Source: an uncultured Dehalococcoidia bacterium
Lineage (GTDB): Bacteria; Chloroflexota; Dehalococcoidia; Lucifugimonadales; UBA1127
Length of the DNA stretch: 64,000 nucleotides
Assembly (NCBI GenBank): GCA_913049785.1
Contig: CAJWXP010000001.1
Span: 44,956 to 108,955 of the forward strand
Direction of reading: 5' to 3'
The translations under genes were made by a program, and so were the position numbers. The notes under the pieces are model-generated. The model saw nothing but the letters and a program-made list of their open reading frames with translations, did not search any database and was not told the DNA's origin. Positions 1-64,000 of the stretch are shown here, in pieces; the first letter of the stretch is position 1; each line of letters begins with the position of its first letter.

Positions 1-1
1 C

Positions 2-784
2 GACCCGAGCCACGCGGCGTTCCTGCACACCACTCGCGATCTTAACGTCCCTAGCGCCATTGAGAACGCAGCTCCTGCGCTGGGCGCGTTACTGGGCAAC
101 AAGAGCTTCCTGCGGATGAAGTATGTAACCTATGACGACACCGACTACGGCATGCTGCAAATTGCTGTGACCCCTGAGAGTGATGGCACACAGACGGTGT
201 CCGCCAGCCAGTTCTACATGCCCTGCTTCAGTTCGGCGGGCATCGCAGGCGCGGGCGTGTTCTCAAGCAACATGCGCATCCCCATCGACGATGAGAGCTG
301 CTACATGTATCGCTTCCGCTGGAGCTATGAGCCGTTTGTGCAGAAGCAGATCGAGGAAGACCGGTTCGGCAACTTCACCTTCCCGGAGCAGATACCAGGC
401 TCGTTCATGGCTGTGGAGAACAAGGACAACGATTATCTAGTTGACCGGGTGGCGCAGAAGAACTATTCCTACACCGGCATCAAGTCCTTCCCCATCCAGG
501 ACCTGGCGTTGGTGGAAGACCAGTGGGGCCCAAGGGCTGACCGCTCGTTGGAGCATCTGGTGACGTCTGACGAGCCGATCATGCACGTGAGGCGGAGGCT
601 ACTCAACGCTGCCCGCGAGTTGATGGAGGGGCAGGAGCCTGCCGGGCCTCATAACCCGGAGGGCTTCAGGGTTCACACTGCACGCATGAGCATAGCGGGA
701 GGTGTGCCGGTCATAGAGGCCATTGAGCAGATCAAGAAGCAGACGTTGGGGCCGGTACCACCGGCCAAGGTGCACGCAGCCTAA
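2..784 (+). CDS. Rieske-type ring-hydroxylating oxygenase large subunit, C-terminal part (partial)
   Basis: The frame is open from the left window edge to the TAA at 782-784, so the N-terminal Rieske [2Fe-2S] domain lies outside the window. The first residues read DPSHAAFLHTT, which matches the Asp/His...His mononuclear iron motif of the oxygenase catalytic domain. The complete gene at 3254-4567 carries the matching motif DTVHSTFLH, and both end in similar tails with VTSDEPIMHVRRRLL or TTDRAIIMTRKMMLE. Such enzymes insert oxygen into aromatic or related substrates, but the substrate cannot be read from sequence. The 3' end overlaps the end of the convergent dehydrogenase gene by 4 bases. Confidence 0.82.
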   Translation, partial: DPSHAAFLHTTRDLNVPSAIENAAPALGALLGNKSFLRMKYVTYDDTDYGMLQIAVTPESDGTQTVSASQFYMPCFSSAGIAGAGVFSSNMRIPIDDESCYMYRFRWSYEPFVQKQIEEDRFGNFTFPEQIPGSFMAVENKDNDYLVDRVAQKNYSYTGIKSFPIQDLALVEDQWGPRADRSLEHLVTSDEPIMHVRRRLLNAARELMEGQEPAGPHNPEGFRVHTARMSIAGGVPVIEAIEQIKKQTLGPVPPAKVHAA

Positions 785-1581
785 GTCCCTATCTGCAGCG
801 GGTTCTCAATGCCCTGTAGCGTCGTGATGATGGACATCACGGTCAGCCTGCCTGTACGCGGGTTCTCCGTGGGGATGTTCTCGATTTCGATGTGCAGCCT
901 GCCGAACTCACCCTCTACCAGGATGTCGTGGCAGTTCCGCTCAAGGCCTGGTACGGCGAAGATGCGGATGCGCGTCTTGTCGGGCCCGATTCCCGCGAAG
1001 CTGACGGCAGCCGAGACATTCACATTGGCGGGGAATCCTTTGCAGGCCTCTCGCGCAGTGCCAGAGAATATCTCCTGCTCCTCTGTGAAGCCGAGGACTG
1101 AAATGCCACGCTCCACCAGATACGGCGAGCCTTCCAGCGCCTTCAACGGCTTCCGTGTGGTCATGGTTACGTGGTCGATGCGTCCGGACGATGCCGACTT
1201 GATGCCGTCCAGTCCCGCTATCGCGCCAGAAGGCGCATAGAGCTTGCAGCCTCGCTCCTTGGCCATCTCCAGGATCTCAGGGTGGTCCAGCAACGCGCCG
1301 ATGCTGATAGCCATGAGGTCCTTGCCAGCCTCGAAGGTCGCCCGGGCAAGGTCGGGCACTACGTCGCCGCCAGCAGCTTCGACCATCAAGTCGGCGTTGG
1401 CGATCAGCTCGTCGCGAGAGCAGTACCCCGGCGGGTTTTTAAGAGTGGCCAGGAATGCCTTCGCGGTCTCATCAGTCCTACTGGTGATGCCGATAATGGG
1501 GAGCGTCATCGCGCCGGACTCGGACGCCTTCAGAAGCGCCTGGCCCACTGCACCACATCCCACTATCCCAATGGTTGTCAT
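781..1581 (-). CDS. L-aspartate dehydrogenase-like NAD(P)-dependent oxidoreductase (NadX/DUF108 family)
   Basis: About 266 residues. It begins with a Rossmann dinucleotide-binding motif (IGIVGCGAVGQAL), followed by EAAGGDVVP and APSGAIAGLDGIKSA. The C-terminal half contains NVNVSAAVSFAGIGPDKTR and the ENIPTENPRTGRLT region typical of aspartate dehydrogenases. Known members oxidise L-aspartate to iminoaspartate for NAD synthesis. Others sit in catabolic clusters with unknown amino-acid substrates, which is possible here given the neighbouring oxygenases. I chose the ATG at 1581 because the motif starts right after it; an in-frame ATG at 1602 adds seven residues. No quinolinate synthase genes (nadA, nadC) are adjacent, so a role in NAD synthesis is not supported by context. 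Confidence 0.75.
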   Translation of the reverse strand: MTTIGIVGCGAVGQALLKASESGAMTLPIIGITSRTDETAKAFLATLKNPPGYCSRDELIANADLMVEAAGGDVVPDLARATFEAGKDLMAISIGALLDHPEILEMAKERGCKLYAPSGAIAGLDGIKSASSGRIDHVTMTTRKPLKALEGSPYLVERGISVLGFTEEQEIFSGTAREACKGFPANVNVSAAVSFAGIGPDKTRIRIFAVPGLERNCHDILVEGEFGRLHIEIENIPTENPRTGRLTVMSIITTLQGIENPLQIGT

Positions 1582-1728
1582 TGTCTGAACCACCCTTCTC
1601 ATACTACGTTCTGGAACTGCGGCAACACTGTAGCATGTATTGCCCTACCGTAGCCACGCTAGCTAGGAATCCGGTACACTCCGCTTGTCCGAATTCAGCC
1701 TTATGTGGCTAATCGAAAGGAATCATCA

Positions 1729-2017
1729 ATGACCTACATTGATCCGGTTGAAGTATCTGGAGAAAACTACAAGCTGCTGTTGGAGAACGATGCAGTTAAA
1801 GTGCTGGAAATGACTCTGAAGGCTGGCACCTCTGATATCGAGCACTCCCACCACATATTTCATCACCGGTGGCAAGGCGAAGGTCCATATTCCTGACGGC
1901 GGCTCTGCGGAGTTGGAGTTCCCTGACGGCTTTGTGATGTGGCATGAGGCATGGACCCACAGGGTTGAGAACGTGGGAACTACGGCCATCCGCGCCATCA
2001 TCGTGGAGCCCAAGTAA
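1729..2017 (+). pseudogene. small cupin-domain protein, frameshifted
   Basis: The first frame starts at ATG 1729, after AAAGG at 1716-1720, and encodes MTYIDPVEVSGENYKLLLEN up to HSHH near 1850. The matching second half is in another frame: YFITGGKAKVHIPDGG, then FVMWHEAWTHRVENVG, ending at TAA 2015-2017. Together they make a typical ~100-residue single-domain cupin with HxH metal ligands in the first motif and a His (AWTHRV) in the second. The frame is lost around 1853-1860, where a few bases seem missing between the two halves. It is either a decayed gene or a local sequence error. It has its own terminator directly downstream. Confidence 0.7.
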
Positions 2018-2052
2018 CCAGCAGAGGCATCAACGGCTAGCCCGAATTAACG

Positions 2053-2087
2053 AAGCACCCTCGCTAAGGCAGCGAGGGTGCTTTTTG
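2053..2087 (+). terminator. Rho-independent terminator after cupin gene
   Basis: A 13-bp perfect stem (arms 2053-2065 and 2071-2083, loop AAGGC) runs into TTTTT. It lies 36 bases after the cupin stop codon. Confidence 0.85.
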
Positions 2088-2418
2088 TGGCTTTGGGGGG
2101 CACTGGCACGATGTTAGCCTCAATATCTTGCTTTCCACCGATTAGGGTGAGTACAACCTTAAGGAAATCACACACATTTCACACCTTTATGGAATTATGG
2201 ATTTCAAAGCGCCGTTGACAACTTGTTAATGGAGTGAGAAAGGGGTGAGGCGGCTTCACCGCAAAGAAGTAATCCTTTTCCATAATACGATTCACCCCCT
2301 ATAGCGATGCCGAATCATGCGTGGAGGCGATGTTCAGAGCCTGCTGTAGATATAGGCTGATTGTGTACTGATAAACAAGACATTAATGAGTCAGCCGAAG
2401 ACAGCAGGAGAAAACGAG
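2088..2418. other. intergenic region, 331 bases
   Basis: AT-richer than the flanking genes. It contains a TTGACA at 2215-2220, but I see no convincing -10 box at the right distance, and no ORF with a ribosome binding site. It presumably holds the promoter of the secreted-protein gene that follows. AGGAG at 2406-2410 is that gene's ribosome binding site. Confidence 0.5.
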
Positions 2419-3180
2419 ATGAAGATTTTGACACGGATGGTTGCACTAGAACTGGTACTGGGGGCCACACTGATGGTCACAGTGTCCAGCCTCATGGCCG
2501 ATTCCTCCGTTCAATTCAAGGTCTCTCCCGGCTGGACGCTCATCTCTGTCCCCTTCATCCAGGCAGACCCGGCCATAGACGCGGTCATCCCCGCAGACCA
2601 ACCCATCGACGTAGTGATGGAGTGGGATGCCGAGGCAAGGATGTGGTACGTTGCTTGACGCAATGCCGCAACGGGGTTGTTCGAGGGTGATGTGAAGACC
2701 ATCCGCCCGGACACTGGGTACTTCATCTGGGCAACCGATGCAGCCACACTGAGATGGAAGCAGGCACAACCAGTCCCGGCCAGTTTCCAGGAGCCCACAG
2801 CCACACAGAAAGGGCTGAACCTGATCCCCGTGCTGTACGGCTCACGACCGAGCCCCTGGCCGTTGCTGCCGATGATTACCTGGACGGCGTTGATTGGGTG
2901 AAGGCCTTCACCTTCAGCCCGGCCACCGACAAGTGGACCACGGTGAAGCGTGGACAGACCATAGAGGTCGGCTACGGCTTCGATAACCCCTGCACCGGGG
3001 CGCCGGTAGTGCCCGCCCAACGTAGAAGCCGGCACGGAGCCCTGCCAGGCGACCGAGTACGGAGACCGGTACTTCAACAAGGTCTTCACACCCCTGGACA
3101 TCGTAGAGATTAAGGCACCACTGTTCTTGGGGAACGCCTACTGGCTCCACACCATGGATGACGGAGTAATCGTCCGATAA
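2419..3180 (+). pseudogene. secreted protein with repeated 'LISVP' type domains, interrupted by a TGA and two frameshifts
   Basis: ATG 2419 follows AGGAG by 8 bases and begins a signal peptide (MKILTRMVALELVLGATLMV). The mature part has GWTLISVPFIQADPAIDAV, a domain style common in secreted Chloroflexota proteins. An in-frame TGA at 2656-2658 follows MWYVA; the same frame continues with RNAATGLFEGDVKTIRPD and TGYFIWATDA. Near 2845-2855 the match moves to another frame (DYLDGVDWVKAFTFSPATDK, TIEVGYGFDNPC). Near 3010-3025 it returns to the first frame (ATEYGDRYFNKVFTPLDIVE) and ends at TAA 3178-3180. The pieces read as two related repeats of about 110 residues. With three lesions this is most likely a decayed gene. 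Its function is unknown. Confidence 0.65.
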
Positions 3181-3196
3181 CCGAACAAGCTAACGG

Positions 3197-3231
3197 AAAA
3201 GAACCCTCTCATCAAGTGAGAGGGTTCTTTT
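3197..3231. terminator. bidirectional terminator
   Basis: A 15-bp stem (3197-3211 and 3217-3231, loop TCAAG) has A's on its left flank and T's on its right. It can serve both the rightward secreted-protein gene and the leftward Rieske oxygenase gene, which ends at 3254. Confidence 0.85.
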
Positions 3232-3253
3232 TTATGTTTCGTATCAGCGGGTA

Positions 3254-4567
3254 TCAGGCCGGGGTGTACTCCGGGGAGTAGTTCGCCTTCTGGTAGAACT
3301 CCTTGTGCAAGGCAGTTCGCCAATCAACATCGGACGGGAGGATCTTTTCGATAGCACGCAGGTCATAGATGTTGGTACCTAGACCTGGAGGGTCGCCGCC
3401 GTCCTCTACTATCCTTGCGGCCTCCAGCATCATCTTTCGGGTCATGATGATGGCTCTGTCTGTGGTGCCAAGGTGCTCCTGCGTACGGTCACAGATGGTG
3501 CCCATGCTCTCCTGCACGGCTCTGTCCTGGGTATTGATGCCGTTTATTCCCGTGAAATTCTTGGTGCGCTGCATCTCACGGTCAAGGAAGTAGTCGTTTC
3601 CAGCGTTGGCAATGGAGCGGAAGCCGTTTGCCGGGTCAATGTCCTTGTGCATCTCGTTGCCGCTGCCCTCTTGCTGCCGCTCGCCCTCCGTCAGCGGGAC
3701 ATCAGTGAAGCTGTAGGTGAAGTTCCAAACCATGGTGTTCTCATCGTCGACAGGCACCCATGCGTGGCCTGAGATGATGGGCTTCACATCGCCGCGGCCC
3801 GTTATCACTGAACCCAGTTGGGCCGCTCGTAGCTGATAGAAAGGCATGATGAAGTGGTATCCGCGCACGAAGTTGCCGCCATCGTCAGGCATCGGCCGAA
3901 TACCAGCGTAGGTGTAACCGAAATCGGTCGGCTGCACTTCAAGGGTGGCCGCTGCCGACTTCTTGATGGCCTCATCACGGGCCGAGATGCCGAACCCTGC
4001 CATCCTTCGATGGAGGAAGGTGCTGTGGACGGTGTCTATGCCGCCTTCCAACCCCTGAAGCCAACCGCAGGGCTGCAGGATTTTGTTCACGCCTCTGTGT
4101 GTGTCTGGCACCTGGGTCCACTCCATCTTAGGTAGTGGAGGAACGGACTCCTTGGGCCCCATGTAGAGCCAGATAACCTCGCCGAACTCAGCGGTCTGGT
4201 ACGCGATGATCTTCACCTTGTCTTTGAAGTTACTTTCTGCGGGTTCTGAGGGCATATCGACGCAGTTGCCTTCGATATCGAACTTCCAGCCGTGGTAAAC
4301 GCATCGCAGCCCACATTCCTCGTTGCGACCGAAGAATAAGCTTGCTCGACGATGCGGGCAGTATTTGTCGAGGACGCCCACGTTGCCATCGGTATCGCGA
4401 AAGGCGACCATGTCCTCGCCCAGAAGGCGCAGTCGAATCGGTGGGCAATCGGCTTCCGGGAGCTCCCAGGAGAGCATGGCAGGCATCCAGTATCGCCGGA
4501 ACAGGTTTCCGATAGGTGTGCCCGGCCCTACGTTGGCCAGTCGCTCGTTCTCTTCAGGTGTCAGCAT
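3254..4567 (-). CDS. Rieske (2Fe-2S) ring-hydroxylating oxygenase, large subunit
   Basis: About 437 residues. The Rieske cluster ligands are visible as CPHRRAS followed by CVYHGWKF (C-x-H and C-x2-H). The catalytic domain has GGIDTVHSTFLHRRM, fitting the Asp/His/His mononuclear iron site. The start at 4567 (MLTPEENERLANVG) is set by GGGGAGG six bases upstream; an in-frame upstream ATG at 4633 lacks such a site. This arrangement resembles the phthalate 4,5-dioxygenase/vanillate demethylase type that uses a separate reductase. No reductase or ferredoxin gene is next to it. It is a paralogue of the gene cut by the left edge. Two flavin monooxygenase genes follow upstream on the same strand, so all may be used in catabolism of organic matter. 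Confidence 0.88.
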   Translation of the reverse strand: MLTPEENERLANVGPGTPIGNLFRRYWMPAMLSWELPEADCPPIRLRLLGEDMVAFRDTDGNVGVLDKYCPHRRASLFFGRNEECGLRCVYHGWKFDIEGNCVDMPSEPAESNFKDKVKIIAYQTAEFGEVIWLYMGPKESVPPLPKMEWTQVPDTHRGVNKILQPCGWLQGLEGGIDTVHSTFLHRRMAGFGISARDEAIKKSAAATLEVQPTDFGYTYAGIRPMPDDGGNFVRGYHFIMPFYQLRAAQLGSVITGRGDVKPIISGHAWVPVDDENTMVWNFTYSFTDVPLTEGERQQEGSGNEMHKDIDPANGFRSIANAGNDYFLDREMQRTKNFTGINGINTQDRAVQESMGTICDRTQEHLGTTDRAIIMTRKMMLEAARIVEDGGDPPGLGTNIYDLRAIEKILPSDVDWRTALHKEFYQKANYSPEYTPA

Positions 4568-4667
4568 ATTTAGCCTCCCCAGGGCGAGCCCTGGACTCAT
4601 GTATCTGTGGGGCAGCAATGTAGCGCTGGCCACATTCTACACCACGTGAACCAACGCTGAACCGGCG

Positions 4668-5513
4668 TTACCCGATGGACTTTGCGTACGTGTCCAACAG
4701 GGGTAGCACGACGTCTCTCTCTGCAGCGGGAAGCGAGAATATTGCCCGCTCGACACCAGCCCCGCCGAGTCGTGCGATGTTCGCTTCGTCTGGTTGAGCA
4801 CTGAACACAGATATAGAGATGGATGAGGGGTCACGGCCAGCCTCAGCCGTACGCTGCTTCAGGATTGCGATCTTCTCCGGCAGGTCTGGGCCTTCTGAGG
4901 GTCTACCCTGGATGGGCATCCAGCCATCGCAGAACTCTATGACACGATCGAAGGTGGTGGGGCCATCGCCTCCCATGATGACAGGCGGGTGGGGCTGCTG
5001 CAGCGGCTTGGGATACGCCCATATCTTATCGAAATCCACGAAGTCTCCGTGGAACTCCACCTATTCCTGGGTCCATATCTCCTTCATGGCCAATACCTTC
5101 TCTCGGAGCTGCCGGAACCTGGCCTTGAATGCGGTGTCGTGGTTCTCGATCTCCTCCACATTCCAACCCCCTCCGATGCCGAAGAGGAACCGGCCGCCGG
5201 AGAGTCGGTCGAGGCTGGCGATCTGTTTTGCCAACGTTAGCGGGTCATGCTGGATGATGAGGCAGATGCCTGTGGCAAGCTTCAGCGTGGTGGTAACGGC
5301 TGCCGCCGCTGTGAGGGCCACAAACGGGTCGTAGGTGTGCCAGTAATCCCTTGGCAGGTCCGGTCCACCAGGCCACGGCGTGTTGTGACTGGCGGGGATG
5401 TGCGTGTGCTCTGGCGACCAGTACGACTCGAATCCGCGATCCTCTAGTTCCTTTGCCAGCTCGTCCGGAAGTATGGCGTAGTCCGTTGGGAACATGGTTA
5501 CTCCGAAATCCAT
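4668..5513 (-). pseudogene. luciferase-like FMN-dependent monooxygenase, split by an in-frame TAG
   Basis: Two open frames lie head to tail in the same frame, separated only by TAG at 5063-5061 (codon 151 of 282). Upstream of it are MDFGVTMFPTDYAILPDELA, the ASLDRLSGGRFLFGIGGGW motif and MKEIWTQE. Downstream are VEFHGDFVDFDKIWAYPKP and PPVIMGGDG. Both halves are typical of F420/FMN luciferase-like TIM-barrel oxidoreductases, and the joined length is normal. The stop replaces a variable position where Glu/Asp is common, consistent with a single GAG to TAG change. A ribosome binding site (AGGAAGGG) precedes the first half. The second half starts directly with GTG, so reinitiation is imaginable, but a split barrel is unlikely to work. 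Confidence 0.75.
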
Positions 5514-5537
5514 CTGACCCTTCCTGTGATGTTTGCC

Positions 5538-6539
5538 TTACTTAAAGTGTGGCATGACCTGTTCAGCTACAAGTCGCATGCAGTTGGCGGTCGGCTCTAC
5601 ACTCATGCCCGCCCACCGCATCCGCAGTCCCATGTGGGTGACGCCAAGGGCCTCGTATCGCTTCAGATCGGCGACTACATCCTCTACGCTCCCAACGATG
5701 AACCGATCTTTCGCCAGCTCCTCGAACGCGCTCGTGAAGGCTTGCTCGCCGTCCAAAGCCTGGTCCTGGCCCCATTGGGCGTAGGTCTCATATTTTCCAG
5801 CAAGGAATGGCTGGCATATGCGGATTGCTTCATCCCTGTTATCAGCTACAAAGAACTCTCTCAGTGCCGGCAGCGTCGTGACGTTACTGTGCCCTGCGTC
5901 CTTGAGCGCGGCGCGGTACATGGCCACCTGACGCTCCACTGTTGGGTAGTCGGCATGGTTGATGAGCCATGGATAGCCCAGCCGCCCCGCACGCTCCACA
6001 GCTACGTCAGCGCTTGCGGCTATCCAGACAGGTGGCGACGGCTGCTGCACCGGGTTCAGGCCGATGTGTACATCAGAAAGCTGGAAGTGCTTACCGTTGT
6101 ACGAGACTTTCTCCCCGGACCAGAGCAGCTTCATAACCTCTAGCGACTCGACCATGCGTGAGACGCGGTCTCCTCGTTTTACCCCGAAAGAGTCGTGCTC
6201 TTCCTCTCGATATCCTAGTGCGACGGCGAGGACTGCATGGCCGTTGGTGATGACGTCAAGGGATGCCACCTGCTCCGCTAGATCGACAGGGTTGTAGAGG
6301 GGTAGGACAGCCGTGAAGACCTGATCCATGCCCGGAGCCTCGGCAGCCAGTCGCCCCATCACCGGCAACGGCTGCAACATCTGGTATGGGTCACTCAGGT
6401 AGTGTTGACCTGCGTACACGTACGAGAACCCTAGCTCGTTTGCCAATCGCACCAGCCCTACCGCTTCTTCCAGGCTCTGTACCATGTCCGTGCCCTGGGG
6501 TTGTTGGAGCATGCCGGTCATTGAAAGTCCGAATTTCAA
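5538..6539 (-). CDS. LLM-class flavin-dependent oxidoreductase
   Basis: 333 residues. It starts at a TTG with GAGGAG eight bases upstream (MKFGLSMTGML). The luciferase-like barrel is shown by FSYVYAGQHYLSDPYQ, AEQVASLDVITNGHAVLAVA, LGYREEEHDSFG and PPVWIAASADVAVERAGRLG. These enzymes use reduced FMN (or F420) and oxygen to oxygenate or cleave varied substrates such as sulfonates, amines and ketones; the substrate here is not predictable. The gene lies 24 bases upstream of the interrupted paralogue on the same strand and was probably co-transcribed with it. The two paralogues are only distantly alike, so they are not a recent duplication. Confidence 0.85.
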   Translation of the reverse strand: MKFGLSMTGMLQQPQGTDMVQSLEEAVGLVRLANELGFSYVYAGQHYLSDPYQMLQPLPVMGRLAAEAPGMDQVFTAVLPLYNPVDLAEQVASLDVITNGHAVLAVALGYREEEHDSFGVKRGDRVSRMVESLEVMKLLWSGEKVSYNGKHFQLSDVHIGLNPVQQPSPPVWIAASADVAVERAGRLGYPWLINHADYPTVERQVAMYRAALKDAGHSNVTTLPALREFFVADNRDEAIRICQPFLAGKYETYAQWGQDQALDGEQAFTSAFEELAKDRFIVGSVEDVVADLKRYEALGVTHMGLRMRWAGMSVEPTANCMRLVAEQVMPHFK

Positions 6540-6714
6540 GCGATGTCTCCTCTTCTTCGTATCGGGTAGTCATTGCCGCAATTCGGCATTACTATCGGCT
6601 TCCGATGTCATTTGTTAGAATTGGGCCATTAGGTTTACGGTTGGATGGAACCAGCACATCGGGCCACCAGGGCGTAAACGTCATTTAGTAGACGCCCTTT
6701 AAAGGCGATTGATT

Positions 6715-7989
6715 ATGGATCAGGTAATCCACTGGCATGACAGCCCGTATCCAATGCTACTTCTGCTGGCAGGAGTAGCCACCTCTACGCTGACGTTTCT
6801 GGCCTGAAACCGTCGCAGCGCGCCTGGTGCGTACCCGCTCATTTTCCTTGGTCTGGGCGCTGCCATCTGGCAGGTGGCATTCGGTCTGGCCCTCTTCACT
6901 GATCCCAGCGAATTCCGAATCGTCCTGGCCAAAGTGCAATACATTGGGATTGTCATAGTGCCTACGGCATGGCTGACGTTCGCCATTCAGTATACAGGCA
7001 GGAGAAACTGGCTCAACGCCAAGACTATCCCATTACTGGCGGTGATGCCTATCGCCATCCTTGCTTTGGTTTGGACCAATGGATCGCATCATCTTATCTG
7101 GGCCACCATAGAGTTTGACGTTACCGGAGATCTGTCACTTCTGAACCTCACATATGGCAACGCATTCTGGGTACATACCGTGTACTCCTACGTGGCAATG
7201 CTTGCCGGTATCCTGATTGTTGCTGAGGACATCTTCTACTCCCACTGCCTCTTCTGGCAGCAATCTGCGGCCATGCTGGTATCCGCGATTACGCCGTGGG
7301 TTGCCAACTGGCTCTTCTTCATTGAAGCGGGCCCAGTGGAAAACCTTGACCCAACGCCTTTTGCCTTCCTGGCGAGCGTCGCTGTTCTTTGGTGGACCGT
7401 ATACCGCGTTCGATTGCTAGACATAACTCCAGTGGCGTTGAAGGCGATCTTTGAGAATATCACGAGCGGGGTCATCGGCCTTGACGAGCTGGAACGGGTA
7501 GTAGCCTCCAACGAGGCAGCGAAGGCGATAGTCGGCCAGCCTGGTTTGGAGACGATAGGCCGCCCGCTTAAGGAAGTGTGGCCCAGCGGTGCTTCAATGC
7601 TGCATACGCAGGTGGGCGAGCCGACAACGTATCCAGACGTTGTGTTTGAGGATGAGCCGGAGGTTAGAGAGGTACAACGCCGGCTTTTGGAGAAAGACCC
7701 AAGGCTGACTGTGATCGGGGAGGCGTCGTCCGGCGAGGAGGCGTTGGAATCCGTTTGCAATATGGCTCCGGACGTGATCACTATGGATTTACTGATGCCC
7801 GGAATGGACGGCCTTGAGGCCACACGTCGAATCAAGGACAGCTACCCGGATATCAAGGTGGTGGTGGTCAGCGCGTATGGCGGAGAGTACCTGCAGAGGA
7901 GCGTTGATACGGGCGCGGACGGGTACGTTCTTAAATCTCTAGCTTCAACTGCCCTTGCTGAAAGACTTCTAGAGGTGATGAAGCAGTAG
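6715..7989 (+). pseudogene. 7TM-sensor/PAS fragment fused to a response-regulator receiver domain, with in-frame TGA
   Basis: ATG 6715 opens a frame reading MDQVIHWHDSPYPMLLLLAG and TFLA, then TGA at 6805-6807 (codon 31), then NRRSAPGAYPLIFLGLGAA in the same frame to TAG 7987-7989. The rest is a 7TM histidine-kinase input domain (VQYIGIVIVPTAWLTFAIQY, WTNGSHHLIW), then a short PAS-like piece (ITSGVIGLDELERVVASNEA). It then passes abruptly into a receiver domain (DEPEVREVQRRLLEKDP, phospho-acceptor MDLLMPGMDG, VVVVSAYGGE, VLKS). There is no HisKA or HATPase domain. Trp is expected where the TGA is, because related proteins have an A-W-R-R-R pattern after the first helix. An internal deletion fusing a sensor kinase to the next regulator gene, plus a nonsense mutation, explains it best. 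Confidence 0.6.
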
Positions 7990-8130
7990 CCACAGGTTAG
8001 CGATTCCGAAGGAAAGGGCCCATCAAGCGATTCACACCCCAGTCTCCCCACAGCCTTTGAAGGCTATGTACCTACGAGGAATGGCTTTTGTTCTGTCTGA
8101 GACGTGCGACTCCTGCTGTATCGATGGCGA

Positions 8131-8160
8131 TTCACTGCAACGTTAGTTCATTGGTATACT
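8131..8160 (+). promoter_or_regulatory. putative promoter for a leaderless transcript
   Basis: TTCACT (8131-8136), an 18-base gap, and TATACT (8155-8160) end six bases before ATG 8167. Transcription would start at or next to the start codon, and there is no ribosome binding site. Confidence 0.45.
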
Positions 8161-8166
8161 CTGCTC

Positions 8167-8451
8167 ATGATGTTTCAAGTGACAGAAGCGGCCCTGAAAG
8201 CGCTCTACAAGGGCCGAATCGATGCTGCTCACCCTGAGGGTGAAGCTATGCGGCTTATCAAAGAAGGCGATGGGTTTGGTTTCAAGTTGGGTGCTGCTCG
8301 ACTCACAGACATGGTGTTTCAGCATGAAGGGCAGGATGTTCTTCTGGTGGCCTCGGTGTTGAATCGTACAATGGGCCATATGCGGTTGGATACAGTGACC
8401 AGGAACGGGAAGAACACTTTTGTGCTGAATGAGCAGCCCAGCAGTAAATGA
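8167..8451 (+). CDS. small HesB/IscA-fold-like protein without cysteine ligands
   Basis: About 94 residues from ATG 8167 (MMFQVTEAALKAL) to the TGA at 8449-8451. The order VTEAALKALYKGRI, AMRLIKEGDGFGFKLGA, then HEGQDVLLVASVLN resembles the A-type iron-sulfur carrier (HesB/IscA) fold. There is no cysteine anywhere, so it cannot hold a cluster as IscA does. Such degenerate family members are found in several phyla with unknown role. An in-frame start at 8104 is possible but unlikely because the promoter overlaps it. A tRNA gene on the opposite strand follows. The fold call is tentative. Confidence 0.5.
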   Translation: MMFQVTEAALKALYKGRIDAAHPEGEAMRLIKEGDGFGFKLGAARLTDMVFQHEGQDVLLVASVLNRTMGHMRLDTVTRNGKNTFVLNEQPSSK

Positions 8452-8468
8452 GCAGGGTGGGGGGGAAG

Positions 8469-8544
8469 TGGTGGGCCGTCAGGGGCTCGAACCCTGGACA
8501 CCCGGATTAAAAGTCCGGTGCTCTGCCAACTGAGCTAACGGCCC
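8469..8544 (-). tRNA. tRNA-Lys (anticodon TTT)
   Basis: Read on the minus strand, the 7-bp acceptor stem pairs GGGCCGT with ACGGCCC. The D arm is GCTC...GAGC, the anticodon stem is CCGGA/TCCGG around loop CTTTTAA, and the T arm is CAGGG TTCGAGC CCCTG. The ACCA end is encoded at 8472-8469. Confidence 0.97.
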
Positions 8545-8661
8545 ACGGAAGGGATTGTAGCAAGAATTCCGGAAGTTGTCAGAAGATGGAATTGTAAATC
8601 GTATTGAATCCATTTGTTATTCAATCGAAATACAATATAGTAAATCGAAATAAATCTATAT

Positions 8662-9306
8662 CTATCTCAAGAAGCCCAACACAGCGCTGAGGGTCTCAAT
8701 ACTAGGAAGCGGCCAGTAAGAAAACCATGCTTTGCCAACGATATTCTCTTGGGGTATCGGGCCCAGCCCTCGAGAGTCGTAGCTCGCCGAACGATTGTCG
8801 CCGAGAACGAAATAAAACCCGGGCTGGACGAACACAGGGGCGAGATTGCTGGTATCCCGTTTGCCGAGATACGGTTCTTCAAGGAGGTTGCCGTTGACAT
8901 AAACAACACCAAACTTCATCTCTACTGTGTTGCCGGGAACTCCAATGATGCGCTTAACGAAGTCTCTGGTGGGATCGGTTGGTTCATGGAAAACGATCAC
9001 ATCGCCCTGTTCCGGAGGATGGAATGGAAAGATCCAGCGTCTGATGTTGGGAGTAACCTGGCCGTTCACCGTTTCTTCGGACTGGAAAGGAATGGGCTCA
9101 TACACTAACTTGTTCACCAGAAGGTATTGGCCATGAGTCAGGGTAGGGTCCATGCTGATACCCTCGACGCGGAAGTTCTGCACGCTGGCTTGCAGGATCA
9201 GGAATACGGCCAACGCTAAAAGAACTGTTTCTAACGATTCAAAAAGAAACCCGCGCACTATCCTTGCCTCATTTGGATTGCCTCTTCCACTATAACGATT
9301 AAACAC
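8662..9306 (-). CDS. lepB: signal peptidase I
   Basis: 214 residues. An N-terminal membrane segment (FESLETVLLALAVFLILQAS) precedes the catalytic serine in EGISMDPTLTHGQYLLVNKL, the catalytic lysine in DFVKRIIGVPGN, and the box GDNRSASYDSRGLGP. This membrane-bound Ser/Lys protease removes signal peptides from exported proteins on the outer face of the membrane. The first codon is GTG at 9306 with no clear ribosome binding site; a later GTG at 9255 is an alternative. About 115 bases of AT-rich sequence separate its 3' end from tRNA-Lys. Confidence 0.93.
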   Translation of the reverse strand: MFNRYSGRGNPNEARIVRGFLFESLETVLLALAVFLILQASVQNFRVEGISMDPTLTHGQYLLVNKLVYEPIPFQSEETVNGQVTPNIRRWIFPFHPPEQGDVIVFHEPTDPTRDFVKRIIGVPGNTVEMKFGVVYVNGNLLEEPYLGKRDTSNLAPVFVQPGFYFVLGDNRSASYDSRGLGPIPQENIVGKAWFSYWPLPSIETLSAVLGFLR

Positions 9307-9349
9307 TGATAATGTGTAGCAGTAGTATTACGGTCCAAGGAAAATCTAT

Positions 9350-9379
9350 TTGTCATAAATGACCGCAGTTCTTTATTAT
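9350..9379 (+). promoter_or_regulatory. putative promoter of the ECF sigma gene
   Basis: TTGTCA (9350-9355), an 18-base gap, and TATTAT (9374-9379). The sigma-factor ATG is at 9417. A second -10-like TATACT at 9382-9387 overlaps this region. Confidence 0.4.
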
Positions 9380-9416
9380 GTTATACTGCGTCCACTTTGA
9401 CTATGGCAGGTAAGCC

Positions 9417-9995
9417 ATGGATGAACAAACGCTTTTGCAGGCCAGCAAAGACGGCGATGCCGAAGCCTACAACAGTCTGGTGCTCCAGTATCAGACATCG
9501 ATCTACAACGTAGCTCTTCGCATGGTGGGGGAAACCGCCGTGGCGGAGGACATTGCCCAAGAAACATTTGTTTCTGCGTATCGTGCCCTCCATACGTTTG
9601 CAGCGGGAAACTTCCGAGCCTGGCTTTTCCGCATCGCCACCAACGCCTGCCGCGATCACCTGCGCTCCGCCCATGTCAGACGCAATACCTCACTCGACCT
9701 CTTGGTGGAGAACCCCACGTTCAGCGTCGCCAGTGACGAAGAATCCCCAGAGGACTATACGGTTCGCCGTGAGTTGTCGAGTTTCATCCAACAATCTCTG
9801 ACCAGATTGCCTGAAGACCAACGCGTGGTCCTGATTTTAGTTGACATCCAGGCCTTCAGTTACGAGGAAGCAGCTCAGATCCTGAAGACTCCAGTTGGGA
9901 CAGTGAAGTCGAGGCTCAGCCGTGCACGAGAGGCCATGCGGGCGACGCTCTCGACCCAACGGGAACTTTTACCTGGGCAATTCCGTTCTGGTTAG
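9417..9995 (+). CDS. ECF-type RNA polymerase sigma factor
   Basis: 192 residues. Region 2 is seen as AEAYNSLVLQYQTSIYNVAL, VAEDIAQETFVSAYRALHTF and FRAWLFRIATNACRDHLRS. Region 4 is LPEDQRVVLILVDIQAFSYE and TPVGTVKSRLSRAREAMRA, a helix-turn-helix. It has the SigE/RpoE-like two-domain layout without regions 1 and 3. It redirects RNA polymerase to stress-response promoters. The next gene, 13 bases on, encodes a matching anti-sigma factor, so its activity is probably controlled by sequestration at the membrane. Confidence 0.93.
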   Translation: MDEQTLLQASKDGDAEAYNSLVLQYQTSIYNVALRMVGETAVAEDIAQETFVSAYRALHTFAAGNFRAWLFRIATNACRDHLRSAHVRRNTSLDLLVENPTFSVASDEESPEDYTVRRELSSFIQQSLTRLPEDQRVVLILVDIQAFSYEEAAQILKTPVGTVKSRLSRAREAMRATLSTQRELLPGQFRSG

Positions 9996-10008
9996 TGGAG
10001 GATAGATA

Positions 10009-10671
10009 ATGAAGCTCTTTTCACGAAGCTCAGTGGATGGTCACATTTCTCAGGAAATAGTTTCCGCTTTTCTTGATGGTGCGCTCAGCACGAAAGAGAT
10101 GAGCAGGGTTGACCATCATATGACATCGTGTGAAGTCTGCGTCCAGGAAGCAGACGAGCTACGTTCCGTGGTAAGCGTCCTCCGTGCGATGCCCACCGTT
10201 CCCGCACCCAGGAGCTTCGCCATCCCCGTGCCCGCCAGGGCATGGGTACCGGAGCCTTCCCGCCCATGGTGGTCACCTGTACCTCTGGTGGGCCTACGTG
10301 CCGCAGCCGCTGGAGCAGCCATTGCACTGGCGATTGTGTTCGCCGGGGACCTCTCTGGAAACCTTGGCTCCTCTCCTGACGTGCCGATTCAGGTCGGACT
10401 GGCAGAGCCCGCTGCTGTGATCATCAGTGGAACCCCAGCAGGCGCTGAGAAGTCCTTGCCGTTGGGTGAGGATATCGTTGTGGATGCTGGAACATCAGCC
10501 GCCGTTGAGAACACTGCCGATACATTCAGCTCAGCTGACATCCAGCCAAGCCTTGTAACGGATGACGGGTTCTCGTTGGGCCTCTGGCCACTAGAACTAG
10601 GTCTGTTGATCCTAGTAGTGGCGCTTGGTGGCTTTAACTTCATCCTTCGCCGCCGTTCTTCCTCCCTGTAA
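10009..10671 (+). CDS. anti-sigma factor with zinc-finger (ZAS) domain
   Basis: 220 residues. The N-terminal domain has the H-x3-C-x2-C signature (His37, Cys41, Cys44) of zinc-binding anti-sigma factors that hold ECF sigma factors. There is a hydrophobic segment near residues 90-110 (VGLRAAAAGAAIALAIVFAG), a Ser/Thr/Ala-rich stretch, and a second membrane helix at the C-terminus (LELGLLILVVALGG) followed by RRRSSS. This suggests a protein anchored at both ends of a probably extracytoplasmic loop. Its place directly after the sigma gene supports a cognate pair, released by proteolysis or a redox signal. The signal is unknown. Confidence 0.85.
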   Translation: MKLFSRSSVDGHISQEIVSAFLDGALSTKEMSRVDHHMTSCEVCVQEADELRSVVSVLRAMPTVPAPRSFAIPVPARAWVPEPSRPWWSPVPLVGLRAAAAGAAIALAIVFAGDLSGNLGSSPDVPIQVGLAEPAAVIISGTPAGAEKSLPLGEDIVVDAGTSAAVENTADTFSSADIQPSLVTDDGFSLGLWPLELGLLILVVALGGFNFILRRRSSSL

Positions 10672-10765
10672 TCCTCTGTAACCTCTTCTGGGAACCTAAA
10701 ACCTCCTGCCGTCGTCCTTTGTCGTGAAGGGGACATCCCCAAACAACATTGCAGGAGGCATCATC

Positions 10766-11620
10766 ATGCACCACGTTCGTTTTCCTCGAGTATTTCTTGG
10801 ATTAGCCCTGGTAGCCGTTTTGGCGCTGGCTACTGCGTGCAGTAGCGACGACCCCTCAACACTATCGACCTCGACCAACCTTCCCGTTGGTGCACCTGCG
10901 GGCGTTGTGAGTGGCATTGATGGATTAGCCAGAGCATCTACAGGGCTTACGAGCGTAAGCTCGCAGCAAGCCGGGATATGGGTCAATGGAGTTGGAACGG
11001 TGGTCACAGAACCGAACATCACCAACTTGAGCCTTGGCGTAGAAGCCAGCGCATCCACGGTCACCCTAGCTCGCAACGAAGCTGCGACGGCCATGACGGC
11101 TATCGTCGCGTTTCTCACCTCCAACGGCGTAGCGGAGCGGGATATCCGTACTCAGTCATTCAACATATCCCCGCAGTACACCTTCAGGGAGAGGTTGGAA
11201 GATGGTTTCCGCACCAATGAACGCGTATTGACCGGATACCAGGTGACCAACACCGTATCTGTGAAAGTGCGTGAGCTTGACCAGACAGGGGCCATTTTGG
11301 ACGGCGTGGTCAAGGCTGGAGGAGACCTGATCAGGATCAATGGGATCAGCTTCACCGTCGACGACCCATCACCGCTAAAGGTCCAAGCTAGGGAACTGGC
11401 GGTTCAAGAGGCGATGAAGAAGGCGCAGGAGCTGGCCACCCTTGCTGGTGTGGGCCTGGGTCAGCTGATATTCATCTCTGAGACCAGCAGCACCCCTATC
11501 TTTAATCAGGTAGAGGCGCGAGGCGACTTTGCGCTGGCTGCCTCGTTTGCGGCCACTCCCATCAGCGCAGGAGAGACGCAGATCCAGGTCAGTGTCCAGG
11601 CGGTCTTCGCCATTCAGTAG
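10766..11620 (+). CDS. SIMPL-domain (DUF541) lipoprotein
   Basis: About 284 residues. The start at ATG 10766 is set by AGGAGG seven bases upstream. It begins with a lipoprotein signal peptide with cleavage before Cys25 (LATAC). The mature protein has GIWVNGVGTVVTEPNITNLS and NEAATAMTAIVAFLTSNGVA, then DIRTQSFNISPQYTF, typical of SIMPL domains like E. coli YggE. These are periplasmic or surface proteins linked to oxidative stress resistance and channel-like rings. The gene is 95 bases downstream of the anti-sigma gene and is a plausible member of the same stress regulon. The 3' end faces the accDA gene, and I see no strong terminator between them. Confidence 0.85.
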   Translation: MHHVRFPRVFLGLALVAVLALATACSSDDPSTLSTSTNLPVGAPAGVVSGIDGLARASTGLTSVSSQQAGIWVNGVGTVVTEPNITNLSLGVEASASTVTLARNEAATAMTAIVAFLTSNGVAERDIRTQSFNISPQYTFRERLEDGFRTNERVLTGYQVTNTVSVKVRELDQTGAILDGVVKAGGDLIRINGISFTVDDPSPLKVQARELAVQEAMKKAQELATLAGVGLGQLIFISETSSTPIFNQVEARGDFALAASFAATPISAGETQIQVSVQAVFAIQ

Positions 11621-11670
11621 ACAAAGCGACGTGGATAACGATTCCTTCTCCTTGTTCAAAGTGTGGAAGA

Positions 11671-13599
11671 TCAGGGAGTTCTGTCTTCGGGCGTAGAATC
11701 GCCTTCTGCGCTGACAGGTTCCTCGTCTGCTTCCTCAGAGATCCCAGGGAACATGAACACCTTGGTCTCCTTACAGGCTTTCGTTGTACCACTACCCTTT
11801 TTGCCCTTGCCGCCTTCCACCTCATACCCTTCCAGCGTCTCCACCTCTTGGGCCAAGAACTGGTGGTAGTAGGTGGTGTACTCTCCCTTGTTCCGGAACC
11901 GCTTGTGCCGCCTATTATGGAGCCTACCCACAGTGACGCCCTGCACTCGAGCTACCGCCCGTACCAGAGCCCTCTCAAGCGTGTATGCGGAGGCCTCAGG
12001 GTCCGTGTGAGCGCCACCTTCAGGTTCAGGCACTACGGTGTCTATGATCTTCATCTCAAGGCCATCCATGGCGGTCAGTCGGAGGGAGTAGGCAGCATCT
12101 TCCGCCCGGCTATCGTCTCGATACAGCACAGACGCCGCAGCTTCCGGCGATACCGGCGCGTAGATCGCGCCTTCCAGCATCAGAATCCGGTCAGCAATGC
12201 TCAGCGCCAGGCCGCTTTCCCTGCCACCCTCGCTCAAGATGACCGCGACTGTCGGGACAGGGAGGTTGGCCATTGTTGCTATCGTCGTAGCTATGGCATG
12301 CCCCAGTCCCCCTTCTTCAGCCTCCAGCGTTTGGGCCGGGCCTGCAGAATCGATCAGGGTTATAAGGGGGATTCCGAACTTGACTGCCATGTGCATGGCG
12401 CGCTGGGCCTTACGGAACCCATCAGGCCCTATATACGGGCCCTGCGGCTCTCCTGCGGCTCTTGGGGTGCGCTGCTGCGCTATGACCATGACGCTGGCGC
12501 CGTACAGGTCACCTATACCGCATACGATGTTGGGGTCGTCAGACGTCAGGCGATCTCCGTGTATCTCCACGAACCCACCGAACACCCTTGATATGTAGTC
12601 GCGGGCGGTTGGCCGTTCCGGATGCCGCGAGCGCTGCACCGCCTCCCACGCGTCTATTGGGCCCTTGGGCTTCTGTTCACGGCCTCTGGGGCGAAGGAGC
12701 CGCACTTTGGTCCTCGCCGGCACCAGACGTCGCATGAGCGACGAAAGGGTGTCTCTCAGCTCTTCTCGATCGACTACGGCATCCAACATGCCATGCTTCA
12801 GGTGGGACTCGGCGGTGTGTGACTCTATCGGCAACGGCTGGTCCGCCATCTCCTGGAGGACGCGTAGGGGGGCAAAGCCCATCAGTGCGCCCGGCTCTGC
12901 CAGCAGCACGTCCGCCATGTTGGCAAAGCTGGCGTATGACTGGCCGGTAGTGGGGTTGGCGAAGACGGCGATATACGGCAGACCCTTCCTGTGGAGGGCG
13001 TTTACTGCTGTGGCAGTTTTGGCCATCTGCATCAGTGAGAGAGCCCCTTCTTGCAATCGAGCGCCACCGCTGGTGACGATGGCTATCAGTGGCAATCGTT
13101 TCTTGCTGGCCAGCTCACAGGCTAAGGCTACTTTTTCGCCTACGACGAGGCCCATGCTGCCGCCCAGGAAGCTGAAGTCCAGCGCTACGACTACCGTGGA
13201 TATGCCATCGATCTTGCACTGGCCTACCACGGCGGCTTCTGTAAGCCCGGTTGTCTTCTGTGCATCGAAGATACGGCTTCTGTATGCGACCTTGCTGCTG
13301 AATGCTAGGGGATCCAGAGAGGTGACGGTGCGGAACTTCTCCTTGAAACTCTTTGGGTCAGCAAGTAGCTGTATTCGCTCCCGAGCAGTGATGCTGTAGT
13401 GGAAGCGACAATTGGGGCATACGCGGGCCTGCTGGTACAGCTCTGACTCCAACAATGGAGCATCACATACCAGACAGTGCTCCTGGGCAAGCAAACTCTG
13501 ACCGCCGAGGTTCCCTCTGCGACCGAAAAGCACGCTGAGAACGTCTGTTAATCCCCTTGCCACTGTGTCCCCTTTGCGTTGCGTCTCACCTGATGCCAA
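11671..13599 (-). CDS. accDA: acetyl-CoA carboxylase carboxyltransferase, fused beta and alpha subunits
   Basis: 642 residues in one open frame. The N-terminal half is AccD: a four-cysteine zinc ribbon (Cys42, Cys45, Cys61, Cys64) and the crotonase-like core with GGSMGLVVGEKVALACELAS and VTSGGARLQEGALSLMQMAK. The C-terminal half is AccA: RPTARDYISRVFGGFVEIHG, GDLYGASVMVIAQQR, then AEEGGLGHAIATTIATMANL. The enzyme moves carboxyl from biotin to acetyl-CoA to make malonyl-CoA for fatty acid synthesis. Most bacteria encode the two subunits separately. Fusion forces equal amounts and cytoplasmic co-assembly. The last ~60 residues are charged and low in complexity (KGKKGSGTTK...). Biotin carboxylase and its carrier are not in this neighbourhood. 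Confidence 0.93.
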   Translation of the reverse strand: MASGETQRKGDTVARGLTDVLSVLFGRRGNLGGQSLLAQEHCLVCDAPLLESELYQQARVCPNCRFHYSITARERIQLLADPKSFKEKFRTVTSLDPLAFSSKVAYRSRIFDAQKTTGLTEAAVVGQCKIDGISTVVVALDFSFLGGSMGLVVGEKVALACELASKKRLPLIAIVTSGGARLQEGALSLMQMAKTATAVNALHRKGLPYIAVFANPTTGQSYASFANMADVLLAEPGALMGFAPLRVLQEMADQPLPIESHTAESHLKHGMLDAVVDREELRDTLSSLMRRLVPARTKVRLLRPRGREQKPKGPIDAWEAVQRSRHPERPTARDYISRVFGGFVEIHGDRLTSDDPNIVCGIGDLYGASVMVIAQQRTPRAAGEPQGPYIGPDGFRKAQRAMHMAVKFGIPLITLIDSAGPAQTLEAEEGGLGHAIATTIATMANLPVPTVAVILSEGGRESGLALSIADRILMLEGAIYAPVSPEAAASVLYRDDSRAEDAAYSLRLTAMDGLEMKIIDTVVPEPEGGAHTDPEASAYTLERALVRAVARVQGVTVGRLHNRRHKRFRNKGEYTTYYHQFLAQEVETLEGYEVEGGKGKKGSGTTKACKETKVFMFPGISEEADEEPVSAEGDSTPEDRTP

Positions 13600-13641
13600 C
13601 GCTAGCCACTTGTTTCTATGACGACTGTCAAACCTATCGGG

Positions 13642-16305
13642 TTAGCCGGGTGTTATGACTTCCCGTGACTTGCCGGGGTCTCCTGGCCCCACGATCCCCT
13701 TGTCCTCAAGGTGATCCAGCAGGCTCGACGCCTTTGCGTACCCGATGCCGAGTTTGCGCTGCAACAACGATGCTGATATGCGGTTGTGCTTGATAGCCAG
13801 ACTCTGGGCATCCTGTAGCAGTACGTCTTCTTCGTCCTCGGAGTCAGCCGGAGCCAGATCGACTTGTACCGTAGGCAGGATCTTGCCTTTTTGCTTCTGC
13901 CAGAAGGACACGATGCTGTCCACTTCTTCGTCGGAGATGTACGTGCCCTGAACGCGTTTGGGCTTAGGCGCGTTGGTGGGCATGAAGAGCATATCACCAC
14001 GACCCAGCAGCTTCTCAGCACCTGCGCCGTCCAACACGGTCCGGGAGTCCACTTGCGACGATACAGCGAAGCTTGCTCTGCTTGGGAAGTTCGCTTTGAT
14101 GAGTCCTGTCAGCACATCGACAGAAGGTCGCTGCGTGGCTACTACCAGGTGGATACCTGTTGCGCGGCCAAGCTGCGCCAAACGACAGAGGGCCCATTCC
14201 ACGTCTGCTGGAGAGGTCATCATCAGGTCCGCAAGCTCGTCGATGACCAGCATCAGATACGGGATGCGGTCCTCTTGTTTGGACATTTTGGCGTTATAGA
14301 CCTGGATGTTCCGTGCACCCTGGGCTTCGAAGCGCTTGTATCGAGACTGCATCTCGGCGATGAGCGCATGGAGGGCGGGCACTGCCTGGTCCGCTTCTAC
14401 CAGGACTGGCCCAGCAAGGTGAGGCAACCCGTTGTACGCGGTCAGCTCAACGCGCTTTGGGTCAACCAGGTACATCTGAAGCTCAAGGGGCGTCAATTGC
14501 ATCATCAATGAGCAGATGATGGTGTTTATACAGACACTCTTGCCGCTGCCGGTTGCGCCCGCAATCAGGAGGTGTGGCATATCCGCAAGGTCTGTGATGA
14601 CCGGCTCTCCGCCACTGCCTAAGCCAAGGGCAACCGGTAGTTTGGCCTTGGCCTGAAGCGTCTGGAATGCGCTGCTCTCGAGGATGGTTCGAAGGGCGAC
14701 TACTTCTCTGCGGGCGTTGGGCACTTCAAGCCCAACAAAGGACTCTCCCGGCACCGGGGCCTCAAACCGCAAACTAGGGGCAGCCAGCGCCAGCGCCAGG
14801 TCCTTTTCCCTTGCGAGGATGTGGTCCACCTTGACCCGGGTCTTCTCTTCTATGCGACTGCTAATCAGCTTACCGTCTTCGCCTCGGGCTTGAGAGCCGT
14901 CAGGGTTGCGCTCCTTGACCTCCCGATAACGTCGCACCCAACCTGGGACAAGGCCGTATTGGGTGACCACGGGGCCGGGCCTGATCTCCTTGACGGTGAC
15001 CTCGATGCTGTATTCGCTGAGGGTCTGTTCAATGAGCCTGGCGACGGCCTGATGCTCTTCTTCCGAGACGTCGCGATGTTCTCCGACCTTTAGCAGGTCC
15101 AGAGGAGGCACTGCCCAACTGGATTTGGAGGAGGTGATCGTCCCGCCACTACGGGCTTCCTTGCTGCTGAGGTCTATCATCACAGGCAGCGGTGCGTTAG
15201 CGGCGAGTTCATCTTCCAGGTCATCGTTTTCTTCGATTTCGATCGCGGTGGGCTTGTCTTCCGGTTCCGCTTCACCCTTAACCGTTAATACAGCCTCGAT
15301 GTCTTCGGGCGATACTTCTTCAACTTCCGGATACGATTCCTCTTCGTCGACCTCGTCTTCGTCCTCAAGTGCAGGTATGTCTTCATACTCGTCAGCTTCA
15401 TCATCCTCTTCATCCTGCAGCCACGGTGGGAGGGTTTGGGCACCCATAGGCGGCGCAGCCACATCAACAGCGACGTCCGGCTCAGCAATTGCGACATTTC
15501 CAGCCTCAAGGGGCTCGTAGGCGAAGGCGATTGCTGGTTCTGGGTATGTATCGACTTCTGACTTGCTTCGACTGAACCGTTGTCGAACCGACCGGATGGC
15601 CAGGGCTGTTCCTGTAGTGACCCACGCCAGGAGGATCAGGTGGGCGGGATAGCGGCGATAGAGCGCTAACGTCCTTTGTGCTAGTCGCCATGTCTTCTGC
15701 CCCATCGACACGAACCTTACCCTGATGAGCTTAACGCCGGCACCGAGGCGCTGAGAGCCCCCTGTGGAGCGCATACCTGTCCAGACGCCGAGTTGCTGTG
15801 CAACGTCAGATGCCTGACCAAGCAGTCGCAACGTCGTTTGAGGTGCGCTCACCGCCAGCGACAGGGCGAAGATGGCGGCTATGCGAAGAATTCCCCCTGC
15901 GGCCGTAGGCCCAATGACGTTCTCGCCGAAGGTCCCGCCGAAATGGGGCTGGGATAGCTGCAATGAGCCTGCAACCACCGGCAACAGGATGAGTCCTGCA
16001 AGGAACACGTTGCCTTTGTGGGCGATAAGGGATGGACGGCTCCAGAGGGCAAGCCCTGAGATCACTACCCAGGCGCAAATCGCTATCACGGAGTATTGCA
16101 GTGATGACCAAAGCGATTCTCTGGCGGATTGGATCGGAGCCCACCATGTCGCCACAGCTACAATCCCCGCTACAGATACGAGGGTCGCCAGGGCGAGGAT
16201 GAACTGCAGTTTCCGGCCGGATTTCGCTTCGCGCCTCCCAATGAAGGGTATAGGGATACCAAAGAGGGTAAAGTGCCAGCTTTGGTTGTCTTGTGCGTCT
16301 AACAT
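13642..16305 (-). CDS. ftsK: DNA translocase FtsK/SpoIIIE
   Basis: 887 residues. About four membrane helices lie in the first ~160 residues (LQFILALATLVSVAGIVAVA, VIAICAWVVISGLALW, FLAGLILLPVVAG). A second short hydrophobic stretch (LILLAWVTTGTALAI) lies near residue 225. A very acidic linker follows at about 290-370. The motor has LIAGATGSGKSVCINTIICS (Walker A), LMLVIDELADLMM (Walker B) and ATQRPSVDVLTGLIKANFPS. The C-terminal winged-helix gamma domain (AIKHNRISASLLQRKLGIGY) reads KOPS-like polar sequences. The protein pumps DNA through the division septum and promotes Xer recombination at dif; a XerC/D-type recombinase is encoded at 46527-47420. Confidence 0.94.
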   Translation of the reverse strand: MLDAQDNQSWHFTLFGIPIPFIGRREAKSGRKLQFILALATLVSVAGIVAVATWWAPIQSARESLWSSLQYSVIAICAWVVISGLALWSRPSLIAHKGNVFLAGLILLPVVAGSLQLSQPHFGGTFGENVIGPTAAGGILRIAAIFALSLAVSAPQTTLRLLGQASDVAQQLGVWTGMRSTGGSQRLGAGVKLIRVRFVSMGQKTWRLAQRTLALYRRYPAHLILLAWVTTGTALAIRSVRQRFSRSKSEVDTYPEPAIAFAYEPLEAGNVAIAEPDVAVDVAAPPMGAQTLPPWLQDEEDDEADEYEDIPALEDEDEVDEEESYPEVEEVSPEDIEAVLTVKGEAEPEDKPTAIEIEENDDLEDELAANAPLPVMIDLSSKEARSGGTITSSKSSWAVPPLDLLKVGEHRDVSEEEHQAVARLIEQTLSEYSIEVTVKEIRPGPVVTQYGLVPGWVRRYREVKERNPDGSQARGEDGKLISSRIEEKTRVKVDHILAREKDLALALAAPSLRFEAPVPGESFVGLEVPNARREVVALRTILESSAFQTLQAKAKLPVALGLGSGGEPVITDLADMPHLLIAGATGSGKSVCINTIICSLMMQLTPLELQMYLVDPKRVELTAYNGLPHLAGPVLVEADQAVPALHALIAEMQSRYKRFEAQGARNIQVYNAKMSKQEDRIPYLMLVIDELADLMMTSPADVEWALCRLAQLGRATGIHLVVATQRPSVDVLTGLIKANFPSRASFAVSSQVDSRTVLDGAGAEKLLGRGDMLFMPTNAPKPKRVQGTYISDEEVDSIVSFWQKQKGKILPTVQVDLAPADSEDEEDVLLQDAQSLAIKHNRISASLLQRKLGIGYAKASSLLDHLEDKGIVGPGDPGKSREVITPG

Positions 16306-16404
16306 GACTGTGCCCTCAAGAGGATAGCCATTGGAGTAGAAGGTGGTGGCACCGTGGCTACATTTACTAAACGCGTGAGGCGCGCATGAGGTTCCCTGAT
16401 TTGG

Positions 16405-18195
16405 CTACACCGGGGAAATTACGACCAATACTACGGGGCGTCGACCTGTCTTATCCCGCAGGAACTTGCCAAGCACATCGGACGTTCGCTGCTTGAGCGC
16501 ATTTTCCGGTTGGTCCTGATCCCATTGCTGCTGGCCCAGCACTTCCTTCAACCGCTGACACGCCAGATCCATGATCTCTTCGTGGTCCTCAGGTGCTTCA
16601 AACCCATGGGTGGTCACAGTCGGTGTTCCCTTGAGATCCCCGGTAATCGTGTCAAGCGCAAGGGCGACGACGATCACGCCGTCTCGGCCCAGCGATTGGC
16701 GGTCTTTGAACACGCTGTTGGACGGGTCCCAGAGTCTACGACCTAGAACGAATATGTGCCCGGCAGGGATCCGATCAACGACTGCTGCTTCTTGGTCGTT
16801 CAGCTCAAGGATATCGCCGTCTTCCATGACGAAAATGTGATCTTCCGGCATTCCCATTTTAAACGCGATGCCGGCGTGGGCGACCAGGTGCCGATACTCG
16901 CCGTGGATAGGGACGAAGAAGCGGGGCTTGATCATACGGAGCATGAGCTTGAGCTCTTCCTGGCTGGCATGGCCGTGAACGTGCACTGTGGCGTTCTTGG
17001 CATGGAGCACGCGGGTCCCCTGCCGGAGGAGGTTGTCTATCGTCTTGTTGATGAGACCCTCGTTGCCAGGGATTGGCGAAGCTGAGAACACGATGGTGTC
17101 GCCTTCCGCCAGTGTGATATCGCGATGGTCATGGTTGGCTACTCGGGAGAGCGCGGATGTAGGCTCGCCCTGGGCACCGGTCATGATGATGACCGTCTTC
17201 TCCATAGGGAGGCCAGCCAGGCTCTCCCAGGGGACGATCACGCCGTCGGGGACGTCCATGTAGCCCATCTGTTGGGCCATAGCCAAGTTATTGACCATGC
17301 TCCTGCCCACCACGGCCACCTTGCGTCCAGCTCTGTCAGCGGCGTTGGCTATCTGTTGGATACGGGCGATGAGTGATGCGAACGTGGCCACCATCACCCG
17401 TCCCGGGGCCTCGGCAATGATGCGCTCTAGGTTTTCGTCGAGGACCGCTTCGGAGGGTGTGTACCCCTCCATCTCCGCATAGGTGGAATCGGCAAGGAGG
17501 AGCGTGACGCCTTCGATGCCAAGCTCCGCCAATCGAGCGAAGTCCGTGGGCTTCTTGTCGACGGGGGTGTGATCGAACTTGAAATCGCCGGTGTGCACCA
17601 CCAGCCCGATGGGTGTGTGGATTGCGATGCCCATAGCGTCCGGGATGCTGTGGCAGACACGGAAGAACTCAGCCTGGAATACACCGAAGTTGAAGACCTC
17701 TCCAGGCTCTATCTGATGAAGCTCCGATGCAGTGAGGAGCCGGTGCTCCTTGAGCTTGACCTGGATGAGGCCGTGGGCAAGCCTCGGGGCATAGACGGGC
17801 ACGTTCAATCTGGGAAGTACGAAGGGGATTGCTCCTGTGTGGTCCTCATGGCCGTGGGTTATGAGAATGGCGCGAACCTTTTCTCGGTTCTCCATGAGGT
17901 AGTCAGTGTTGGCGATGACTAGGTCTACCCCGGGCATGTCCTCTTCAGGAAACATGACGCCAGCGTCCACGATGATGATGTCATCACCGAACTCCAGGGC
18001 CATCATGTTCTTGCCGATTTCGCCAAGTCCACCCAAGGGGACAATACGGAGCTTTCCAGGTGTAACGGTGGTGAATTGGCCTGCGCGCCCCGTGCGAACG
18101 AGAGGCTCAGGAACGGGGTTGTCCTGGGTGTCGTTATCTGTAGCTTGGTCTGGAGAGTCGTCTGACCGTTTTAACCAGCGTCCTACTTGTTGCAT
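16405..18195 (-). CDS. rnj: ribonuclease J
   Basis: 596 residues. It has the metallo-beta-lactamase HxHxDH motif (His114, His116, Asp118, His119 in THGHEDHTG) and the beta-CASP features FASLIARIQQIANAADRAGR, VGRSMVNNLAMAQQMGYMDV and VHVHGHASQEELKLMLRMIK. The C-terminal RNase J domain ends the protein. It has 5'-3' exonuclease and endonuclease activity and matures rRNA and degrades mRNA. The first ~45 residues form a polar extension before the catalytic core, not part of the minimal enzyme, so the true start may be internal. It lies about 100 bases upstream of ftsK on the same strand. Confidence 0.93.
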   Translation of the reverse strand: MQQVGRWLKRSDDSPDQATDNDTQDNPVPEPLVRTGRAGQFTTVTPGKLRIVPLGGLGEIGKNMMALEFGDDIIIVDAGVMFPEEDMPGVDLVIANTDYLMENREKVRAILITHGHEDHTGAIPFVLPRLNVPVYAPRLAHGLIQVKLKEHRLLTASELHQIEPGEVFNFGVFQAEFFRVCHSIPDAMGIAIHTPIGLVVHTGDFKFDHTPVDKKPTDFARLAELGIEGVTLLLADSTYAEMEGYTPSEAVLDENLERIIAEAPGRVMVATFASLIARIQQIANAADRAGRKVAVVGRSMVNNLAMAQQMGYMDVPDGVIVPWESLAGLPMEKTVIIMTGAQGEPTSALSRVANHDHRDITLAEGDTIVFSASPIPGNEGLINKTIDNLLRQGTRVLHAKNATVHVHGHASQEELKLMLRMIKPRFFVPIHGEYRHLVAHAGIAFKMGMPEDHIFVMEDGDILELNDQEAAVVDRIPAGHIFVLGRRLWDPSNSVFKDRQSLGRDGVIVVALALDTITGDLKGTPTVTTHGFEAPEDHEEIMDLACQRLKEVLGQQQWDQDQPENALKQRTSDVLGKFLRDKTGRRPVVLVVISPV

Positions 18196-18282
18196 CTAAG
18201 AAGTTCGAGCCTCGATAGTCTCTAGATTGCCGTAATCGCATGTCTAACCTGTGTCTATCTTACACTCGATGTGGTTGGCTGA

Positions 18283-18900
18283 CTACAGCATGGTGAGTTG
18301 CTCAGGCTGTGGGGGCTCCTCAGCAACGTTTTCTTCTGCTAAGGACTCAGTCTGAATAAGCTGGAGCAACACTGGCAGTTTCCGCATATCCTCTTCCAAA
18401 ACATGGCGTAGATTGCCCTGGTGAAGCGCCGCTGCTGGGTGGTACATGGGGAATATGTAGCGATGCCCCCAGAGTCGAGGTTGGCCGTGGACCTTGGAGA
18501 TGGTCTCCTGGGGTAGGAACCGTATAAGGGAGAACCGCCCCAGAGTCACAATGACTTTAGGGTCTATCAATCGAATCTGCTGATCAAGGTACTTGCGACA
18601 GGCTTTGATCTCCTCCGGGAGCGGGTCACGGTTGTTGGGAGGCCTACACTTCACCACGTTGGCGATGTACACGTCTGGCCTGGACAGGCCGATCAGGCCA
18701 AGGAGGTCGTCCAACAATTTGCCGGAAGGGCCCACAAACGGGCGCCCTTGCTGGTCCTCATGGAACCCTGGGCCTTCTCCAATGAACAGGATGTCTGATG
18801 TTTCCGAACCTTCGCCTGGAACGCTGAAGGTGCGAGTCTCACAGAGCCTGCAGTCAGTGCAGACTGCTACCGCTTGTTCTAATGCTTTGATGGTGTCCAT
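18283..18900 (-). CDS. udg: uracil-DNA glycosylase, family 4 (iron-sulfur type)
   Basis: 205 residues. The four [4Fe-4S] cysteines sit at positions matching thermophile family-4 enzymes: Cys14 and Cys17 (CTDC), Cys85 (VVKCRPP) and Cys101 (KACRKYL). The active-site motif is GEGPGFHEDQQGRPFVGPSG and the second motif is PMYHPAAAL. It removes uracil from DNA produced by cytosine deamination or misincorporation. The upstream RNase J gene is on the same strand 87 bases away, so co-transcription is possible but not required. Confidence 0.92.
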   Translation of the reverse strand: MDTIKALEQAVAVCTDCRLCETRTFSVPGEGSETSDILFIGEGPGFHEDQQGRPFVGPSGKLLDDLLGLIGLSRPDVYIANVVKCRPPNNRDPLPEEIKACRKYLDQQIRLIDPKVIVTLGRFSLIRFLPQETISKVHGQPRLWGHRYIFPMYHPAAALHQGNLRHVLEEDMRKLPVLLQLIQTESLAEENVAEEPPQPEQLTML

Positions 18901-19114
18901 TGACCCTCCGTGCCACCCTGTTTGCAGCGGAATCTTAGCATGGTGTCAGAAGGCGCAGTCAATGGGGATTCAGGACTGCTCTTGCCGTAAATCCAGGGAG
19001 ATAAAACGAAAATTCAGAGTTGCGAAATCCGTAATAAACCCATAGACTATCTTGCTTGGCCAATAAAATGTATACATAAATACGATGTTACCTGACCAGA
19101 GAGGAGTCGGAACG

Positions 19115-20089
19115 TTGATCACAACAGTAGTAGGAAATTATCCGAAGATCGGGACGGGCACCAAAACCCCTAACCTTCGGACAGCAATCAGCCGCGGCGA
19201 CCGTGGAGAGATGACGCCGGAGCAAATCCAGGGCGTAAGGGCCGAAGTCACCGCGGAGGTCATCAGTGACCAGATACAGGCAGGCATAGACCTGGTAACG
19301 GACGGCCTGATCCGATGGGACGATGGCCAGACCTATCTGGCACGAGCGATCAGCGGATTTTCCTTCACAGGATTGATCCGATACTTCGATACGAACACCT
19401 ACTTCCGACAGCCAGTGGTGGACGGCTTGCTCAAGTGGTCTGCACCCATCACGGTTGCTGACTACGAGTTCGCAGCCGCTAACAGCTCCAAGCCAGTCAA
19501 AGCGGTACTAACAGGCCCGTACACGTTGGCTCGACTCTCCAAGGATCAGAAGTACCACGATCAAAAGAAGTTGGTGCTTGACCTGGCGGAGGTGCTGAAC
19601 CAGGAAGCAAAAGCACTTCAGAAAGCCGGGGCTACGGTGATCCAGTTCGATGAGCCAGCCATCCTCAAGCACAAAGATGAATTCCCACTGTTCCAAGAGG
19701 CAATGGACCGCTTGACCAAGGGCCTCAAACCCACGTTGGCCCTGTACACCTACTTCGATGACATTTCTGGCGTGTATCCGGCGTTTTTGAAGCTGCCGTT
19801 CCAGATATTCGGCCTCGACTATGTTATGGGGAAGGCCAACTGGGATGTGGTAACAGAAGTACCGTCCGATGTGTCCTTGGGGCTCGGTGTGGTCAATGCC
19901 AGGAACACAAAGATGGAGACTGAAGCGGAGATCGGGGATGCTATCAAACGCATCGCGCCAATAGTGCCCTCGGACAGACTCTACATAAATCCAAATTGCG
20001 GCCTGGAATTCCTGCCCCGAGAAACCGCTTACCAGAAGCTGGTGCGCATGGTTGAGGGCGCGAAGAAGGTAGCGGAGGTAACAGCATGA
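19115..20089 (+). CDS. MetE-like methionine synthase homologue, first of a pair (zinc ligands not conserved)
   Basis: About 324 residues. TTG 19115 is chosen because GAGGAG lies eight bases upstream and the family sequence ITTVVGNYPKIG begins at once; ATG 19085 adds ten residues. It has the cobalamin-independent methionine synthase barrel (AGIDLVTDGLIRW, VKAVLTGPYTLARLS, IQFDEPAIL, NPNCGLEFLP). Where catalytic members have His-x-Cys it has LYTYFDD, and the zinc Glu is also not evident; only the last Cys (NPNC) remains. It may therefore act as a methyl-donor-binding or structural partner of the next gene, with which it overlaps ATGA. The short length is that of the core-MetE type, not the ~750-residue two-barrel MetE. 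Confidence 0.8.
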   Translation: MITTVVGNYPKIGTGTKTPNLRTAISRGDRGEMTPEQIQGVRAEVTAEVISDQIQAGIDLVTDGLIRWDDGQTYLARAISGFSFTGLIRYFDTNTYFRQPVVDGLLKWSAPITVADYEFAAANSSKPVKAVLTGPYTLARLSKDQKYHDQKKLVLDLAEVLNQEAKALQKAGATVIQFDEPAILKHKDEFPLFQEAMDRLTKGLKPTLALYTYFDDISGVYPAFLKLPFQIFGLDYVMGKANWDVVTEVPSDVSLGLGVVNARNTKMETEAEIGDAIKRIAPIVPSDRLYINPNCGLEFLPRETAYQKLVRMVEGAKKVAEVTA

Positions 20090-21057
20090 GCGGTTTACTT
20101 ACAACATCGGTAGGGAGCTTTCCCAAGCCCCCTGAGCTCCAAGCGGCAAGGAACAAGATGCTCCGCGGTGAGCTTGGTCGGGATGAGTTGGAGCAGATGG
20201 AGCGGGAAGCTACCGCATTCTGGATCAAGTCCCAGGAAGAGTTGGGCATAGACATCCTGGTAGATGGCGAAATGGACCGGGGCGATATGGTGACCTACTT
20301 CTCCGAGCTCCTTGATGGATTCACCATCAGCGGCCTCGTGCGATCATACGGGAACCGCTATTATCGGAAGCCCATCGCTGTGGGGCCCATCGGGCGTAAG
20401 AACCCCATGACGTTGAAAACATGGGAATATGCGCAAAGCCTGACAGACAAGCCGGTGAAGGGCCTGCTCACAGGCCCGTACACCATCGCAGAGTGGTCCT
20501 TCAATGAGTACTACTCCACCTTTGAAGAGTTCGTCATGGAAGTGGCAAAGGTCGTCCATGATGAGGCAATGGACCTGGAGCGAGCCGGGGCCAAGTACAT
20601 CCAGATCGATGAGCCGGCAGCGTCTACTCGACCCGAGGAGATGGAGCTGGTCGCCAAGTCCATGGCAGTCGTCACCAAAGGGTTGAGCGCCTATACCCTG
20701 ACGCACATCTGCTACGGAGACTTCGAGGCCGTGATCGACGACCTCAACAGCATCCCGGTGGACAACCTGGACATGGAGACGGCCAACCAGGACTACAGCC
20801 TTTTGGAGCTGTTTCGAGGCCACAAGTCTGACAAGCACCTGTCCCTTGGCGTGACCGATGTGCACACCCACGAGATCGAGTCACTTGAGCAGGTCAAGGC
20901 GGGAATCCGCAAGGGGTTGGAGATATTCACCCCGGAGCAGTTGTTCATTGGACCGGACTGCGGCCTGAAGACGAGGACTACAGACGAGTCCATCGCTAAG
21001 TTGAAAGTCATGGTGCAAGCAGTGAACGAGATCAAAGCAGAGATGGGTATCTCCTAG
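20086..21057 (+). CDS. core-MetE-like methionine synthase with complete zinc site, second of a pair
   Basis: 323 residues. The start ATG overlaps the previous stop (ATGA). It has the MetE C-terminal barrel with all four zinc ligands visible: His207 and Cys209 in THICYGDF, Glu231 in NLDMETANQD, Cys292 in GPDCGLKT. Other motifs are TTSVGSFPKPPEL, GLLTGPYTIAEWS and YIQIDEPA. In Dehalococcoides a similar short core-MetE makes methionine from homocysteine using a methyl-corrinoid protein rather than methyl-folate. Whether this one uses a corrinoid or folate cannot be told from sequence. It is about as long as its partner but clearly diverged, so this is an old duplication. Confidence 0.85.
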   Translation: MSGLLTTSVGSFPKPPELQAARNKMLRGELGRDELEQMEREATAFWIKSQEELGIDILVDGEMDRGDMVTYFSELLDGFTISGLVRSYGNRYYRKPIAVGPIGRKNPMTLKTWEYAQSLTDKPVKGLLTGPYTIAEWSFNEYYSTFEEFVMEVAKVVHDEAMDLERAGAKYIQIDEPAASTRPEEMELVAKSMAVVTKGLSAYTLTHICYGDFEAVIDDLNSIPVDNLDMETANQDYSLLELFRGHKSDKHLSLGVTDVHTHEIESLEQVKAGIRKGLEIFTPEQLFIGPDCGLKTRTTDESIAKLKVMVQAVNEIKAEMGIS

Positions 21058-21090
21058 CCTGCTGTAGCCGGTATCCAACTAGCATTTATC

Positions 21091-21122
21091 AAAGAAGCCA
21101 GCCCAACCGGGCTGGCTTCTTT
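21091..21122 (+). terminator. terminator of the MetE-like operon
   Basis: An 11-bp GC-rich stem (21094-21104 and 21109-21119, loop AACC) is followed by a short T run and preceded by AAA. Confidence 0.85.
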
Positions 21123-21416
21123 GTGTTTGGCCCGCATGACTGTGCGCCGTAAGGTCCATCAGCAGGGGCCATTTGGCCCTATTCCCTCCAGCACAACGGT
21201 TGTACTGTCGATTATGCCATGTTGAGACGATTTAAAATAATTAGTCCATCTGTGATCTGAAACATCGGCGTACTTCAACAAAAATAACATGTCGAAAATA
21301 AAAAACTATGTACGTACTTACTAAATATATATATTGACACTAATTCTCAACAAATTATAGATATATCAATCATTATTTCGTGTGACCGATTTTCTCAAGA
21401 TGGAGGGGCTCAATAA
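21123..21416. other. AT-rich intergenic island
   Basis: About 294 bases, strongly AT-rich from roughly 21225 to 21380, unlike the ~55-60% GC neighbours. It contains a good promoter-like match, TTGACA (21334-21339), a 16-base gap, then TATAGA (21356-21361). No ORF follows it in a sensible frame. The 3' side is the broken edge of the ABC-ATPase remnant, so the island may be a scar of a rearrangement or insertion. Confidence 0.5.
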
Positions 21417-21806
21417 CATGAGGGTGTCTACCACACCCCCACCACGCGGTTTGTCGCGGAGTTCCTGGGGCTTGCCGACTTCATCCCGGCAATGTTCGGC
21501 GATGGGAAACTCGAGACGATATTGGGTTCTATTACCTGGAATCAGGAGCCCCCTCCCTCTGGCTCAGAGGTGTTGGTGCGGCCTGACGATATGACCTTTG
21601 AACCGTCTGAGGCCGGGCAGGGGCATATCGTCAGTCGTATCTTCCAGGGGCCGTCGTACTTGTATGAAGTCGATCTGGCAGCCGGGGGTGTCGTTCACGT
21701 GTTGCAGCACCATACCAAGCAGTACGATGTGGGTACACGGGTACAGGTTCGCATCATCGCCGAGCACCGGCTGGCTTGCTTCCTTGGCGAACGTCGCGTG
21801 GGGTAA
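21417..21806 (+). pseudogene. C-terminal remnant of an ABC transporter ATPase (TOBE domain)
   Basis: The frame opens after a TAA at 21414-21416 and reads HEGVYHTPTTRFVAEFLGLA, then DFIPAMFGDGK, ending at TAA 21804-21806. 'P-x-x-VY-x-x-P-x-T-x-FVAEFLG' is the end of the ATPase domain of iron(III)/spermidine-type importers (FbpC/PotA). The following part (VLVRPDDMTFEPSEAGQGHI, VDLAAGGVVHVLQHHTKQYD) is the TOBE substrate-sensing domain. Nothing of the Walker A, signature or Walker B part exists upstream; the homology stops at the AT-rich island. About 130 residues remain of roughly 350. It is a truncated gene. Confidence 0.7.
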
Positions 21807-21814
21807 GCTGCCGG

Positions 21815-23101
21815 CTAAGGGATCAGCGTCTTACGACTGATGGTCTCGTGACGGTTCGGCCCCGTTGAAATGACATCAAGCGGGCAGCCTATGATCTCTT
21901 CCAGCCCCTGGACATACTTCTTGGCTTGTCGCGGCACATCGTCCCAATTCGTTAGGCCCGCAGTAGGCAGCGTCCATCCTTCAAAATCACGGTAGACGGG
22001 TTTGCACTTCTCTAACGCATTGATCTGGGCCGGGAAGCCTTCAACAGGCTTACCGTCTATCTCATACCCTATACAGACCTTCACAGTCTTCATGCCGTCG
22101 AGTATGTCCAGTCGCGTGAGTATCCCAGACGTGAGGTCGTTGACGATGACGCCGTAACGGGCAGCCACGCCATCGAACCAGCCGCAGCGTCGCGGACGTC
22201 CAGTTGTTGTGCCGAACTCCCCGGCCTTCTGGCGAATGGCCTCGCCGACTTCATCGTCCAACTCCGTGGGCATGGGGCCTGAGCCCACCCTGGTGTTGTA
22301 GGCCTTGAATATGCCGAACACACCGGCTACAGACCTGGGGCCTATCCCTAAACCGGCGCAGGCGCCACCTACCGAACTCGATGAAGAGGTCACATAGGGG
22401 TATGTCCCGTGGTCAAGGTCAAGCAGGGTGCCCTGAGCGCCCTCCAGCAGGACGTTCTCACCCTTACTGAGGGCATCCCGGACTCGTTCCTCCACCGGGG
22501 CGATGAAGGGGAGTAACTGATCCCTCCAGTTCAAGCACCGATCGAAGATGTCCTGCACATCGAAGGCCTCGCCTCCGTGTACCTTGGTGATTACGGCGTT
22601 CACGTGGGGCAAAACCTGTTCGATGCGGTTTCGCAAGCCTTCGGCGTCCAGCATGTCACCGAATCTGATACCGGTGCGCGCTACTTTGTCCACGTATGCG
22701 GGGCCGACACCTCGACCGGTGGTTCCCAACGCGCTGTTGCCACGGCCCTTCTCTTCAAGTTGGTCCAGGGCCACGTGGTACGGCATGATGATGTGGGCGC
22801 GGTCGCTGATCTGCAGTTTGCTCACATCCAGCCCTCGCGAACGCAAGTCCTCGATCTCTTGAATGAGGACATCAGGGTCTACGACAACACCGTTGCCTAT
22901 GACCGGAGTCACCTGAGGCCAGACAGCCCCTGACGGCATCAGGTGGAACTTGAACTCACCCTTCTCATTGAGAACGGTATGGCCGGCATTGTTCCCTCCA
23001 GAAAATCGGGCCACCACAGTGACCCGCTCCGATAGGTAATCAATGACCTTCCCTTTTCCTTCATCACCCCATTGGCCGCCGATTACGGCATACGCAGGCA
23101 T
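21815..23101 (-). CDS. purA: adenylosuccinate synthetase
   Basis: About 428 residues. The N-terminus MPAYAVIGGQWGDEGKGKVI contains the GTP-binding glycine-rich loop. Other family motifs are GGNNAGHTV, ALGTTGRGVGPAYVDKVART, LEGAQGTLLDLDHGTYPYVT, GVFGIFKAYNTRVGSGPMPT and TTGRPRRCGWFD. It joins IMP and aspartate with GTP to make adenylosuccinate for AMP synthesis. ATG 23101 is preferred over an in-frame GTG at 23107 because GGAG lies five bases upstream. It is divergent from the ribose-phosphate pyrophosphokinase gene, so two steps of nucleotide synthesis share one 257-base control region. Confidence 0.97.
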   Translation of the reverse strand: MPAYAVIGGQWGDEGKGKVIDYLSERVTVVARFSGGNNAGHTVLNEKGEFKFHLMPSGAVWPQVTPVIGNGVVVDPDVLIQEIEDLRSRGLDVSKLQISDRAHIIMPYHVALDQLEEKGRGNSALGTTGRGVGPAYVDKVARTGIRFGDMLDAEGLRNRIEQVLPHVNAVITKVHGGEAFDVQDIFDRCLNWRDQLLPFIAPVEERVRDALSKGENVLLEGAQGTLLDLDHGTYPYVTSSSSSVGGACAGLGIGPRSVAGVFGIFKAYNTRVGSGPMPTELDDEVGEAIRQKAGEFGTTTGRPRRCGWFDGVAARYGVIVNDLTSGILTRLDILDGMKTVKVCIGYEIDGKPVEGFPAQINALEKCKPVYRDFEGWTLPTAGLTNWDDVPRQAKKYVQGLEEIIGCPLDVISTGPNRHETISRKTLIP

Positions 23102-23269
23102 ATCCACTCCAGAGTCAAACGTTTGGTGTTTGGGCGAAAACCCGTGGCATTATATCAAAACCGTGTGTGTCTGGAAAGCTGGAGTTGGCAGTGATTGATA
23201 CCCGATGAAAAACAACGAAAACTTGGACGCATCCCCCTATGAATTAGATAGGGGTTCGAATTACCTTTG

Positions 23270-23278
23270 TGCTATAAT
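23270..23278 (+). promoter_or_regulatory. extended -10 promoter for the prs gene
   Basis: TGC followed by a perfect TATAAT (23273-23278) forms an extended -10 element; no good -35 is needed or seen. Just upstream is a small hairpin, CCCCTAT (23234-23240) with ATAGGGG (23248-23254), which could be an operator. The transcript leader to ATG 23359 would be about 75 bases. Confidence 0.5.
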
Positions 23279-23358
23279 CAAACTTGCTCTGCAGCTTGAC
23301 GGGCACCGTGGTTTCTCGAGTGTCCGTAACAGACTGCACTGACCTAGAGGGGGTTAGA

Positions 23359-24321
23359 ATGCCTGATCTGGAGAACCTGAAGATCTTCAGCGGCGCCGCT
23401 CATCCTACGTTAGCCCAAGATGTCTGTACCTACGTCGACATCCCACTAGGGAAGGCGACGGTATCTAAGTTCTCCAACGACAATACGTTTGTACAGTACC
23501 AGGAAAACATCCGCCAGCAGGATATTTTCATCATCCAGCCTTTTTCGTATCCAGTGAACGACTCTATTATGGAACTCCTCATCATGATCGATGCAGCCAA
23601 GCGGGCATCGGCTGGACGGATCACTGCGGTAATCCCTTTTTACGCTTACGGGCGTACAGATAAGAAAGACCAGCCGCGCGTTCCCATCACAGCGCGGCTC
23701 CTAGCCGACCTTATTACCGTAGCTGGAGCCCACCGTGTGTTGACCGTGGACCTGCATGCCGGACAGATTCAGGGGTTCTTCAACATCCCTGTGGATGAGT
23801 TAACCGCTTTGCCGTTACTCACAAGTTATTACCGACACAAGGAACTTGTTAATCCTGTGGTGGTTGCGGTGGACATCGGAATCAGTAAGCGCGCACGCGA
23901 CATGGCAAACGCCCTAGGAATTCCCTTGGCAATTATTGAGAAACGGCGAGTAGATAATAACGATCACACGGAAGTCCTGAATGTTATTGGTGACGTAGCA
24001 GGTAAAACAGCCATCACCTTTGACGATGAAACGGGAACCGGCGGTTCATTGGTGTCCGCCGTTCAGGCTGTTGTGAACGCAGGGGCAAAAGAGATTTACT
24101 CTTGCTCCACTCATGGTGTGTTTACAGACCCGGCGATAGACAGGATCAGCAACAGCCAGATCAAAGAGATGGTGGTAACGGACACATTACCCAGCGCATC
24201 CAAAGCGGATTCGCCCAAGATCAAGGTGTTGTCTGTGGCTACCCTGCTTGGAGAAGCCATCTGCCGGATTCACGAAGGGCGTTCAGTAGGTGAGTTGTTT
24301 GCAGAAGTCAGGGATAGCTAA
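23359..24321 (+). CDS. prs: ribose-phosphate pyrophosphokinase
   Basis: About 320 residues. ATG 23359 follows GAGGGGG; the open frame extends upstream to 23284, but that part has no family match. Motifs are FSNDNTFVQYQENIRQQDIF, VIPFYAYGRTDKKDQPRVPI (ATP and catalytic flexible loop), VLTVDLHAGQIQGFFNIPVD and the PRPP loop AITFDDETGTGGSLVSA. It makes PRPP from ribose-5-phosphate and ATP for purine, pyrimidine, NAD, His and Trp synthesis. It precedes secA by 36 bases on the same strand, so they may form one transcript. Confidence 0.95.
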   Translation: MPDLENLKIFSGAAHPTLAQDVCTYVDIPLGKATVSKFSNDNTFVQYQENIRQQDIFIIQPFSYPVNDSIMELLIMIDAAKRASAGRITAVIPFYAYGRTDKKDQPRVPITARLLADLITVAGAHRVLTVDLHAGQIQGFFNIPVDELTALPLLTSYYRHKELVNPVVVAVDIGISKRARDMANALGIPLAIIEKRRVDNNDHTEVLNVIGDVAGKTAITFDDETGTGGSLVSAVQAVVNAGAKEIYSCSTHGVFTDPAIDRISNSQIKEMVVTDTLPSASKADSPKIKVLSVATLLGEAICRIHEGRSVGELFAEVRDS

Positions 24322-24357
24322 TCAGCCCGTGCTTTTGCATAGGAGAGGGAACAAGTA

Positions 24358-27084
24358 ATGGCAGGCCTGTTAGGGAAGGTATTCAAGAATCGTAATGAAG
24401 GCATAATCAAAAAACTTTTGCCTTCGGTGAAAGACGCCAACGCCTTTGAGCCTGAGTTCAAGTCCATGAGTGACGATGACTTGAAGGGTATGACTGCGAA
24501 ACTCAGGTCTCGCCTGGACGCCGGGGAGACGCTGGATGACCTACTGCCCATCGCCTTTGCCGCCGTGCGAGAGGCTGCATGGCGGAATATCGGGCTTCGA
24601 CACTTCGATGTGCAGCTCATCGGCGGCATGGTGCTCCATGATGGGAAGATCGCCGAGATGCGCACGGGTGAAGGCAAGACCCTTGTGGCTACCCTGGCGG
24701 CGTATCTCAATGCCCTGGAGAACAAGGGCGTCCACGTCATCACGGTGAACGATTACCTTGCTCGCCGGGACACTCAGTGGATGGGCCCGGTCTACTACGG
24801 TCTTGGGATGTCCGTGGGTTGCCTCCAGCATGAGATCTCCTACCAACTTGACCCTGAAGTCCACTCTGACCAGCCTGGGATGAACGCCCTGCGCGTGGTC
24901 TCTCGTCAAGATGCGTACGCCGCTGACCTCACCTATGGCACCAACCATGAGTTCGGCTTTGATTACCTCCGCGACAACATGGCGATCGATGCTGTGAACC
25001 GCGTGCAGCGAGAGTTGAACTTCGTCATCGTGGACGAGGTGGACAACATCCTCATCGACGAGGCGAGGACACCCCTGATCATCAGTGGCCCTGCACAAGA
25101 GGCTACCCAGACGTACGGCACGATGGCTCGCATCGTACCGCGGCTGCAGATCGAAGATGACTTCACCCTCGATGAGAAACATCGCACCATCTCCTTGACG
25201 GAAGACGGCATCGGGGCGCTGGAGCAGGCCCTGAACATCGACAACCTGTACGAGCCAGGGAACTATCAGCTGACCCACTATGTGGAGAACGCAATCCGCG
25301 CTCTCCACATCTACCAGAAGGACAAAGACTATCTGGTGGAGGACGGCGAAATCATTCTGGTGGACGAGTTCACCGGACGGAAGATGTACGGGAGACGGTA
25401 CTCTGACGGTCTGCATCAGGCTTTGGAGGCAAAGGAAGGGTTGAAGGTCCAACAGGAGACCATCACCTACGCAACCATCACCCTGCAAAACTACTTCCGT
25501 ATGTACAACAAGCTGGCGGGCATGACTGGTACCGCCATGACTGAAGCCGAAGAGTTCATGCGGATCTACCGCCTGGATGTCGTGAGTATTCCTACCAACA
25601 TGCCGAACGTCAGAGACGATAGGATCGACTTCATTTACAAGACAGAAGACGGTAAGTGGAACGCCATCCTTGAAGACATTCAGGAGGCGCACATTGAGGG
25701 CCGGCCCGTCTTGGTAGGCACCGCCTCAATTGAGACCTCCGAGATATTGGACGGCATCCTGAAGCGGAACGGCATTCCCCACCAGGTACTGAACGCCAAG
25801 AACCATGAACAAGAGGCCAACATCGTGGCGCAGGCCGGACGCGTGGGCTCCGTGACCGTGGCTACAAACATGGCAGGTCGAGGAACGGACATCATCCTGG
25901 GCGGGAACCAGGAAATGTTGTTGGCAGATGAGTTGCGCAGGAAGGGCCACGCAACACCGGAGGATGCCCCCGAGGATGTCGTCGAGTCCATCAAAGAGGC
26001 TGTCCACCAGAAATGGCTCGAGGAGCACCAGCAGATCATAGACATGGGCGGGCTGTACGTCATCGGCACAGAGAAGAACGACGCTCGCCGTATCGACAAC
26101 CAGCTCCGTGGACGAACCGGTCGTCAAGGAGACCCTGGCACGACTCGTTTCTACGTTTCCCTCGACGATGATCTGATGCGCCGCTTTGGTGGAGACCGCA
26201 TCAAAGGGATTATGGGTACGTTCGGCCTAGGTGACGATCAGGCTCTTGAGAACTCTATGGTGAGTAAAGCCCTTGGGAACGCTCAGACAAAGGTAGAGGC
26301 GTACCACTTCGAGATCCGGAAGAACCTTGTAGAGTACGACGATGTGATCAATACCCACCGTGAAGTGATCTATGCGGAACGCCACAAGGTCCTGGAAGGC
26401 GCAGACCTCAAGAGCAACATCCTGGACATGATAGATAAAGAGCTGGGAGAGATCGTAGACAACTATGTAGTGGGCTCCCACTCGGAGGAATGGGAACTAG
26501 GGGACATGGTTGAGGAGCTCAAGACGATATTCCCTCTCCCTGAGGAGCTTGACATCGCAGCGCTTGAGCTTCTGACGGCAGACGAGATCCATGACGATAT
26601 CCAGGACTACGCCGAATCGCTTTATGCCCAACGGGAAGAGGCCGTGGGCGCTGAACAGCTCCGCATGATAGAGCGACTGGTTACGTTGAGGACCATAGAC
26701 TCCCACTGGGTAGTCCATGTAACGTCAATGGAGAACCTGCGCCAGGGTGTGGGCTTGCACGCGTATGGACAGCGAGACCCGCTGGTGATGTACCGCTCAG
26801 AGGGCCATGAGAAATTCCAGCAGATGTTGGGTATGATCCAGCACGACATTGTCCACACCATCTTCCATGCCACAATGATGGAAGAAGAGGCTACCCGGAG
26901 CAGGGCCCCCCGGCGCGCGGCAGCCAAAGTTTCCGGCGTGAAGCTGACACCGGTGTCTGGAGCCGTCCCCAGCCGTCAGCTAGTACCTGCAGGTGCTAGC
27001 GGTATCGCGAAAGTCGGGCGCAACGAAGCCTGCCCCTGCGGCAGTGGCAAGAAATACAAACGGTGTCATGGGGTAGCTGCTTAG
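24358..27084 (+). CDS. secA: preprotein translocase ATPase SecA
   Basis: 908 residues, full length. The nucleotide site 1 P-loop is [12 protein letters not shown] (101-112), with [18 protein letters not shown] as the DEAD-like box. Further motifs are [51 protein letters not shown] and the [14 protein letters not shown]-like [18 protein letters not shown]. The C-terminal zinc tail [14 protein letters not shown] binds SecB or ribosomes. SecA drives export of unfolded proteins through SecYEG. GGAGAGGG lies before the ATG. Lipoproteins and secreted proteins in this window depend on it. Confidence 0.98.
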
Positions 27085-27103
27085 GTATCCCCGATGCTTG
27101 AGG

Positions 27104-27109
27104 TATGAT
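27104..27109 (+). promoter_or_regulatory. putative -10 box for a leaderless transcript
   Basis: TATGAT, preceded by GG, ends seven bases before ATG 27117, and no ribosome binding site is present. No convincing -35 is seen because the secA 3' end lies there. Confidence 0.35.
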
Positions 27110-27116
27110 CGTAATC

Positions 27117-27626
27117 ATGTCGACAACCAACGCAGAAATCGCTCGAGTCTTTTACCGGATGGCTGGCATCCTTGAGATGGAAGGCGGCTCCGGCTTCAAA
27201 TCGCGGGCGTATCGACGGGGCGCGCAGACGATCCGCGAACTACCCAGGCATTTGGAAGAAATGGTCAAGGACAGCGTGAACCTGGAAAAAGTCCCGGGTA
27301 TCGGGAAGGCCATCGCGGCAAAGGTCAAAGAACTACTCACCACCGGTCAGGTCCAGGCCTACGAACGACTCAAAGCGCCCCACTTCCTGCTGACGCTGGC
27401 GCTGTTGGACATCCCGGGCGTAGGCGGCGTGACGACGATGCGATTGCTGAGGGACACCGGTATCACCACTACACCTGAACTCATCGCAGTATTGGAGTCC
27501 GGAGCCATCACCTGGTTACCCAAGACCGGAGAGCGATCAGCTGCGGTGATATCGACACATTTGAAATCAACCCTGAAGCCAAAACCTGCCAAGAAGGCTG
27601 AACCGGTTGCGGCGGCCCACTCATGA
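27117..27626 (+). CDS. stand-alone helix-hairpin-helix protein resembling the PolX N-terminal region
   Basis: 169 residues. The first ~100 match the N-terminal 8-kDa-like part of bacterial family X polymerases: NAEIARVFYRMAGILEMEGG, FKSRAYRRGAQTIRELP, and two helix-hairpin-helix motifs (VPGIGKAIAAKV at 59-70, IPGVGGVTTMRL at 99-110). The nucleotidyltransferase and PHP nuclease domains of PolX are absent. The tail is basic (KPKPAKKAEPVAAAHS). It probably binds DNA without sequence preference, maybe at gaps or ends. The start ATG is at 27117; an upstream ATG at 27105 overlaps the -10 box. The stop overlaps the next start (ATGA), so the two products are likely translationally coupled. Confidence 0.7.
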   Translation: MSTTNAEIARVFYRMAGILEMEGGSGFKSRAYRRGAQTIRELPRHLEEMVKDSVNLEKVPGIGKAIAAKVKELLTTGQVQAYERLKAPHFLLTLALLDIPGVGGVTTMRLLRDTGITTTPELIAVLESGAITWLPKTGERSAAVISTHLKSTLKPKPAKKAEPVAAAHS

Positions 27627-28390
27627 CGTATTCATTTACCGGGGACCCGGCCGCCGTTGTCGATGCAGACGCATCGTCGACTGACGCCCAGCCTCAACTC
27701 GAGCGTGTAATACGCCTCCTCAAGCAATCGATCAACCGTGGTCGCCCGTGGCAGGAAGCGCTTCTGGAAGCCATGGAACGGTGGACGTTGCCATCAGAGA
27801 TGTCCAACGGAGTACGACAGCAGTACCTCATCCGTGGAGAGGCCTTTGATTGGCTTCTTTTGGCACGCAGGCTTGCTGCGGAAGTGGACGATCTTATCCC
27901 CGCTGCAGAGCGTAGAAGCAAGCTCCAAACAGGGCATTTCATTTTCGAGTTTGCTCCCGAAGAAGTACGAAGATTGCTGGGCGTTACCAAGTACCGTGCG
28001 TATCTGAACTATTGGTACGGTGTGACCGTTGAGCAAGGGCTGCAACTGGCCATCAGGAGTGAAGTGCGGAAGGAGCGGGTGAGCCTAGGGTATTCGGCCA
28101 AAGCGCGCGTATCAGACACGGTGTTCAGTCGAATTTACGGGCACATGCGCTCAGAGTTGCTGACAGAGTTCCGAGAGGAAGCCATTGACGATGATAGCCT
28201 GGACTCTCCCGATGCGGAGTTAAAGGCCTTCACGTATTGGTTGTTCAAGCTCAGACTCAAACAGAGCGATCCATCAAGGGTTGCCAGCGATACACGGAAG
28301 GCGTTGGAGTGGCTGAGCGTCAAGCTGGGGACCCTTCCGTCTGTGGCCGCAGAAGACCTTTCGGCGTATCTGGCAAGCCATCGAGCATAA
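27623..28390 (+). CDS. hypothetical protein coupled to the HhH protein
   Basis: 255 residues, no family recognised. The sequence is soluble and largely helical. It includes ERVIRLLKQSINRGRPWQEA, MERWTLPSEMSNGVRQQYLI, a Trp-rich segment EAFDWLLLARRLAAEVDDLI and an HFIFEFAPEEVRRLLGVTKY region. The C-terminal half is charged, with acidic FREEAIDDDSLDSPDAEL. There is no signal peptide or membrane helix and no obvious catalytic motif. The ATGA overlap with the upstream helix-hairpin-helix gene suggests the two proteins work together, perhaps in DNA maintenance; this is inference only. Confidence 0.6.
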   Translation: MTYSFTGDPAAVVDADASSTDAQPQLERVIRLLKQSINRGRPWQEALLEAMERWTLPSEMSNGVRQQYLIRGEAFDWLLLARRLAAEVDDLIPAAERRSKLQTGHFIFEFAPEEVRRLLGVTKYRAYLNYWYGVTVEQGLQLAIRSEVRKERVSLGYSAKARVSDTVFSRIYGHMRSELLTEFREEAIDDDSLDSPDAELKAFTYWLFKLRLKQSDPSRVASDTRKALEWLSVKLGTLPSVAAEDLSAYLASHRA

Positions 28391-28430
28391 GCCTCAAACA
28401 AGACATAACTACAAACCAAAGGGACGTGGT

Positions 28431-28913
28431 ATGAGCGTTGAACGTCATCTCAGCAAGAGATATGGGCGATTGGTTGTCGCATTGCTTTCGGGTTTTGCGT
28501 TACTGCTGGCAGCTTGTAGTAGCAGTGGCTCTGGGGACATCCTGACGCAGTGTGTGGACCACGATAACCTGGACGGCCACATCCATGTGACCCTGGTGAC
28601 CGTCTGGAACGGCCAGCCGGAGTTCCTCACGGCAAACATCGGCATTACTGAGGACTGCATGAGGCCGACGCACACCCATGACGATTCCTCCGCTGTGCAC
28701 ATTGAAGCGTCCAATGACCGGGAGTATACGGTCGGCGACTTCTTTGATGTATGGGGTGCAGACAGCCCTGCCGTTCGTCCTAACGCCATTGTGGAGAATA
28801 TTTCATTGAACGGCCAGCCATTCACGGACGACTATCGCGACATCATGTTTGAAGACGGAGACCGCATAGTGGTGGCCTTTGGGGACCGGACGCCAGTCGG
28901 TGCTACTAGCTAG
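28431..28913 (+). CDS. His-rich lipoprotein
   Basis: 160 residues. A lipoprotein signal peptide is cleaved before Cys29 (LLAAC), followed by a Ser/Gly linker. The mature part has clustered histidines, DHDNLDGHIHVTLVTVWNG and MRPTHTHDDSSAVHIEA, then YTVGDFFDVWG and FEDGDRIVVAFGD. The His/Asp pattern suggests metal binding on the outer membrane face, but the family is not one I can name. It starts 41 bases after the previous gene and may share its transcript. Its 3' end overlaps the convergent MFS transporter gene by 4 bases. Confidence 0.65.
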   Translation: MSVERHLSKRYGRLVVALLSGFALLLAACSSSGSGDILTQCVDHDNLDGHIHVTLVTVWNGQPEFLTANIGITEDCMRPTHTHDDSSAVHIEASNDREYTVGDFFDVWGADSPAVRPNAIVENISLNGQPFTDDYRDIMFEDGDRIVVAFGDRTPVGATS

Positions 28914-30163
28914 GATTTTGGGGACGCTTTAGCCGGAGTCGACCGCTCTACCTCTTCCGGCGGTTTGATGTTCCGGAACTGCGCGTACACCAGCAGGTCG
29001 TAGGCCACCTTGATGGTGCTGCCGATGACCAGGGGCGTGCTCAAAAATGATGACGCCACCAGCTGCCCAGCTATGTACGGCGCAATCATCTGCCCTCCCT
29101 GCCGCCCCAACGTTGTCATGCCCGCGGCTGCCGTTCGCTCTTCTGGCGGCACAACGGCCATGGTGTAGGATTGGCGTGTGGGCACGTCCATCTGCGAGAA
29201 GCACTCCCGCAGCAGCAGAAACACGATGGCCAGCCACGCAAACGGCGAGAACGCCACACCCAGCACCAGCAGGTTGGCAGGGATGTGGGTGAAGACCATG
29301 GTGTTGATGAGCCCGATCCTCCTTGCGATGTACACGGCAAGAATCGAAGAGAAGGAGCTCAGCAAGTTCGCTGCGAAGAATACCCCGGCCAACGACTCCA
29401 GCGACAGGTCAAACCTGACGGTGAACCAATAGGCCAGGAAGGTCTGGAGCATGAACCCGCCGCCAAAGGAGTCCATGCCGCCCAGCGCGGAGAGCTTGAA
29501 CACGATGGATTTGGACTTCCGTGGCCATGTGATGCCTCGGACTGGCTTGTCCGTTGGAGATGCTTCAACTGCGCTGGAGAGTCGAGTGTAAATGAGGGTT
29601 ACTGCAACCCCGACGCCGGCGTAGACGAAGAACATAGCCTTGAACGTGTCTATGATTTCTATGCCGAAAGCCTTATCCATCACCACTGGGAAGCTGCTGA
29701 ACAACGCGCCAACTCCGGCGGCCAGACCACCTATCATATTGTAGTAGGCAAACAAGCTGGTGCGTTTCGCAGCGGGGGCAGCTTGCGATAGAACGGGCTG
29801 CTCCAAAGCGCTCTGGGCCGCTCTGTCCTTTCCTCCAAGTCCGAATCCCGCAAACGCCCCAATGACCATGAGGAGGACGAACGAGTCCGTAAGGGGGAAC
29901 AGGATCCCCCCGACGATGGTGAGGCAGCTCAGGGCGATGAAGGACTTGCGTCGCCCGAACGAGTCCGCGAACAGCGATGCTACGCTAGTGGAGATAGTGT
30001 TGCCAGCTAGCACAGCAGCCAGCAGCGCACCGACTTTGCCAGCAGCGAAGCCGGTCTCTGCGAGATAAAGGCCAAGCAGGACGCTGACGAACCCTACAGC
30101 GAAGGAACGCAGCGTTGTCGTCAAAATGATGAGCTTCCCGTCCGGAGACAACCAGGAGAGCAT
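28910..30163 (-). CDS. major facilitator superfamily transporter
   Basis: 417 residues with about 11-12 hydrophobic segments. The cytoplasmic loop 2 motif typical of MFS is present as SLFADSFGRRKSFIALSCL. A long central loop (TRLSSAVEASPTDKPVRGIT) separates the two six-helix halves. It resembles drug-efflux or sugar-efflux members, but the substrate is not predictable. The start lies six bases downstream of the valS stop on the same strand, so the two genes probably share a transcript. It ends in a polar tail (VERSTPAKASPKS). Confidence 0.85.
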   Translation of the reverse strand: MLSWLSPDGKLIILTTTLRSFAVGFVSVLLGLYLAETGFAAGKVGALLAAVLAGNTISTSVASLFADSFGRRKSFIALSCLTIVGGILFPLTDSFVLLMVIGAFAGFGLGGKDRAAQSALEQPVLSQAAPAAKRTSLFAYYNMIGGLAAGVGALFSSFPVVMDKAFGIEIIDTFKAMFFVYAGVGVAVTLIYTRLSSAVEASPTDKPVRGITWPRKSKSIVFKLSALGGMDSFGGGFMLQTFLAYWFTVRFDLSLESLAGVFFAANLLSSFSSILAVYIARRIGLINTMVFTHIPANLLVLGVAFSPFAWLAIVFLLLRECFSQMDVPTRQSYTMAVVPPEERTAAAGMTTLGRQGGQMIAPYIAGQLVASSFLSTPLVIGSTIKVAYDLLVYAQFRNIKPPEEVERSTPAKASPKS

Positions 30164-30169
30164 GGTGCC

Positions 30170-32839
30170 CTATCCCGACAACTGGGTCAGGAGTTCTTCA
30201 AGTCGAGCCTTGCGCTCTTCGTAGTTCCGCAGGCGCTCCCGTTCCCGTTCCACCACCTCTTCCGGGGCTTTCCCCATGAACTGGGGATCCTGCAGACGAA
30301 CGTTGAGCTTCTGGATCGCTTCTGATGATTCCTCCAACTCGGACGAAAGGCGCTTGCGCTCTGCAGCCAGGTCAACTAACCCCTCCATGGGAATAGCCAT
30401 CACCGCTCCGTTCACAACGGCGGATACAGCGCCACTGGTAGGTAGCTCAGACCTATCGTTCAGGAGCCGTAGGGGCTCTACCTTCGCCAGGGCTTTGATG
30501 AGATGGGTTTCCATCTCCAGCACAGAGGCCAGGGCTCCCGGGACGATGAGCAGCTCCAAATTGACGTTGGGCGTGATGTGGAACTCGGCTCGCGCGTTTC
30601 GGATGAGCCGTATGGTCTCTCGAACGCTGCCGATGGAGTCTTCAGCTTCGTCGTCAAGAGCTGACGCATCGCTCTCAGGGTAGGGCGAGATCATGATTGA
30701 CTCTGCTAAATCGATTTCCTTGGGCAAGCGCGATACCAGGTTCGTCCATATCTCTTCGGTCACAAATGGCATGAAAGGGTGGAGGAGTCGTAGGGTGGTC
30801 TCCAACACGTGGACCAGCATAGGCATCGGAGATGGGCCGATACCCTGGCGCAGGCGGACCTTGGCGGCTTCTATGTACCAATCGCAGTACTCGTCCCACA
30901 GGAACTCATAGATAGCCTGCTCGGCCTCACCAAGCTGGTATTCCTCAAGCTGTCGGGTCACTCGTGCGACCAGGCGATTCAGTCTGCTGTTGATCCAGCG
31001 GTCTTCAAGGTGCTCGGCCTTCGGGTTGCTCCAATCAGCGAGGTCAGGGGAATCCTCCATCACCAGCATGACATAACGTGATGCATTCCACATCTTGTTG
31101 GCAAAGTTCCGCGCCGCTTCCAGCTTCGTCGGACCCAGGCGCGCATCGTTGCCCGGAGCGTTGCCAGCAGTAAGGGCGAAGCGAAGCGCATCGCAGCCAT
31201 AGGTGTTGATCGCTTCCAGCGGGTCAAGCACGTTGCCCTTGGTCTTGCTCATCTTGGCGCCTTCTACGTCCCTGATGAGGCCGCTCAGGAACACTGTGTG
31301 GAAGGGGACTTCGCCAGTGTTCTCTATCCCCATCATGATCATGCGGGCGACCCAGAAGAAGAGGATGTCGTGGCCCGTTTCCATGACACTGGTGGGATAG
31401 AAGTACTTCAGTGACTCTGTCTCATCTGGCCAGCCAAGGGTGGAGTGGGGCCAGAGACCGGAGCTGAACCAGGTATCCAGCATATCCTCGTCCTGGCGTA
31501 GGTCTGTTGAGTTACATGATGGACATACTGTTGGATCATCGGTCTCCACAATCTCGGTTTCGCAGGTATTGCAGTACCAGACCGGGATTCGATGCCCCCA
31601 CCAGAGTTGGCGGCTGATGCACCAATCGCGCAGGTTCTCCATCCAGTTCTCGTAGACTTTTGAGAATCGCTCCGGCAGGATACGTACCGTCCCGTTGCGC
31701 ACCACTTCCAGTGCGGGCTTGGCCAATGGTTGTATCTGGACGAACCACTGCATGCTTACCAAAGGCTCCACGATCTGCGTGCACCGTTGGCAATGGCCGA
31801 TGGAGTGCTGCAGTTCCTCAATCTTCTCCAACAGTCCCTGTGCTTCCAGATCAGCTACGATCTGCTCTCTAGCCTTGAACCGGTCCATGCCTTCGTAGGG
31901 CCCGGCCTCGGCGTTCATGGTGCCATCAAGGTTCAAGACCGTGATGATGGGCAGGCCATGACGCTCACCGAGTTCAAAGTCGACAGGATCATGGCCAGGC
32001 GTCACCTTTAGGGCGCCTGTGCCGAACTCCGTCTCTACTGCGTCGTCGCCGACGATGGGTATGCGTCGTCCGAGTATCGGCAACACGACTTCACTGCCAA
32101 CGAGAGCTTTGTATCGAGGGTCGTCCGGATTCACAGCGACTGCGGTATCGCCCAGCAGAGTTTCCGGTCGAGTGGTGGCCACTGTTAGGTGTCCATCACC
32201 ACTCGCCAGGGGGTATTTGATGTAGTAGAGGCTGCCTGTAGTCTCCTGGTGCTCCACTTCCAAATCAGAGAGGGCAGTGGAACATCGAGGGCACCAGTTG
32301 ATGATGCGCTCGCCGCGATAGATGAGCCCCTTCTTGTACAGGTTCACAAAGGTGTGGCGAACCGCGCGGCTGGGGCCTAGATCAAGGGTGAAGGTCTCTC
32401 GACTCCAATCACAACTCACGCCCAGGCGACGGTGTTGCTCCCCGATGCGGCCTCTGGATCGGCCTACCCAGTCCCACACACGTTCCAAGAACTTCTCTCT
32501 GCCCAGGTCATGGCGGGTCAGACCCTCTTTGGCCAGTTCACGCTCCACAACCACCTGCGTGGCAATGCCAGCGTGGTCGAGGCCAGGTAGCCACAACGTG
32601 GGCTCGCCGCGCATCCGGTGCCAGCGCGTAAGGGCGTCTTCTACCGTTGCTCTTTGAGCATGACCAAGATGCAACTCGCCGGTCACGTTCACCGGTGGTT
32701 GGATGACGACAAAGGGTTTCTTGGAGGGATCGATCTTTGGTGTGAAGTACCCGGCGTCTATCCAGCGCTGATAGAGGCGTTGCTCAACCGGCGCTGGGTC
32801 GTATGCCGAGGGGATGTCTGAAGTGCCTTGAGAGGTCAT
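30170..32839 (-). CDS. valS: valyl-tRNA synthetase
   Basis: 889 residues. The class I HIGH motif appears as HLGH (57-60) in PPVNVTGELHLGHAQRATVE and the KMSKS loop as AKMSKTKGNVLDPLEAINTY. The editing domain has TTRPETLLGDTAVAVNPDDP. The anticodon-binding domain is followed by a C-terminal coiled coil (ERKRLSSELEESSEAIQKLN). It charges tRNA-Val and hydrolyses mischarged threonine. No T-box leader is recognisable in the 243 bases upstream. Confidence 0.97.
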   Translation of the reverse strand: MTSQGTSDIPSAYDPAPVEQRLYQRWIDAGYFTPKIDPSKKPFVVIQPPVNVTGELHLGHAQRATVEDALTRWHRMRGEPTLWLPGLDHAGIATQVVVERELAKEGLTRHDLGREKFLERVWDWVGRSRGRIGEQHRRLGVSCDWSRETFTLDLGPSRAVRHTFVNLYKKGLIYRGERIINWCPRCSTALSDLEVEHQETTGSLYYIKYPLASGDGHLTVATTRPETLLGDTAVAVNPDDPRYKALVGSEVVLPILGRRIPIVGDDAVETEFGTGALKVTPGHDPVDFELGERHGLPIITVLNLDGTMNAEAGPYEGMDRFKAREQIVADLEAQGLLEKIEELQHSIGHCQRCTQIVEPLVSMQWFVQIQPLAKPALEVVRNGTVRILPERFSKVYENWMENLRDWCISRQLWWGHRIPVWYCNTCETEIVETDDPTVCPSCNSTDLRQDEDMLDTWFSSGLWPHSTLGWPDETESLKYFYPTSVMETGHDILFFWVARMIMMGIENTGEVPFHTVFLSGLIRDVEGAKMSKTKGNVLDPLEAINTYGCDALRFALTAGNAPGNDARLGPTKLEAARNFANKMWNASRYVMLVMEDSPDLADWSNPKAEHLEDRWINSRLNRLVARVTRQLEEYQLGEAEQAIYEFLWDEYCDWYIEAAKVRLRQGIGPSPMPMLVHVLETTLRLLHPFMPFVTEEIWTNLVSRLPKEIDLAESIMISPYPESDASALDDEAEDSIGSVRETIRLIRNARAEFHITPNVNLELLIVPGALASVLEMETHLIKALAKVEPLRLLNDRSELPTSGAVSAVVNGAVMAIPMEGLVDLAAERKRLSSELEESSEAIQKLNVRLQDPQFMGKAPEEVVERERERLRNYEERKARLEELLTQLSG

Positions 32840-32901
32840 GGTACCGCCTGTCAGGGTAATCTGTTGAATAATCGATGGAGTCCATTGTACCCCAAAGCAT
32901 T

Positions 32902-32923
32902 CAGCTAGGATGCAGCTAGGATG
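32902..32923. repeat. 11-bp tandem direct repeat upstream of valS
   Basis: CAGCTAGGATG occurs twice in tandem (32902-32912 and 32913-32923) and is followed by CTAG. It lies in the 243-base gap between the divergent-facing ends of valS and coaBC. I see no other feature in this gap. Confidence 0.5.
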
Positions 32924-33082
32924 CTAGTAGACATAATTTATTATCGGTGAAGCCAAAGGTTCAGAGCCCGGGATGATAATGGCGATGTTGCATCGAGAGG
33001 TAGGAAATATGCGTAACGCCGCGCTACGGGCTGCTGAGGAGGATGGTGTATCTGAGAAGTCGAGAAATCTGCGACGGTCGCG

Positions 33083-34282
33083 TTATTTCAGCAATTCGAC
33101 GATGCGGTCCAGGATGCGATGACCCACTTCGTACTTTGAAAGCAACGGAAGTTCCTCTGCCTCGCCTGCCGCATCGATTAATGTGACCTGGTTTGTGTCG
33201 GTACCGAACCCGCTGCCTTCTTTTGTGACGTCATTGGCAACGATGAGCGACAATGCTTTGGAGTCGACCTTGGCGCGGGCGTTGTCGAGCAGGTTCTCTG
33301 TCTCAGCAGCAAAACCGATCCGGAGGACACCTGCCGGAACCTCAACAAAGAAGTCCGGATTTTTCACCATCTCCAGGGTCATGCCGCCGTCTTGCCCGTT
33401 TTTCTTGATCTTCTGTTCTGCTACCTGAGTGGGTCTGTAGTCACTTACTGCAGCGGCCATCACCAAGGCATCAGCGCCCACGCATGAATCCAGGACTGCA
33501 GTACGCATTTCCGCCACTGATGTGACATTAATACTTGTGACATTAATAGGTGTCACAATGTTGGTCGTTGCTGTTACAAGAATCACGTCAGCGCCACGGT
33601 CCCTGGCTGCCTCAGCAATGGCATAGCCCATCTTTCCTGTTGAGTGATTTGTGACGACACGCACGGGATCTATTGGCTCCTGAGTACCGCCTGCGGTCAC
33701 AACGATCTTGCGACCGTTGAGGTCACCGGACTGAGCGAGGACCAACTTGATATGACCTACCAACGCCTCCGGCTCCAACATGCGACCGTGGCCGATAAGC
33801 CCGGAGGCAAGCCTGCCTGATGCGGGTCCTGCGACGTGAGCCCCACGGGCGGTCAACGTTGCAATGTGCTCTTGTACGCTGGGGTGTTCCCACATGTGCG
33901 CGTCCATCGCAGGAGCAACCATGAGGGGTGCCGCGGTGGCAATGGCTGCTGTGGTCAGGGCGTCGTCGGCCAAACCAAGAGCCAGCTTCGCCAGTGTGTG
34001 GGCAGTGGCAGGTGCTACGACAAGGATATCGGCACGCTGTGCCAGGGCCACATGCTCTATGGCCTCCTCAGATTCCAGGTCAAAGAGGTTGGTCACCACG
34101 GGTCTGTGGGTGAGGCTGCGGAACGTTAGGGGCGCCACGAACTGCGTAGCGTTCTCAGTGAGGATGGTATCAACCTTTGCGCCAGCCTGCGTGAGCTTAC
34201 TGGCCAGGTCGGCTGCTTTGTATGCGGCTATGCTGCCGGTCACGCCCAGCAGAACGGTCTTGCCTTCTAACGGGTTTGCCAT
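33083..34282 (-). CDS. coaBC: bifunctional phosphopantothenoylcysteine decarboxylase / phosphopantothenate-cysteine ligase
   Basis: 399 residues. The N-terminal CoaC flavoprotein domain starts GKTVLLGVTGSIAAYKAADL and has the conserved PAMDAHMWEHPSVQEH (usually PAMNxxMW). The C-terminal CoaB domain has VVTAGGTQEPIDPVRVVTNH and STGKMGYAIAEAA, then LVMAAAVSDYRP and IGFAAETENLLDNARAKVDS. It makes 4'-phosphopantetheine from phosphopantothenate and cysteine with CTP in coenzyme A synthesis. The pantothenate kinase coaX ends 42 bases upstream on the same strand, so two pathway steps are grouped. Confidence 0.95.
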   Translation of the reverse strand: MANPLEGKTVLLGVTGSIAAYKAADLASKLTQAGAKVDTILTENATQFVAPLTFRSLTHRPVVTNLFDLESEEAIEHVALAQRADILVVAPATAHTLAKLALGLADDALTTAAIATAAPLMVAPAMDAHMWEHPSVQEHIATLTARGAHVAGPASGRLASGLIGHGRMLEPEALVGHIKLVLAQSGDLNGRKIVVTAGGTQEPIDPVRVVTNHSTGKMGYAIAEAARDRGADVILVTATTNIVTPINVTSINVTSVAEMRTAVLDSCVGADALVMAAAVSDYRPTQVAEQKIKKNGQDGGMTLEMVKNPDFFVEVPAGVLRIGFAAETENLLDNARAKVDSKALSLIVANDVTKEGSGFGTDTNQVTLIDAAGEAEELPLLSKYEVGHRILDRIVELLK

Positions 34283-34323
34283 GGTCCCTTCCTTTCTGGA
34301 GGTAAGGGCCGTGGGGCATGTTC

Positions 34324-35106
34324 CTAGGCGGAAGTGTCCCCAGTGCTGTTCATATCGTACACCATCCGGAGGCCTATGAGGGTCAAGTCCGGGTTTACGG
34401 CGTGAAAAACGTCGGTTTGCGTAGCTACAAGGTCAGCGAGCCCACCCGTTGCGATGGCACGCGTATTGTCACCAAGTTCCTCTCGAAATCGAGCGATCAT
34501 GCCCTCTACCAGCGCCACATGCCCGAAGACGAGCCCTGATTGGAGTGCGGTGACGGTGTTGCGACCGATAGCCGACTTTGGTGCGACGAGCTCGACTCGA
34601 CGGAGCTGCGAGGTCTGCTGGATCAGCGCTTCAGATGCGATGTGTATGCCAGGGAACAGCGCGCCGCCAAGGTAGTCGCCATCTGCCGTCACGGCATCGA
34701 AGACCGTTGCTGTGCCGAAGTCGACGATCACCAGCGGCCCGCCGTACAGGCGATAGGCAGCAGCAGCGTCCACAACGCGATCAGCTCCCACATCGCGCGG
34801 AGGCTCATAGAGCACGCGAACACCTGTCTTGGTGCCCGCTCCCACCACTATGGGAGACGTGTGGAATGTGGTGTTGCAGGCTTCCTCGAAGACAGCGGTC
34901 AGGGGCGGCACGACGCTACAGATGATGACTGCATCAATGTCCGCAGGGGAAACGCCTTTCATGGATAGAAGCGACTGAAGGAATACGCTGTACTCGTCCG
35001 GCTGCCATCGCGCCTCTGTGGATAGACGCCACGTTGCATGGAGCTCCTCCCCTTCGAAGGCGCCCATCGTGATGTTCGTGTTACCGATATCAATAGCAAG
35101 CAGCAT
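34324..35106 (-). CDS. coaX: type III pantothenate kinase
   Basis: 260 residues. Motifs are MLLAIDIGNTNITMGAFEGE (ATPase fold phosphate 1), PRDVGADRVVDAAAAYRLYG and LVIVDFGTATVFDAVTADGD, then GALFPGI. It catalyses the first committed step of coenzyme A synthesis and, unlike type I enzymes, is not inhibited by CoA. It lies upstream of coaBC on the same strand with a 41-base gap. Confidence 0.95.
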   Translation of the reverse strand: MLLAIDIGNTNITMGAFEGEELHATWRLSTEARWQPDEYSVFLQSLLSMKGVSPADIDAVIICSVVPPLTAVFEEACNTTFHTSPIVVGAGTKTGVRVLYEPPRDVGADRVVDAAAAYRLYGGPLVIVDFGTATVFDAVTADGDYLGGALFPGIHIASEALIQQTSQLRRVELVAPKSAIGRNTVTALQSGLVFGHVALVEGMIARFREELGDNTRAIATGGLADLVATQTDVFHAVNPDLTLIGLRMVYDMNSTGDTSA

Positions 35107-35197
35107 AGGTGTTCTCTTTACAGATAGTATATCCGCCCCTAGCTATAGGCACAAATAGGCTACAGGTATGAGGTGATGGCTGTGGCTGGTTGCAGGA

Positions 35198-36787
35198 CTA
35201 GGATATCTCCCGAATACCCCCGCTGAATGTACCCTCGCGTACCGACTTGATGGCCCTGGGAATCATGGGCAGGAGGTCGCTTGCGACGAGGCCCGTGTTA
35301 CCTATGTCGTTGGTCACCATCTCACCAGCCGCGGCATGTAGGTACGCGCCAAGGCTGGCGGCATCGTAGGGTAGAACGCCCTGAGCGATGAGGCTTGCGA
35401 TGACTCCGGCAAGGACATCGCCTGTGCCGGCCGTGGCGAGCCCCGGGTTGGCGAAGGGGATGATCCTGACATCTCCTTCTGGCGATGCTACAACGGTATA
35501 AGCCCCTTTTAGGAGCACTGTCACGCCCCATTCGGCGGCGGCCTTTTGCGCAGTCGCCACCCGGTCACCTTCAACGTCGGTGATGGACGTACCCAGTAGT
35601 CGAGACATTTCGCCGGGGTGTGGCGTGACCACGGTAGGAGATTGAAGCCGACTGTACCAGGATGGTATTCCAGAAAGGGTGTTCAGCGCATCCGCGTCCA
35701 AGACGATGGGGACGCTTAGAGGCACGCTTGAGAGGAGAAGTTGCTCCAGCAGGGCGTTCGTGCCGTCATGCTGGCCTAGGCCGCAACCAGCTAGCAGCAC
35801 GTCGCAGTTAGGTAAGCCATCGCGTACGGCTAAAGCGCCCTCGGCGGTCGGGTCACCGTCAGTGTCGCACGGCAGCAGGAGGTAGGTGGGTTCCGTGAGT
35901 TTGCTGGCCACCAGCGACTGAAGGGATGGGGTCGCCGCCAGAGTGACATAACCGGAACCGCTGCGAGCCGCTCCCATGCACGCGAGGTAGGCCGCACCGA
36001 CGTAGTTCCGAGAGCCGACCAAGGCAAGCACACGACCAAACGTGCCCTTGTGTGCGCTGAGGGGGCGTGTAGGCAGATATGCTTGAGCCCAGGCCTGCGT
36101 AACCACCTCTTGTCGGATGTTCGCGGACAGGCCCTCAGGGATACCGATGTCGGCAACGGTGATCTGGCCCATGAGGTCAGCGCCAGGGAACCGGAACAGG
36201 CCGGTTTTGGGGAATCCGAAGGTCGCTGTGGCGTCTGCCACAAGCGCATCGGCGTCTGCCGAGCCGGTCTCTGCGTCAACGCCACTGGGGATGTCCAAAG
36301 CAAGTATCACCAGCTCAGGTCGACGTTCACGTTCAGCGTTTGCGGCCGCCAGGACGTCACGATAGATGCCTTCTAGCGGCCGAGATCGCCCCGTACCAAG
36401 GACTGCATCAACCACCAGGGCTGCTTCCGATAGCTCGCTCTGGATATCAGTGAGGTGGGAGGAGTCAGCAGCTTCAACTATAGTCACGCCAACTTCTGAG
36501 GCTGGTTGGAGTTTAGGGTCGTCAGGCGCTCTTGGGGCTAGAAGGAAGGCGGTGGTGCGGGCACCCCAGCTCTGGAGGTGTCGAGCGGTGACCAGGCCGT
36601 CGCTGCCGTTATTGCCGGATCCCACCAAAATGATGATCTGTGAGCCGTATGCGCCTTCGCCTAGCATATTCCAAGCAACCCTGGCAGCCAGGAGCCCTGC
36701 GCGCTCCATGAGCGCATCGGTAGAAACGCCCTCTTCCTCAGAGCGGCGCTCCAGATCCCGCATCTCTTCAGGCGTTACCGTCTTCAC
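35198..36787 (-). CDS. nnrDE: bifunctional NAD(P)HX epimerase / ADP-dependent dehydratase
   Basis: 529 residues. The N-terminal epimerase domain (about 1-215) has GSGNNGSDGLVTARHLQSWG and VDAVLGTGRSRPLEGIYRDV, and LALDIPSGVDAETG. The C-terminal ribokinase-like dehydratase has VVTPHPGEMSRLLG, VLLKGAYTVVASPEGDVRII and NPGLATAGTGDVLAGVIASL. It repairs hydrated NADH and NADPH. Its start overlaps the end of acpS by 20 bases, a common pairing in bacteria, so the two genes are co-expressed. Confidence 0.94.
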   Translation of the reverse strand: MKTVTPEEMRDLERRSEEEGVSTDALMERAGLLAARVAWNMLGEGAYGSQIIILVGSGNNGSDGLVTARHLQSWGARTTAFLLAPRAPDDPKLQPASEVGVTIVEAADSSHLTDIQSELSEAALVVDAVLGTGRSRPLEGIYRDVLAAANAERERRPELVILALDIPSGVDAETGSADADALVADATATFGFPKTGLFRFPGADLMGQITVADIGIPEGLSANIRQEVVTQAWAQAYLPTRPLSAHKGTFGRVLALVGSRNYVGAAYLACMGAARSGSGYVTLAATPSLQSLVASKLTEPTYLLLPCDTDGDPTAEGALAVRDGLPNCDVLLAGCGLGQHDGTNALLEQLLLSSVPLSVPIVLDADALNTLSGIPSWYSRLQSPTVVTPHPGEMSRLLGTSITDVEGDRVATAQKAAAEWGVTVLLKGAYTVVASPEGDVRIIPFANPGLATAGTGDVLAGVIASLIAQGVLPYDAASLGAYLHAAAGEMVTNDIGNTGLVASDLLPMIPRAIKSVREGTFSGGIREIS

Positions 36788-37148
36788 TGGTCTCCCCTAC
36801 CGCGACGACTACAGCGTAGTCCCTGGAGTGGGATATGCTGATTGCTATCTCGCCCAGTGTCAAGAATTCCGCACGGGCTTTGGCTCGACCGTGCAACACG
36901 ACGGTAGGAGCTTGCCCACGCTCGCGTACTACTTCAATCTCCCGCCACGAGACGCCACGCACCCCGGTGCCCAGGGCCTTCATGACTGCTTCCTTGGCTG
37001 CAAAGCGCCCAGCGAGCTGAGGCCAGCGACCTCTGGAGTAGTCAAGCTCTCCCTGGGTGAAGATGCGATGGAAGAACCGATCGCCCCAGCGCTCCACAGC
37101 TTCGCCTATGCGCTCTATCTCAACGATGTCCACTCCGGTTCGTAGCAT
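36768..37148 (-). CDS. acpS: holo-[acyl-carrier-protein] synthase
   Basis: 126 residues. Motifs are TGVDIVEIERIGEAVERWGD, the Mg/CoA site GRFAAKEAVMKALGTGVRGV, and EIAISISHSRDYAVVVAVGE. It transfers 4'-phosphopantetheine from CoA to acyl carrier protein. It is the first gene of a run with nnrDE, then coaX and coaBC further along on the same strand. The grouping connects CoA synthesis with its use for fatty acid synthesis. Confidence 0.94.
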   Translation of the reverse strand: MLRTGVDIVEIERIGEAVERWGDRFFHRIFTQGELDYSRGRWPQLAGRFAAKEAVMKALGTGVRGVSWREIEVVRERGQAPTVVLHGRAKARAEFLTLGEIAISISHSRDYAVVVAVGETSEDGNA

Positions 37149-37539
37149 GGTATGACGTCACATTCCTCTGTCGATTCCAATGGCAAGATAATTCGTATCT
37201 ATGGTTGGCCGCATTATAGGTGTCAACAAACGGGCTGTCTATGCAAATTTCATAGGATAAACGGACACCCGTTGGAACCAATCTTTGGGCTGGGGAGTTG
37301 AAACAACGCAAGGTCAGTGCATATGACATGCACGGTTGGAGATGATTTAGGGATGAAATCACGACGTCAGGCCAGTGTTTAAATGCTAATTTCAAATACA
37401 TATTTCATGTCACTTCATGTATTCTCAAACATTTCTTAAAAAAGTATGAAACTTTTCTTATAACTTATCTTGACATCGAACAAAGTGCTATGTACACTGT
37501 GAGCAACGAGGGAGTTCTGTTATTGGTTGGGAGGGGTTT
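37149..37539. other. AT-rich intergenic region, 391 bases
   Basis: A divergent control region between acpS and the small HTH-like gene. The right half (from about 37380) is markedly AT-rich and includes a repeated TTCATGT (about 37404-37421) that could be an operator. I see no ORF with a ribosome binding site and no RNA structure I can name. Confidence 0.5.
37470..37498 (+). promoter_or_regulatory. sigma-70-type promoter
   Basis: A perfect TTGACA (37470-37475), a 17-base gap, then TACACT (37493-37498). It points to the 75-residue HTH-like gene, leaving a leader of about 35 bases. Confidence 0.6.
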
Positions 37540-37767
37540 ATGGCTCGCAAAACACCGTTGATGCTTAGAGTGGAAGAGCAGTACAAGAGACCCTTGGAAA
37601 AGCTGCTTCCAGAGATGGTCAATGAGATGGGGCTCTCTGCTACCGCAGATGAGTTCAAGGTCAGCAAGGCAACTCTGGGATATTGGCTACTGAAGCTAGG
37701 GATCAACGTCAGACGTGTCGCCCTAGCACCTGGAGAGACCCTGGAGATCAAACACTTAACTAGTTAA
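37540..37767 (+). CDS. small HTH-like DNA-binding protein
   Basis: 75 residues: MARKTPLMLRVEEQYKRPLE, then KLLPEMVNEMGLSATADEFK, and VSKATLGYWLLKLGINVRRV. The middle looks like a helix-turn-helix in which VSKATLGYWLLKLG is the recognition helix, similar to the short HTH of transposase or sigma-like regulators. A strong promoter precedes it and a terminator follows, so it is an independent transcript. It may be a small regulator of its own AT-rich upstream region; the target is unknown. Confidence 0.65.
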   Translation: MARKTPLMLRVEEQYKRPLEKLLPEMVNEMGLSATADEFKVSKATLGYWLLKLGINVRRVALAPGETLEIKHLTS

Positions 37768-37792
37768 TTACCGTCCGCGTGGTCGGGTCTTT

Positions 37793-37831
37793 AGCCCTTG
37801 TGTCTCAGAGGGGGAGACGCAAGGGCTTTTT
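37793..37831 (+). terminator. terminator after the HTH-like gene
   Basis: A 13-bp stem with one G-T pair (37794-37806 and 37814-37826), seven-base loop, followed by TTTTTCTTT. Confidence 0.85.
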
Positions 37832-37895
37832 CTTTGGCTTCCGGAAATGTGACATAAATTGTCTCGGTTGTGGAGGCGGGCCAGGCCGATGGGGG

Positions 37896-38672
37896 TTATT
37901 CCTGCGATGATGTATTAATGAGGCCCGCCATGTAACCGGCGCCAAAGCCGTTATCGATGTTCACCACGCTTACCCCTGGTGAGCAGCTGCTGAGCATTCC
38001 CAACAACGCGGCAATTCCGCCGAAGCTCGCCCCGTAACCGATGCTTGTTGGAACAGCAATGATCGGGGCGGAAACGAGGCCGCTCACCAAACTGGGGAGG
38101 GCTCCTTCCATTCCGGCCACTGCAATGATGACTCTGGCTTTCTGGAGCGTGGGTAACTGGTCAAGCACCCTGTGAACGCCCGCCACTCCAACATCGGTTA
38201 TGCGCTCCACGTCGCAGCCCATGAGGTGTGCTGTGAGTGCTGCTTCGTCCGCTACAGGAAGGTCGCTGGTTCCCGCTGTGACGATCAGCACCCCTGGCGT
38301 GAGAACGAGATTGACTCGTCGGTCCACCACGATGGCTTTGGCTGCCTCGTGGAATACCGCGTCCGGATCTGAAGAACGGACGAGCGCGTACGCTTCCTGG
38401 CTTGCGCGAGTGACCAGCACGGTGTCTGTCTTTTCCGCCAGGCTTTTGGTGATAGCTGCAATCTGCTCAGGGGTTTTGCCAAGGCCAAGGACGACCTCGG
38501 GGAACCCTCGTCGCAGGGCACGATGATGGTCCAGTTTCGCGAAGCCCAGATCCTCATACGGGAGATGCTTCAACTCTGTGAGCGCCTCCTCGATCGACAC
38601 ATCGCCGTGCTGAAGTCCTTCCAGCAGATATTTGAGTTTCTCCGAATCTATGGGAACCCCCCGTGAAAGCAT
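37896..38672 (-). CDS. larB: LarB-like nickel-pincer cofactor biosynthesis carboxylase
   Basis: 258 residues. The N-terminus (DSEKLKYLLEGLQHGDVSIE, LPYEDLGFAKLDHHRALRRG) and GFPEVVLGLGKTPEQIAAI are typical of LarB. The C-terminal half is PurE-like: VTAGTSDLPVADEAALTAHL, VAGMEGALPSLVSGLVSAPI and VNIDNGFGAGYMAGLI. LarB carboxylates and hydrolyses nicotinic acid adenine dinucleotide as the first step toward the nickel pincer cofactor of lactate racemase and relatives. larC and larE are not in this window. Start: several in-frame starts exist near 38672. Confidence 0.87.
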   Translation of the reverse strand: MLSRGVPIDSEKLKYLLEGLQHGDVSIEEALTELKHLPYEDLGFAKLDHHRALRRGFPEVVLGLGKTPEQIAAITKSLAEKTDTVLVTRASQEAYALVRSSDPDAVFHEAAKAIVVDRRVNLVLTPGVLIVTAGTSDLPVADEAALTAHLMGCDVERITDVGVAGVHRVLDQLPTLQKARVIIAVAGMEGALPSLVSGLVSAPIIAVPTSIGYGASFGGIAALLGMLSSCSPGVSVVNIDNGFGAGYMAGLINTSSQE

Positions 38673-38739
38673 GGATTTTCGTGCGGACTCATCGTATCAT
38701 AGGCGCCCCAAACTGGCGCGAAAGTCGCAGCAAAATCCG

Positions 38740-38768
38740 TTGCGGACTGAGTAGTGCCAGCATATACT
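38740..38768 (+). promoter_or_regulatory. putative promoter of dnaN
   Basis: TTGCGG (38740-38745), a 17-base gap and TATACT (38763-38768), 26 bases before ATG 38795. Confidence 0.5.
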
Positions 38769-38794
38769 TGGGCAAACTTTTCGGAGAGATGTAT

Positions 38795-39919
38795 ATGAAC
38801 GTGTCCTGCCTTCAGGAGACCTTAAACAAGGGCCTCGGTATTGTTGGCAGAGCCGTGGCCACGCGTACCACTCTGCCTATCACCCAGAACGTGTTGATTT
38901 CCACGGACCAGGGCAGGCTGAAGCTGACCGCCACCAACTTGGAAGTCGCAATCAGTACTTGGATAGGCGCTACAGTGGAGGATGAGGGGGATATCACGAT
39001 CCCTGCGAGGCTGCTCTCTGAATTTGTCGGCTCCCTATTGAACGAGAAGGTGGACATGGTCACCACCACTCAGCCCCAGGCTATGACGCTGACGTGCGCC
39101 CGTTACGAGGCGAGGATCATAGGCACCGATGCTGGCGAGTTCCCTCCGATTCCGACGGTCGACGACGGTGTCACTGCGAAGATCGACCCCACCGTGCTGA
39201 AGAAGGCGATTGGGCAGGTGGTCTTTGCTGCAGCTACGGAAGAGTCACGCCCCGTTTTGACCGGCGTGAAGCTTGAGCTTGAAGACGACCGGTTCACCCT
39301 TGCCGCCGCTGATGGTTTCCGCCTGGCGGTACACAAGGGCAAGCTGGTAGAAGCTGTTGCCGAGCCTACGGAGGTCATCATCCCAGCCAGGACGCTAAAC
39401 GAGCTGAACCGCCTGCTGGGCGATCAGTCTGAGCCTGTTGAGTTGGTGCTGTCTCCCACGCGAGGGCAGGCGCTCTTCCGTTTGAACAACGTCGAAGTGG
39501 TATCGCAGCTCATCCAGGGAGCGTTCCCCAACTACGCACAGCTGATTCCCCAGAGCTACACCACGAAAGCGGGTCTAAAGGTAGATGAATGCCTGCGTGC
39601 AGCGCGTACGGCCGCCATCTTCGCCCGTGACAGCTCGGGGATCGTGCGACTGCACATCCAGGATGGCCCTCCAGGGTCGCTACAGGTGTTGGCGCGTGCA
39701 GAAGAGGTTGGCGAGAACACAGCCGAGATGGATGCTGTAGTCGAGGGTGGCGAGGCGAAGATCGCCTTCAACGCCAAATACCTTATCGACGTTCTGGGTG
39801 TCATTGAATCCGACGATGTAGCGCTGGAAGTCACCACGCCCTCAAGCCCTGGAGTACTGCGACCTTCAGACACAGAGGATTACATTCACGTGATCATGCC
39901 CATGTTCGTTCAGTGGTAG
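38795..39919 (+). CDS. dnaN: DNA polymerase III beta subunit (sliding clamp)
   Basis: 374 residues. ATG 38795 is preferred because GGAGAG (38783-38788) lies six bases upstream; ATG 38789 is too close and the open frame reaches back to 38663 without homology. Three clamp domains of ~120 residues are seen (MNVSCLQETLNKGLGIVGRA, ITIPARLLSEFVGSLLNEKV, LTGVKLELEDDRFTLAAADG, VIIPARTLNELNRLLGD). The C-terminal YIHVIMPMFVQW fits the end of the family. The clamp keeps the replicative polymerase on DNA. dnaA and recF are not next to it, and no DnaA-box cluster is seen, so this is not evidently the origin. Confidence 0.95.
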   Translation: MNVSCLQETLNKGLGIVGRAVATRTTLPITQNVLISTDQGRLKLTATNLEVAISTWIGATVEDEGDITIPARLLSEFVGSLLNEKVDMVTTTQPQAMTLTCARYEARIIGTDAGEFPPIPTVDDGVTAKIDPTVLKKAIGQVVFAAATEESRPVLTGVKLELEDDRFTLAAADGFRLAVHKGKLVEAVAEPTEVIIPARTLNELNRLLGDQSEPVELVLSPTRGQALFRLNNVEVVSQLIQGAFPNYAQLIPQSYTTKAGLKVDECLRAARTAAIFARDSSGIVRLHIQDGPPGSLQVLARAEEVGENTAEMDAVVEGGEAKIAFNAKYLIDVLGVIESDDVALEVTTPSSPGVLRPSDTEDYIHVIMPMFVQW

Positions 39920-40242
39920 TGCGAAGGTAGTAGCTTCTGTCTTATTCACCGTGTGACCTCGTGGGGCTTCAAATCGCTCAATGCCTACTATTCAGTGTGG
40001 CTTTGCGCTCGCGAAACTCTATTTCTCCAAAGTTTCCCACGGGCATCCTGCCCAGAACACCTGTCGATTGGTTTCAAATAAATTTCCAACAAATTTCCCC
40101 AACTCGAAATCAATCGACTGGTTGTTCTCGACTAAAACCGCCCAGATCCATCCATGAAGCCATTGCGCCCAGGGTTTGGTAGAATGCCGTTGCCGTTCCT
40201 CCATAAGTCGTCGCGCATGTTGGCGCTCCAGACGACCGTAGC
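39920..40242. other. intergenic region with an imperfect inverted repeat
   Basis: 323 bases between dnaN and the broken kinase gene. It contains arms of 13 bases (40063-40075 and 40106-40118) that pair with one G-T and enclose a 30-base AT-rich loop holding AAATTTCC twice. No T run follows, so it does not look like a terminator. No ORF is supported. Confidence 0.5.
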
Positions 40243-41707
40243 TTGTTGGTCAGGGGTGTGCAGGCTGTGAACGATTCACGCATCAAGATTCATCCGCTTT
40301 TATGGATCATCATCGGGGCCGTTACCACTGTCGCCGTCGCATGGTCTGCCTACCTCATCGCCCAACTGGAATGGGACGTGGAACTCGTGACGGCAACCGC
40401 GCTCCTAGCCTCGTTAGTCATGCTGGCGTGCCTGTTCCCCATCCCTGTGGCGCCAAGGGTCAAGGCTGGGATGACCACCGCCCCATTGTTCGCAGCCGCC
40501 ATCGTGCTGGGACCCGGGTGTGCCGTTCTCGCAGCTGTGGTCGGTGGAGCAGGCTACCAGGTGGCGCTACGGTTCCGCTCACCTGGCGTGCGGATGCCCT
40601 GATACCAGACCGTTTTCAACCTATCTGAGACGACGCTTTCAACAGGGATGGCCGCGTTCATCTTCGACCAGATAGCAGACGGGAGCCTGGTCAGTGCATC
40701 CATCCTTTTGGCAGCCACAGCTATGTACGTGATCAACAGTGGTCTGGTTTCTCTGATTGCAGCAACCCAATTACGACAAAACCCCGTCAGATTTTGGTTG
40801 GTCGGTACTAGAGAGGGTGGCCCCCCCTGAACTGAGTCTGTTCGCCTTTGGGTACCTGGGTGCGTTGGCGTATGAGGCGAATGCTCTGGCTATAGTAGCT
40901 GTGCTCTTGCCGGTATTCATTGTGTATCACGCGTTCTTTAAGCTAACGGCTACCAACACGCAATTGGAGCAGGCGCTAAGCAGCGTACAGACCCTTCAAG
41001 GGCAACTCCTGCAAAACGCCAAGCTGGCCACGCTAGGAACCCTTACCCTCGACCTGGCGCATCAGTTGAAGAACCCATTGTTCATCACCGGCCAGCTGGA
41101 AAACCTCATGTGGAAGATACCCAAAGACGACCCTGTCGCAATTCAGATGGACGAGGCGCTCCAGGCTGCCTGGCGCACAAACCAGCTCATCGAAGCGTTC
41201 CTGAACGAAGCACAGCAGCGTTGGTCTCCCATGAACATCGTCACGCTATTGAATGAAGCTGTTTCATCGGCAATGGCGAAGACCAACAAGCCGGTTTCCA
41301 TAGAGCGGGACTACTCAGCGGATGAAGCTGAAGCAGAGGGCATGCCCACGTTGATGAGAGAGGCCCTGATGAACCTGGTAGTCAATGCCGTTGATGCTGT
41401 GCCAGATGGCGGAACGGTTGGGGTATCAATTGAAAGAGACGCTCAAAAGGGAGTTGTCATAACCATCAGCGACAACGGCTCTGGAATCCCTGAGGAACAG
41501 ATGGAACACCTATTTGAGCCGTTCTGGACGTCAAAAGAGGATGGAACGGGGATAGGACTGTTCTCTGCGAAGCACATAGTTGAACTGCATCAGGGGCAGC
41601 TGAGTGTGGTTAGTCATGAGGGGCTGGGAACGCGGGTGGTTGTGACCTTACCTATCACGGGCCTTCAGGGGGAACGTATTGATATCCCAACCCCCGGACG
41701 TTCCTGA
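40243..41707 (+). pseudogene. membrane sensor histidine kinase, interrupted by TGA and a frameshift
   Basis: The first frame encodes a membrane domain (HPLLWIIIGAVTTVAVAWSA, then further helices) and meets TGA at 40600-40602 after RMP. It continues in frame with YQTVFNLSETTLSTGMAAFI and further helices until about 40800. There, near a run of seven C's (40822-40828), the match moves to the next frame (APPELSLFAFGYLGALAYEA). The C-terminal kinase part is intact: H-box LTLDLAHQLKNPLF, N-box NLVVNAVDAVPDGG, and DNGSGIPEEQMEHLFEPF with GTGIGL. Trp is plausible at the TGA. The 3' end overlaps the convergent response-regulator gene by 53 bases. Two lesions suggest decay of a two-component sensor. 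Confidence 0.68.
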
Positions 41708-42353
41708 TCATGTTGTGGGACTTCGCGGAAGTCTCAAGCTTGCGACGTAGGGATGACACGTACCATTTGAGGCTATCCTGAGAGCCCAGTTCCGTATCCC
41801 AAACCTCGCTGAGCAACTCATCGTGGGTGGCCACGCGGTGCCGGGTGTTCACAAGGTAGGCAAGCAACTTGAACTCCAGCGGGGATACATGGATCGTCTG
41901 TCCCTTTACCAGCACCAGGTGGGTGGGAGTGTCCAGATCTAAGAGTGCGTCCCTGTAGTGCGATGCCGACTCCTCTGGAGCAGCAGCGCGTCTAAGCAGC
42001 GATCGCACCCTGGCGAGGAAGGGCTCACGTGAGACCGGCTTGATGACGTACTCATCTGCGCCTACGTCTAACCCTCGTACCTGGTCCGCATCTTCACTCA
42101 GGGCGCTAAGAACCATCACCGGTGCTTCCGATAGTTCCCTGATGCGGTGGATCAACTGAAACCCGTTCATCCCGGGCATCCGCAGGTCTACGATGCTCAG
42201 GGTAGGACGGAGTTCATTGAACAGTTTTAGGGCACCTTCTGCGGTTGCCGCAGTGGTTACCTCATAGTCCTGTTCCTCCAACCACTCTCTCAGCATCTCC
42301 AGTACCTGGAACTCGTCGTCCACCAGGAGAATGCTGGAGTTGCTCATCGCCAT
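41655..42353 (-). CDS. OmpR/PhoB-family response regulator
   Basis: About 232 residues. The receiver domain has SSILLVDDEFQVLEMLREWL, the phosphorylated Asp in SIVDLRMPGMNGFQ, VMVLSALSEDADQVRGLDVG and the switch Lys in YVIKPVSREP. The winged-helix output has IHVSPLEFKLLAYLVNTRHR, ELLSEVWDTELGSQDSLKWY, SSLRRKLE and RGLGYQYVPPEGP. ATG 42353 is taken; an in-frame ATG at 42407 is farther from any family match. It is convergent to, and overlaps the tail of, a broken histidine kinase that may have been its partner; if so it is now controlled by another kinase. Confidence 0.9.
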   Translation of the reverse strand: MAMSNSSILLVDDEFQVLEMLREWLEEQDYEVTTAATAEGALKLFNELRPTLSIVDLRMPGMNGFQLIHRIRELSEAPVMVLSALSEDADQVRGLDVGADEYVIKPVSREPFLARVRSLLRRAAAPEESASHYRDALLDLDTPTHLVLVKGQTIHVSPLEFKLLAYLVNTRHRVATHDELLSEVWDTELGSQDSLKWYVSSLRRKLETSAKSHNMIRNVRGLGYQYVPPEGP

Positions 42354-42624
42354 GGTTCTCACCAACAGTGGGATTCCCTCAAAGGGCTCAACAAGACCTC
42401 GATACAAGAGACACTACGTGTCACGTCGACCCGATGTCAAGCGGAAATCGAGGTAGAGATACCGTGACTGGCTTCAAAGAACCACGCAGCTATAGGCATC
42501 ATGGGGAATGCAGATCGTTCGAAAGAAAGGTGCATGTCACAGGCTCGAGAGTGACAAAGCGGTTGTGGGAAGTATGTGTCGAACATCGACGGGCACTCGA
42601 TCGACAATGTTGCCCACGACACTC

Positions 42625-42653
42625 TTGACAGAGGCGTCTCGTGACGTTATTGT
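42625..42653 (+). promoter_or_regulatory. sigma-70-type promoter for a leaderless transcript
   Basis: A perfect TTGACA (42625-42630), a 17-base gap and TATTGT (42648-42653), ending six bases before ATG 42660. The transcript would start at the start codon. Confidence 0.55.
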
Positions 42654-42659
42654 ATTTCT

Positions 42660-43136
42660 ATGACACAAGACACACGGCCTACATTTGAATTGACTTTGGG
42701 TGAGGTGTCTCTCAAGGCACCTGAGACGCCTCTGTACCTGGCTCTCGCAGCGCAGGTACTTGAGGTGCGTCGGCAGGAGCTTCAAGAGAGGGGCGTTGGG
42801 ACGATCTCTTCACCTGGAGTTGGTGCTGTGCCTGTGGAAACCCCTGCTCCGACTCAGGAAGCCACGGCGCCTGTGACACAACCGGTAGCTGCGCCAGCGC
42901 CTGCACCTGTGACGGCTGCGACGCCTCCTACACGCAGGGCGCGGTGGTTCCATGACCAGTTCCCGCAGATCACCTTTGAGGACGGCTCCACACAGGTGAT
43001 GCCATCATTGGACGCATTGAAGGAGTTGTTGCGGAACCGTGGCTTACAGCCCCACCCACGTGGGGACGCTTCGATGTTGCTGTGGCAGGTGCGGAACCGT
43101 TTAGGGTTGACCGTGACGCAAGTGGAGCACGCCTAA
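42660..43136 (+). CDS. hypothetical two-part protein with Ala/Pro-rich linker
   Basis: 158 residues, no known family. A short N-terminal part (MTQDTRPTFELTLGEVSLKA, PLYLALAAQVLEVRRQEL) is joined by a ~50-residue Ala/Pro/Thr/Val linker to a C-terminal part (RARWFHDQFPQITFEDGSTQ, VMPSLDALKELLRNRGLQPH, LLWQVRNRLGLTVTQVEHA). There are no signal peptide or membrane helices. A flexible linker between two small folded parts suggests a scaffold or adaptor role; this is only inference. It has its own near-consensus promoter and faces the uvrC gene, whose stop is 20 bases away. Confidence 0.65.
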   Translation: MTQDTRPTFELTLGEVSLKAPETPLYLALAAQVLEVRRQELQERGVGTISSPGVGAVPVETPAPTQEATAPVTQPVAAPAPAPVTAATPPTRRARWFHDQFPQITFEDGSTQVMPSLDALKELLRNRGLQPHPRGDASMLLWQVRNRLGLTVTQVEHA

Positions 43137-43156
43137 GCGCTGCAGGAACCTGTCCC

Positions 43157-45049
43157 CTACAACTGCTCTTTGATGTTCTGAGCAAGAGCCAATGTCATCC
43201 CCTGAACTGTGGTCAACTCTTCCATGGTTGCTTCACGTATCCCCTGAACGCTCCCAAATCGTTGGATCAACAGCTTCCGCCTCTTTGGCCCTATCCCCTG
43301 CACCGTGTCTAAGCCAGATTGTGTCTGTCGCTTTGACCGAAGCTTTTGGTGGTAGGTGATGGCGAACCGGTGGGCTTCATCGCGAACGCGCTGCACCAGG
43401 AACAGCCCCTGAGAGTTGCGAGGCAGGATCATAGGGTCAGGACTGTGGGGGACAAAGACTTCTTCTTCCTGTTTGGCCAGGGAGGCTAACGGTACCTGGT
43501 CTGTAGATATCCCCATCTCCATGAAAACAGTCTGCACAGCTGAAAGGTGGCCTTTGCCGCCATCGATGAGAATCAGGTCAGGAACGTTTTCCCACGAGTC
43601 GTCTGCGGGCTTTGTTTCTGATTCCGGGGTCTCGCCTTCCTGCTTGGCCATACGCTTAAAGCGGCGTTGCAGCATTTCCTTCATCATTGCGAAGTCGTCG
43701 GGCCCGTCCACCGTTTTGATCTTGAACCTGCGGTAGTGCTGCTTGCTAGGGCTCCCGTTCTGGAACACCACCATGCTGCCTACAGCGTCTGTGCCGCTGA
43801 TGTTGGAGATGTCATAGCACTCGATGCGGTTCGGCAGCCGTGGGAGGCTCAGGGCTTCCTGAACCTCGGCTAGGGCCGTATCGAGTGCGCCCTGGCCTGC
43901 GAGCCTTCGGATCCTGGACATGCTCAGGCCTTGGGCCGCGTTCTCCGCCACAAGGGACACCAGCTTCCGCTTCTCGCCTCGCACGGGGATGTGGAGAGAG
44001 ACAGGCCCGCCTCGTCGCGAAGAGAGCCACTCCGTCAGCAGAGGAGTCTCATCAGCTTCATGTTGAATGACCACCAGGGGAGGGACGAAGGAAGCGCGAT
44101 CATAAAACTGCTGAATGAAGGTGCCAATGACCTTGCCCTCTTCTTCATCTTGAACGCCGTCCATAATGAAGTGGTCCCGTCCTACCAGCTTCCCCTTCCG
44201 GATGAAGAACGCCTCTACCCACGCCTCGTTGCGTTCCTGGGCCATTGCCACCACATCCATGTCCTGGCTGCGTAGTGAGACCATCTTCTGCTCTTCATTG
44301 ACCCGCTCTATCGCCTGCATCTGATCCCGTATGCGCGCTGCCTGCTCAAACTCCAGGTTTTCAGCGGCGCTGGCCATGCGACGATTAAGTTGCCTGACAA
44401 CGTCTCCGGTCTTCCCTTCAAGGAACATCAAGACCTGCTCTATCACCTCTCGATAACTCGTCTGGTCGGCGTATCCCACACAGGGCGCTACACACCGATG
44501 TATGTAGTACTCCAGGCAAGGACGAGCGTCCGTGCCGGTGATGGTTTTGGTGCAGGACCGATAGGGGAAGAGCTTCTTCAGTAGGTCTAGCGTCTTGCGA
44601 ATAGAGCCGGTGCTGGCGAAGGGTCCGAAGTATCGAGCGCCATCGTTCAGTACTCTGCGCGTGAAGTAGACCTGTGGGAACTCCTCCCTGGGGTCGATCT
44701 TGATGTAAGGGTAGGTCTTATCGTCACGGAGTCGTGTGTTGTAGGGGGGGCGATGACGCTTAATGAGGGTGTTTTCCAGGATGAGCGCTTCGCTCTCAGA
44801 ATCCGTCACCACAAACTCGAAATCGACTGCCTGCTGCATCAGTCGCCGCGTCTTCGGCATCATGCCATAGGGTGTTCCGAAGTAGGACCGGAGGCGGTTG
44901 CGGAGGTTGGCAGCCTTGCCCACATACAGGAATCTACTGGATGTGTCCTTGAAGAGGTAAACACCCGGGCGAAGGGGTACGGAAGGCAAGCGCTCTCGCA
45001 TCTCAGCGTTTTCTTTGGTCTGGTTATCGGTAGTTATAGCCATCTTCAT
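43157..45049 (-). CDS. uvrC: excinuclease ABC subunit C
   Basis: 630 residues. The N-terminal GIY-YIG nuclease is seen in LRPGVYLFKDTSSRFLYVGK and ANLRNRLRSYF. A UvrB-interacting coiled coil (DVVRQLNRRMASAAENLEFE) follows, then the RNase H-like C-terminal nuclease (IECYDISNISGTDAVGSMVV, DLILIDGGKGHLSAVQTVF) and paired HhH motifs (LDTVQGIGPKRRKLLIQRFG). It makes both cuts around DNA lesions in nucleotide excision repair. uvrA and uvrB are not in the window. Confidence 0.96.
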   Translation of the reverse strand: MKMAITTDNQTKENAEMRERLPSVPLRPGVYLFKDTSSRFLYVGKAANLRNRLRSYFGTPYGMMPKTRRLMQQAVDFEFVVTDSESEALILENTLIKRHRPPYNTRLRDDKTYPYIKIDPREEFPQVYFTRRVLNDGARYFGPFASTGSIRKTLDLLKKLFPYRSCTKTITGTDARPCLEYYIHRCVAPCVGYADQTSYREVIEQVLMFLEGKTGDVVRQLNRRMASAAENLEFEQAARIRDQMQAIERVNEEQKMVSLRSQDMDVVAMAQERNEAWVEAFFIRKGKLVGRDHFIMDGVQDEEEGKVIGTFIQQFYDRASFVPPLVVIQHEADETPLLTEWLSSRRGGPVSLHIPVRGEKRKLVSLVAENAAQGLSMSRIRRLAGQGALDTALAEVQEALSLPRLPNRIECYDISNISGTDAVGSMVVFQNGSPSKQHYRRFKIKTVDGPDDFAMMKEMLQRRFKRMAKQEGETPESETKPADDSWENVPDLILIDGGKGHLSAVQTVFMEMGISTDQVPLASLAKQEEEVFVPHSPDPMILPRNSQGLFLVQRVRDEAHRFAITYHQKLRSKRQTQSGLDTVQGIGPKRRKLLIQRFGSVQGIREATMEELTTVQGMTLALAQNIKEQL

Positions 45050-45172
45050 TCACGCTAGTACATCGTAAGAGCAAATCGTTGTCTGTGCTGAAGGCCAACA
45101 ACCTACGCAAGATACCGAGACACGCTGTAATCCAATACCCTTCTCGGTGTTGGGGCACCTAGGGAGAGCAGC

Positions 45173-45508
45173 TTAGCGAAGCAGGGTGGTGAACGTGATG
45201 AGAAGCGCCAGGACTACTGCGGCCAATATAGCAATACGAATAAGCTCTTTGGTCAGCAACAGGTCTCCCCGCATCGTTGTGCCGGATACTGTAGCTGCTA
45301 CGGGTTGAGGAGCTGGTGTAACCACACGTGGCGTGGGCTCCTGCACCTGGCTTGATGCCGCAGAATCTGTTGCCTCATCATCGGCGTCAGTGGCTTCAGC
45401 ATCCTGTGGCGTAGCAACTGCTGGTGCTGGCGCTTGGGGTTGTTCATTGTGCCTTCCGCGAGTGCGGTGGCCCCTGTGGGACGTAGACCCTCTTGAACTC
45501 CGGGGCAT
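45173..45508 (-). CDS. small tail-anchored membrane protein
   Basis: 111 residues. It starts at ATG 45508 with GGAGG six bases upstream. The N-terminus is very basic (MPRSSRGSTSHRGHRTRGRH), the middle is Ala/Pro/Asp/Glu-rich and probably unfolded, and one membrane helix ends the protein (ELIRIAILAAVVLALLITFT). No family recognised. The layout suggests a cytoplasmic tail, possibly nucleic-acid-binding, anchored by the C-terminal helix. It sits between uvrC and the cytidylate-kinase-like gene on the same strand. Confidence 0.65.
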   Translation of the reverse strand: MPRSSRGSTSHRGHRTRGRHNEQPQAPAPAVATPQDAEATDADDEATDSAASSQVQEPTPRVVTPAPQPVAATVSGTTMRGDLLLTKELIRIAILAAVVLALLITFTTLLR

Positions 45509-45577
45509 TGCTTTCCTCCACGCTATTGTGTGCTTCAGTGGGGGGCGTAGCGATTATTATTTGTTTAATGGATATGG

Positions 45578-46279
45578 CTATGGGGTTAATGCTACTGCCT
45601 GAGATACGACTACTGCTGAAGTCTCTATACCCAGCGTACCAGGGTTGACCATCATATGATACAGGAGCGGATCGTCCGGGTGGGCTTTGAAGTGCCGTTT
45701 GAAGAAACTTATCCGAGCCAGTTCTTCGTCTGAAATGTACTTTTCAGCCGCGTCCCTGCTCATTCCATCTCTACGCATGGTCGTCTCAATGCGGAATTCC
45801 AGTGGGGCGATCACCCCTACATGGAGCACGCCAGGGAAGTTTTTCAGGACCAGGTTGCTGCCTCGACCCATGATGACGACGTTGCCTCCTTCCGCAAGGT
45901 CTTTCAAGATGTCGCTGATGACTTCGAAAAACCTGTTCTCGTCCACTTCTTTGCTGGTTGTCGCCGTCTGCTCCTGGTCACCCTCAGGGTAGGGATGCAC
46001 CAGAAGTGCATCTATTCCAGGACCAAAGAACGGATCGCCGCCGGACCCGGTATAGGCTGAGCGTTCAAAGGCCGTCTGCAACAACCTGGTGAGTCGGTTC
46101 GCCAAAGACAGGTGCTCCTGCTCCTTCTCGGCCAAGGCGGACACCGTAGCGCCCACCCGTTTGGCGGCCTCTGCCAGGATGAGACGATCTACGTAATCGG
46201 CTCCGATTTTTCGCGCAACCTCTTGACCAACCTCTCGCGCGGCACCACCAAGCTGTCCATTAAGCGTGACAACTGCCAT
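45578..46279 (-). CDS. cytidylate-kinase-like family protein
   Basis: 233 residues. MAVVTLNGQLGGAAREVGQE and VARKIGADYVDRLILAEAAK follow the pattern of the cytidylate-kinase-like family, which keeps the P-loop kinase fold but has a Gly-rich loop without the usual Lys-Ser. Further motifs are GGNVVIMGRGSNLVLKNFPG and HVGVIAPLEFRIETTMRRDG. Its true substrate is unknown. ATG 46279 follows GGAGG by five bases. It is upstream of the tail-anchored small protein on the same strand. Confidence 0.82.
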   Translation of the reverse strand: MAVVTLNGQLGGAAREVGQEVARKIGADYVDRLILAEAAKRVGATVSALAEKEQEHLSLANRLTRLLQTAFERSAYTGSGGDPFFGPGIDALLVHPYPEGDQEQTATTSKEVDENRFFEVISDILKDLAEGGNVVIMGRGSNLVLKNFPGVLHVGVIAPLEFRIETTMRRDGMSRDAAEKYISDEELARISFFKRHFKAHPDDPLLYHMMVNPGTLGIETSAVVVSQAVALTP

Positions 46280-46526
46280 TGTGCCCTCCTGTTTTTGCTT
46301 AACCGAGTCGTCATTTCTTGAGGTAACTTAGCTGCCAGGAGACGTATGACCGGAACGTAGTGAAAGTTTACGCGAAATTCGATTAGCGTCAATGGGGTTT
46401 TTACAGCAAAATCAGCGATGAGCACAATTCACTTCAGGCAGATGGTGCGGAGGGCGAAGGGTAACCAGCGTTGGCCTGTAGGCGAGGATGGGTTGAGGTA
46501 GTGTTGCAGTGGAGGGGACGGAATTA

Positions 46527-47420
46527 TCAACTCCGAGGGTGAGCTTCTTCGTACTGTTCTCGCAGGTGATCGTCGGTCAGGTGTGTGTAGATTTGAGTGC
46601 TGGCGATGCTGGCGTGACCCAGGAATTCCTGCACTTGGCGAAGCGACGCGCCGCCTCGAAGCATGTGGGTGGCAAAGCTGTGTCGCAGCGTGTGCGGTGT
46701 AGTCGGCGTGGTAATACCCGCCCTTCGTGCATGCTCCTTCAGAATAAGCCAGAAGCCCTGCCTGGTCAGACGCTCGCCTCGACGGCTCAGGAACAATGCC
46801 TGTTCCTTGGTGTCAGAAACGAACGTGGGACGGGCCTCATCAATGTAGCGTTGAAGGGCGTTCAGAGCCTGGTCGTGAAAAGGAATAAGCCGTTCTTTTG
46901 AGCCTTTCCCCATGCATCGCACAAACTCCCCGGCCAGGTTTACGTCGCTGATCTGGAGCGCTACAAGCTCACTGACACGCATACCGGTGGCGTAGAGCAG
47001 CTCAAGCATTGCCTTGTCTCGTCGGGCCTCCCGGGTGTTGAGCTTCCCCGGTGTATCCAACAGCCGAGTCACCTCTTCCTCCGTCAGCGCGGTAGGCAGG
47101 TTCCGGCCGATCTTGGGCGAGGCCAGTTCGTTGGCGGGGCTAGCTTCAAGCACCCGCTCTTCAACCAGGAATGAGAAGAACGAGCGCACGGCTGCAGTCT
47201 TCCTCGCTCTGGTGGTGTCTGAATAGCCTTTGCTCTGCAGGAGCAGGACGAACTCAGAGAGGAGATTAGCGTTGACTTGATCCCAATCCTTGGCGGTTCC
47301 GTTACTGCCAAGGAATTCGACAAGCGAATAGAGGTCATTGCGGTACGCCATGATGGTGTTTCCGGAAAAGCCTCGCTCCACCGCAAGGTGGGTCAAGTAG
47401 GTGTCAACCTGAGCCTTCAT
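46527..47420 (-). CDS. xerC: tyrosine site-specific recombinase XerC/XerD
   Basis: About 297 residues from ATG 47420 (MKAQVDTYLTHLAVERGFSG). The open frame reaches 47522 but without family match. The N-terminal SAM-like DNA-binding domain precedes a catalytic domain with Arg in LYATGMRVSELVALQISDVN, HTLRHSFATHML (His, Arg), LGHASIASTQIYTHL (His and nucleophile Tyr). The length and simple layout fit a chromosome-dimer-resolution Xer enzyme rather than a phage integrase, and there are no phage genes nearby. It would act at dif together with FtsK (13642-16305). Confidence 0.88.
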   Translation of the reverse strand: MKAQVDTYLTHLAVERGFSGNTIMAYRNDLYSLVEFLGSNGTAKDWDQVNANLLSEFVLLLQSKGYSDTTRARKTAAVRSFFSFLVEERVLEASPANELASPKIGRNLPTALTEEEVTRLLDTPGKLNTREARRDKAMLELLYATGMRVSELVALQISDVNLAGEFVRCMGKGSKERLIPFHDQALNALQRYIDEARPTFVSDTKEQALFLSRRGERLTRQGFWLILKEHARRAGITTPTTPHTLRHSFATHMLRGGASLRQVQEFLGHASIASTQIYTHLTDDHLREQYEEAHPRS

Positions 47421-47749
47421 GCCGTCCCCATGTCTGAAAGATGTGCCGAGTATATGGGAACAGCCGCGCCGATGACAGCTGAGCAGTTCTATACATAACT
47501 CGTGTGGCACCAATTCTACCATAAGAAACCCATCTGTCTAGCCATACATAATGATGATTCTCCAATCCATGGGCGAAGGTGGCTGAGTAAGATGGTCGCC
47601 TCGCATGAGCGCGAGGCGGCGTGCATGTAGCCAACGCTTTGGTCTCTGCAATGCCCTATCCGCCGCCTTGCTACGGCACTGGCTCGCGTGCTAGGATGGC
47701 TGCGCCTTTCTCCTACGAATAACAACACGATGAGTAACGGTGTACGTCT
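47421..47749. other. divergent intergenic region, 329 bases
   Basis: Lies between the xerC-like gene and the carboxyltransferase gene. A short hairpin (GCCTCGC / GCGAGGC, about 47599-47622) without a T run is present. No ORF, RNA or clear promoter can be supported. Confidence 0.4.
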
Positions 47750-49306
47750 TTGGAACAACAGCAAGATCCACGATTAAAACAGCTTCAAGAACTCCGTGCC
47801 CAGGGTGCCCTTGGCGGCGGCGAGCGACGCATTGAGCAGCAGCATGAAAAAGGAAAGCTGACCGCGCGCGAGCGGCTGGAGCAGTTGCTTGACCCCGGTT
47901 CCTTTCAGGAGTTGGACAGCTTCGCCACCCATCGCGCTACCGACTTCGGACTGGCAGACCAGAAAGCTCTTGGAGACGCAGTTGTCACGGGATACGGTCA
48001 GGTCAACGGAAAACAGATATTTGTGTTCGCCCAGGACTTCACGGTGATGGGCGGCTCCCTCTCAGAAGTCGTTGCAGAGAAGATATGCAAGATTATGGAC
48101 CTAGCTATGAAGGTCGGCGCTCCGGTGGTTGGTATAGAGGACTCTGGCGGCGCGCGCATCCAGGAGGGCATCAGTAGCCTGAAGGGGTACGGAGACATCT
48201 TCCTGCGCAACACCCTGGCATCCGGTGTGGTGCCGCAGATCTCTGTGATCCTAGGCCCCTGCGCTGGAGGTGCGGTCTACTCGCCGGCCATTACGGACTT
48301 CATCTTCATGGCTGAGGGCACCGGGCAGATGTACATCACCGGCCCTGACGTCATCAAGGCTGTGACGGGCGAAGAGGTCACCCATGAACAACTTGGCGGC
48401 GCTGAGGCCCACACGGCGATCAGCGGCGTAGCCCATTTCGCCTTTCCCGACGAGACTGAATGCCTTGTCCAGGTCCGCAGACTTCTGGATTTCCTACCTT
48501 CCAGCAACGCTGAGGACGCTCCCCAGATCGAACGCACGGACGACCCTGATCGAATGTGTCCAGGGTTGAGCACCATTATCCCCGACGCGGCCAACCAAGC
48601 TTACGACATGATGCAGGTCATCACGGAAGTGGTGGACAACGGCGATTTCATGGAGGTCCAGCCGAGGAACGCGCAGAACATCATCATTGGTCTGGGTCGG
48701 TTAGACGGACGGTCGGTAGGCATTGTAGCTCAACAGCCTTCCCACTTGGCGGGGGTTCTGGACATCGACGCATCGCTGAAGGCGGCACGGTTCGTACGGT
48801 TCTGCGATGCCTTCAACATCCCTATCCTGACCTTTGTGGACGTGCCCGGATTCCTACCGGGCACGGAGCAGGAGCACGGCGGAATCATCAAGCACGGCGC
48901 CAAGCTCATCTACGCCTATGCCGAAGCCACGGTGCCGAAGGTGAGCGTCCTGACACGGAAGGCCTACGGCGGCGGGTACATCGTGATGGGCAGCAAACAC
49001 CTTCGCACAGACATCAACTACGCGTGGCCAACGGCGGAGATAGCGGTGATGGGGCCTGAAGGGGCAGTCAACGTCATCCATCGCGAGGCCATCCGCAACG
49101 CCGATGATGGTGATACCAAGCGGGCGGAGCTCATCCAAGAGTACAAAGACATGACCGCGAACCCGTATGTAGCGGCATCCCGGGGAATCATCGACGATGT
49201 CATAGACCCCGCAGAGACGCGCATCAAGGTGATCCGCTCCTTTGAGATGCTTCAGGATAAGCGCGATACACTCCCACCCAAAAAGCACGGGAACATACCC
49301 CTATGA
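47750..49306 (+). CDS. acyl-CoA carboxylase carboxyltransferase subunit (PccB/MmdA type)
   Basis: 518 residues, starting at TTG 47750. Two crotonase-like carboxyltransferase domains are seen: EKGKLTARERLEQLLDPGSF, VFAQDFTVMGGSLSEVVAEK, EDSGGARIQEGISSLKGYGD, then VDVPGFLPGTEQEHGGIIKH, RKAYGGGYIVMGSKHLRTDI and WPTAEIAVMGPEGAVNVI. It transfers carboxyl between biotin and propionyl-CoA (or removes it from methylmalonyl-CoA). The next gene is a biotin carrier. With malate dehydrogenase following, a role in feeding propionate carbon into the TCA cycle is likely. No biotin carboxylase or membrane decarboxylase subunit is adjacent, so direction (carboxylase or decarboxylase) is open. Confidence 0.92.
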   Translation: MEQQQDPRLKQLQELRAQGALGGGERRIEQQHEKGKLTARERLEQLLDPGSFQELDSFATHRATDFGLADQKALGDAVVTGYGQVNGKQIFVFAQDFTVMGGSLSEVVAEKICKIMDLAMKVGAPVVGIEDSGGARIQEGISSLKGYGDIFLRNTLASGVVPQISVILGPCAGGAVYSPAITDFIFMAEGTGQMYITGPDVIKAVTGEEVTHEQLGGAEAHTAISGVAHFAFPDETECLVQVRRLLDFLPSSNAEDAPQIERTDDPDRMCPGLSTIIPDAANQAYDMMQVITEVVDNGDFMEVQPRNAQNIIIGLGRLDGRSVGIVAQQPSHLAGVLDIDASLKAARFVRFCDAFNIPILTFVDVPGFLPGTEQEHGGIIKHGAKLIYAYAEATVPKVSVLTRKAYGGGYIVMGSKHLRTDINYAWPTAEIAVMGPEGAVNVIHREAIRNADDGDTKRAELIQEYKDMTANPYVAASRGIIDDVIDPAETRIKVIRSFEMLQDKRDTLPPKKHGNIPL

Positions 49307-49316
49307 GCTGCGCACT

Positions 49317-49838
49317 ATGACCGCTGAAGACCAAGGTGGGTCGGAATCGGCTAAGAGCCGCACGTTCAATGTGGTGGTGGACGGCGCTTCGCTGACCGTC
49401 ACGGTGACCCCTGCAGATGAAGCCGCTGACGTCCAGGCTTGCGACAAGGGTTTCCAGGTCGCAGTGGACGGTCGTGCGTTCAGCGTTCAGGTAGAGTCTG
49501 GAACGTCAAAGGCAGCAGAGGCGACCATCAATGTGCCGCCTGTAGTGAGGGCCCCTCAGCGTTCAGCACCTGCGCCCAAGCCCGCAGCAACGCAGGCCGC
49601 ACCCACAACGGTGGCAGGCGAGACCGCGCTGACTGCTCCCATTCCAGGGACGGTAGTGCGCTATACTGTTTCCGAAGCCCAACAGGTAAAAGCCGGAGAG
49701 ACTGTTGTTGTGCTCGAAGCTATGAAGATGGAAAATACTTTGCCCGCGCCAGTTGATGGGGTGATCAAACAGATCTCCTTGCAGGCGGGGGCCAAGGTAG
49801 CACGCGGGGATGTTCTCCTGGTCATCGGCCCAGGGTAA
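49317..49838 (+). CDS. biotin carboxyl carrier protein
   Basis: 173 residues from ATG 49317. The C-terminal biotinyl domain has TAPIPGTVVRYTVSEAQQV and the biotin-accepting Lys137 in VLEAMKMEN, then LPAPVDGVIKQISLQAGAKV. A Pro/Ala-rich hinge (about 74-100) joins it to a small N-terminal beta domain (RTFNVVVDGASLTVTVTP). It starts 11 bases after the carboxyltransferase gene and carries carboxybiotin to it. Confidence 0.92.
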   Translation: MTAEDQGGSESAKSRTFNVVVDGASLTVTVTPADEAADVQACDKGFQVAVDGRAFSVQVESGTSKAAEATINVPPVVRAPQRSAPAPKPAATQAAPTTVAGETALTAPIPGTVVRYTVSEAQQVKAGETVVVLEAMKMENTLPAPVDGVIKQISLQAGAKVARGDVLLVIGPG

Positions 49839-49937
49839 ATAGCCTGGTGCAGCAGTAAATTGCTTAAAAAGATATTCAAATCAATGTGAGAGCATCCTGA
49901 CTATTTGGGAAGCCCACAAGGAGGGAAAGGCTACGTT

Positions 49938-50873
49938 ATGCGGAAAAAGGTAACCGTCGTTGGGGCAGGGAACGTGGGAGCCACCACGGCACAGCGGATC
50001 TATGATGGCGGCTATGCCGATGTGGTTCTGATAGACATCGTGGAAGGACTGCCTCAGGGCAAAGCTCTGGACATGTTGGAGTCTGGCCCCGTGACCGGCT
50101 CCGACTCATCCATCATCGGCACCAACGATTACAAGGACACAACAGGCTCGGACGTGACGGTCATCACCTCAGGTATCGCGCGGAAGCCCGGCATGAGCCG
50201 CGACGACCTCCTCTACACGAACATGGACATCGTTGGCAGCGTCATCGGCCAGGTGGTCGGAAACTCGCCAGACGGGATCGTGATCACCGTGACCAACCCG
50301 TTGGACGCCATGACACAGCATGCCCTTCAGGTCTCCGGTAAGTCCAGGAACCAGATTTTCGGCATGGCCGGCATCCTGGACACCGCGCGGTTCCGCTCGT
50401 TTCTTGCTGCGGAGCTGAAGGTATCTGTACAGGACGTGCATGCATATGTGCTGGGCGGACACGGCGATACCATGGTGCCGCTGGTAGGCCCCACCAACGT
50501 CGGGGGCACTCCCATCGCAGACCTGATCCCGAAGGAGCGTCTAGATGCCATCGTCCAGCGAACCCGCGATGGTGGCGGCGAGATCGTTGCTTTGCTGAAG
50601 ACCGGCAGCGCCTTCTATGCGCCATCGGCAGCGGCGACGCAGATGGTGGAAGCCATCCTCTTCGATAAAAAGCAGATCCTCCCTTGCTGCGTCCGTTTGG
50701 ACGGCGAGTACGGTATCGACGGGTTGTGCGTGGGTGTCCCGGTCAAACTTGGCGAAGGCGGCGTGGAGGAGATCATCAAACTCAACTTGACCAGTGATGA
50801 ACAGGCCGCATTGAAGCATTCCGCCGATGCTGTCCAAGAGCTGGTGGATGTGATGAACAACCGGAAGAGCTAG
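49938..50873 (+). CDS. mdh: malate dehydrogenase
   Basis: About 311 residues from ATG 49938 ([20 protein letters not shown]). The NAD site is VGAGNVG. The substrate loop [20 protein letters not shown] has the Arg and Met pattern of LDH-like malate dehydrogenases, and [20 protein letters not shown] and [16 protein letters not shown] hold the catalytic Arg and His. It interconverts malate and oxaloacetate in the TCA cycle. It lies about 100 bases after the biotin-carrier gene. Confidence 0.94.
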
Positions 50874-50983
50874 GTAGGGCTAGCCCTACACCCACATCGG
50901 GCCAATTTTGCCTCACGTGTGGCGATTGGCTCCTGAATATCTTAGAATTCTGATGTAACAGCGATTTAACTAGGAGATAGGAC

Positions 50984-51190
50984 ATGACGACAAAGAACCC
51001 GGAAGAGTTGGAAACACAGCTTCAGACTGCCGCTGACGAGTTGAAGGACTTGGAGAGCGCTAACGATGTGAAGAAGTGGTGGAGCAAGCACTACTACGGC
51101 CTGGGGCACAAGCGCCTTGGGCGGCTGCTGCTTGGCCAGTCGGTTGAGCGGCTACTGGAGCGCGCCAGCGGCAATAGGGGTGACGACTAA
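50984..51190 (+). CDS. small hypothetical protein
   Basis: 68 residues, mostly charged helix: MTTKNPEELETQLQTAADEL, ESANDVKKWWSKHYYGLGHK, RLGRLLLGQSVERLLERAS. ATG 50984 has TAGGAGATAG upstream. An acidic coiled-coil-like first half is followed by an aromatic and basic second half. Family unknown. A strong terminator follows, so it is probably the last gene after mdh. Confidence 0.65.
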   Translation: MTTKNPEELETQLQTAADELKDLESANDVKKWWSKHYYGLGHKRLGRLLLGQSVERLLERASGNRGDD

Positions 51191-51218
51191 CTCTCGTTCC
51201 TCCCGGTCTAATAACATC

Positions 51219-51262
51219 ATCGGGCTTGAGAGCCGTCATGGCTTTCGAGCCCGATATTTTTT
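51219..51262 (+). terminator. strong terminator
   Basis: A 16-bp stem with two G-T pairs (51219-51234 and 51240-51255, loop GTCAT) followed by ATTTTTT. Confidence 0.9.
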
Positions 51263-51317
51263 GTATGGAGCAACGTGTTCAGTGGTACCATTGAGGCTCA
51301 ATCGGTAAGGACGTGGC

Positions 51318-52199
51318 ATGACTGATACCAGCTACCTCTCATCATCAACAACCATCGGCGAGCGCAGCTTCCAATGGGGAGCGCGCACCTATGTCATGGG
51401 CATCGTCAACGTCACCGGCGATTCATTTTCCGGCGATGGCCTGAACAACGACGTGGAAGCTACGGTCACTCAGGCTCTGGCGTTCCAGGAGGCTGGAGCC
51501 CACCTGATCGATGTTGGTGGTGAATCCACGCGACCGCCCGGGGCTACATACGGTCAGGGTGCTGCACCGGTATCGGCAGACGAGGAGTTGAGTCGCGTCA
51601 TCCCGGTAATCGAGCGACTCCATGACGCACTGAGCATCCCCATTAGCATCGACACATACAAAGCCGATGTGGCGAGACAAGCCGTTGCCGCCGGCGCATC
51701 GCTCATCAACGATGTCTGGGGGCTTCAGCGCGACCCTGAGCTGGCCGCTGTGGTCGCTGAGACCGGCGCGCCGCTGGTGTTGATGCACAACCAGGCCGGC
51801 ACGGAATACAACGACCTCCTGCCCGATGTGCTGGCCAGCCTGCGTGAGAGCGTAGACGTGGCCCGGAAAGCCGGAGTAGCTTCAGACGCGATCATCGTCG
51901 ACCCGGGCATCGGCTTCGGCAAGACCGTGCAGCACAACCTTGAGCTGCTGCGTCGATTACGTGAGTTCAAGGACGCGTTGGGGTACCCGGTATTGGTGGG
52001 TGTTTCACGGAAGTCGACCATCGGGACGGTGTTGGGCGGACTCCCGCCGGAGGACCGGGTGGAGGGGACTGCTGCGGCCATCGCCCTATCGATCGCCCAC
52101 GGCGCAGACATCGTACGAGTCCATGACGTGCAGGCGATGGTACGGGTGGCTCGTATGACTGACGCCATCGTCCGGGGTTGGTCACCCCCATCATCATGA
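51318..52199 (+). CDS. folP: dihydropteroate synthase
   Basis: 293 residues. Motifs are YVMGIVNVTGDSFSGDGLNN, LIDVGGESTRPPGATYGQGA, SIDTYKADVARQAVAAGASL, INDVWGL and VDPGIGFGKTVQHNLELLRR, with SRKSTIG near the end. It condenses p-aminobenzoate with hydroxymethyl-dihydropterin pyrophosphate in folate synthesis. Its TGA stop overlaps the ATG of folK, so the two consecutive enzymes are translationally coupled. Confidence 0.96.
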   Translation: MTDTSYLSSSTTIGERSFQWGARTYVMGIVNVTGDSFSGDGLNNDVEATVTQALAFQEAGAHLIDVGGESTRPPGATYGQGAAPVSADEELSRVIPVIERLHDALSIPISIDTYKADVARQAVAAGASLINDVWGLQRDPELAAVVAETGAPLVLMHNQAGTEYNDLLPDVLASLRESVDVARKAGVASDAIIVDPGIGFGKTVQHNLELLRRLREFKDALGYPVLVGVSRKSTIGTVLGGLPPEDRVEGTAAAIALSIAHGADIVRVHDVQAMVRVARMTDAIVRGWSPPSS

Positions 52200-52687
52200 C
52201 CACGGTGTATCTGGGTCTGGGCAGCAACGTGGGTGTGCGTGAGAGCAACCTGAGGCAGGCTTTGAAGTTCCTAAATGGGCACGGAGACGCTGTACAACAG
52301 GTCTCTCCAGTCTATGAGACAGACCCTGTAGGGTATGCCGACCAGCCAGCGTTTTTGAACTGCGTGTGCCGTTTTGAAACCGACTTGAAGCCGAAAGACC
52401 TGTTGTCGACGGTGAAGGGCATCGAGGGGTTGGTGGGACGGACTCCGACGTTCCAGAACGGGCCTCGAGAGATAGACATCGATATCCTGCTCTATGGCGA
52501 TGTGGCGATGTCTACTGACACTCTGACCATTCCCCACCTGCGACTCAAAAAAAGAGCATTTGTACTGGTTCCGCTGGCTGACATCGCATCGGATGTTGTG
52601 CATGCAGGTTCGGGGAATACCGTGGCGGAGCTGCTGGAAACCGTTGAAGGAAAAGATGGCGTGCGACTCTGGGGTGAGCTTCTCTAG
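52196..52687 (+). CDS. folK: hydroxymethyl-dihydropterin pyrophosphokinase
   Basis: About 163 residues from ATG 52196. MTTVYLGLGSNVGVRESNLR starts the fold; the pterin and ATP site is ETDPVGYADQPAFLNCVCRF, then VGRTPTFQNGPREIDIDILL. It makes the substrate used by folP just upstream. Its 3' end overlaps the end of the convergent Trm112-like gene by 4 bases. Confidence 0.95.
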   Translation: MTTVYLGLGSNVGVRESNLRQALKFLNGHGDAVQQVSPVYETDPVGYADQPAFLNCVCRFETDLKPKDLLSTVKGIEGLVGRTPTFQNGPREIDIDILLYGDVAMSTDTLTIPHLRLKKRAFVLVPLADIASDVVHAGSGNTVAELLETVEGKDGVRLWGELL

Positions 52688-52869
52688 GCCTGCCTTAATG
52701 ACGGCGGCAGCAGGTTGGGGATTGCATCCTCAATGGGGTAGTCCTCTTTGCACTGGGCGCAGTTCAGGTTTCCCGTGATCACCTCGTCATCATCCTCTTT
52801 GGTGACGGTCAGGGTGAGCTCTTTTTTGCATATCGGGCAGGCCAGGATGTCCATCAGGTCTCTTCGCAT
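52684..52869 (-). CDS. Trm112-family zinc-ribbon-like protein
   Basis: About 61 residues from ATG 52869 (MRRDLMDILACPICKKELTL). Two CxxC pairs (CPIC and CAQC) form a zinc ribbon in the YcaR/Trm112 family. Members help methyltransferases or LPS enzymes in some organisms. It is monocistronic or the last gene after the CopD-like gene. Confidence 0.8.
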   Translation of the reverse strand: MRRDLMDILACPICKKELTLTVTKEDDDEVITGNLNCAQCKEDYPIEDAIPNLLPPSLRQA

Positions 52870-52906
52870 GTTGTTTTCTCCTCCAGTGTCCAAGGGCAGG
52901 TCTAGC

Positions 52907-53413
52907 TTACACCGCTTTCAGGGCATCCTCAAACAACGCCTGGAGCAGGTCCGAGATCAGGAACACGACGATGCCGATGATGGCGACGAGGTTTGCGGAG
53001 GATAAAGCCCGACTCGGCTTTCCTGACTCGCCTGCCAGGGAGGAACCTTCTACCTTCGACGATGTGCTAGCCCGCGAGCGTCTTCGTTTCTGCAGCACAC
53101 CAGCCAGCCAGAACATCCACAAGGTCAGCGCGACTTTCACGCCGAGTACGGACACGTAGGTGACATCGGTGTGTTTGGAGGTCAATCTGTCGAAGGCCAG
53201 CACCACGCCCGTGATGATAAGCACCATGACTGCGGTGTCCACCACGGATCGGAACTCATTAGCCACAGCAGAGTTGCCAGCAACGTCGCTCCCGCCCTTT
53301 TTCGAGACAGGCCTGAGCACCACAAGGTAGAACAGGCTTCCGCCCACCCACGCCACAGCGGCGATCGTGTGTATCCACCTCACGGCAAGAATGAAGATAT
53401 CTCCGGGGCTCAC
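52907..53413 (-). CDS. CopD-like membrane protein
   Basis: About 168 residues. GTG 53413 is preferred because AGGGAG lies eight bases upstream. It has four membrane helices (ILAVRWIHTIAAVAWVGGSL, VMVLIITGVVLAF, VALTLWMFWLAGVLQ, VAIIGIVVFLISDLLQ). Conserved WIHTIAAVAWVGG carries a His and fits the CopD domain of copper uptake or quinone/heme-binding membrane proteins. A long polar loop (KRRRSRASTSSK) sits before the last helix. Its start is five bases after the stop of the SbcD-like gene, so both are probably in one transcript. The function is uncertain. Confidence 0.7.
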   Translation of the reverse strand: MSPGDIFILAVRWIHTIAAVAWVGGSLFYLVVLRPVSKKGGSDVAGNSAVANEFRSVVDTAVMVLIITGVVLAFDRLTSKHTDVTYVSVLGVKVALTLWMFWLAGVLQKRRRSRASTSSKVEGSSLAGESGKPSRALSSANLVAIIGIVVFLISDLLQALFEDALKAV

Positions 53414-53418
53414 GACAT

Positions 53419-54714
53419 CTACTCCCTTGCCATCTCTTCTGTTACCAGGTCTGTGCCCCAAGCCAACGCCTGCGTTGTGGCGCTCCCATCAAGGTCGCTA
53501 CGACTGTTCAGGTACCACTCCAATGCCTGTTGTGGCGTCATCCCCTGCGCTTGTGAACCGAGTCGAGGCATCTTGTCATGGATGACCTCTCGACTAACTG
53601 CGGCAATGGAGTGGGCTTCCGACAGCGCTTCACGGATGACCTTGTCGTTGATACGGCTGGCTAGGGTTGACGAGATAGTGATGTGCACGCGCACAACGGC
53701 GTCCGTCACGTTCCTACGGTTGACCTCATGTACCACTAGCGCGGTCGGGTCTTCCTCGTCGTCAGGAATCTTCACATCGATTGTGAGGAATGTCCGCGCC
53801 CGGATAGAGATGTGCTGCCACTGCGTTCGGTCGCCTGCCGGGCCCGTAGGGTCAATCTCAACGAGACAGAAGCCTTTGTCGTCGCCCTCTTCGCTGAAAT
53901 CCACACGCTGCAGGCTGCCGGGGTAGACCACGGGAGGGTGGTCTCCCAACTGCTGGTGCTTGTGTATGTGCCCCAGGGCGACGTAATCGAAGGCGGGCAG
54001 GCCCACGCTGCTACGCTGTAGCGAATAGTCCCTGCCCAGCATCATTGATCGCTCTGAACTGGTGACTGCTCCAGCCACGGTGACGTGGGCGGCCAGGATG
54101 GCGGGTATTGAAGGGTCCAGGGCCTCCGCCTCTTTCAGCAGCCGCTCCGTCAGGTCTGCCTCTACGTAGCGCGCTAGCTCCTCGATGGTCGCGCCACGGT
54201 GCTCGTCCCGTTGCAGCAATGCGCCGCGTCGAATCCACGGCAGTGCCACAATCTGCAGCGGCCCAGAGCGAGTCTCCACAAGTAAGGTCTCCATACGCTC
54301 TGCCACGTGGACTTTCGGCACGCCCAAGGTGGGGAATATTTCCAACGCGGTAGCCCTGCCCAATGAGTGGGCGATGTCATGGTTGCCGGTAAGCAGGAAC
54401 ACGGGGATGCCGCGGTTCGCCAGGGTCGCTATTCGACGGGCAAACTCACGTTGGTGGGTCTGGGATGGGTCTCGACTCTTGTAGGCGTCGCCGGCGAAGA
54501 GGACAAGGTCCACATTCTGCTCTGTGGCGAATTCCACGACCTCATCAAGCGCGACAAGGAAGTCCAGCAAGCGTGTGGAGAGGCCGAGGTAGGTGCGCTT
54601 GCGGTCCACGCCTGGGGCAAAGTAATCGGGCATCGCCTCAAGATCGGACTCCGTTGTTGGCCGTCCGTAGTTCTCAACGCCTATGTGGATGTCCGCCAGG
54701 TGGAGGATACGCAT
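53419..54714 (-). CDS. sbcD: SbcD/Mre11-like DNA repair metallophosphoesterase
   Basis: 431 residues. Motifs of the calcineurin-like phosphoesterase: LADIHIGVENYGR (DxH), VLFAGDAYKSRDPS (GDxxD-like), LLTGNHDIAHS (GNHD), LAAHVTV and VALGHIHKHQQLG (GHxH). A longer C-terminal region (about 280-431) follows. It is a dinuclear Mn nuclease that acts on DNA ends with the SMC-like ATPase SbcC/Rad50. No sbcC gene is adjacent. Confidence 0.85.
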   Translation of the reverse strand: MRILHLADIHIGVENYGRPTTESDLEAMPDYFAPGVDRKRTYLGLSTRLLDFLVALDEVVEFATEQNVDLVLFAGDAYKSRDPSQTHQREFARRIATLANRGIPVFLLTGNHDIAHSLGRATALEIFPTLGVPKVHVAERMETLLVETRSGPLQIVALPWIRRGALLQRDEHRGATIEELARYVEADLTERLLKEAEALDPSIPAILAAHVTVAGAVTSSERSMMLGRDYSLQRSSVGLPAFDYVALGHIHKHQQLGDHPPVVYPGSLQRVDFSEEGDDKGFCLVEIDPTGPAGDRTQWQHISIRARTFLTIDVKIPDDEEDPTALVVHEVNRRNVTDAVVRVHITISSTLASRINDKVIREALSEAHSIAAVSREVIHDKMPRLGSQAQGMTPQQALEWYLNSRSDLDGSATTQALAWGTDLVTEEMARE

Positions 54715-54823
54715 GTGCTACGCCTTGTTTCTTTGCATCAGGATACCAAATGACGGACGGTAGAAGATAGCGGGCAGAGACATGGAAAGAAGCAAAATAG
54801 CCTGGGCGCAGGGCTCGCCCTGC

Positions 54824-55171
54824 CTAGAGCTCCATGACGCGACGGAGCCACTGGGCAAGGCCTTCCATATCGCGTCGAGAGATGCCACCTAGGCGTCGCA
54901 GCAAATGGGATGACCTCAGCGTGGCGAGCCGGGCACGCACTGTGCTGGGGCCAAGGAGTCCGGCATCTTTCCAGTCCATCAGGGCGTAATCGCCGATGCG
55001 TGGTGCTGCGCGACCGTGGCCGGTTATCGGCGCGATGACCACTTCTCCGGTGCCGCTGTTGTAGTAGTCACCGCTGACGACCACCGCAGGACGGCGCTGG
55101 TTCGCCGACGGCGAGTTCAGGGGGAATGGCACGAGCACGATATCGCCGTGGTGGACGTTAGAGACGGTCAT
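54824..55171 (-). CDS. MazF/PemK-family toxin ribonuclease
   Basis: 115 residues. The sequence VHHGDIVLVPFPLNSPSANQ, RRPAVVVSGDYYN and VVIAPITGHGR follows the MazF/PemK/CcdB barrel; the Arg in QRRPAVV and Thr in PITG lie at active-site positions. These toxins cleave mRNA at short sequences. Its start lies within the last 14 bases of the upstream antitoxin-like gene, the normal order for a toxin-antitoxin operon. Confidence 0.85.
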   Translation of the reverse strand: MTVSNVHHGDIVLVPFPLNSPSANQRRPAVVVSGDYYNSGTGEVVIAPITGHGRAAPRIGDYALMDWKDAGLLGPSTVRARLATLRSSHLLRRLGGISRRDMEGLAQWLRRVMEL

Positions 55172-55580
55172 AGGCGTTGTCCTCAGGGCTGTCCCAGTCC
55201 GTAGTGAAAGTCTCGTCAGAGGCTGACACTAGGGCGGAGGCCTCTTCCTGGAGGCTCAACTCTTCAACGGCTTTATGGGTGGCGACGTAGAGGTCCTTGC
55301 CTGTAGTGCGGGGGAACTTCTCAATGAAGCCGGATTTCACCTGTTGGCCTATCCACTGGTGGGGGGTGTCGTGCTGGTCCAGGAGGGCGAAGAGGCCTTT
55401 CTGGTCGAGGCCACCTGTAGCGTACAGTCGAGTCAGCAACTCACGGCGACGTCGATAGAAGCGTTCCATGGTGTTCTCGAGGGGTGCCCCAAGGAGTTCC
55501 TGAAGCTTATCCACAGTCTCCCGAAGGGCCCGGAGGCAAGCGACAACCTGGTCGTTTTGGTACGCAGAATTGTCATTCAT
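55158..55580 (-). CDS. antitoxin-like protein of the MazF module
   Basis: 140 residues from ATG 55580, which has AGGAGG seven bases upstream; the open frame extends to 55649 without support. The C-terminal tail DETFTTDWDSPEDNAYDRL is acidic with Trp and Tyr, as in tails that thread into MazF-type toxins. The first ~110 residues are unusual for an antitoxin: coiled-coil-like CLRALRETVDKLQELLGAPL, then ERFYRRRRELLTRLYATGG and a region (LDQKGLFALLDQHDTPHQWI, GFIEKFPRTTGKDLY) that looks like a winged-helix. It probably represses its own promoter. Confidence 0.7.
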   Translation of the reverse strand: MNDNSAYQNDQVVACLRALRETVDKLQELLGAPLENTMERFYRRRRELLTRLYATGGLDQKGLFALLDQHDTPHQWIGQQVKSGFIEKFPRTTGKDLYVATHKAVEELSLQEEASALVSASDETFTTDWDSPEDNAYDRL

Positions 55581-55729
55581 ATGCTTTCCTCCTGGAATCC
55601 GATTCGTGTTGCGGCGGGGGTATTGTAACAGGAGAAAAGGAAAGGGCAAGTGGTTTTATGTCCTGTTTATAAGACTCTCCAATATTGGTGAGGAAACAGA
55701 AGATTGAGACGTCACAAATCGGTAAAATG

Positions 55730-57103
55730 CTACCCTAGCCGCTCCCCAAGTATGCTAGCCAGGTCAGCAATTGCCACCCGGTCCTGCACAAGGGTGTCCC
55801 GGTCACGGATGGTGACCTGGTTGTCCTCCAGCGAATCGAAGTCCACGGTGACGCAGAATGGCGTGCCAACCTCGTCGAAGCGACGGTAGCGGCGTCCGAT
55901 GCTCTGGGCGTCGTCGTACTCCACGTTCCATCGACCGGTTGCAATCAGGCTTGCGTAGACCTCGCGGGATAGCGGTGTCAGCTTCTCATTGCGACTCAAG
56001 GGCAACAACGCCACTTGCACAGGGGCTATGGACGGGTGGAACTTCAGCACCACCCTGGTCTCGCCCTTCCCTGCGCCGGCGGAGTCACCGCCCACCTCTT
56101 CCTCTGTGTAGGCGTCCAAAAGGAACATCAACGCCAACCGATCGACTCCCACTGCCGGCTCGATAACGTACGGGTGGTAATGCTTCTCTTCAGCTGGGGA
56201 CTGTTCATCGAAATAGGTCAGGCGTGTGCCACTATGCTCCGAGTGCTTCTTGAGGTCGAAGTCTGTGCGGTTGGCTATGCCCTCCATCTCGCCCCATCCC
56301 CAGGGGAAGAGGTACTCGATGTCCGTGGTGGCCTTGGCATAGTGGGCGAGTTCAGCGGTCTCGTGGACGCGCAGTCGCAGGTTCTCCTTACGGATACCGT
56401 GGCGTAGGTACCACTCGAAGCGCAGGTTGACCCAGTACTCGTGCCACTCATCGTCGTTGCGTTCTCCCGGCTGCAGGTGCTCCGGCGGCTTCGCGAAGAA
56501 CTCCATCTCCATCTGCTCGAACTCTCGAGTACGGAAGATGAAGTTTCCGGGAGTGATCTCGTTACGGAAGGACTTGCCTATCTGGGCGATGCCGAAGGGC
56601 AGCTTCTTGCGTGTTGCTGTCTGGATGTTGAGGAAGTTTACGAACATACCCTGGGCGGTCTCGGGGCGCATGAATACGGTGCTGGCCGTGTCTTCCACCG
56701 CACCCAGGAAGGTCTTGAGCATTAGGTTGAACTGCCTCGACTCGCCTAGCTCCCCGCCACAGTCGGGGCACTTACCAGATTCGACATGATCCGAGCGAAA
56801 GCGGTGCTTGCACTCCTTGCACTCGACCAGGGGGTCTGTGAACCCTGAGAGGTGACCGCTGGCCTCCCAAACGCTGGGGTTCATCAGGATCGCCGCGTCT
56901 AGGCCCACCACATCGTCGCGAGTACGTACAACCTCTCGCCACCACGCCTCTTTCACGTTGCGCTTCAGCTCCACACCCATTGGGCCGTAGTCCCAGGCGT
57001 TGGCCAGGCCGCCGTAGATCTCACTGCCGGGGAAGACGAAGCCACGACGTTTACATAACGATACAATCTTGTCCATGGTGACGGCTGAGGACGCTTCGGT
57101 CAC
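55730..57103 (-). CDS. glyS: glycyl-tRNA synthetase (single-chain dimeric type)
   Basis: 457 residues. The class II motifs are seen: GFVFPGSEIYGGLANAWDYG, motif 2 FRNEITPGNFIFRTREFEQM, and motif 3 near VGVDRLALMFLLDAY. A zinc-binding CKECKHRFRSDHVESGKCPDC lies in the insertion. The C-terminal anticodon domain follows (APVQVALLPLSRNEKLTPLS). It is the alpha2 type found in eukaryotes, archaea and some bacteria, not the alpha2beta2 type. Confidence 0.95.
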   Translation of the reverse strand: MTEASSAVTMDKIVSLCKRRGFVFPGSEIYGGLANAWDYGPMGVELKRNVKEAWWREVVRTRDDVVGLDAAILMNPSVWEASGHLSGFTDPLVECKECKHRFRSDHVESGKCPDCGGELGESRQFNLMLKTFLGAVEDTASTVFMRPETAQGMFVNFLNIQTATRKKLPFGIAQIGKSFRNEITPGNFIFRTREFEQMEMEFFAKPPEHLQPGERNDDEWHEYWVNLRFEWYLRHGIRKENLRLRVHETAELAHYAKATTDIEYLFPWGWGEMEGIANRTDFDLKKHSEHSGTRLTYFDEQSPAEEKHYHPYVIEPAVGVDRLALMFLLDAYTEEEVGGDSAGAGKGETRVVLKFHPSIAPVQVALLPLSRNEKLTPLSREVYASLIATGRWNVEYDDAQSIGRRYRRFDEVGTPFCVTVDFDSLEDNQVTIRDRDTLVQDRVAIADLASILGERLG

Positions 57104-57295
57104 GGGATCCTCCGAGGTGTGGGTTGAGGTACATTGGGCACTCCCAAAAGCGTAGCAATGGCAGAGGCAGATGTAAAGGTAGGTTGTACGGGGACTCCGC
57201 CTAGCCGTGGACTACTCACAGGGGGGAGGTGCGCTACGGAATTCGTAGGTACAATGTGAATGAGGAAACTCCCAGTCTGGACGAGGAGGTGAGTC

Positions 57296-57520
57296 ATGGG
57301 AATCGAATATACAGGCGTGTTTGAGATGCTGGGAAACGGGCTCAGCTTCGGGCTCCTCTTCGGAGTGGGTGCGCTGGCGGCTCTCTGGGGTGTTCTCTAT
57401 GTTCGGGATCGCGTGTTCCTGGAGAAAAAAGACCATGAAGCCCACATGCTAAGATTGCTCGAGTCCAATATTGAGGCACTTCCTACCCTTAAGGGCAAAG
57501 AGCACAAGAAAGCTGCATAA
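57296..57520 (+). CDS. small membrane protein upstream of an ABC exporter
   Basis: 74 residues. ATG 57296 follows GAGGAGG by seven bases. One hydrophobic segment (GLSFGLLFGVGALAALWGVL, residues about 16-36) is followed by a charged cytoplasmic tail (DHEAHMLRLLESNIEALPTL, KGKEHKKAA). It ends at 57520 immediately before the ATPase start at 57521, so it is in the same operon and may be an accessory subunit. No family recognised. Confidence 0.7.
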   Translation: MGIEYTGVFEMLGNGLSFGLLFGVGALAALWGVLYVRDRVFLEKKDHEAHMLRLLESNIEALPTLKGKEHKKAA

Positions 57521-58414
57521 ATGGACAACGCTATTGAAACCCTAGGCCTGACCAAGCTCTACGGTCAGGCCAGAGGAATACAAGACCTGGACCTGCAGGT
57601 TCGGCAGGGTGAGGTGTTCGGGTTCCTTGGCCCCAACGGCTCAGGTAAGACGACGACGATTCGGCTCCTGCTGAACCTGCTCCAACCGACCCGTGGCAGC
57701 GCGACGATCATGGGCATGGACGTTGTCACGCGGTCGGTCGACGTACGTCGCGTATGCGGTGTGGTTTCCGGCGAGCCTGCGTTCTTTGAAAGCCTGTCCG
57801 GCAGAGCACACCTGGCAATGACGCAGAGCTACCATGACAAGGGTGGGTCTCGTACCGATGAGTTGGCCACCAGGCTCGGCCTTGATCTTGACCGCCCCGT
57901 GCGTTCCTACTCCCACGGCAACAAACAGAAGTTGGCCATCTTGCAGGCCCTGGCCCATGAACCCCAGTTGCTCATCCTGGACGAGCCCACCGGCGCCCTT
58001 GACCCCCTTGTACAGCGGGAGTTCTACAAAATATTAGCTGAAGAGAAAGCCAGAGGGGTCACCGTGTTCTTCTCGTCGCACATCCTCACAGAGGTAGAGC
58101 GAATCTGTGACCGCGTCGGAATCATCCGTGAAGGTGGGTTGGTGGCGTTGCTTGATGTGAACGACCTGCACAAGCAGCAGGTTCGGAGCATGGCAGTGAC
58201 GCTCAACAGAGATGTAGACCCAACGGAATTCCAACTTGATGGTGTAGAGGTGGTCCACTACGAGGGCCGGTACATCGAACTCAAGGTCTCCGGTGACGTC
58301 GGCGCGTTGATACAACACCTGGCTACGCTTCCGGTAGAAAATATCGTGTTCCCTGAGGCCAGCCTGGAGGATACGTTCACGGAGTTCTACGCCGGACGCG
58401 GAGGCGAGGAATGA
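57521..58414 (+). CDS. ABC transporter ATP-binding protein (ABC-2 type)
   Basis: 297 residues. Walker A is GPNGSGKTTTIRLLLNLL (about 37-54), the signature region is SYSHGNKQKLAILQALAHEP, and Walker B is LLILDEPTGALDPL, with the switch His in FFSSHILTEVERICDRVGII. It energises export by the permease encoded next (ATGA overlap). Substrate unknown; ABC-2 systems of this kind export drugs, lipids or antibiotics. Confidence 0.92.
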   Translation: MDNAIETLGLTKLYGQARGIQDLDLQVRQGEVFGFLGPNGSGKTTTIRLLLNLLQPTRGSATIMGMDVVTRSVDVRRVCGVVSGEPAFFESLSGRAHLAMTQSYHDKGGSRTDELATRLGLDLDRPVRSYSHGNKQKLAILQALAHEPQLLILDEPTGALDPLVQREFYKILAEEKARGVTVFFSSHILTEVERICDRVGIIREGGLVALLDVNDLHKQQVRSMAVTLNRDVDPTEFQLDGVEVVHYEGRYIELKVSGDVGALIQHLATLPVENIVFPEASLEDTFTEFYAGRGGEE

Positions 58415-59238
58415 GCTGGGCACTCTACCGCAATGTGCTGAAGCTTGGACGGATTGGTGCGCTGTCGTGGGGCGCCACAATCTTTCTTTGGACGTCGTTG
58501 GTCATTTGGATATTCCCGACCATTGACAAAACCCTATCTTTTGAAGACTACGTGAACGCGATGCCAGAACAGGTCAGGGCTGCCATAGGTGTCAGCACTC
58601 CAGAGGACATGGCGTTGGTGTTCCAAGATGGTGGGTTCACCCTGTCCGGGTACGTGAATACAGAGTATCTGTCATGGATGCCCCTGCTGCTGGGTGTGTA
58701 CGCCGTGGTCTACTGCGGTGGGCTTGTGTCCAAAGAGGCAGAGCGGGGAACGCTGGATGCGTTGTTGTCCCAGCCGTTGCAGCGCAGCACCTTCCTGGTG
58801 AGCAAGTTCGCGGGGTTTGCTACGTTGGCAGCGGGTATTACGACGCTCTCCTTCCTCACGATCGCGATGGGTGCGATGTTTATCGATGGCGAGGTGGATA
58901 GCACAAACCTGGCAGCCATCCACGCTGTGGGGCTGCTGTTGGTACTGACCATTGCCGGGTACTCCACCCTGGCTTCATGCGTGTTCCTAGAACCGGGTAA
59001 ATCTCTAGCGGTTGCGGGGTTGATTACTGCACTCAGCTACTTCGCCAATATCGTGGGTGTGGGTATCGCCGGGCTCTCGTGGTTGAAGAACCTCTCGCTG
59101 TTCCATTATTACGATTCACTACAAGTTATTGCGGCGGGGAACATCAATTGGACAGGGGTGGTCGTGTACGCGGCAGTGCTGACCGCAACCCTCACGGCTT
59201 CCTGGGCCATCTTCCGTCGGAATGACCTGGTTCGATAA
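58411..59238 (+). CDS. ABC-2 type transporter permease
   Basis: 275 residues with six hydrophobic segments (ATIFLWTSLVIWIFPTI, LLLGVYAVVYCGGLVSKEAE, LTIAGYSTLASCVF, AVLTATLTASWAIF). The ABC-2 hallmark SKEAERGTLDALLSQPLQRS is in a cytoplasmic loop. It pairs with the ATPase just upstream. The downstream YraN gene is convergent, with only 4 bases between them. Confidence 0.9.
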   Translation: MSWALYRNVLKLGRIGALSWGATIFLWTSLVIWIFPTIDKTLSFEDYVNAMPEQVRAAIGVSTPEDMALVFQDGGFTLSGYVNTEYLSWMPLLLGVYAVVYCGGLVSKEAERGTLDALLSQPLQRSTFLVSKFAGFATLAAGITTLSFLTIAMGAMFIDGEVDSTNLAAIHAVGLLLVLTIAGYSTLASCVFLEPGKSLAVAGLITALSYFANIVGVGIAGLSWLKNLSLFHYYDSLQVIAAGNINWTGVVVYAAVLTATLTASWAIFRRNDLVR

Positions 59239-59242
59239 GGTT

Positions 59243-59623
59243 TCAGTCAGAGAGTCCGTCCTCTTCAACGATGTTCTCAAGCTGCTCCAACCGCTCCACT
59301 ATCCCCTTGGCGTCCACGTCTATGGCAATGAGGTCTATTCGCCACGGCAGAGACAGATCGTGCGCCTCAATGTAGTGGTAGGCAGTGGACACTAGGTGCT
59401 TGCGCTTCAGCGCCGTCACCGATTCCTCAGGGGAGCCGAACCGCTTGCTGCGTCGCGTCCGCACTTCCACGAAGACGATCTCGTCGTTCTTCTCCACAAT
59501 GATGTCCACCTCGCCCCAGAGACACCGATAGTTGGTGTCGCGGACGACGTAGCCTTCTTGTTCAAGATGGACGCGCGCCAGCGCCTCTCCTTGCTGGCCA
59601 AGGAGCCTGCGGTTGTCAGGCAT
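59243..59623 (-). CDS. yraN: YraN/UPF0102-family putative endonuclease
   Basis: About 126 residues from ATG 59623 (MPDNRRLLGQQGEALARVHL). The restriction-endonuclease-like core is CLWGEVDIIVEKNDEIVFVE with VRTRRSKRFG, carrying an Asp and Glu-x-Arg at PD-(D/E)XK positions, and ITALKRKHLV-like VTALKRKHLVSTAYHYIEAH. The biological role of the family is not settled. It is 24 bases downstream of rnhB on the same strand, the usual neighbour. Confidence 0.88.
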   Translation of the reverse strand: MPDNRRLLGQQGEALARVHLEQEGYVVRDTNYRCLWGEVDIIVEKNDEIVFVEVRTRRSKRFGSPEESVTALKRKHLVSTAYHYIEAHDLSLPWRIDLIAIDVDAKGIVERLEQLENIVEEDGLSD

Positions 59624-59647
59624 GGCTACCAACATCTGAAACGTGGA

Positions 59648-60265
59648 CTAGACACGTCGCACGGGAGCGAAACTTCGACGGTGGATCGGGGTGGGGCCTA
59701 GCTGCTCCAACGCCGCCATGTGCGCTTCCGTGGGGTAGCCCTTGTGTTGCGCGAAGCCGTAGCCAGGGTAGAGCGCGTCCATCTCTTCCATGAGGCTGTC
59801 CCGGGCGACTTTTGCGACGATGGATGCAGCAGCGATGGATGAGCACAGAGCATCGCCATGGATGATGGCGCGACAGGGTAGGCCATCGCAGGAGAGGAAC
59901 AGAGCGTCGACAAGAAGATGGTCCACCTGGTTCGCAAGCTGTCGGATGGCTCTGGTCATCGCCGTCACGGTGGCCTCGACGATGCCGAGGGCGTCGATCT
60001 CATGGTGCTCAGCCCTGCCGATACCCACGCCCGAGGCGTAATACTGGATACGTGGTGCGAGTCGTTCTCGGGCCAAGGCGCTCAGCTTCTTGGAGTCGTT
60101 GAGGCCGGGGAGGTTACGCGTCTTGAACGTGGGTGAAAAGACCACCGCAGCTGCCATCACTGGGCCTGCTAGCGGCCCGCGCCCGACCTCGTCGACGCCA
60201 GCCACCTGCATGTAGCCCTGCTTCCAGAGCTCTCGCTCAGCCGACCAATCGGGTTTGGTTGGCAC
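59648..60265 (-). CDS. rnhB: ribonuclease HII
   Basis: 205 residues. The signature VAGVDEVGRGPLAGPVMAAA holds the first acidic pair (Asp25, Glu26); LLVDALFLSCDG and AIIHGDALCSSIAAASIVAK, followed by VARD, hold the others. YPGYGFAQHKGYPTEAHMAA is also typical. It removes ribonucleotides from DNA. The start lies four bases after the DinB-like gene's stop. Confidence 0.95.
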   Translation of the reverse strand: MPTKPDWSAERELWKQGYMQVAGVDEVGRGPLAGPVMAAAVVFSPTFKTRNLPGLNDSKKLSALARERLAPRIQYYASGVGIGRAEHHEIDALGIVEATVTAMTRAIRQLANQVDHLLVDALFLSCDGLPCRAIIHGDALCSSIAAASIVAKVARDSLMEEMDALYPGYGFAQHKGYPTEAHMAALEQLGPTPIHRRSFAPVRRV

Positions 60266-60268
60266 CGC

Positions 60269-60802
60269 TTACCCTGCGGTCGCCACGCGGCATAGGCCGA
60301 TGATGTAGTCGATCTGCTGCTGATGACCGAACTCGTGGGTGATCATTGAGCGTAGGTAACTGGCGTTCGTCCAGTCAGGGCGCTCAGCGTTCGGTACTTC
60401 TTCAAGCTTGCTTTCATCCAGTCCCTTCACGATGGCCAGGGTTCGCTTCCGGACAGCCTCACCGTAGGTCAGGAGTTCTGACAGCGGTGGCACGTTGAAG
60501 ATGCCGACTTCCTCTATCGTCCAACTGTTGCCGGTGGTCATGGATGCACGGTCGCCGGTAATGGTTGATGGCAGCGTCCACTTGTCGCTCCACCCGTCGG
60601 CCTGGTGGGTCTCCTGCTCGCTGGTGAGTAGGCGCACATACCTGTCTTCCGTACGGAACACGTGCCATAGCAGGAACCCGACGGGGTTGGCTTCAGGTCC
60701 AGCACGCCATGCTAACTGCTCGGCCGTCAGGTCTTTTACCGTGTCCAGGGTGGTGGTGCGCGTCCCGGTGATGACCATGTCAACGAATCCGAGTGTGTTC
60801 AC
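60269..60802 (-). CDS. DinB-superfamily protein
   Basis: About 177 residues. GTG 60802 is set by AAGGAG five bases upstream; an open frame reaches 60862 without support. The four-helix DinB/YfiT-like fold is suggested by LDTVKDLTAEQLAWRAGPEA, the first metal His in GFLLWHVFRTEDRYVRLL, and the last His in MITHEFGHQQQIDYIIGL. Members are metal-dependent thiol transferases or of unknown role. It lies 19 bases after mnmA on the same strand. Confidence 0.8.
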   Translation of the reverse strand: MNTLGFVDMVITGTRTTTLDTVKDLTAEQLAWRAGPEANPVGFLLWHVFRTEDRYVRLLTSEQETHQADGWSDKWTLPSTITGDRASMTTGNSWTIEEVGIFNVPPLSELLTYGEAVRKRTLAIVKGLDESKLEEVPNAERPDWTNASYLRSMITHEFGHQQQIDYIIGLCRVATAG

Positions 60803-60821
60803 GATTTCTCCTTGGTGGTGG

Positions 60822-61943
60822 TTAGGATGGGACGGATGCGGTGATGGATTCTCTTGTTGCATCGCTGTCCAACGGCCCCACGATGTACCCGCCGCCCAGC
60901 AGCTCTTCTTCTCGATAGAAGACTGCGGCTTGGCCGGGGGTCACAGCGCGCTGAGGCTCATCGAACCAGACACGGGTCTCGCTGCCCTGAACGACAAGCG
61001 TGGCGGGCATGTCAGTGGCTTTGTATCGGATTTTGATGGTGACTTCCACCGGCTCGGACGGCGCTGTGCCGGAAACCCAGTTCATGCCGTCAGCGATCAG
61101 TCCGGGCGAAAGGAGCGCCTCCTCCGGTCCGACGACGACGCGGCGAGTCTCAGGCTCGATGCGAACCACGTATAACGGCGCCGGGTCCGCGATTCCAAGC
61201 CCCTTGCGCTGCCCAATGGTGTACCTATCGATGCCCTGGTGCTGCGCCAACACGTTGCCTTCCATGTCGACAACGTCGCCGGGGGATGCCTCGCGGTGCA
61301 ACTGGAGGAACTTGCGATAATCTCCGCCCGGAATGAAGCAGATGTCCTGACTGTCCGCCTTGTCTGCGATGTCCAGGCCAGCCTCGCGTGCCAGCTCCCG
61401 AAGGTCCGTCTTGGTGTACCAGCCAACGGGCAGCAGCAGACGCCGAAGCTGTTCCTGGCGCAGGCCGAAGAGCACGTACGACTGGTCCTTGGACTGGTCG
61501 ATGGCCTTCATCAGTGTAGGATTACCCTCGTCGTCGAAGACCAAGCGCGCGTAGTGACCCGTGGCGATGTAGTCGGCGTCCATGGCCAGTGCACGATTCA
61601 GCAGGAAATCGAACTTGATGAGGTCGTTGCAGGCGATGCAGGGGTGTGGTGTTCTTCCTCGCTCGTACTCCGCAAGGAAGTAGTCGACTACCGTTGCCTT
61701 AAACTCCCGCTCGGCGTTGATGACGTAGTGCCTTGCGCCGATGGCCTCGCATACTCGACGTGCATCGTCAATGTCTTCAAGGGTGCAGCAACCACGGCTG
61801 AGAGGGGCCGCATCCGGGCGTTCATCCGACCACAGGCGCAGCGTGACGCCGATGACTTCGTAGCCCTCGCGCGACAACAATAGTGCTGCGACGGATGAAT
61901 CAACTCCGCCGCTCATGGCGACCACGACTCTGCCAAGACTCAT
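60822..61943 (-). CDS. mnmA: tRNA-specific 2-thiouridylase
   Basis: 373 residues. The PP-loop MSGGVDSSVAALLL (10-23) binds ATP. The catalytic cysteines are in CIACNDLIKFD (Cys102, Cys105) and DSQDICFIPGGDYRKF. It thiolates U34 of tRNA-Lys, tRNA-Glu and tRNA-Gln. A tRNA-Lys with TTT anticodon, a substrate type, is in this window at 8469-8544. A TATGAT-like -10 lies upstream around 61970 on this strand. Confidence 0.95.
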   Translation of the reverse strand: MSLGRVVVAMSGGVDSSVAALLLSREGYEVIGVTLRLWSDERPDAAPLSRGCCTLEDIDDARRVCEAIGARHYVINAEREFKATVVDYFLAEYERGRTPHPCIACNDLIKFDFLLNRALAMDADYIATGHYARLVFDDEGNPTLMKAIDQSKDQSYVLFGLRQEQLRRLLLPVGWYTKTDLRELAREAGLDIADKADSQDICFIPGGDYRKFLQLHREASPGDVVDMEGNVLAQHQGIDRYTIGQRKGLGIADPAPLYVVRIEPETRRVVVGPEEALLSPGLIADGMNWVSGTAPSEPVEVTIKIRYKATDMPATLVVQGSETRVWFDEPQRAVTPGQAAVFYREEELLGGGYIVGPLDSDATRESITASVPS

Positions 61944-62019
61944 AGTTCAAAACACTCCACCCCTCTAGGGTATCATAGCCTTGTTGGGGCTTCTAGCTGC
62001 TGCTATAGTTAATGGGTTG

Positions 62020-62091
62020 GCCCCCGTAGCTCAGCGGATAGAGCACCGGCCTCCGGAGCCGGTGGCGGGCGTTCGAGTCGCCCCGGGGGCA
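62020..62091 (+). tRNA. tRNA-Arg (anticodon CCG)
   Basis: Acceptor GCCCCCG pairs with CGGGGGC. D arm GCTC...GAGC, anticodon stem CCGGC/GCCGG around loop CTCCGGA, T arm GGGCG TTCGAGT CGCCC. CCA is not encoded. Confidence 0.96.
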
Positions 62092-62119
62092 CGCAACATC
62101 AAACCTTCATCATATTCAT

Positions 62120-62196
62120 CGGGGAGTAGCGCAGCCTGGTAGCGCGCTACGTTTGGGACGTAGAGGTCCCGGGTTCGAATCCCGGCTCCCCGACCA
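62120..62196 (+). tRNA. tRNA-Pro (anticodon TGG)
   Basis: Acceptor CGGGGAG pairs with CTCCCCG. Anticodon stem CTACG/CGTAG around loop TTTGGGA, T arm CCGGG TTCGAAT CCCGG. The ACCA end is encoded (62193-62196). Confidence 0.96.
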
Positions 62197-62207
62197 GAGG
62201 AAACTAA

Positions 62208-62245
62208 GAGACCAGCACCCGCTAAGGTGCTGGTCTCTTGCTTTT
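62208..62245 (+). terminator. terminator after the tRNA pair
   Basis: A perfect 12-bp stem (62208-62219 and 62226-62237, loop CGCTAA) followed by TTGCTTTT. Confidence 0.85.
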
Positions 62246-62273
62246 ACAGATAGGTCAACTGATTTCGATGAAT

Positions 62274-62891
62274 CTAGGACTTCCGTTTGTTGATCGTGCC
62301 ATCCCACTCACTCAGGGGCGCACACTGCCAGTACCAGTTGTCCTCTAGAAGACCCCAATTGGGTAACCATGTTCGCCCGTTTGCCCACAGGAGGGTCTGC
62401 CACTGGTCGATATCGGTGGGTGCCCACGGGAAGAGTCGGTCAACGACCCGGGCGGACAGATCGGCTAACGGCTGAAAAGCGACCCCAAGTCCGGCTGTTA
62501 TATCTGCAGTGTGGATCAGAATCTCGTCGCATCCCATAGCGGCGAAACCGCTGGGGTCTGCCATACCAGCCGGATGGAAGCCTCGCATAGATGATGGCGA
62601 CGACTCAACCACACGCGCAAGGATCATAGCGTTCGCCTTCAGCAAGAGCAGGAGGTCAGCGATCGTGAGTTGGTCGCTCATCGCCTGAGGCCTCTGAATC
62701 CTCTCGGCAGCAGAAATGGCCAGGCTGGAATAGTAGAAGGACAGGCCGGTCGAGAGGTGCTCAAGGGTCTGACGGCAAGACCATTCCAACGTGCCTGCTT
62801 TCACGGACCAATCATTATCCACTGTAGGAGCTAAGGCGTTGTAGGCGGCCTCCACAGCGGCTATGACATCGGTGTGGTCTAGTTCTCTCAT
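62274..62891 (-). CDS. mycothiol-maleylpyruvate-isomerase/DinB-like protein
   Basis: 205 residues. [20 protein letters not shown] with [14 protein letters not shown], and the second metal region [20 protein letters not shown], match the N-terminal domain of the maleylpyruvate isomerase family (His in TLEHL and IHTAD). The C-terminal part has [20 protein letters not shown]. It probably binds a metal ion; the substrate is unknown. The gene faces the tRNA pair. Confidence 0.75.
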
Positions 62892-63092
62892 AGGGGTGCC
62901 CTTTCGGTAAGATCAGAGGGCTATGGTACCACGCGGATTACCGGCACCAAGGTGCGGTGCCCGTCGTGGCCGTGTGCGGAGATTGACAAGCCCAAATGCC
63001 AGCGGTACGCTGCGACCACTTTACTGGCGTCCTGTTATCGCACAGGAGCCGCATAAAGAGAGTCCTGTTATGGATAACGAAAGGGGGAGAGG

Positions 63093-63767
63093 ATGGCTTG
63101 GATCAAGACGATCACAGACGAAGAGGCCAAGGAGCTTGGCGGAGAATACGAAGAGGCTTTTGCTAAGGTGCGTGAGGTGACCAACTCTGATAGGGCTGGT
63201 GGAGGGCCTCCTGGGCTTTCCAGCTTAAATCCGTATTCAATGATGCACGCAAAAGAGTTCATGCAGCACATCATGCGCGGCCCATCTGGGGTTACAACCC
63301 AACAGCGGGAAATGGTGGCAACTGTCACCTCACAAGTCAACAACTGCAAGTACTGAGCCGTTGCACACGCAGGGGCCCTGCGTAGAGAAGGTGCAGACGA
63401 CTTGATTGCTGAGAATATCCAGAACGATTGGCGGAAGGCCGACCTTACAGAAGCGGAATACGCGATGTTGGAATGGACTGAGAAGATCTCTCTGACTCCG
63501 GCAATGTGCACCGAGGAAGATGTTCAAAAGATGCGGGACGTTGGTTGGGCGGAGCGGGATATCGTTGATATTGCCAACGTCTGTGCCTACTTCAACTTCA
63601 GGGTCAGGCTCGTTGATAGCCTGGGATTGGAGTTGGGTGAGGCGATGGTGGAATACGCTCTAGAGCATCGGGAGCATGCTGCGGAACTGGCTGCAGAGCG
63701 AGGTTCGGCAGTGCCCATAGATGCATGGGGTTTGACTCAGAAGGAAACAGCAACAGCCAGGCACTAG
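63093..63767 (+). CDS. AhpD/carboxymuconolactone-decarboxylase-like protein, candidate selenoprotein (Sec at codon 88)
   Basis: The frame runs 224 codons from ATG 63093 (after GGGGGAGAGG) to TAG 63765-63767, with one in-frame TGA at 63354-63356. Around it the sequence is E73-x11-C85-K-Y-TGA88-A-V-A-H92, the complete AhpD redox motif E-x11-CxxC-x3-H with TGA in place of the second, peroxidatic Cys. The parts before (QREMVATVTSQVNNCKY) and after (AVAHAGALRREGADDLIAEN, SLTPAMCTEEDVQKMRDVGW, DIVDIANVCAYFNFRVRLVD) are both normal and free of frameshifts. AhpD-like and CMD-domain selenoproteins are known from marine metagenomes. A nonsense mutation remains the alternative, as other accessory genes here are broken. 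No selA, selB or selC is in the window. Confidence 0.72.
63357..63396 (+). promoter_or_regulatory. SECIS-like stem-loop after the in-frame TGA
   Basis: A 7-bp stem, ACGCAGG (63367-63373) with CCTGCGT (63377-63383), and apical loop GGC. The loop begins 17 bases after the TGA, and G's are at its first two positions. A lower helix TGCAC (63362-63366) with GTGCA (63391-63395) extends it with a seven-base bulge. Stem, loop G and spacing agree with known bacterial SECIS elements. Confidence 0.65.
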
Positions 63768-63781
63768 AATCAGGACTTGGG

Positions 63782-63818
63782 AAAAGGGCCTTCCCATTAT
63801 GGGGAGGCCCTTTTCTAT
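63782..63818 (+). terminator. terminator after the AhpD-like gene
   Basis: A 14-bp stem with one G-T pair (63782-63795 and 63801-63814, loop ATTAT), with AAAA at its base and CTATT after the TTTT. Confidence 0.85.
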
Positions 63819-63900
63819 TCCACGAATCCCCTCGTTGACGCACTGTTGCGCCACTTGTACGCTAGGCCCGGTTCCCACATCAATTAATGGAGTACACACA

Positions 63901-64000
63901 TGGCGAAAATGATCTACCAAGTGCGCCTTATCATCAAACCCGAGTACGAGAAAGAGTTCAACGAGTGGTACGAGGGCTGGTACATTCCCAAGCTCATGGC
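63901..64000 (+). CDS. small protein, EthD/antibiotic-monooxygenase-like start (partial)
   Basis: Cut by the right edge after 33 codons. ATG 63901 has GGAG about eight bases upstream. It reads MAKMIYQVRLIIKPEYEKEF and then NEWYEGWYIPKLMA, with a first beta strand and a following helix as in dimeric alpha-beta-barrel (EthD/ABM) proteins; NEWYEGWYIPK resembles 'W-x-x-H/Y-x-P' of EthD. Too short to be sure. Confidence 0.5.

What the first reader, a model, noticed from the sequence alone, without database searches (positions are those of the whole stretch)
54824..55580. MazF-type toxin with an unusually large antitoxin
Typical MazE antitoxins are ~75-85 residues. This partner has 140, with a coiled-coil-like start and a possible winged-helix before the usual acidic Trp/Tyr tail (DWDSPEDNAYDRL). 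It could be a new antitoxin family with a different DNA-binding domain.
Basis: partly seen in the sequence, partly recalled or inferred. Interest (0 to 1): 0.5.

Follow-up and report, generated by a model that had tools for sequence, protein, structure and literature searches.

The report
MazF antitoxin with an unclassified head
This is a two-gene bacterial poison-and-antidote pair whose RNA-cutting poison belongs to a well-known family, but whose antidote carries a front domain that matches no catalogued family, joined to a toxin-grabbing tail that other antidotes of the same toxin group carry behind quite different DNA-binding domains.

Summary
The window is from a Dehalococcoidia (Chloroflexota) genome. 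The 115-aa toxin is a PemK/MazF protein. The 140-aa upstream protein matches no Pfam, NCBIfam, PADLOC or PHROGs family. Homologues of its head occur in 17 genomes of six families. In 16 a MazF gene lies directly downstream; the exception has lost both the toxin gene and the acidic W/Y tail. The tail (DWxSxEDxxYDxL) is a separate module: in the same MazF subfamily it sits behind HTH_17/MerR-type, ribbon-helix-helix, Phd/YefM, SWIM-like and unidentified heads. Head types changed at least seven times on the toxin tree (ten by parsimony). Best explanation: an ordinary type II toxin-antitoxin pair working like MazEF, with an undescribed antitoxin family. The tail wraps MazF; the head probably dimerises and represses the operon promoter. 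The winged-helix fold is plausible but only weakly supported: remote MarR similarity is near chance level and AlphaFold models were poor. Unusually for toxin-antitoxin genes, the pair is fixed downstream of glyS in 13 of 17 genomes and between argD and argG in two others. Novelty: new variant of a known kind.

The parts
54824..55171 (-). toxin, MazF/PemK family, 115 aa; Arg27 and Thr50 lie in the conserved RPA and PIT motifs
   Evidence: Pfam PF02452 E 1.7e-13; R27, P28 and T50 invariant in eight linked toxins; aligned with MazF chains in the PDB
55158..55580 (-). antitoxin, 140 aa, unnamed family
   Evidence: no family; homologues in 17 genomes
55251..55580 (-). antitoxin head, residues 1-110: N-terminal coiled-coil-like helix (about 5-30), then a helix-helix-helix-wing pattern (about 44-107); putative DNA-binding and dimerisation domain
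   Evidence: alignment A6: W76, I77, Q80, Y98, T101, A104 invariant; weak MarR similarity; helices 34-54, 60-67 and 73-82 in both low-confidence models
55161..55250 (-). antitoxin tail, residues 111-140, with DWDSPEDNAYDRL; putative MazF-binding segment
   Evidence: shared with HTH_17-headed antitoxins, hhalign 91-94% probability; absent in the one homologue without a toxin
55158..55171 (-). 14-nt overlap of the two frames; toxin ATG at 55171-55169 inside the Tyr-Asp codons; suggests translational coupling
   Evidence: sequence; the tail stays conserved in L008, L012 and L013, where the frames do not overlap
55622..55649 (-). promoter-like TTGCCC-16-TACAAT with TG before the second hexamer
   Evidence: 1 found, shuffles give mean 1.0; CTTGC and TGxTxCAAT kept in all loci of the genus despite a diverged intergenic region
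55627..55667 (.). inverted repeat AACAGGA...TCCTGTT spanning the promoter; candidate operator, weak
   Evidence: shortened in L004/L011 and not found in L005-L007

Best explanation
A type II toxin-antitoxin operon that works like MazEF. The 115-aa MazF cuts RNA; the 140-aa antitoxin made just before it wraps its acidic W/Y tail (residues about 111-140) over the MazF dimer and blocks it. The N-terminal head dimerises through its first helix and binds DNA by a helix-turn-helix, probably winged, to repress the operon promoter, more strongly with toxin bound. The antitoxin arose by joining a distinct head to a tail that is used with several other heads in the same MazF subfamily. Shown: both genes, their conservation and linkage, the tail as a separate shared module, the conserved chromosomal position. 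Inferred: neutralisation, ribonuclease activity, DNA binding, autoregulation, winged-helix fold.
For: MazF by Pfam with the conserved motifs kept; antitoxin first, frames overlapping, promoter-like site upstream; MazF downstream in 16 of 17 homologous loci; toxin and tail absent together in L009; tail shared with antitoxins of known DNA-binding classes next to the same MazF subfamily; purifying selection on both genes; head changes on the toxin tree; remote in-register similarity of the head to MarR-type winged helices.
Against: The winged-helix fold is not significant by profile comparison (score 20.3 against a best of 20.5 in 100 shuffles), and structure prediction failed for lack of a permitted deep alignment. 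No operator palindrome is conserved across the genus. No experiment shows toxicity or neutralisation.
Confidence: 0.8

Rival explanations
1. Same toxin-antitoxin pair, but the head is not a DNA-binding winged helix: it is a small helical dimerisation or sensing domain, and regulation is elsewhere.
For: No significant similarity of the head to any DNA-binding family. At least one related partner type has a SWIM-like rather than a classical DNA-binding head, and some have no recognisable head (L054, L085). No conserved operator.
Against: Helix-helix-helix-wing pattern with an in-register MarR alignment; the other recognisable heads are nearly all DNA-binding types.
Confidence: 0.3
2. A domesticated regulator: the pair no longer acts as a toxin-antitoxin module, and the antitoxin or complex regulates neighbouring glyS or sbcD.
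For: Position next to glyS in 13 of 17 genomes and, where visible, often near sbcD; between argD and argG in two others; a solo head without toxin persists beside glyS in L009/L095.
Against: Conserved MazF motifs in all linked toxins aligned; toxin as constrained as the antitoxin; the pair has its own promoter-like site.
Confidence: 0.15
3. The long frame is an overcalled ORF, or the pair is decayed and functionless.
For: One homologue has an in-frame TAG near the N-terminus (L008) and one has lost its toxin (L009).
Against: dN/dS of roughly 0.1 over both genes in the genus; strong ribosome-binding site; full-length frames in 14 of the other 15 loci, the fifteenth (L010) being cut by a contig end.
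Confidence: 0.03

Closest known systems
MazEF (chpA) / PemIK, E. coli type
   Same: Toxin family; antitoxin-first operon; antitoxin with N-terminal head and acidic, aromatic C-terminal tail
   Different: The E. coli antitoxin is a short protein with an AbrB-type head (PMC4803016); this one has 140 residues and an unrelated head, and the MazE Pfam model does not match
MazF with RHH, Phd, or XF1863-type antitoxins (listed by Makarova 2009, PMC2701414)
   Same: Same principle of MazF paired with alternative antitoxin heads; RHH and Phd/YefM types even share this tail here
   Different: The present head matches none of the RHH, Phd or AbrB models; XF1863 was not compared directly
Winged-helix antitoxins of other toxins (AbiEi with nucleotidyltransferase AbiEii, PMC3985639 and PMC7319586; GNAT-wHTH GacTA, PMC6929052)
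   Same: Possible use of a winged-helix head in an antitoxin
   Different: Different toxins; no similarity of this head to AbiEi Pfam models was found
HTH_17/MerR-type headed MazF antitoxins in Dehalococcoidia (for example L066-L082, and L002 in this same genome)
   Same: Same MazF subfamily and same tail (hhalign 91-94%)
   Different: Head is HTH_17 (E as low as 4.8e-17), not related to this head (hhalign under 1%)

Membership tests
PemK/MazF toxin family (PF02452) | Match to the family model above its curated cut-off | tested here: met
   51.2 bits against 23.1
PemK/MazF toxin family (PF02452) | Conserved Arg and Thr of the RPxxVxS and PxT motifs | tested here: met
   R27 and T50 invariant in A4; aligned with PDB MazF-like chain 7bye; their catalytic role is from general knowledge of E. 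coli MazF
PemK/MazF toxin family (PF02452) | Ribonuclease activity and growth arrest | not testable with these tools
   needs an experiment
Type II toxin-antitoxin system | Antitoxin and toxin genes adjacent, co-oriented, conserved as a pair | tested here: met
   16 of 17 genomes
Type II toxin-antitoxin system | Antitoxin protein neutralises the toxin by binding | not testable with these tools
   inferred from the shared tail and its joint loss with the toxin in L009
MazE antitoxin, AbrB/SpoVT type (PF04014) | AbrB-type N-terminal domain | tested here: not met
   no Pfam match for P0001 or any of 16 aligned family members
Ribbon-helix-helix, Phd/YefM, Xre or HTH_17 antitoxins | Match to the corresponding head models | tested here: not met
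   hhalign of the head against HTH_17 antitoxins under 1%
Winged-helix (MarR-type) DNA-binding domain | Significant profile or fold match | tested here: inconclusive
   PDB MarR 5eri E 0.02 with A3 but 0.15 with A6; hhalign 20.3 against shuffle maximum 20.5; models of pLDDT 50 and 45
Tail module shared by this MazF subfamily's antitoxins | C-terminal W-D/N-x-x-E/D-D-x-x-Y-D segment homologous across heads | tested here: met
   hhalign 93.5% E 2.3e-7, 91.2% E 1e-6; controls against MarR sets and MazF 0.1-0.2%

The most novel reading that the evidence does not exclude
An undescribed antitoxin family with a previously unseen DNA-binding head, part of a Chloroflexota MazF subfamily in which one fixed toxin-binding tail is repeatedly re-fused to unrelated heads (HTH_17, RHH, Phd, SWIM-like, this head), and which in some lineages has become a stable chromosomal fixture of the glyS locus.
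Probability: 0.6. Interest if true: 0.5.

Novelty: new variant of a known kind. Interest (0 to 1): 0.42.

Why it matters
It adds an antitoxin family that current libraries miss, so MazF genes beside it would be called orphans. It also gives a clean natural series, one toxin subfamily and one tail with many heads, for testing whether the toxin-binding tail alone fixes partner specificity while the head only sets regulation. The fixed position next to glyS in several families argues against the usual picture of toxin-antitoxin genes as short-lived mobile modules.

Tried and rejected
Searches for the antitoxin in phage records, plasmids and viral contigs gave nothing, so there is no sign of a mobile carrier. 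L016 (677-aa frame) was a chance hit, and L050, L052, L053 and L057 are other proteins with at most a similar DNA-binding-like stretch. A conserved operator palindrome was sought and not found. PDB searches with RHH-headed relatives to find a solved complex with this tail found none. Literature searches for MazF with winged-helix, MarR-type, SWIM or excisionase-type antitoxins found no description in the hits listed; the library is open-access only, and most hits were judged from title and abstract.

Full report
Observation. On the minus strand, between glyS (55730-57103) and an sbcD-like nuclease gene (53419-54714), lie two overlapping genes: 55158-55580 (140 aa) and 54824-55171 (115 aa). The first starts at an ATG seven bases behind GGAGG. 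The second starts inside the Tyr137-Asp138 codons of the first. The 115-aa protein is a PemK/MazF toxin (PF02452, E 1.7e-13). The 140-aa protein has no match in Pfam, NCBIfam or PADLOC, and only a non-significant one in PHROGs.

Source. A 91%-identical copy sits in a record titled 'Dehalococcoidia bacterium', placing the window in Dehalococcoidia, Chloroflexota.

Homologues and pairing. Protein and profile searches over relatives, class, phylum and order found the head in 17 genomes: five of the same genus, four of family f14, four of f41, two of f63, one of f98 and one of f105. A MazF gene follows directly in 16. In the seventeenth (L009, again beside glyS) there is no toxin gene and the antitoxin stops just before the tail. 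Toxin and tail are therefore missing together, which is the pattern expected if the tail's job is to hold the toxin. No homologue with a head was found outside the class in the 400-genome phylum sample, where the significant hits were mainly to the tail alone.

Tail as a module. The tail also ends the antitoxins of the wider MazF subfamily. Profile comparison of residues 111-140 with HTH_17-headed antitoxins gives 93.5% probability (E 2.3e-7) with alignment A3 and 91.2% (E 1e-6) with A6, against 0.1-0.2% for controls; the heads do not match (0.4-0.6%). Partners with this or a similar tail carry HTH_17/MerR-type heads (most common), HTH_17 with an extra N-terminal domain (including a second MazF pair in this same genome, L002), ribbon-helix-helix/ParD-like, Phd/YefM, SWIM-like, and unidentified short heads; AbrB-headed partners have a more diverged tail. 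On a toxin tree of 42 sequences the head types need 10 changes (minimum 7; shuffled mean 23.4), and the toxins linked to the present head cluster, with a single origin not excluded. The toxin start lies in the tail codons in many loci, but the tail is equally conserved in L008, L012 and L013, where the genes do not overlap, so its conservation is at the protein level.

The head. Residues about 5-30 look like an amphipathic, coiled-coil-type helix (weak matches to GCN4 variants and designed bundles). Residues 44-107 show RRxELLxxxY - QxxLFxLLD - (T)xHxWIGQQVKxGYL - xGxxYxVTxKAVREL, which reads as three helices, a wing and a closing helix, as in MarR-type proteins; the best MarR structure aligns in that register (5eri, E 0.02 with A3 but 0.15 with A6). 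Profile comparison with winged-helix sets from related genomes gives 20.3, against a best of 20.5 among 100 column shuffles (with A3, 23.7 against 20.9 in 30 shuffles). I regard the fold as likely but unproven. AlphaFold with the sequences allowed gave unusable models, although both show helices at 34-54, 60-67 and 73-82.

Selection and expression. Pairwise dN/dS in the genus is roughly 0.1 for head, tail and toxin (silent sites are near saturation in the more distant pairs). A promoter-like TTGCCC-16-TACAAT with extended -10 ends 41 bases upstream of the start codon (one such site is expected by chance in the stretch scanned), and its core is kept in all loci of the genus although the surrounding intergenic DNA is not. 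A short inverted repeat spans it, but is not conserved beyond the nearest relative.

Position. In 13 of 17 genomes the pair (or, in L009, the solo head) is downstream of glyS on the same strand, sometimes with other genes between, and in the genus and family f14 usually upstream of sbcD; in G119 only sbcD is near, and in G093 the contig begins inside the antitoxin. In two further families it sits between argD-like and argG-like genes (L092, L093). Such fixed positions point to long vertical retention. No phage, plasmid or viral-contig copies were found.

Mechanism. By analogy with MazEF (PMC4803016): free MazF cleaves RNA and arrests growth; the antitoxin's disordered tail binds across MazF and blocks it; the antitoxin dimer and the complex repress the promoter; loss of the labile antitoxin frees the toxin. 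Shown here: gene pair, linkage, tail modularity, constraint. Inferred: toxicity, neutralisation, DNA binding.

Known versus new. MazF partners catalogued in PMC2701414 are AbrB, RHH, XF1863-type and (for a MazF-like family) Phd; the review PMC4803016 groups antitoxin heads mainly as HTH, RHH and AbrB, with Phd/YefM listed beside them. Winged-helix antitoxins are known for other toxins (PMC6929052, PMC3985639, PMC7319586). I found no description of this head with MazF in the papers I could search. It is therefore a new antitoxin family within a known kind of system, not a new kind of system.

Noticed in passing
L002:975-1824 (G000 contig C12 near 55522): The same genome has a second MazF pair whose antitoxin (175-aa open frame) has an HTH_17/MerR-type head with an extra N-terminal domain and ends in VWDNAQDGVYDRM.
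   Followed up: partly
L074 and L077, ORF just upstream of mazF: MazF partners with a SWIM zinc-finger-like (CxC...CxH) head and the same W/Y tail, an apparently undescribed antitoxin type; the Pfam SWIM match is below cut-off.
   Followed up: partly
L092:6450-9712 and L093:1012-4333: The same kind of toxin-antitoxin pair is embedded between argD-like and argG-like genes in two families.
   Followed up: partly
L095:7629-7976 (L009): A solo, tail-less copy of the antitoxin head with no MazF, still downstream of glyS; could be a relic or a retained regulator.
   Followed up: partly
L098:6702-8287: A DNA methyltransferase gene and a partner, possibly restriction-modification, are inserted between glyS and the toxin-antitoxin pair in a genus relative.
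   Followed up: no
L008:1851-1905 (minus strand): In-frame TAG near the N-terminus of this antitoxin homologue; a downstream start, an assembly error or decay are possible.
   Followed up: no
L050:1269-1797, also L052 and L053: A family of about 176-aa proteins, with a C-terminal stretch weakly similar to the antitoxin head, encoded downstream of a ferredoxin-like gene and upstream of a phosphoribosyltransferase-like gene.
   Followed up: no
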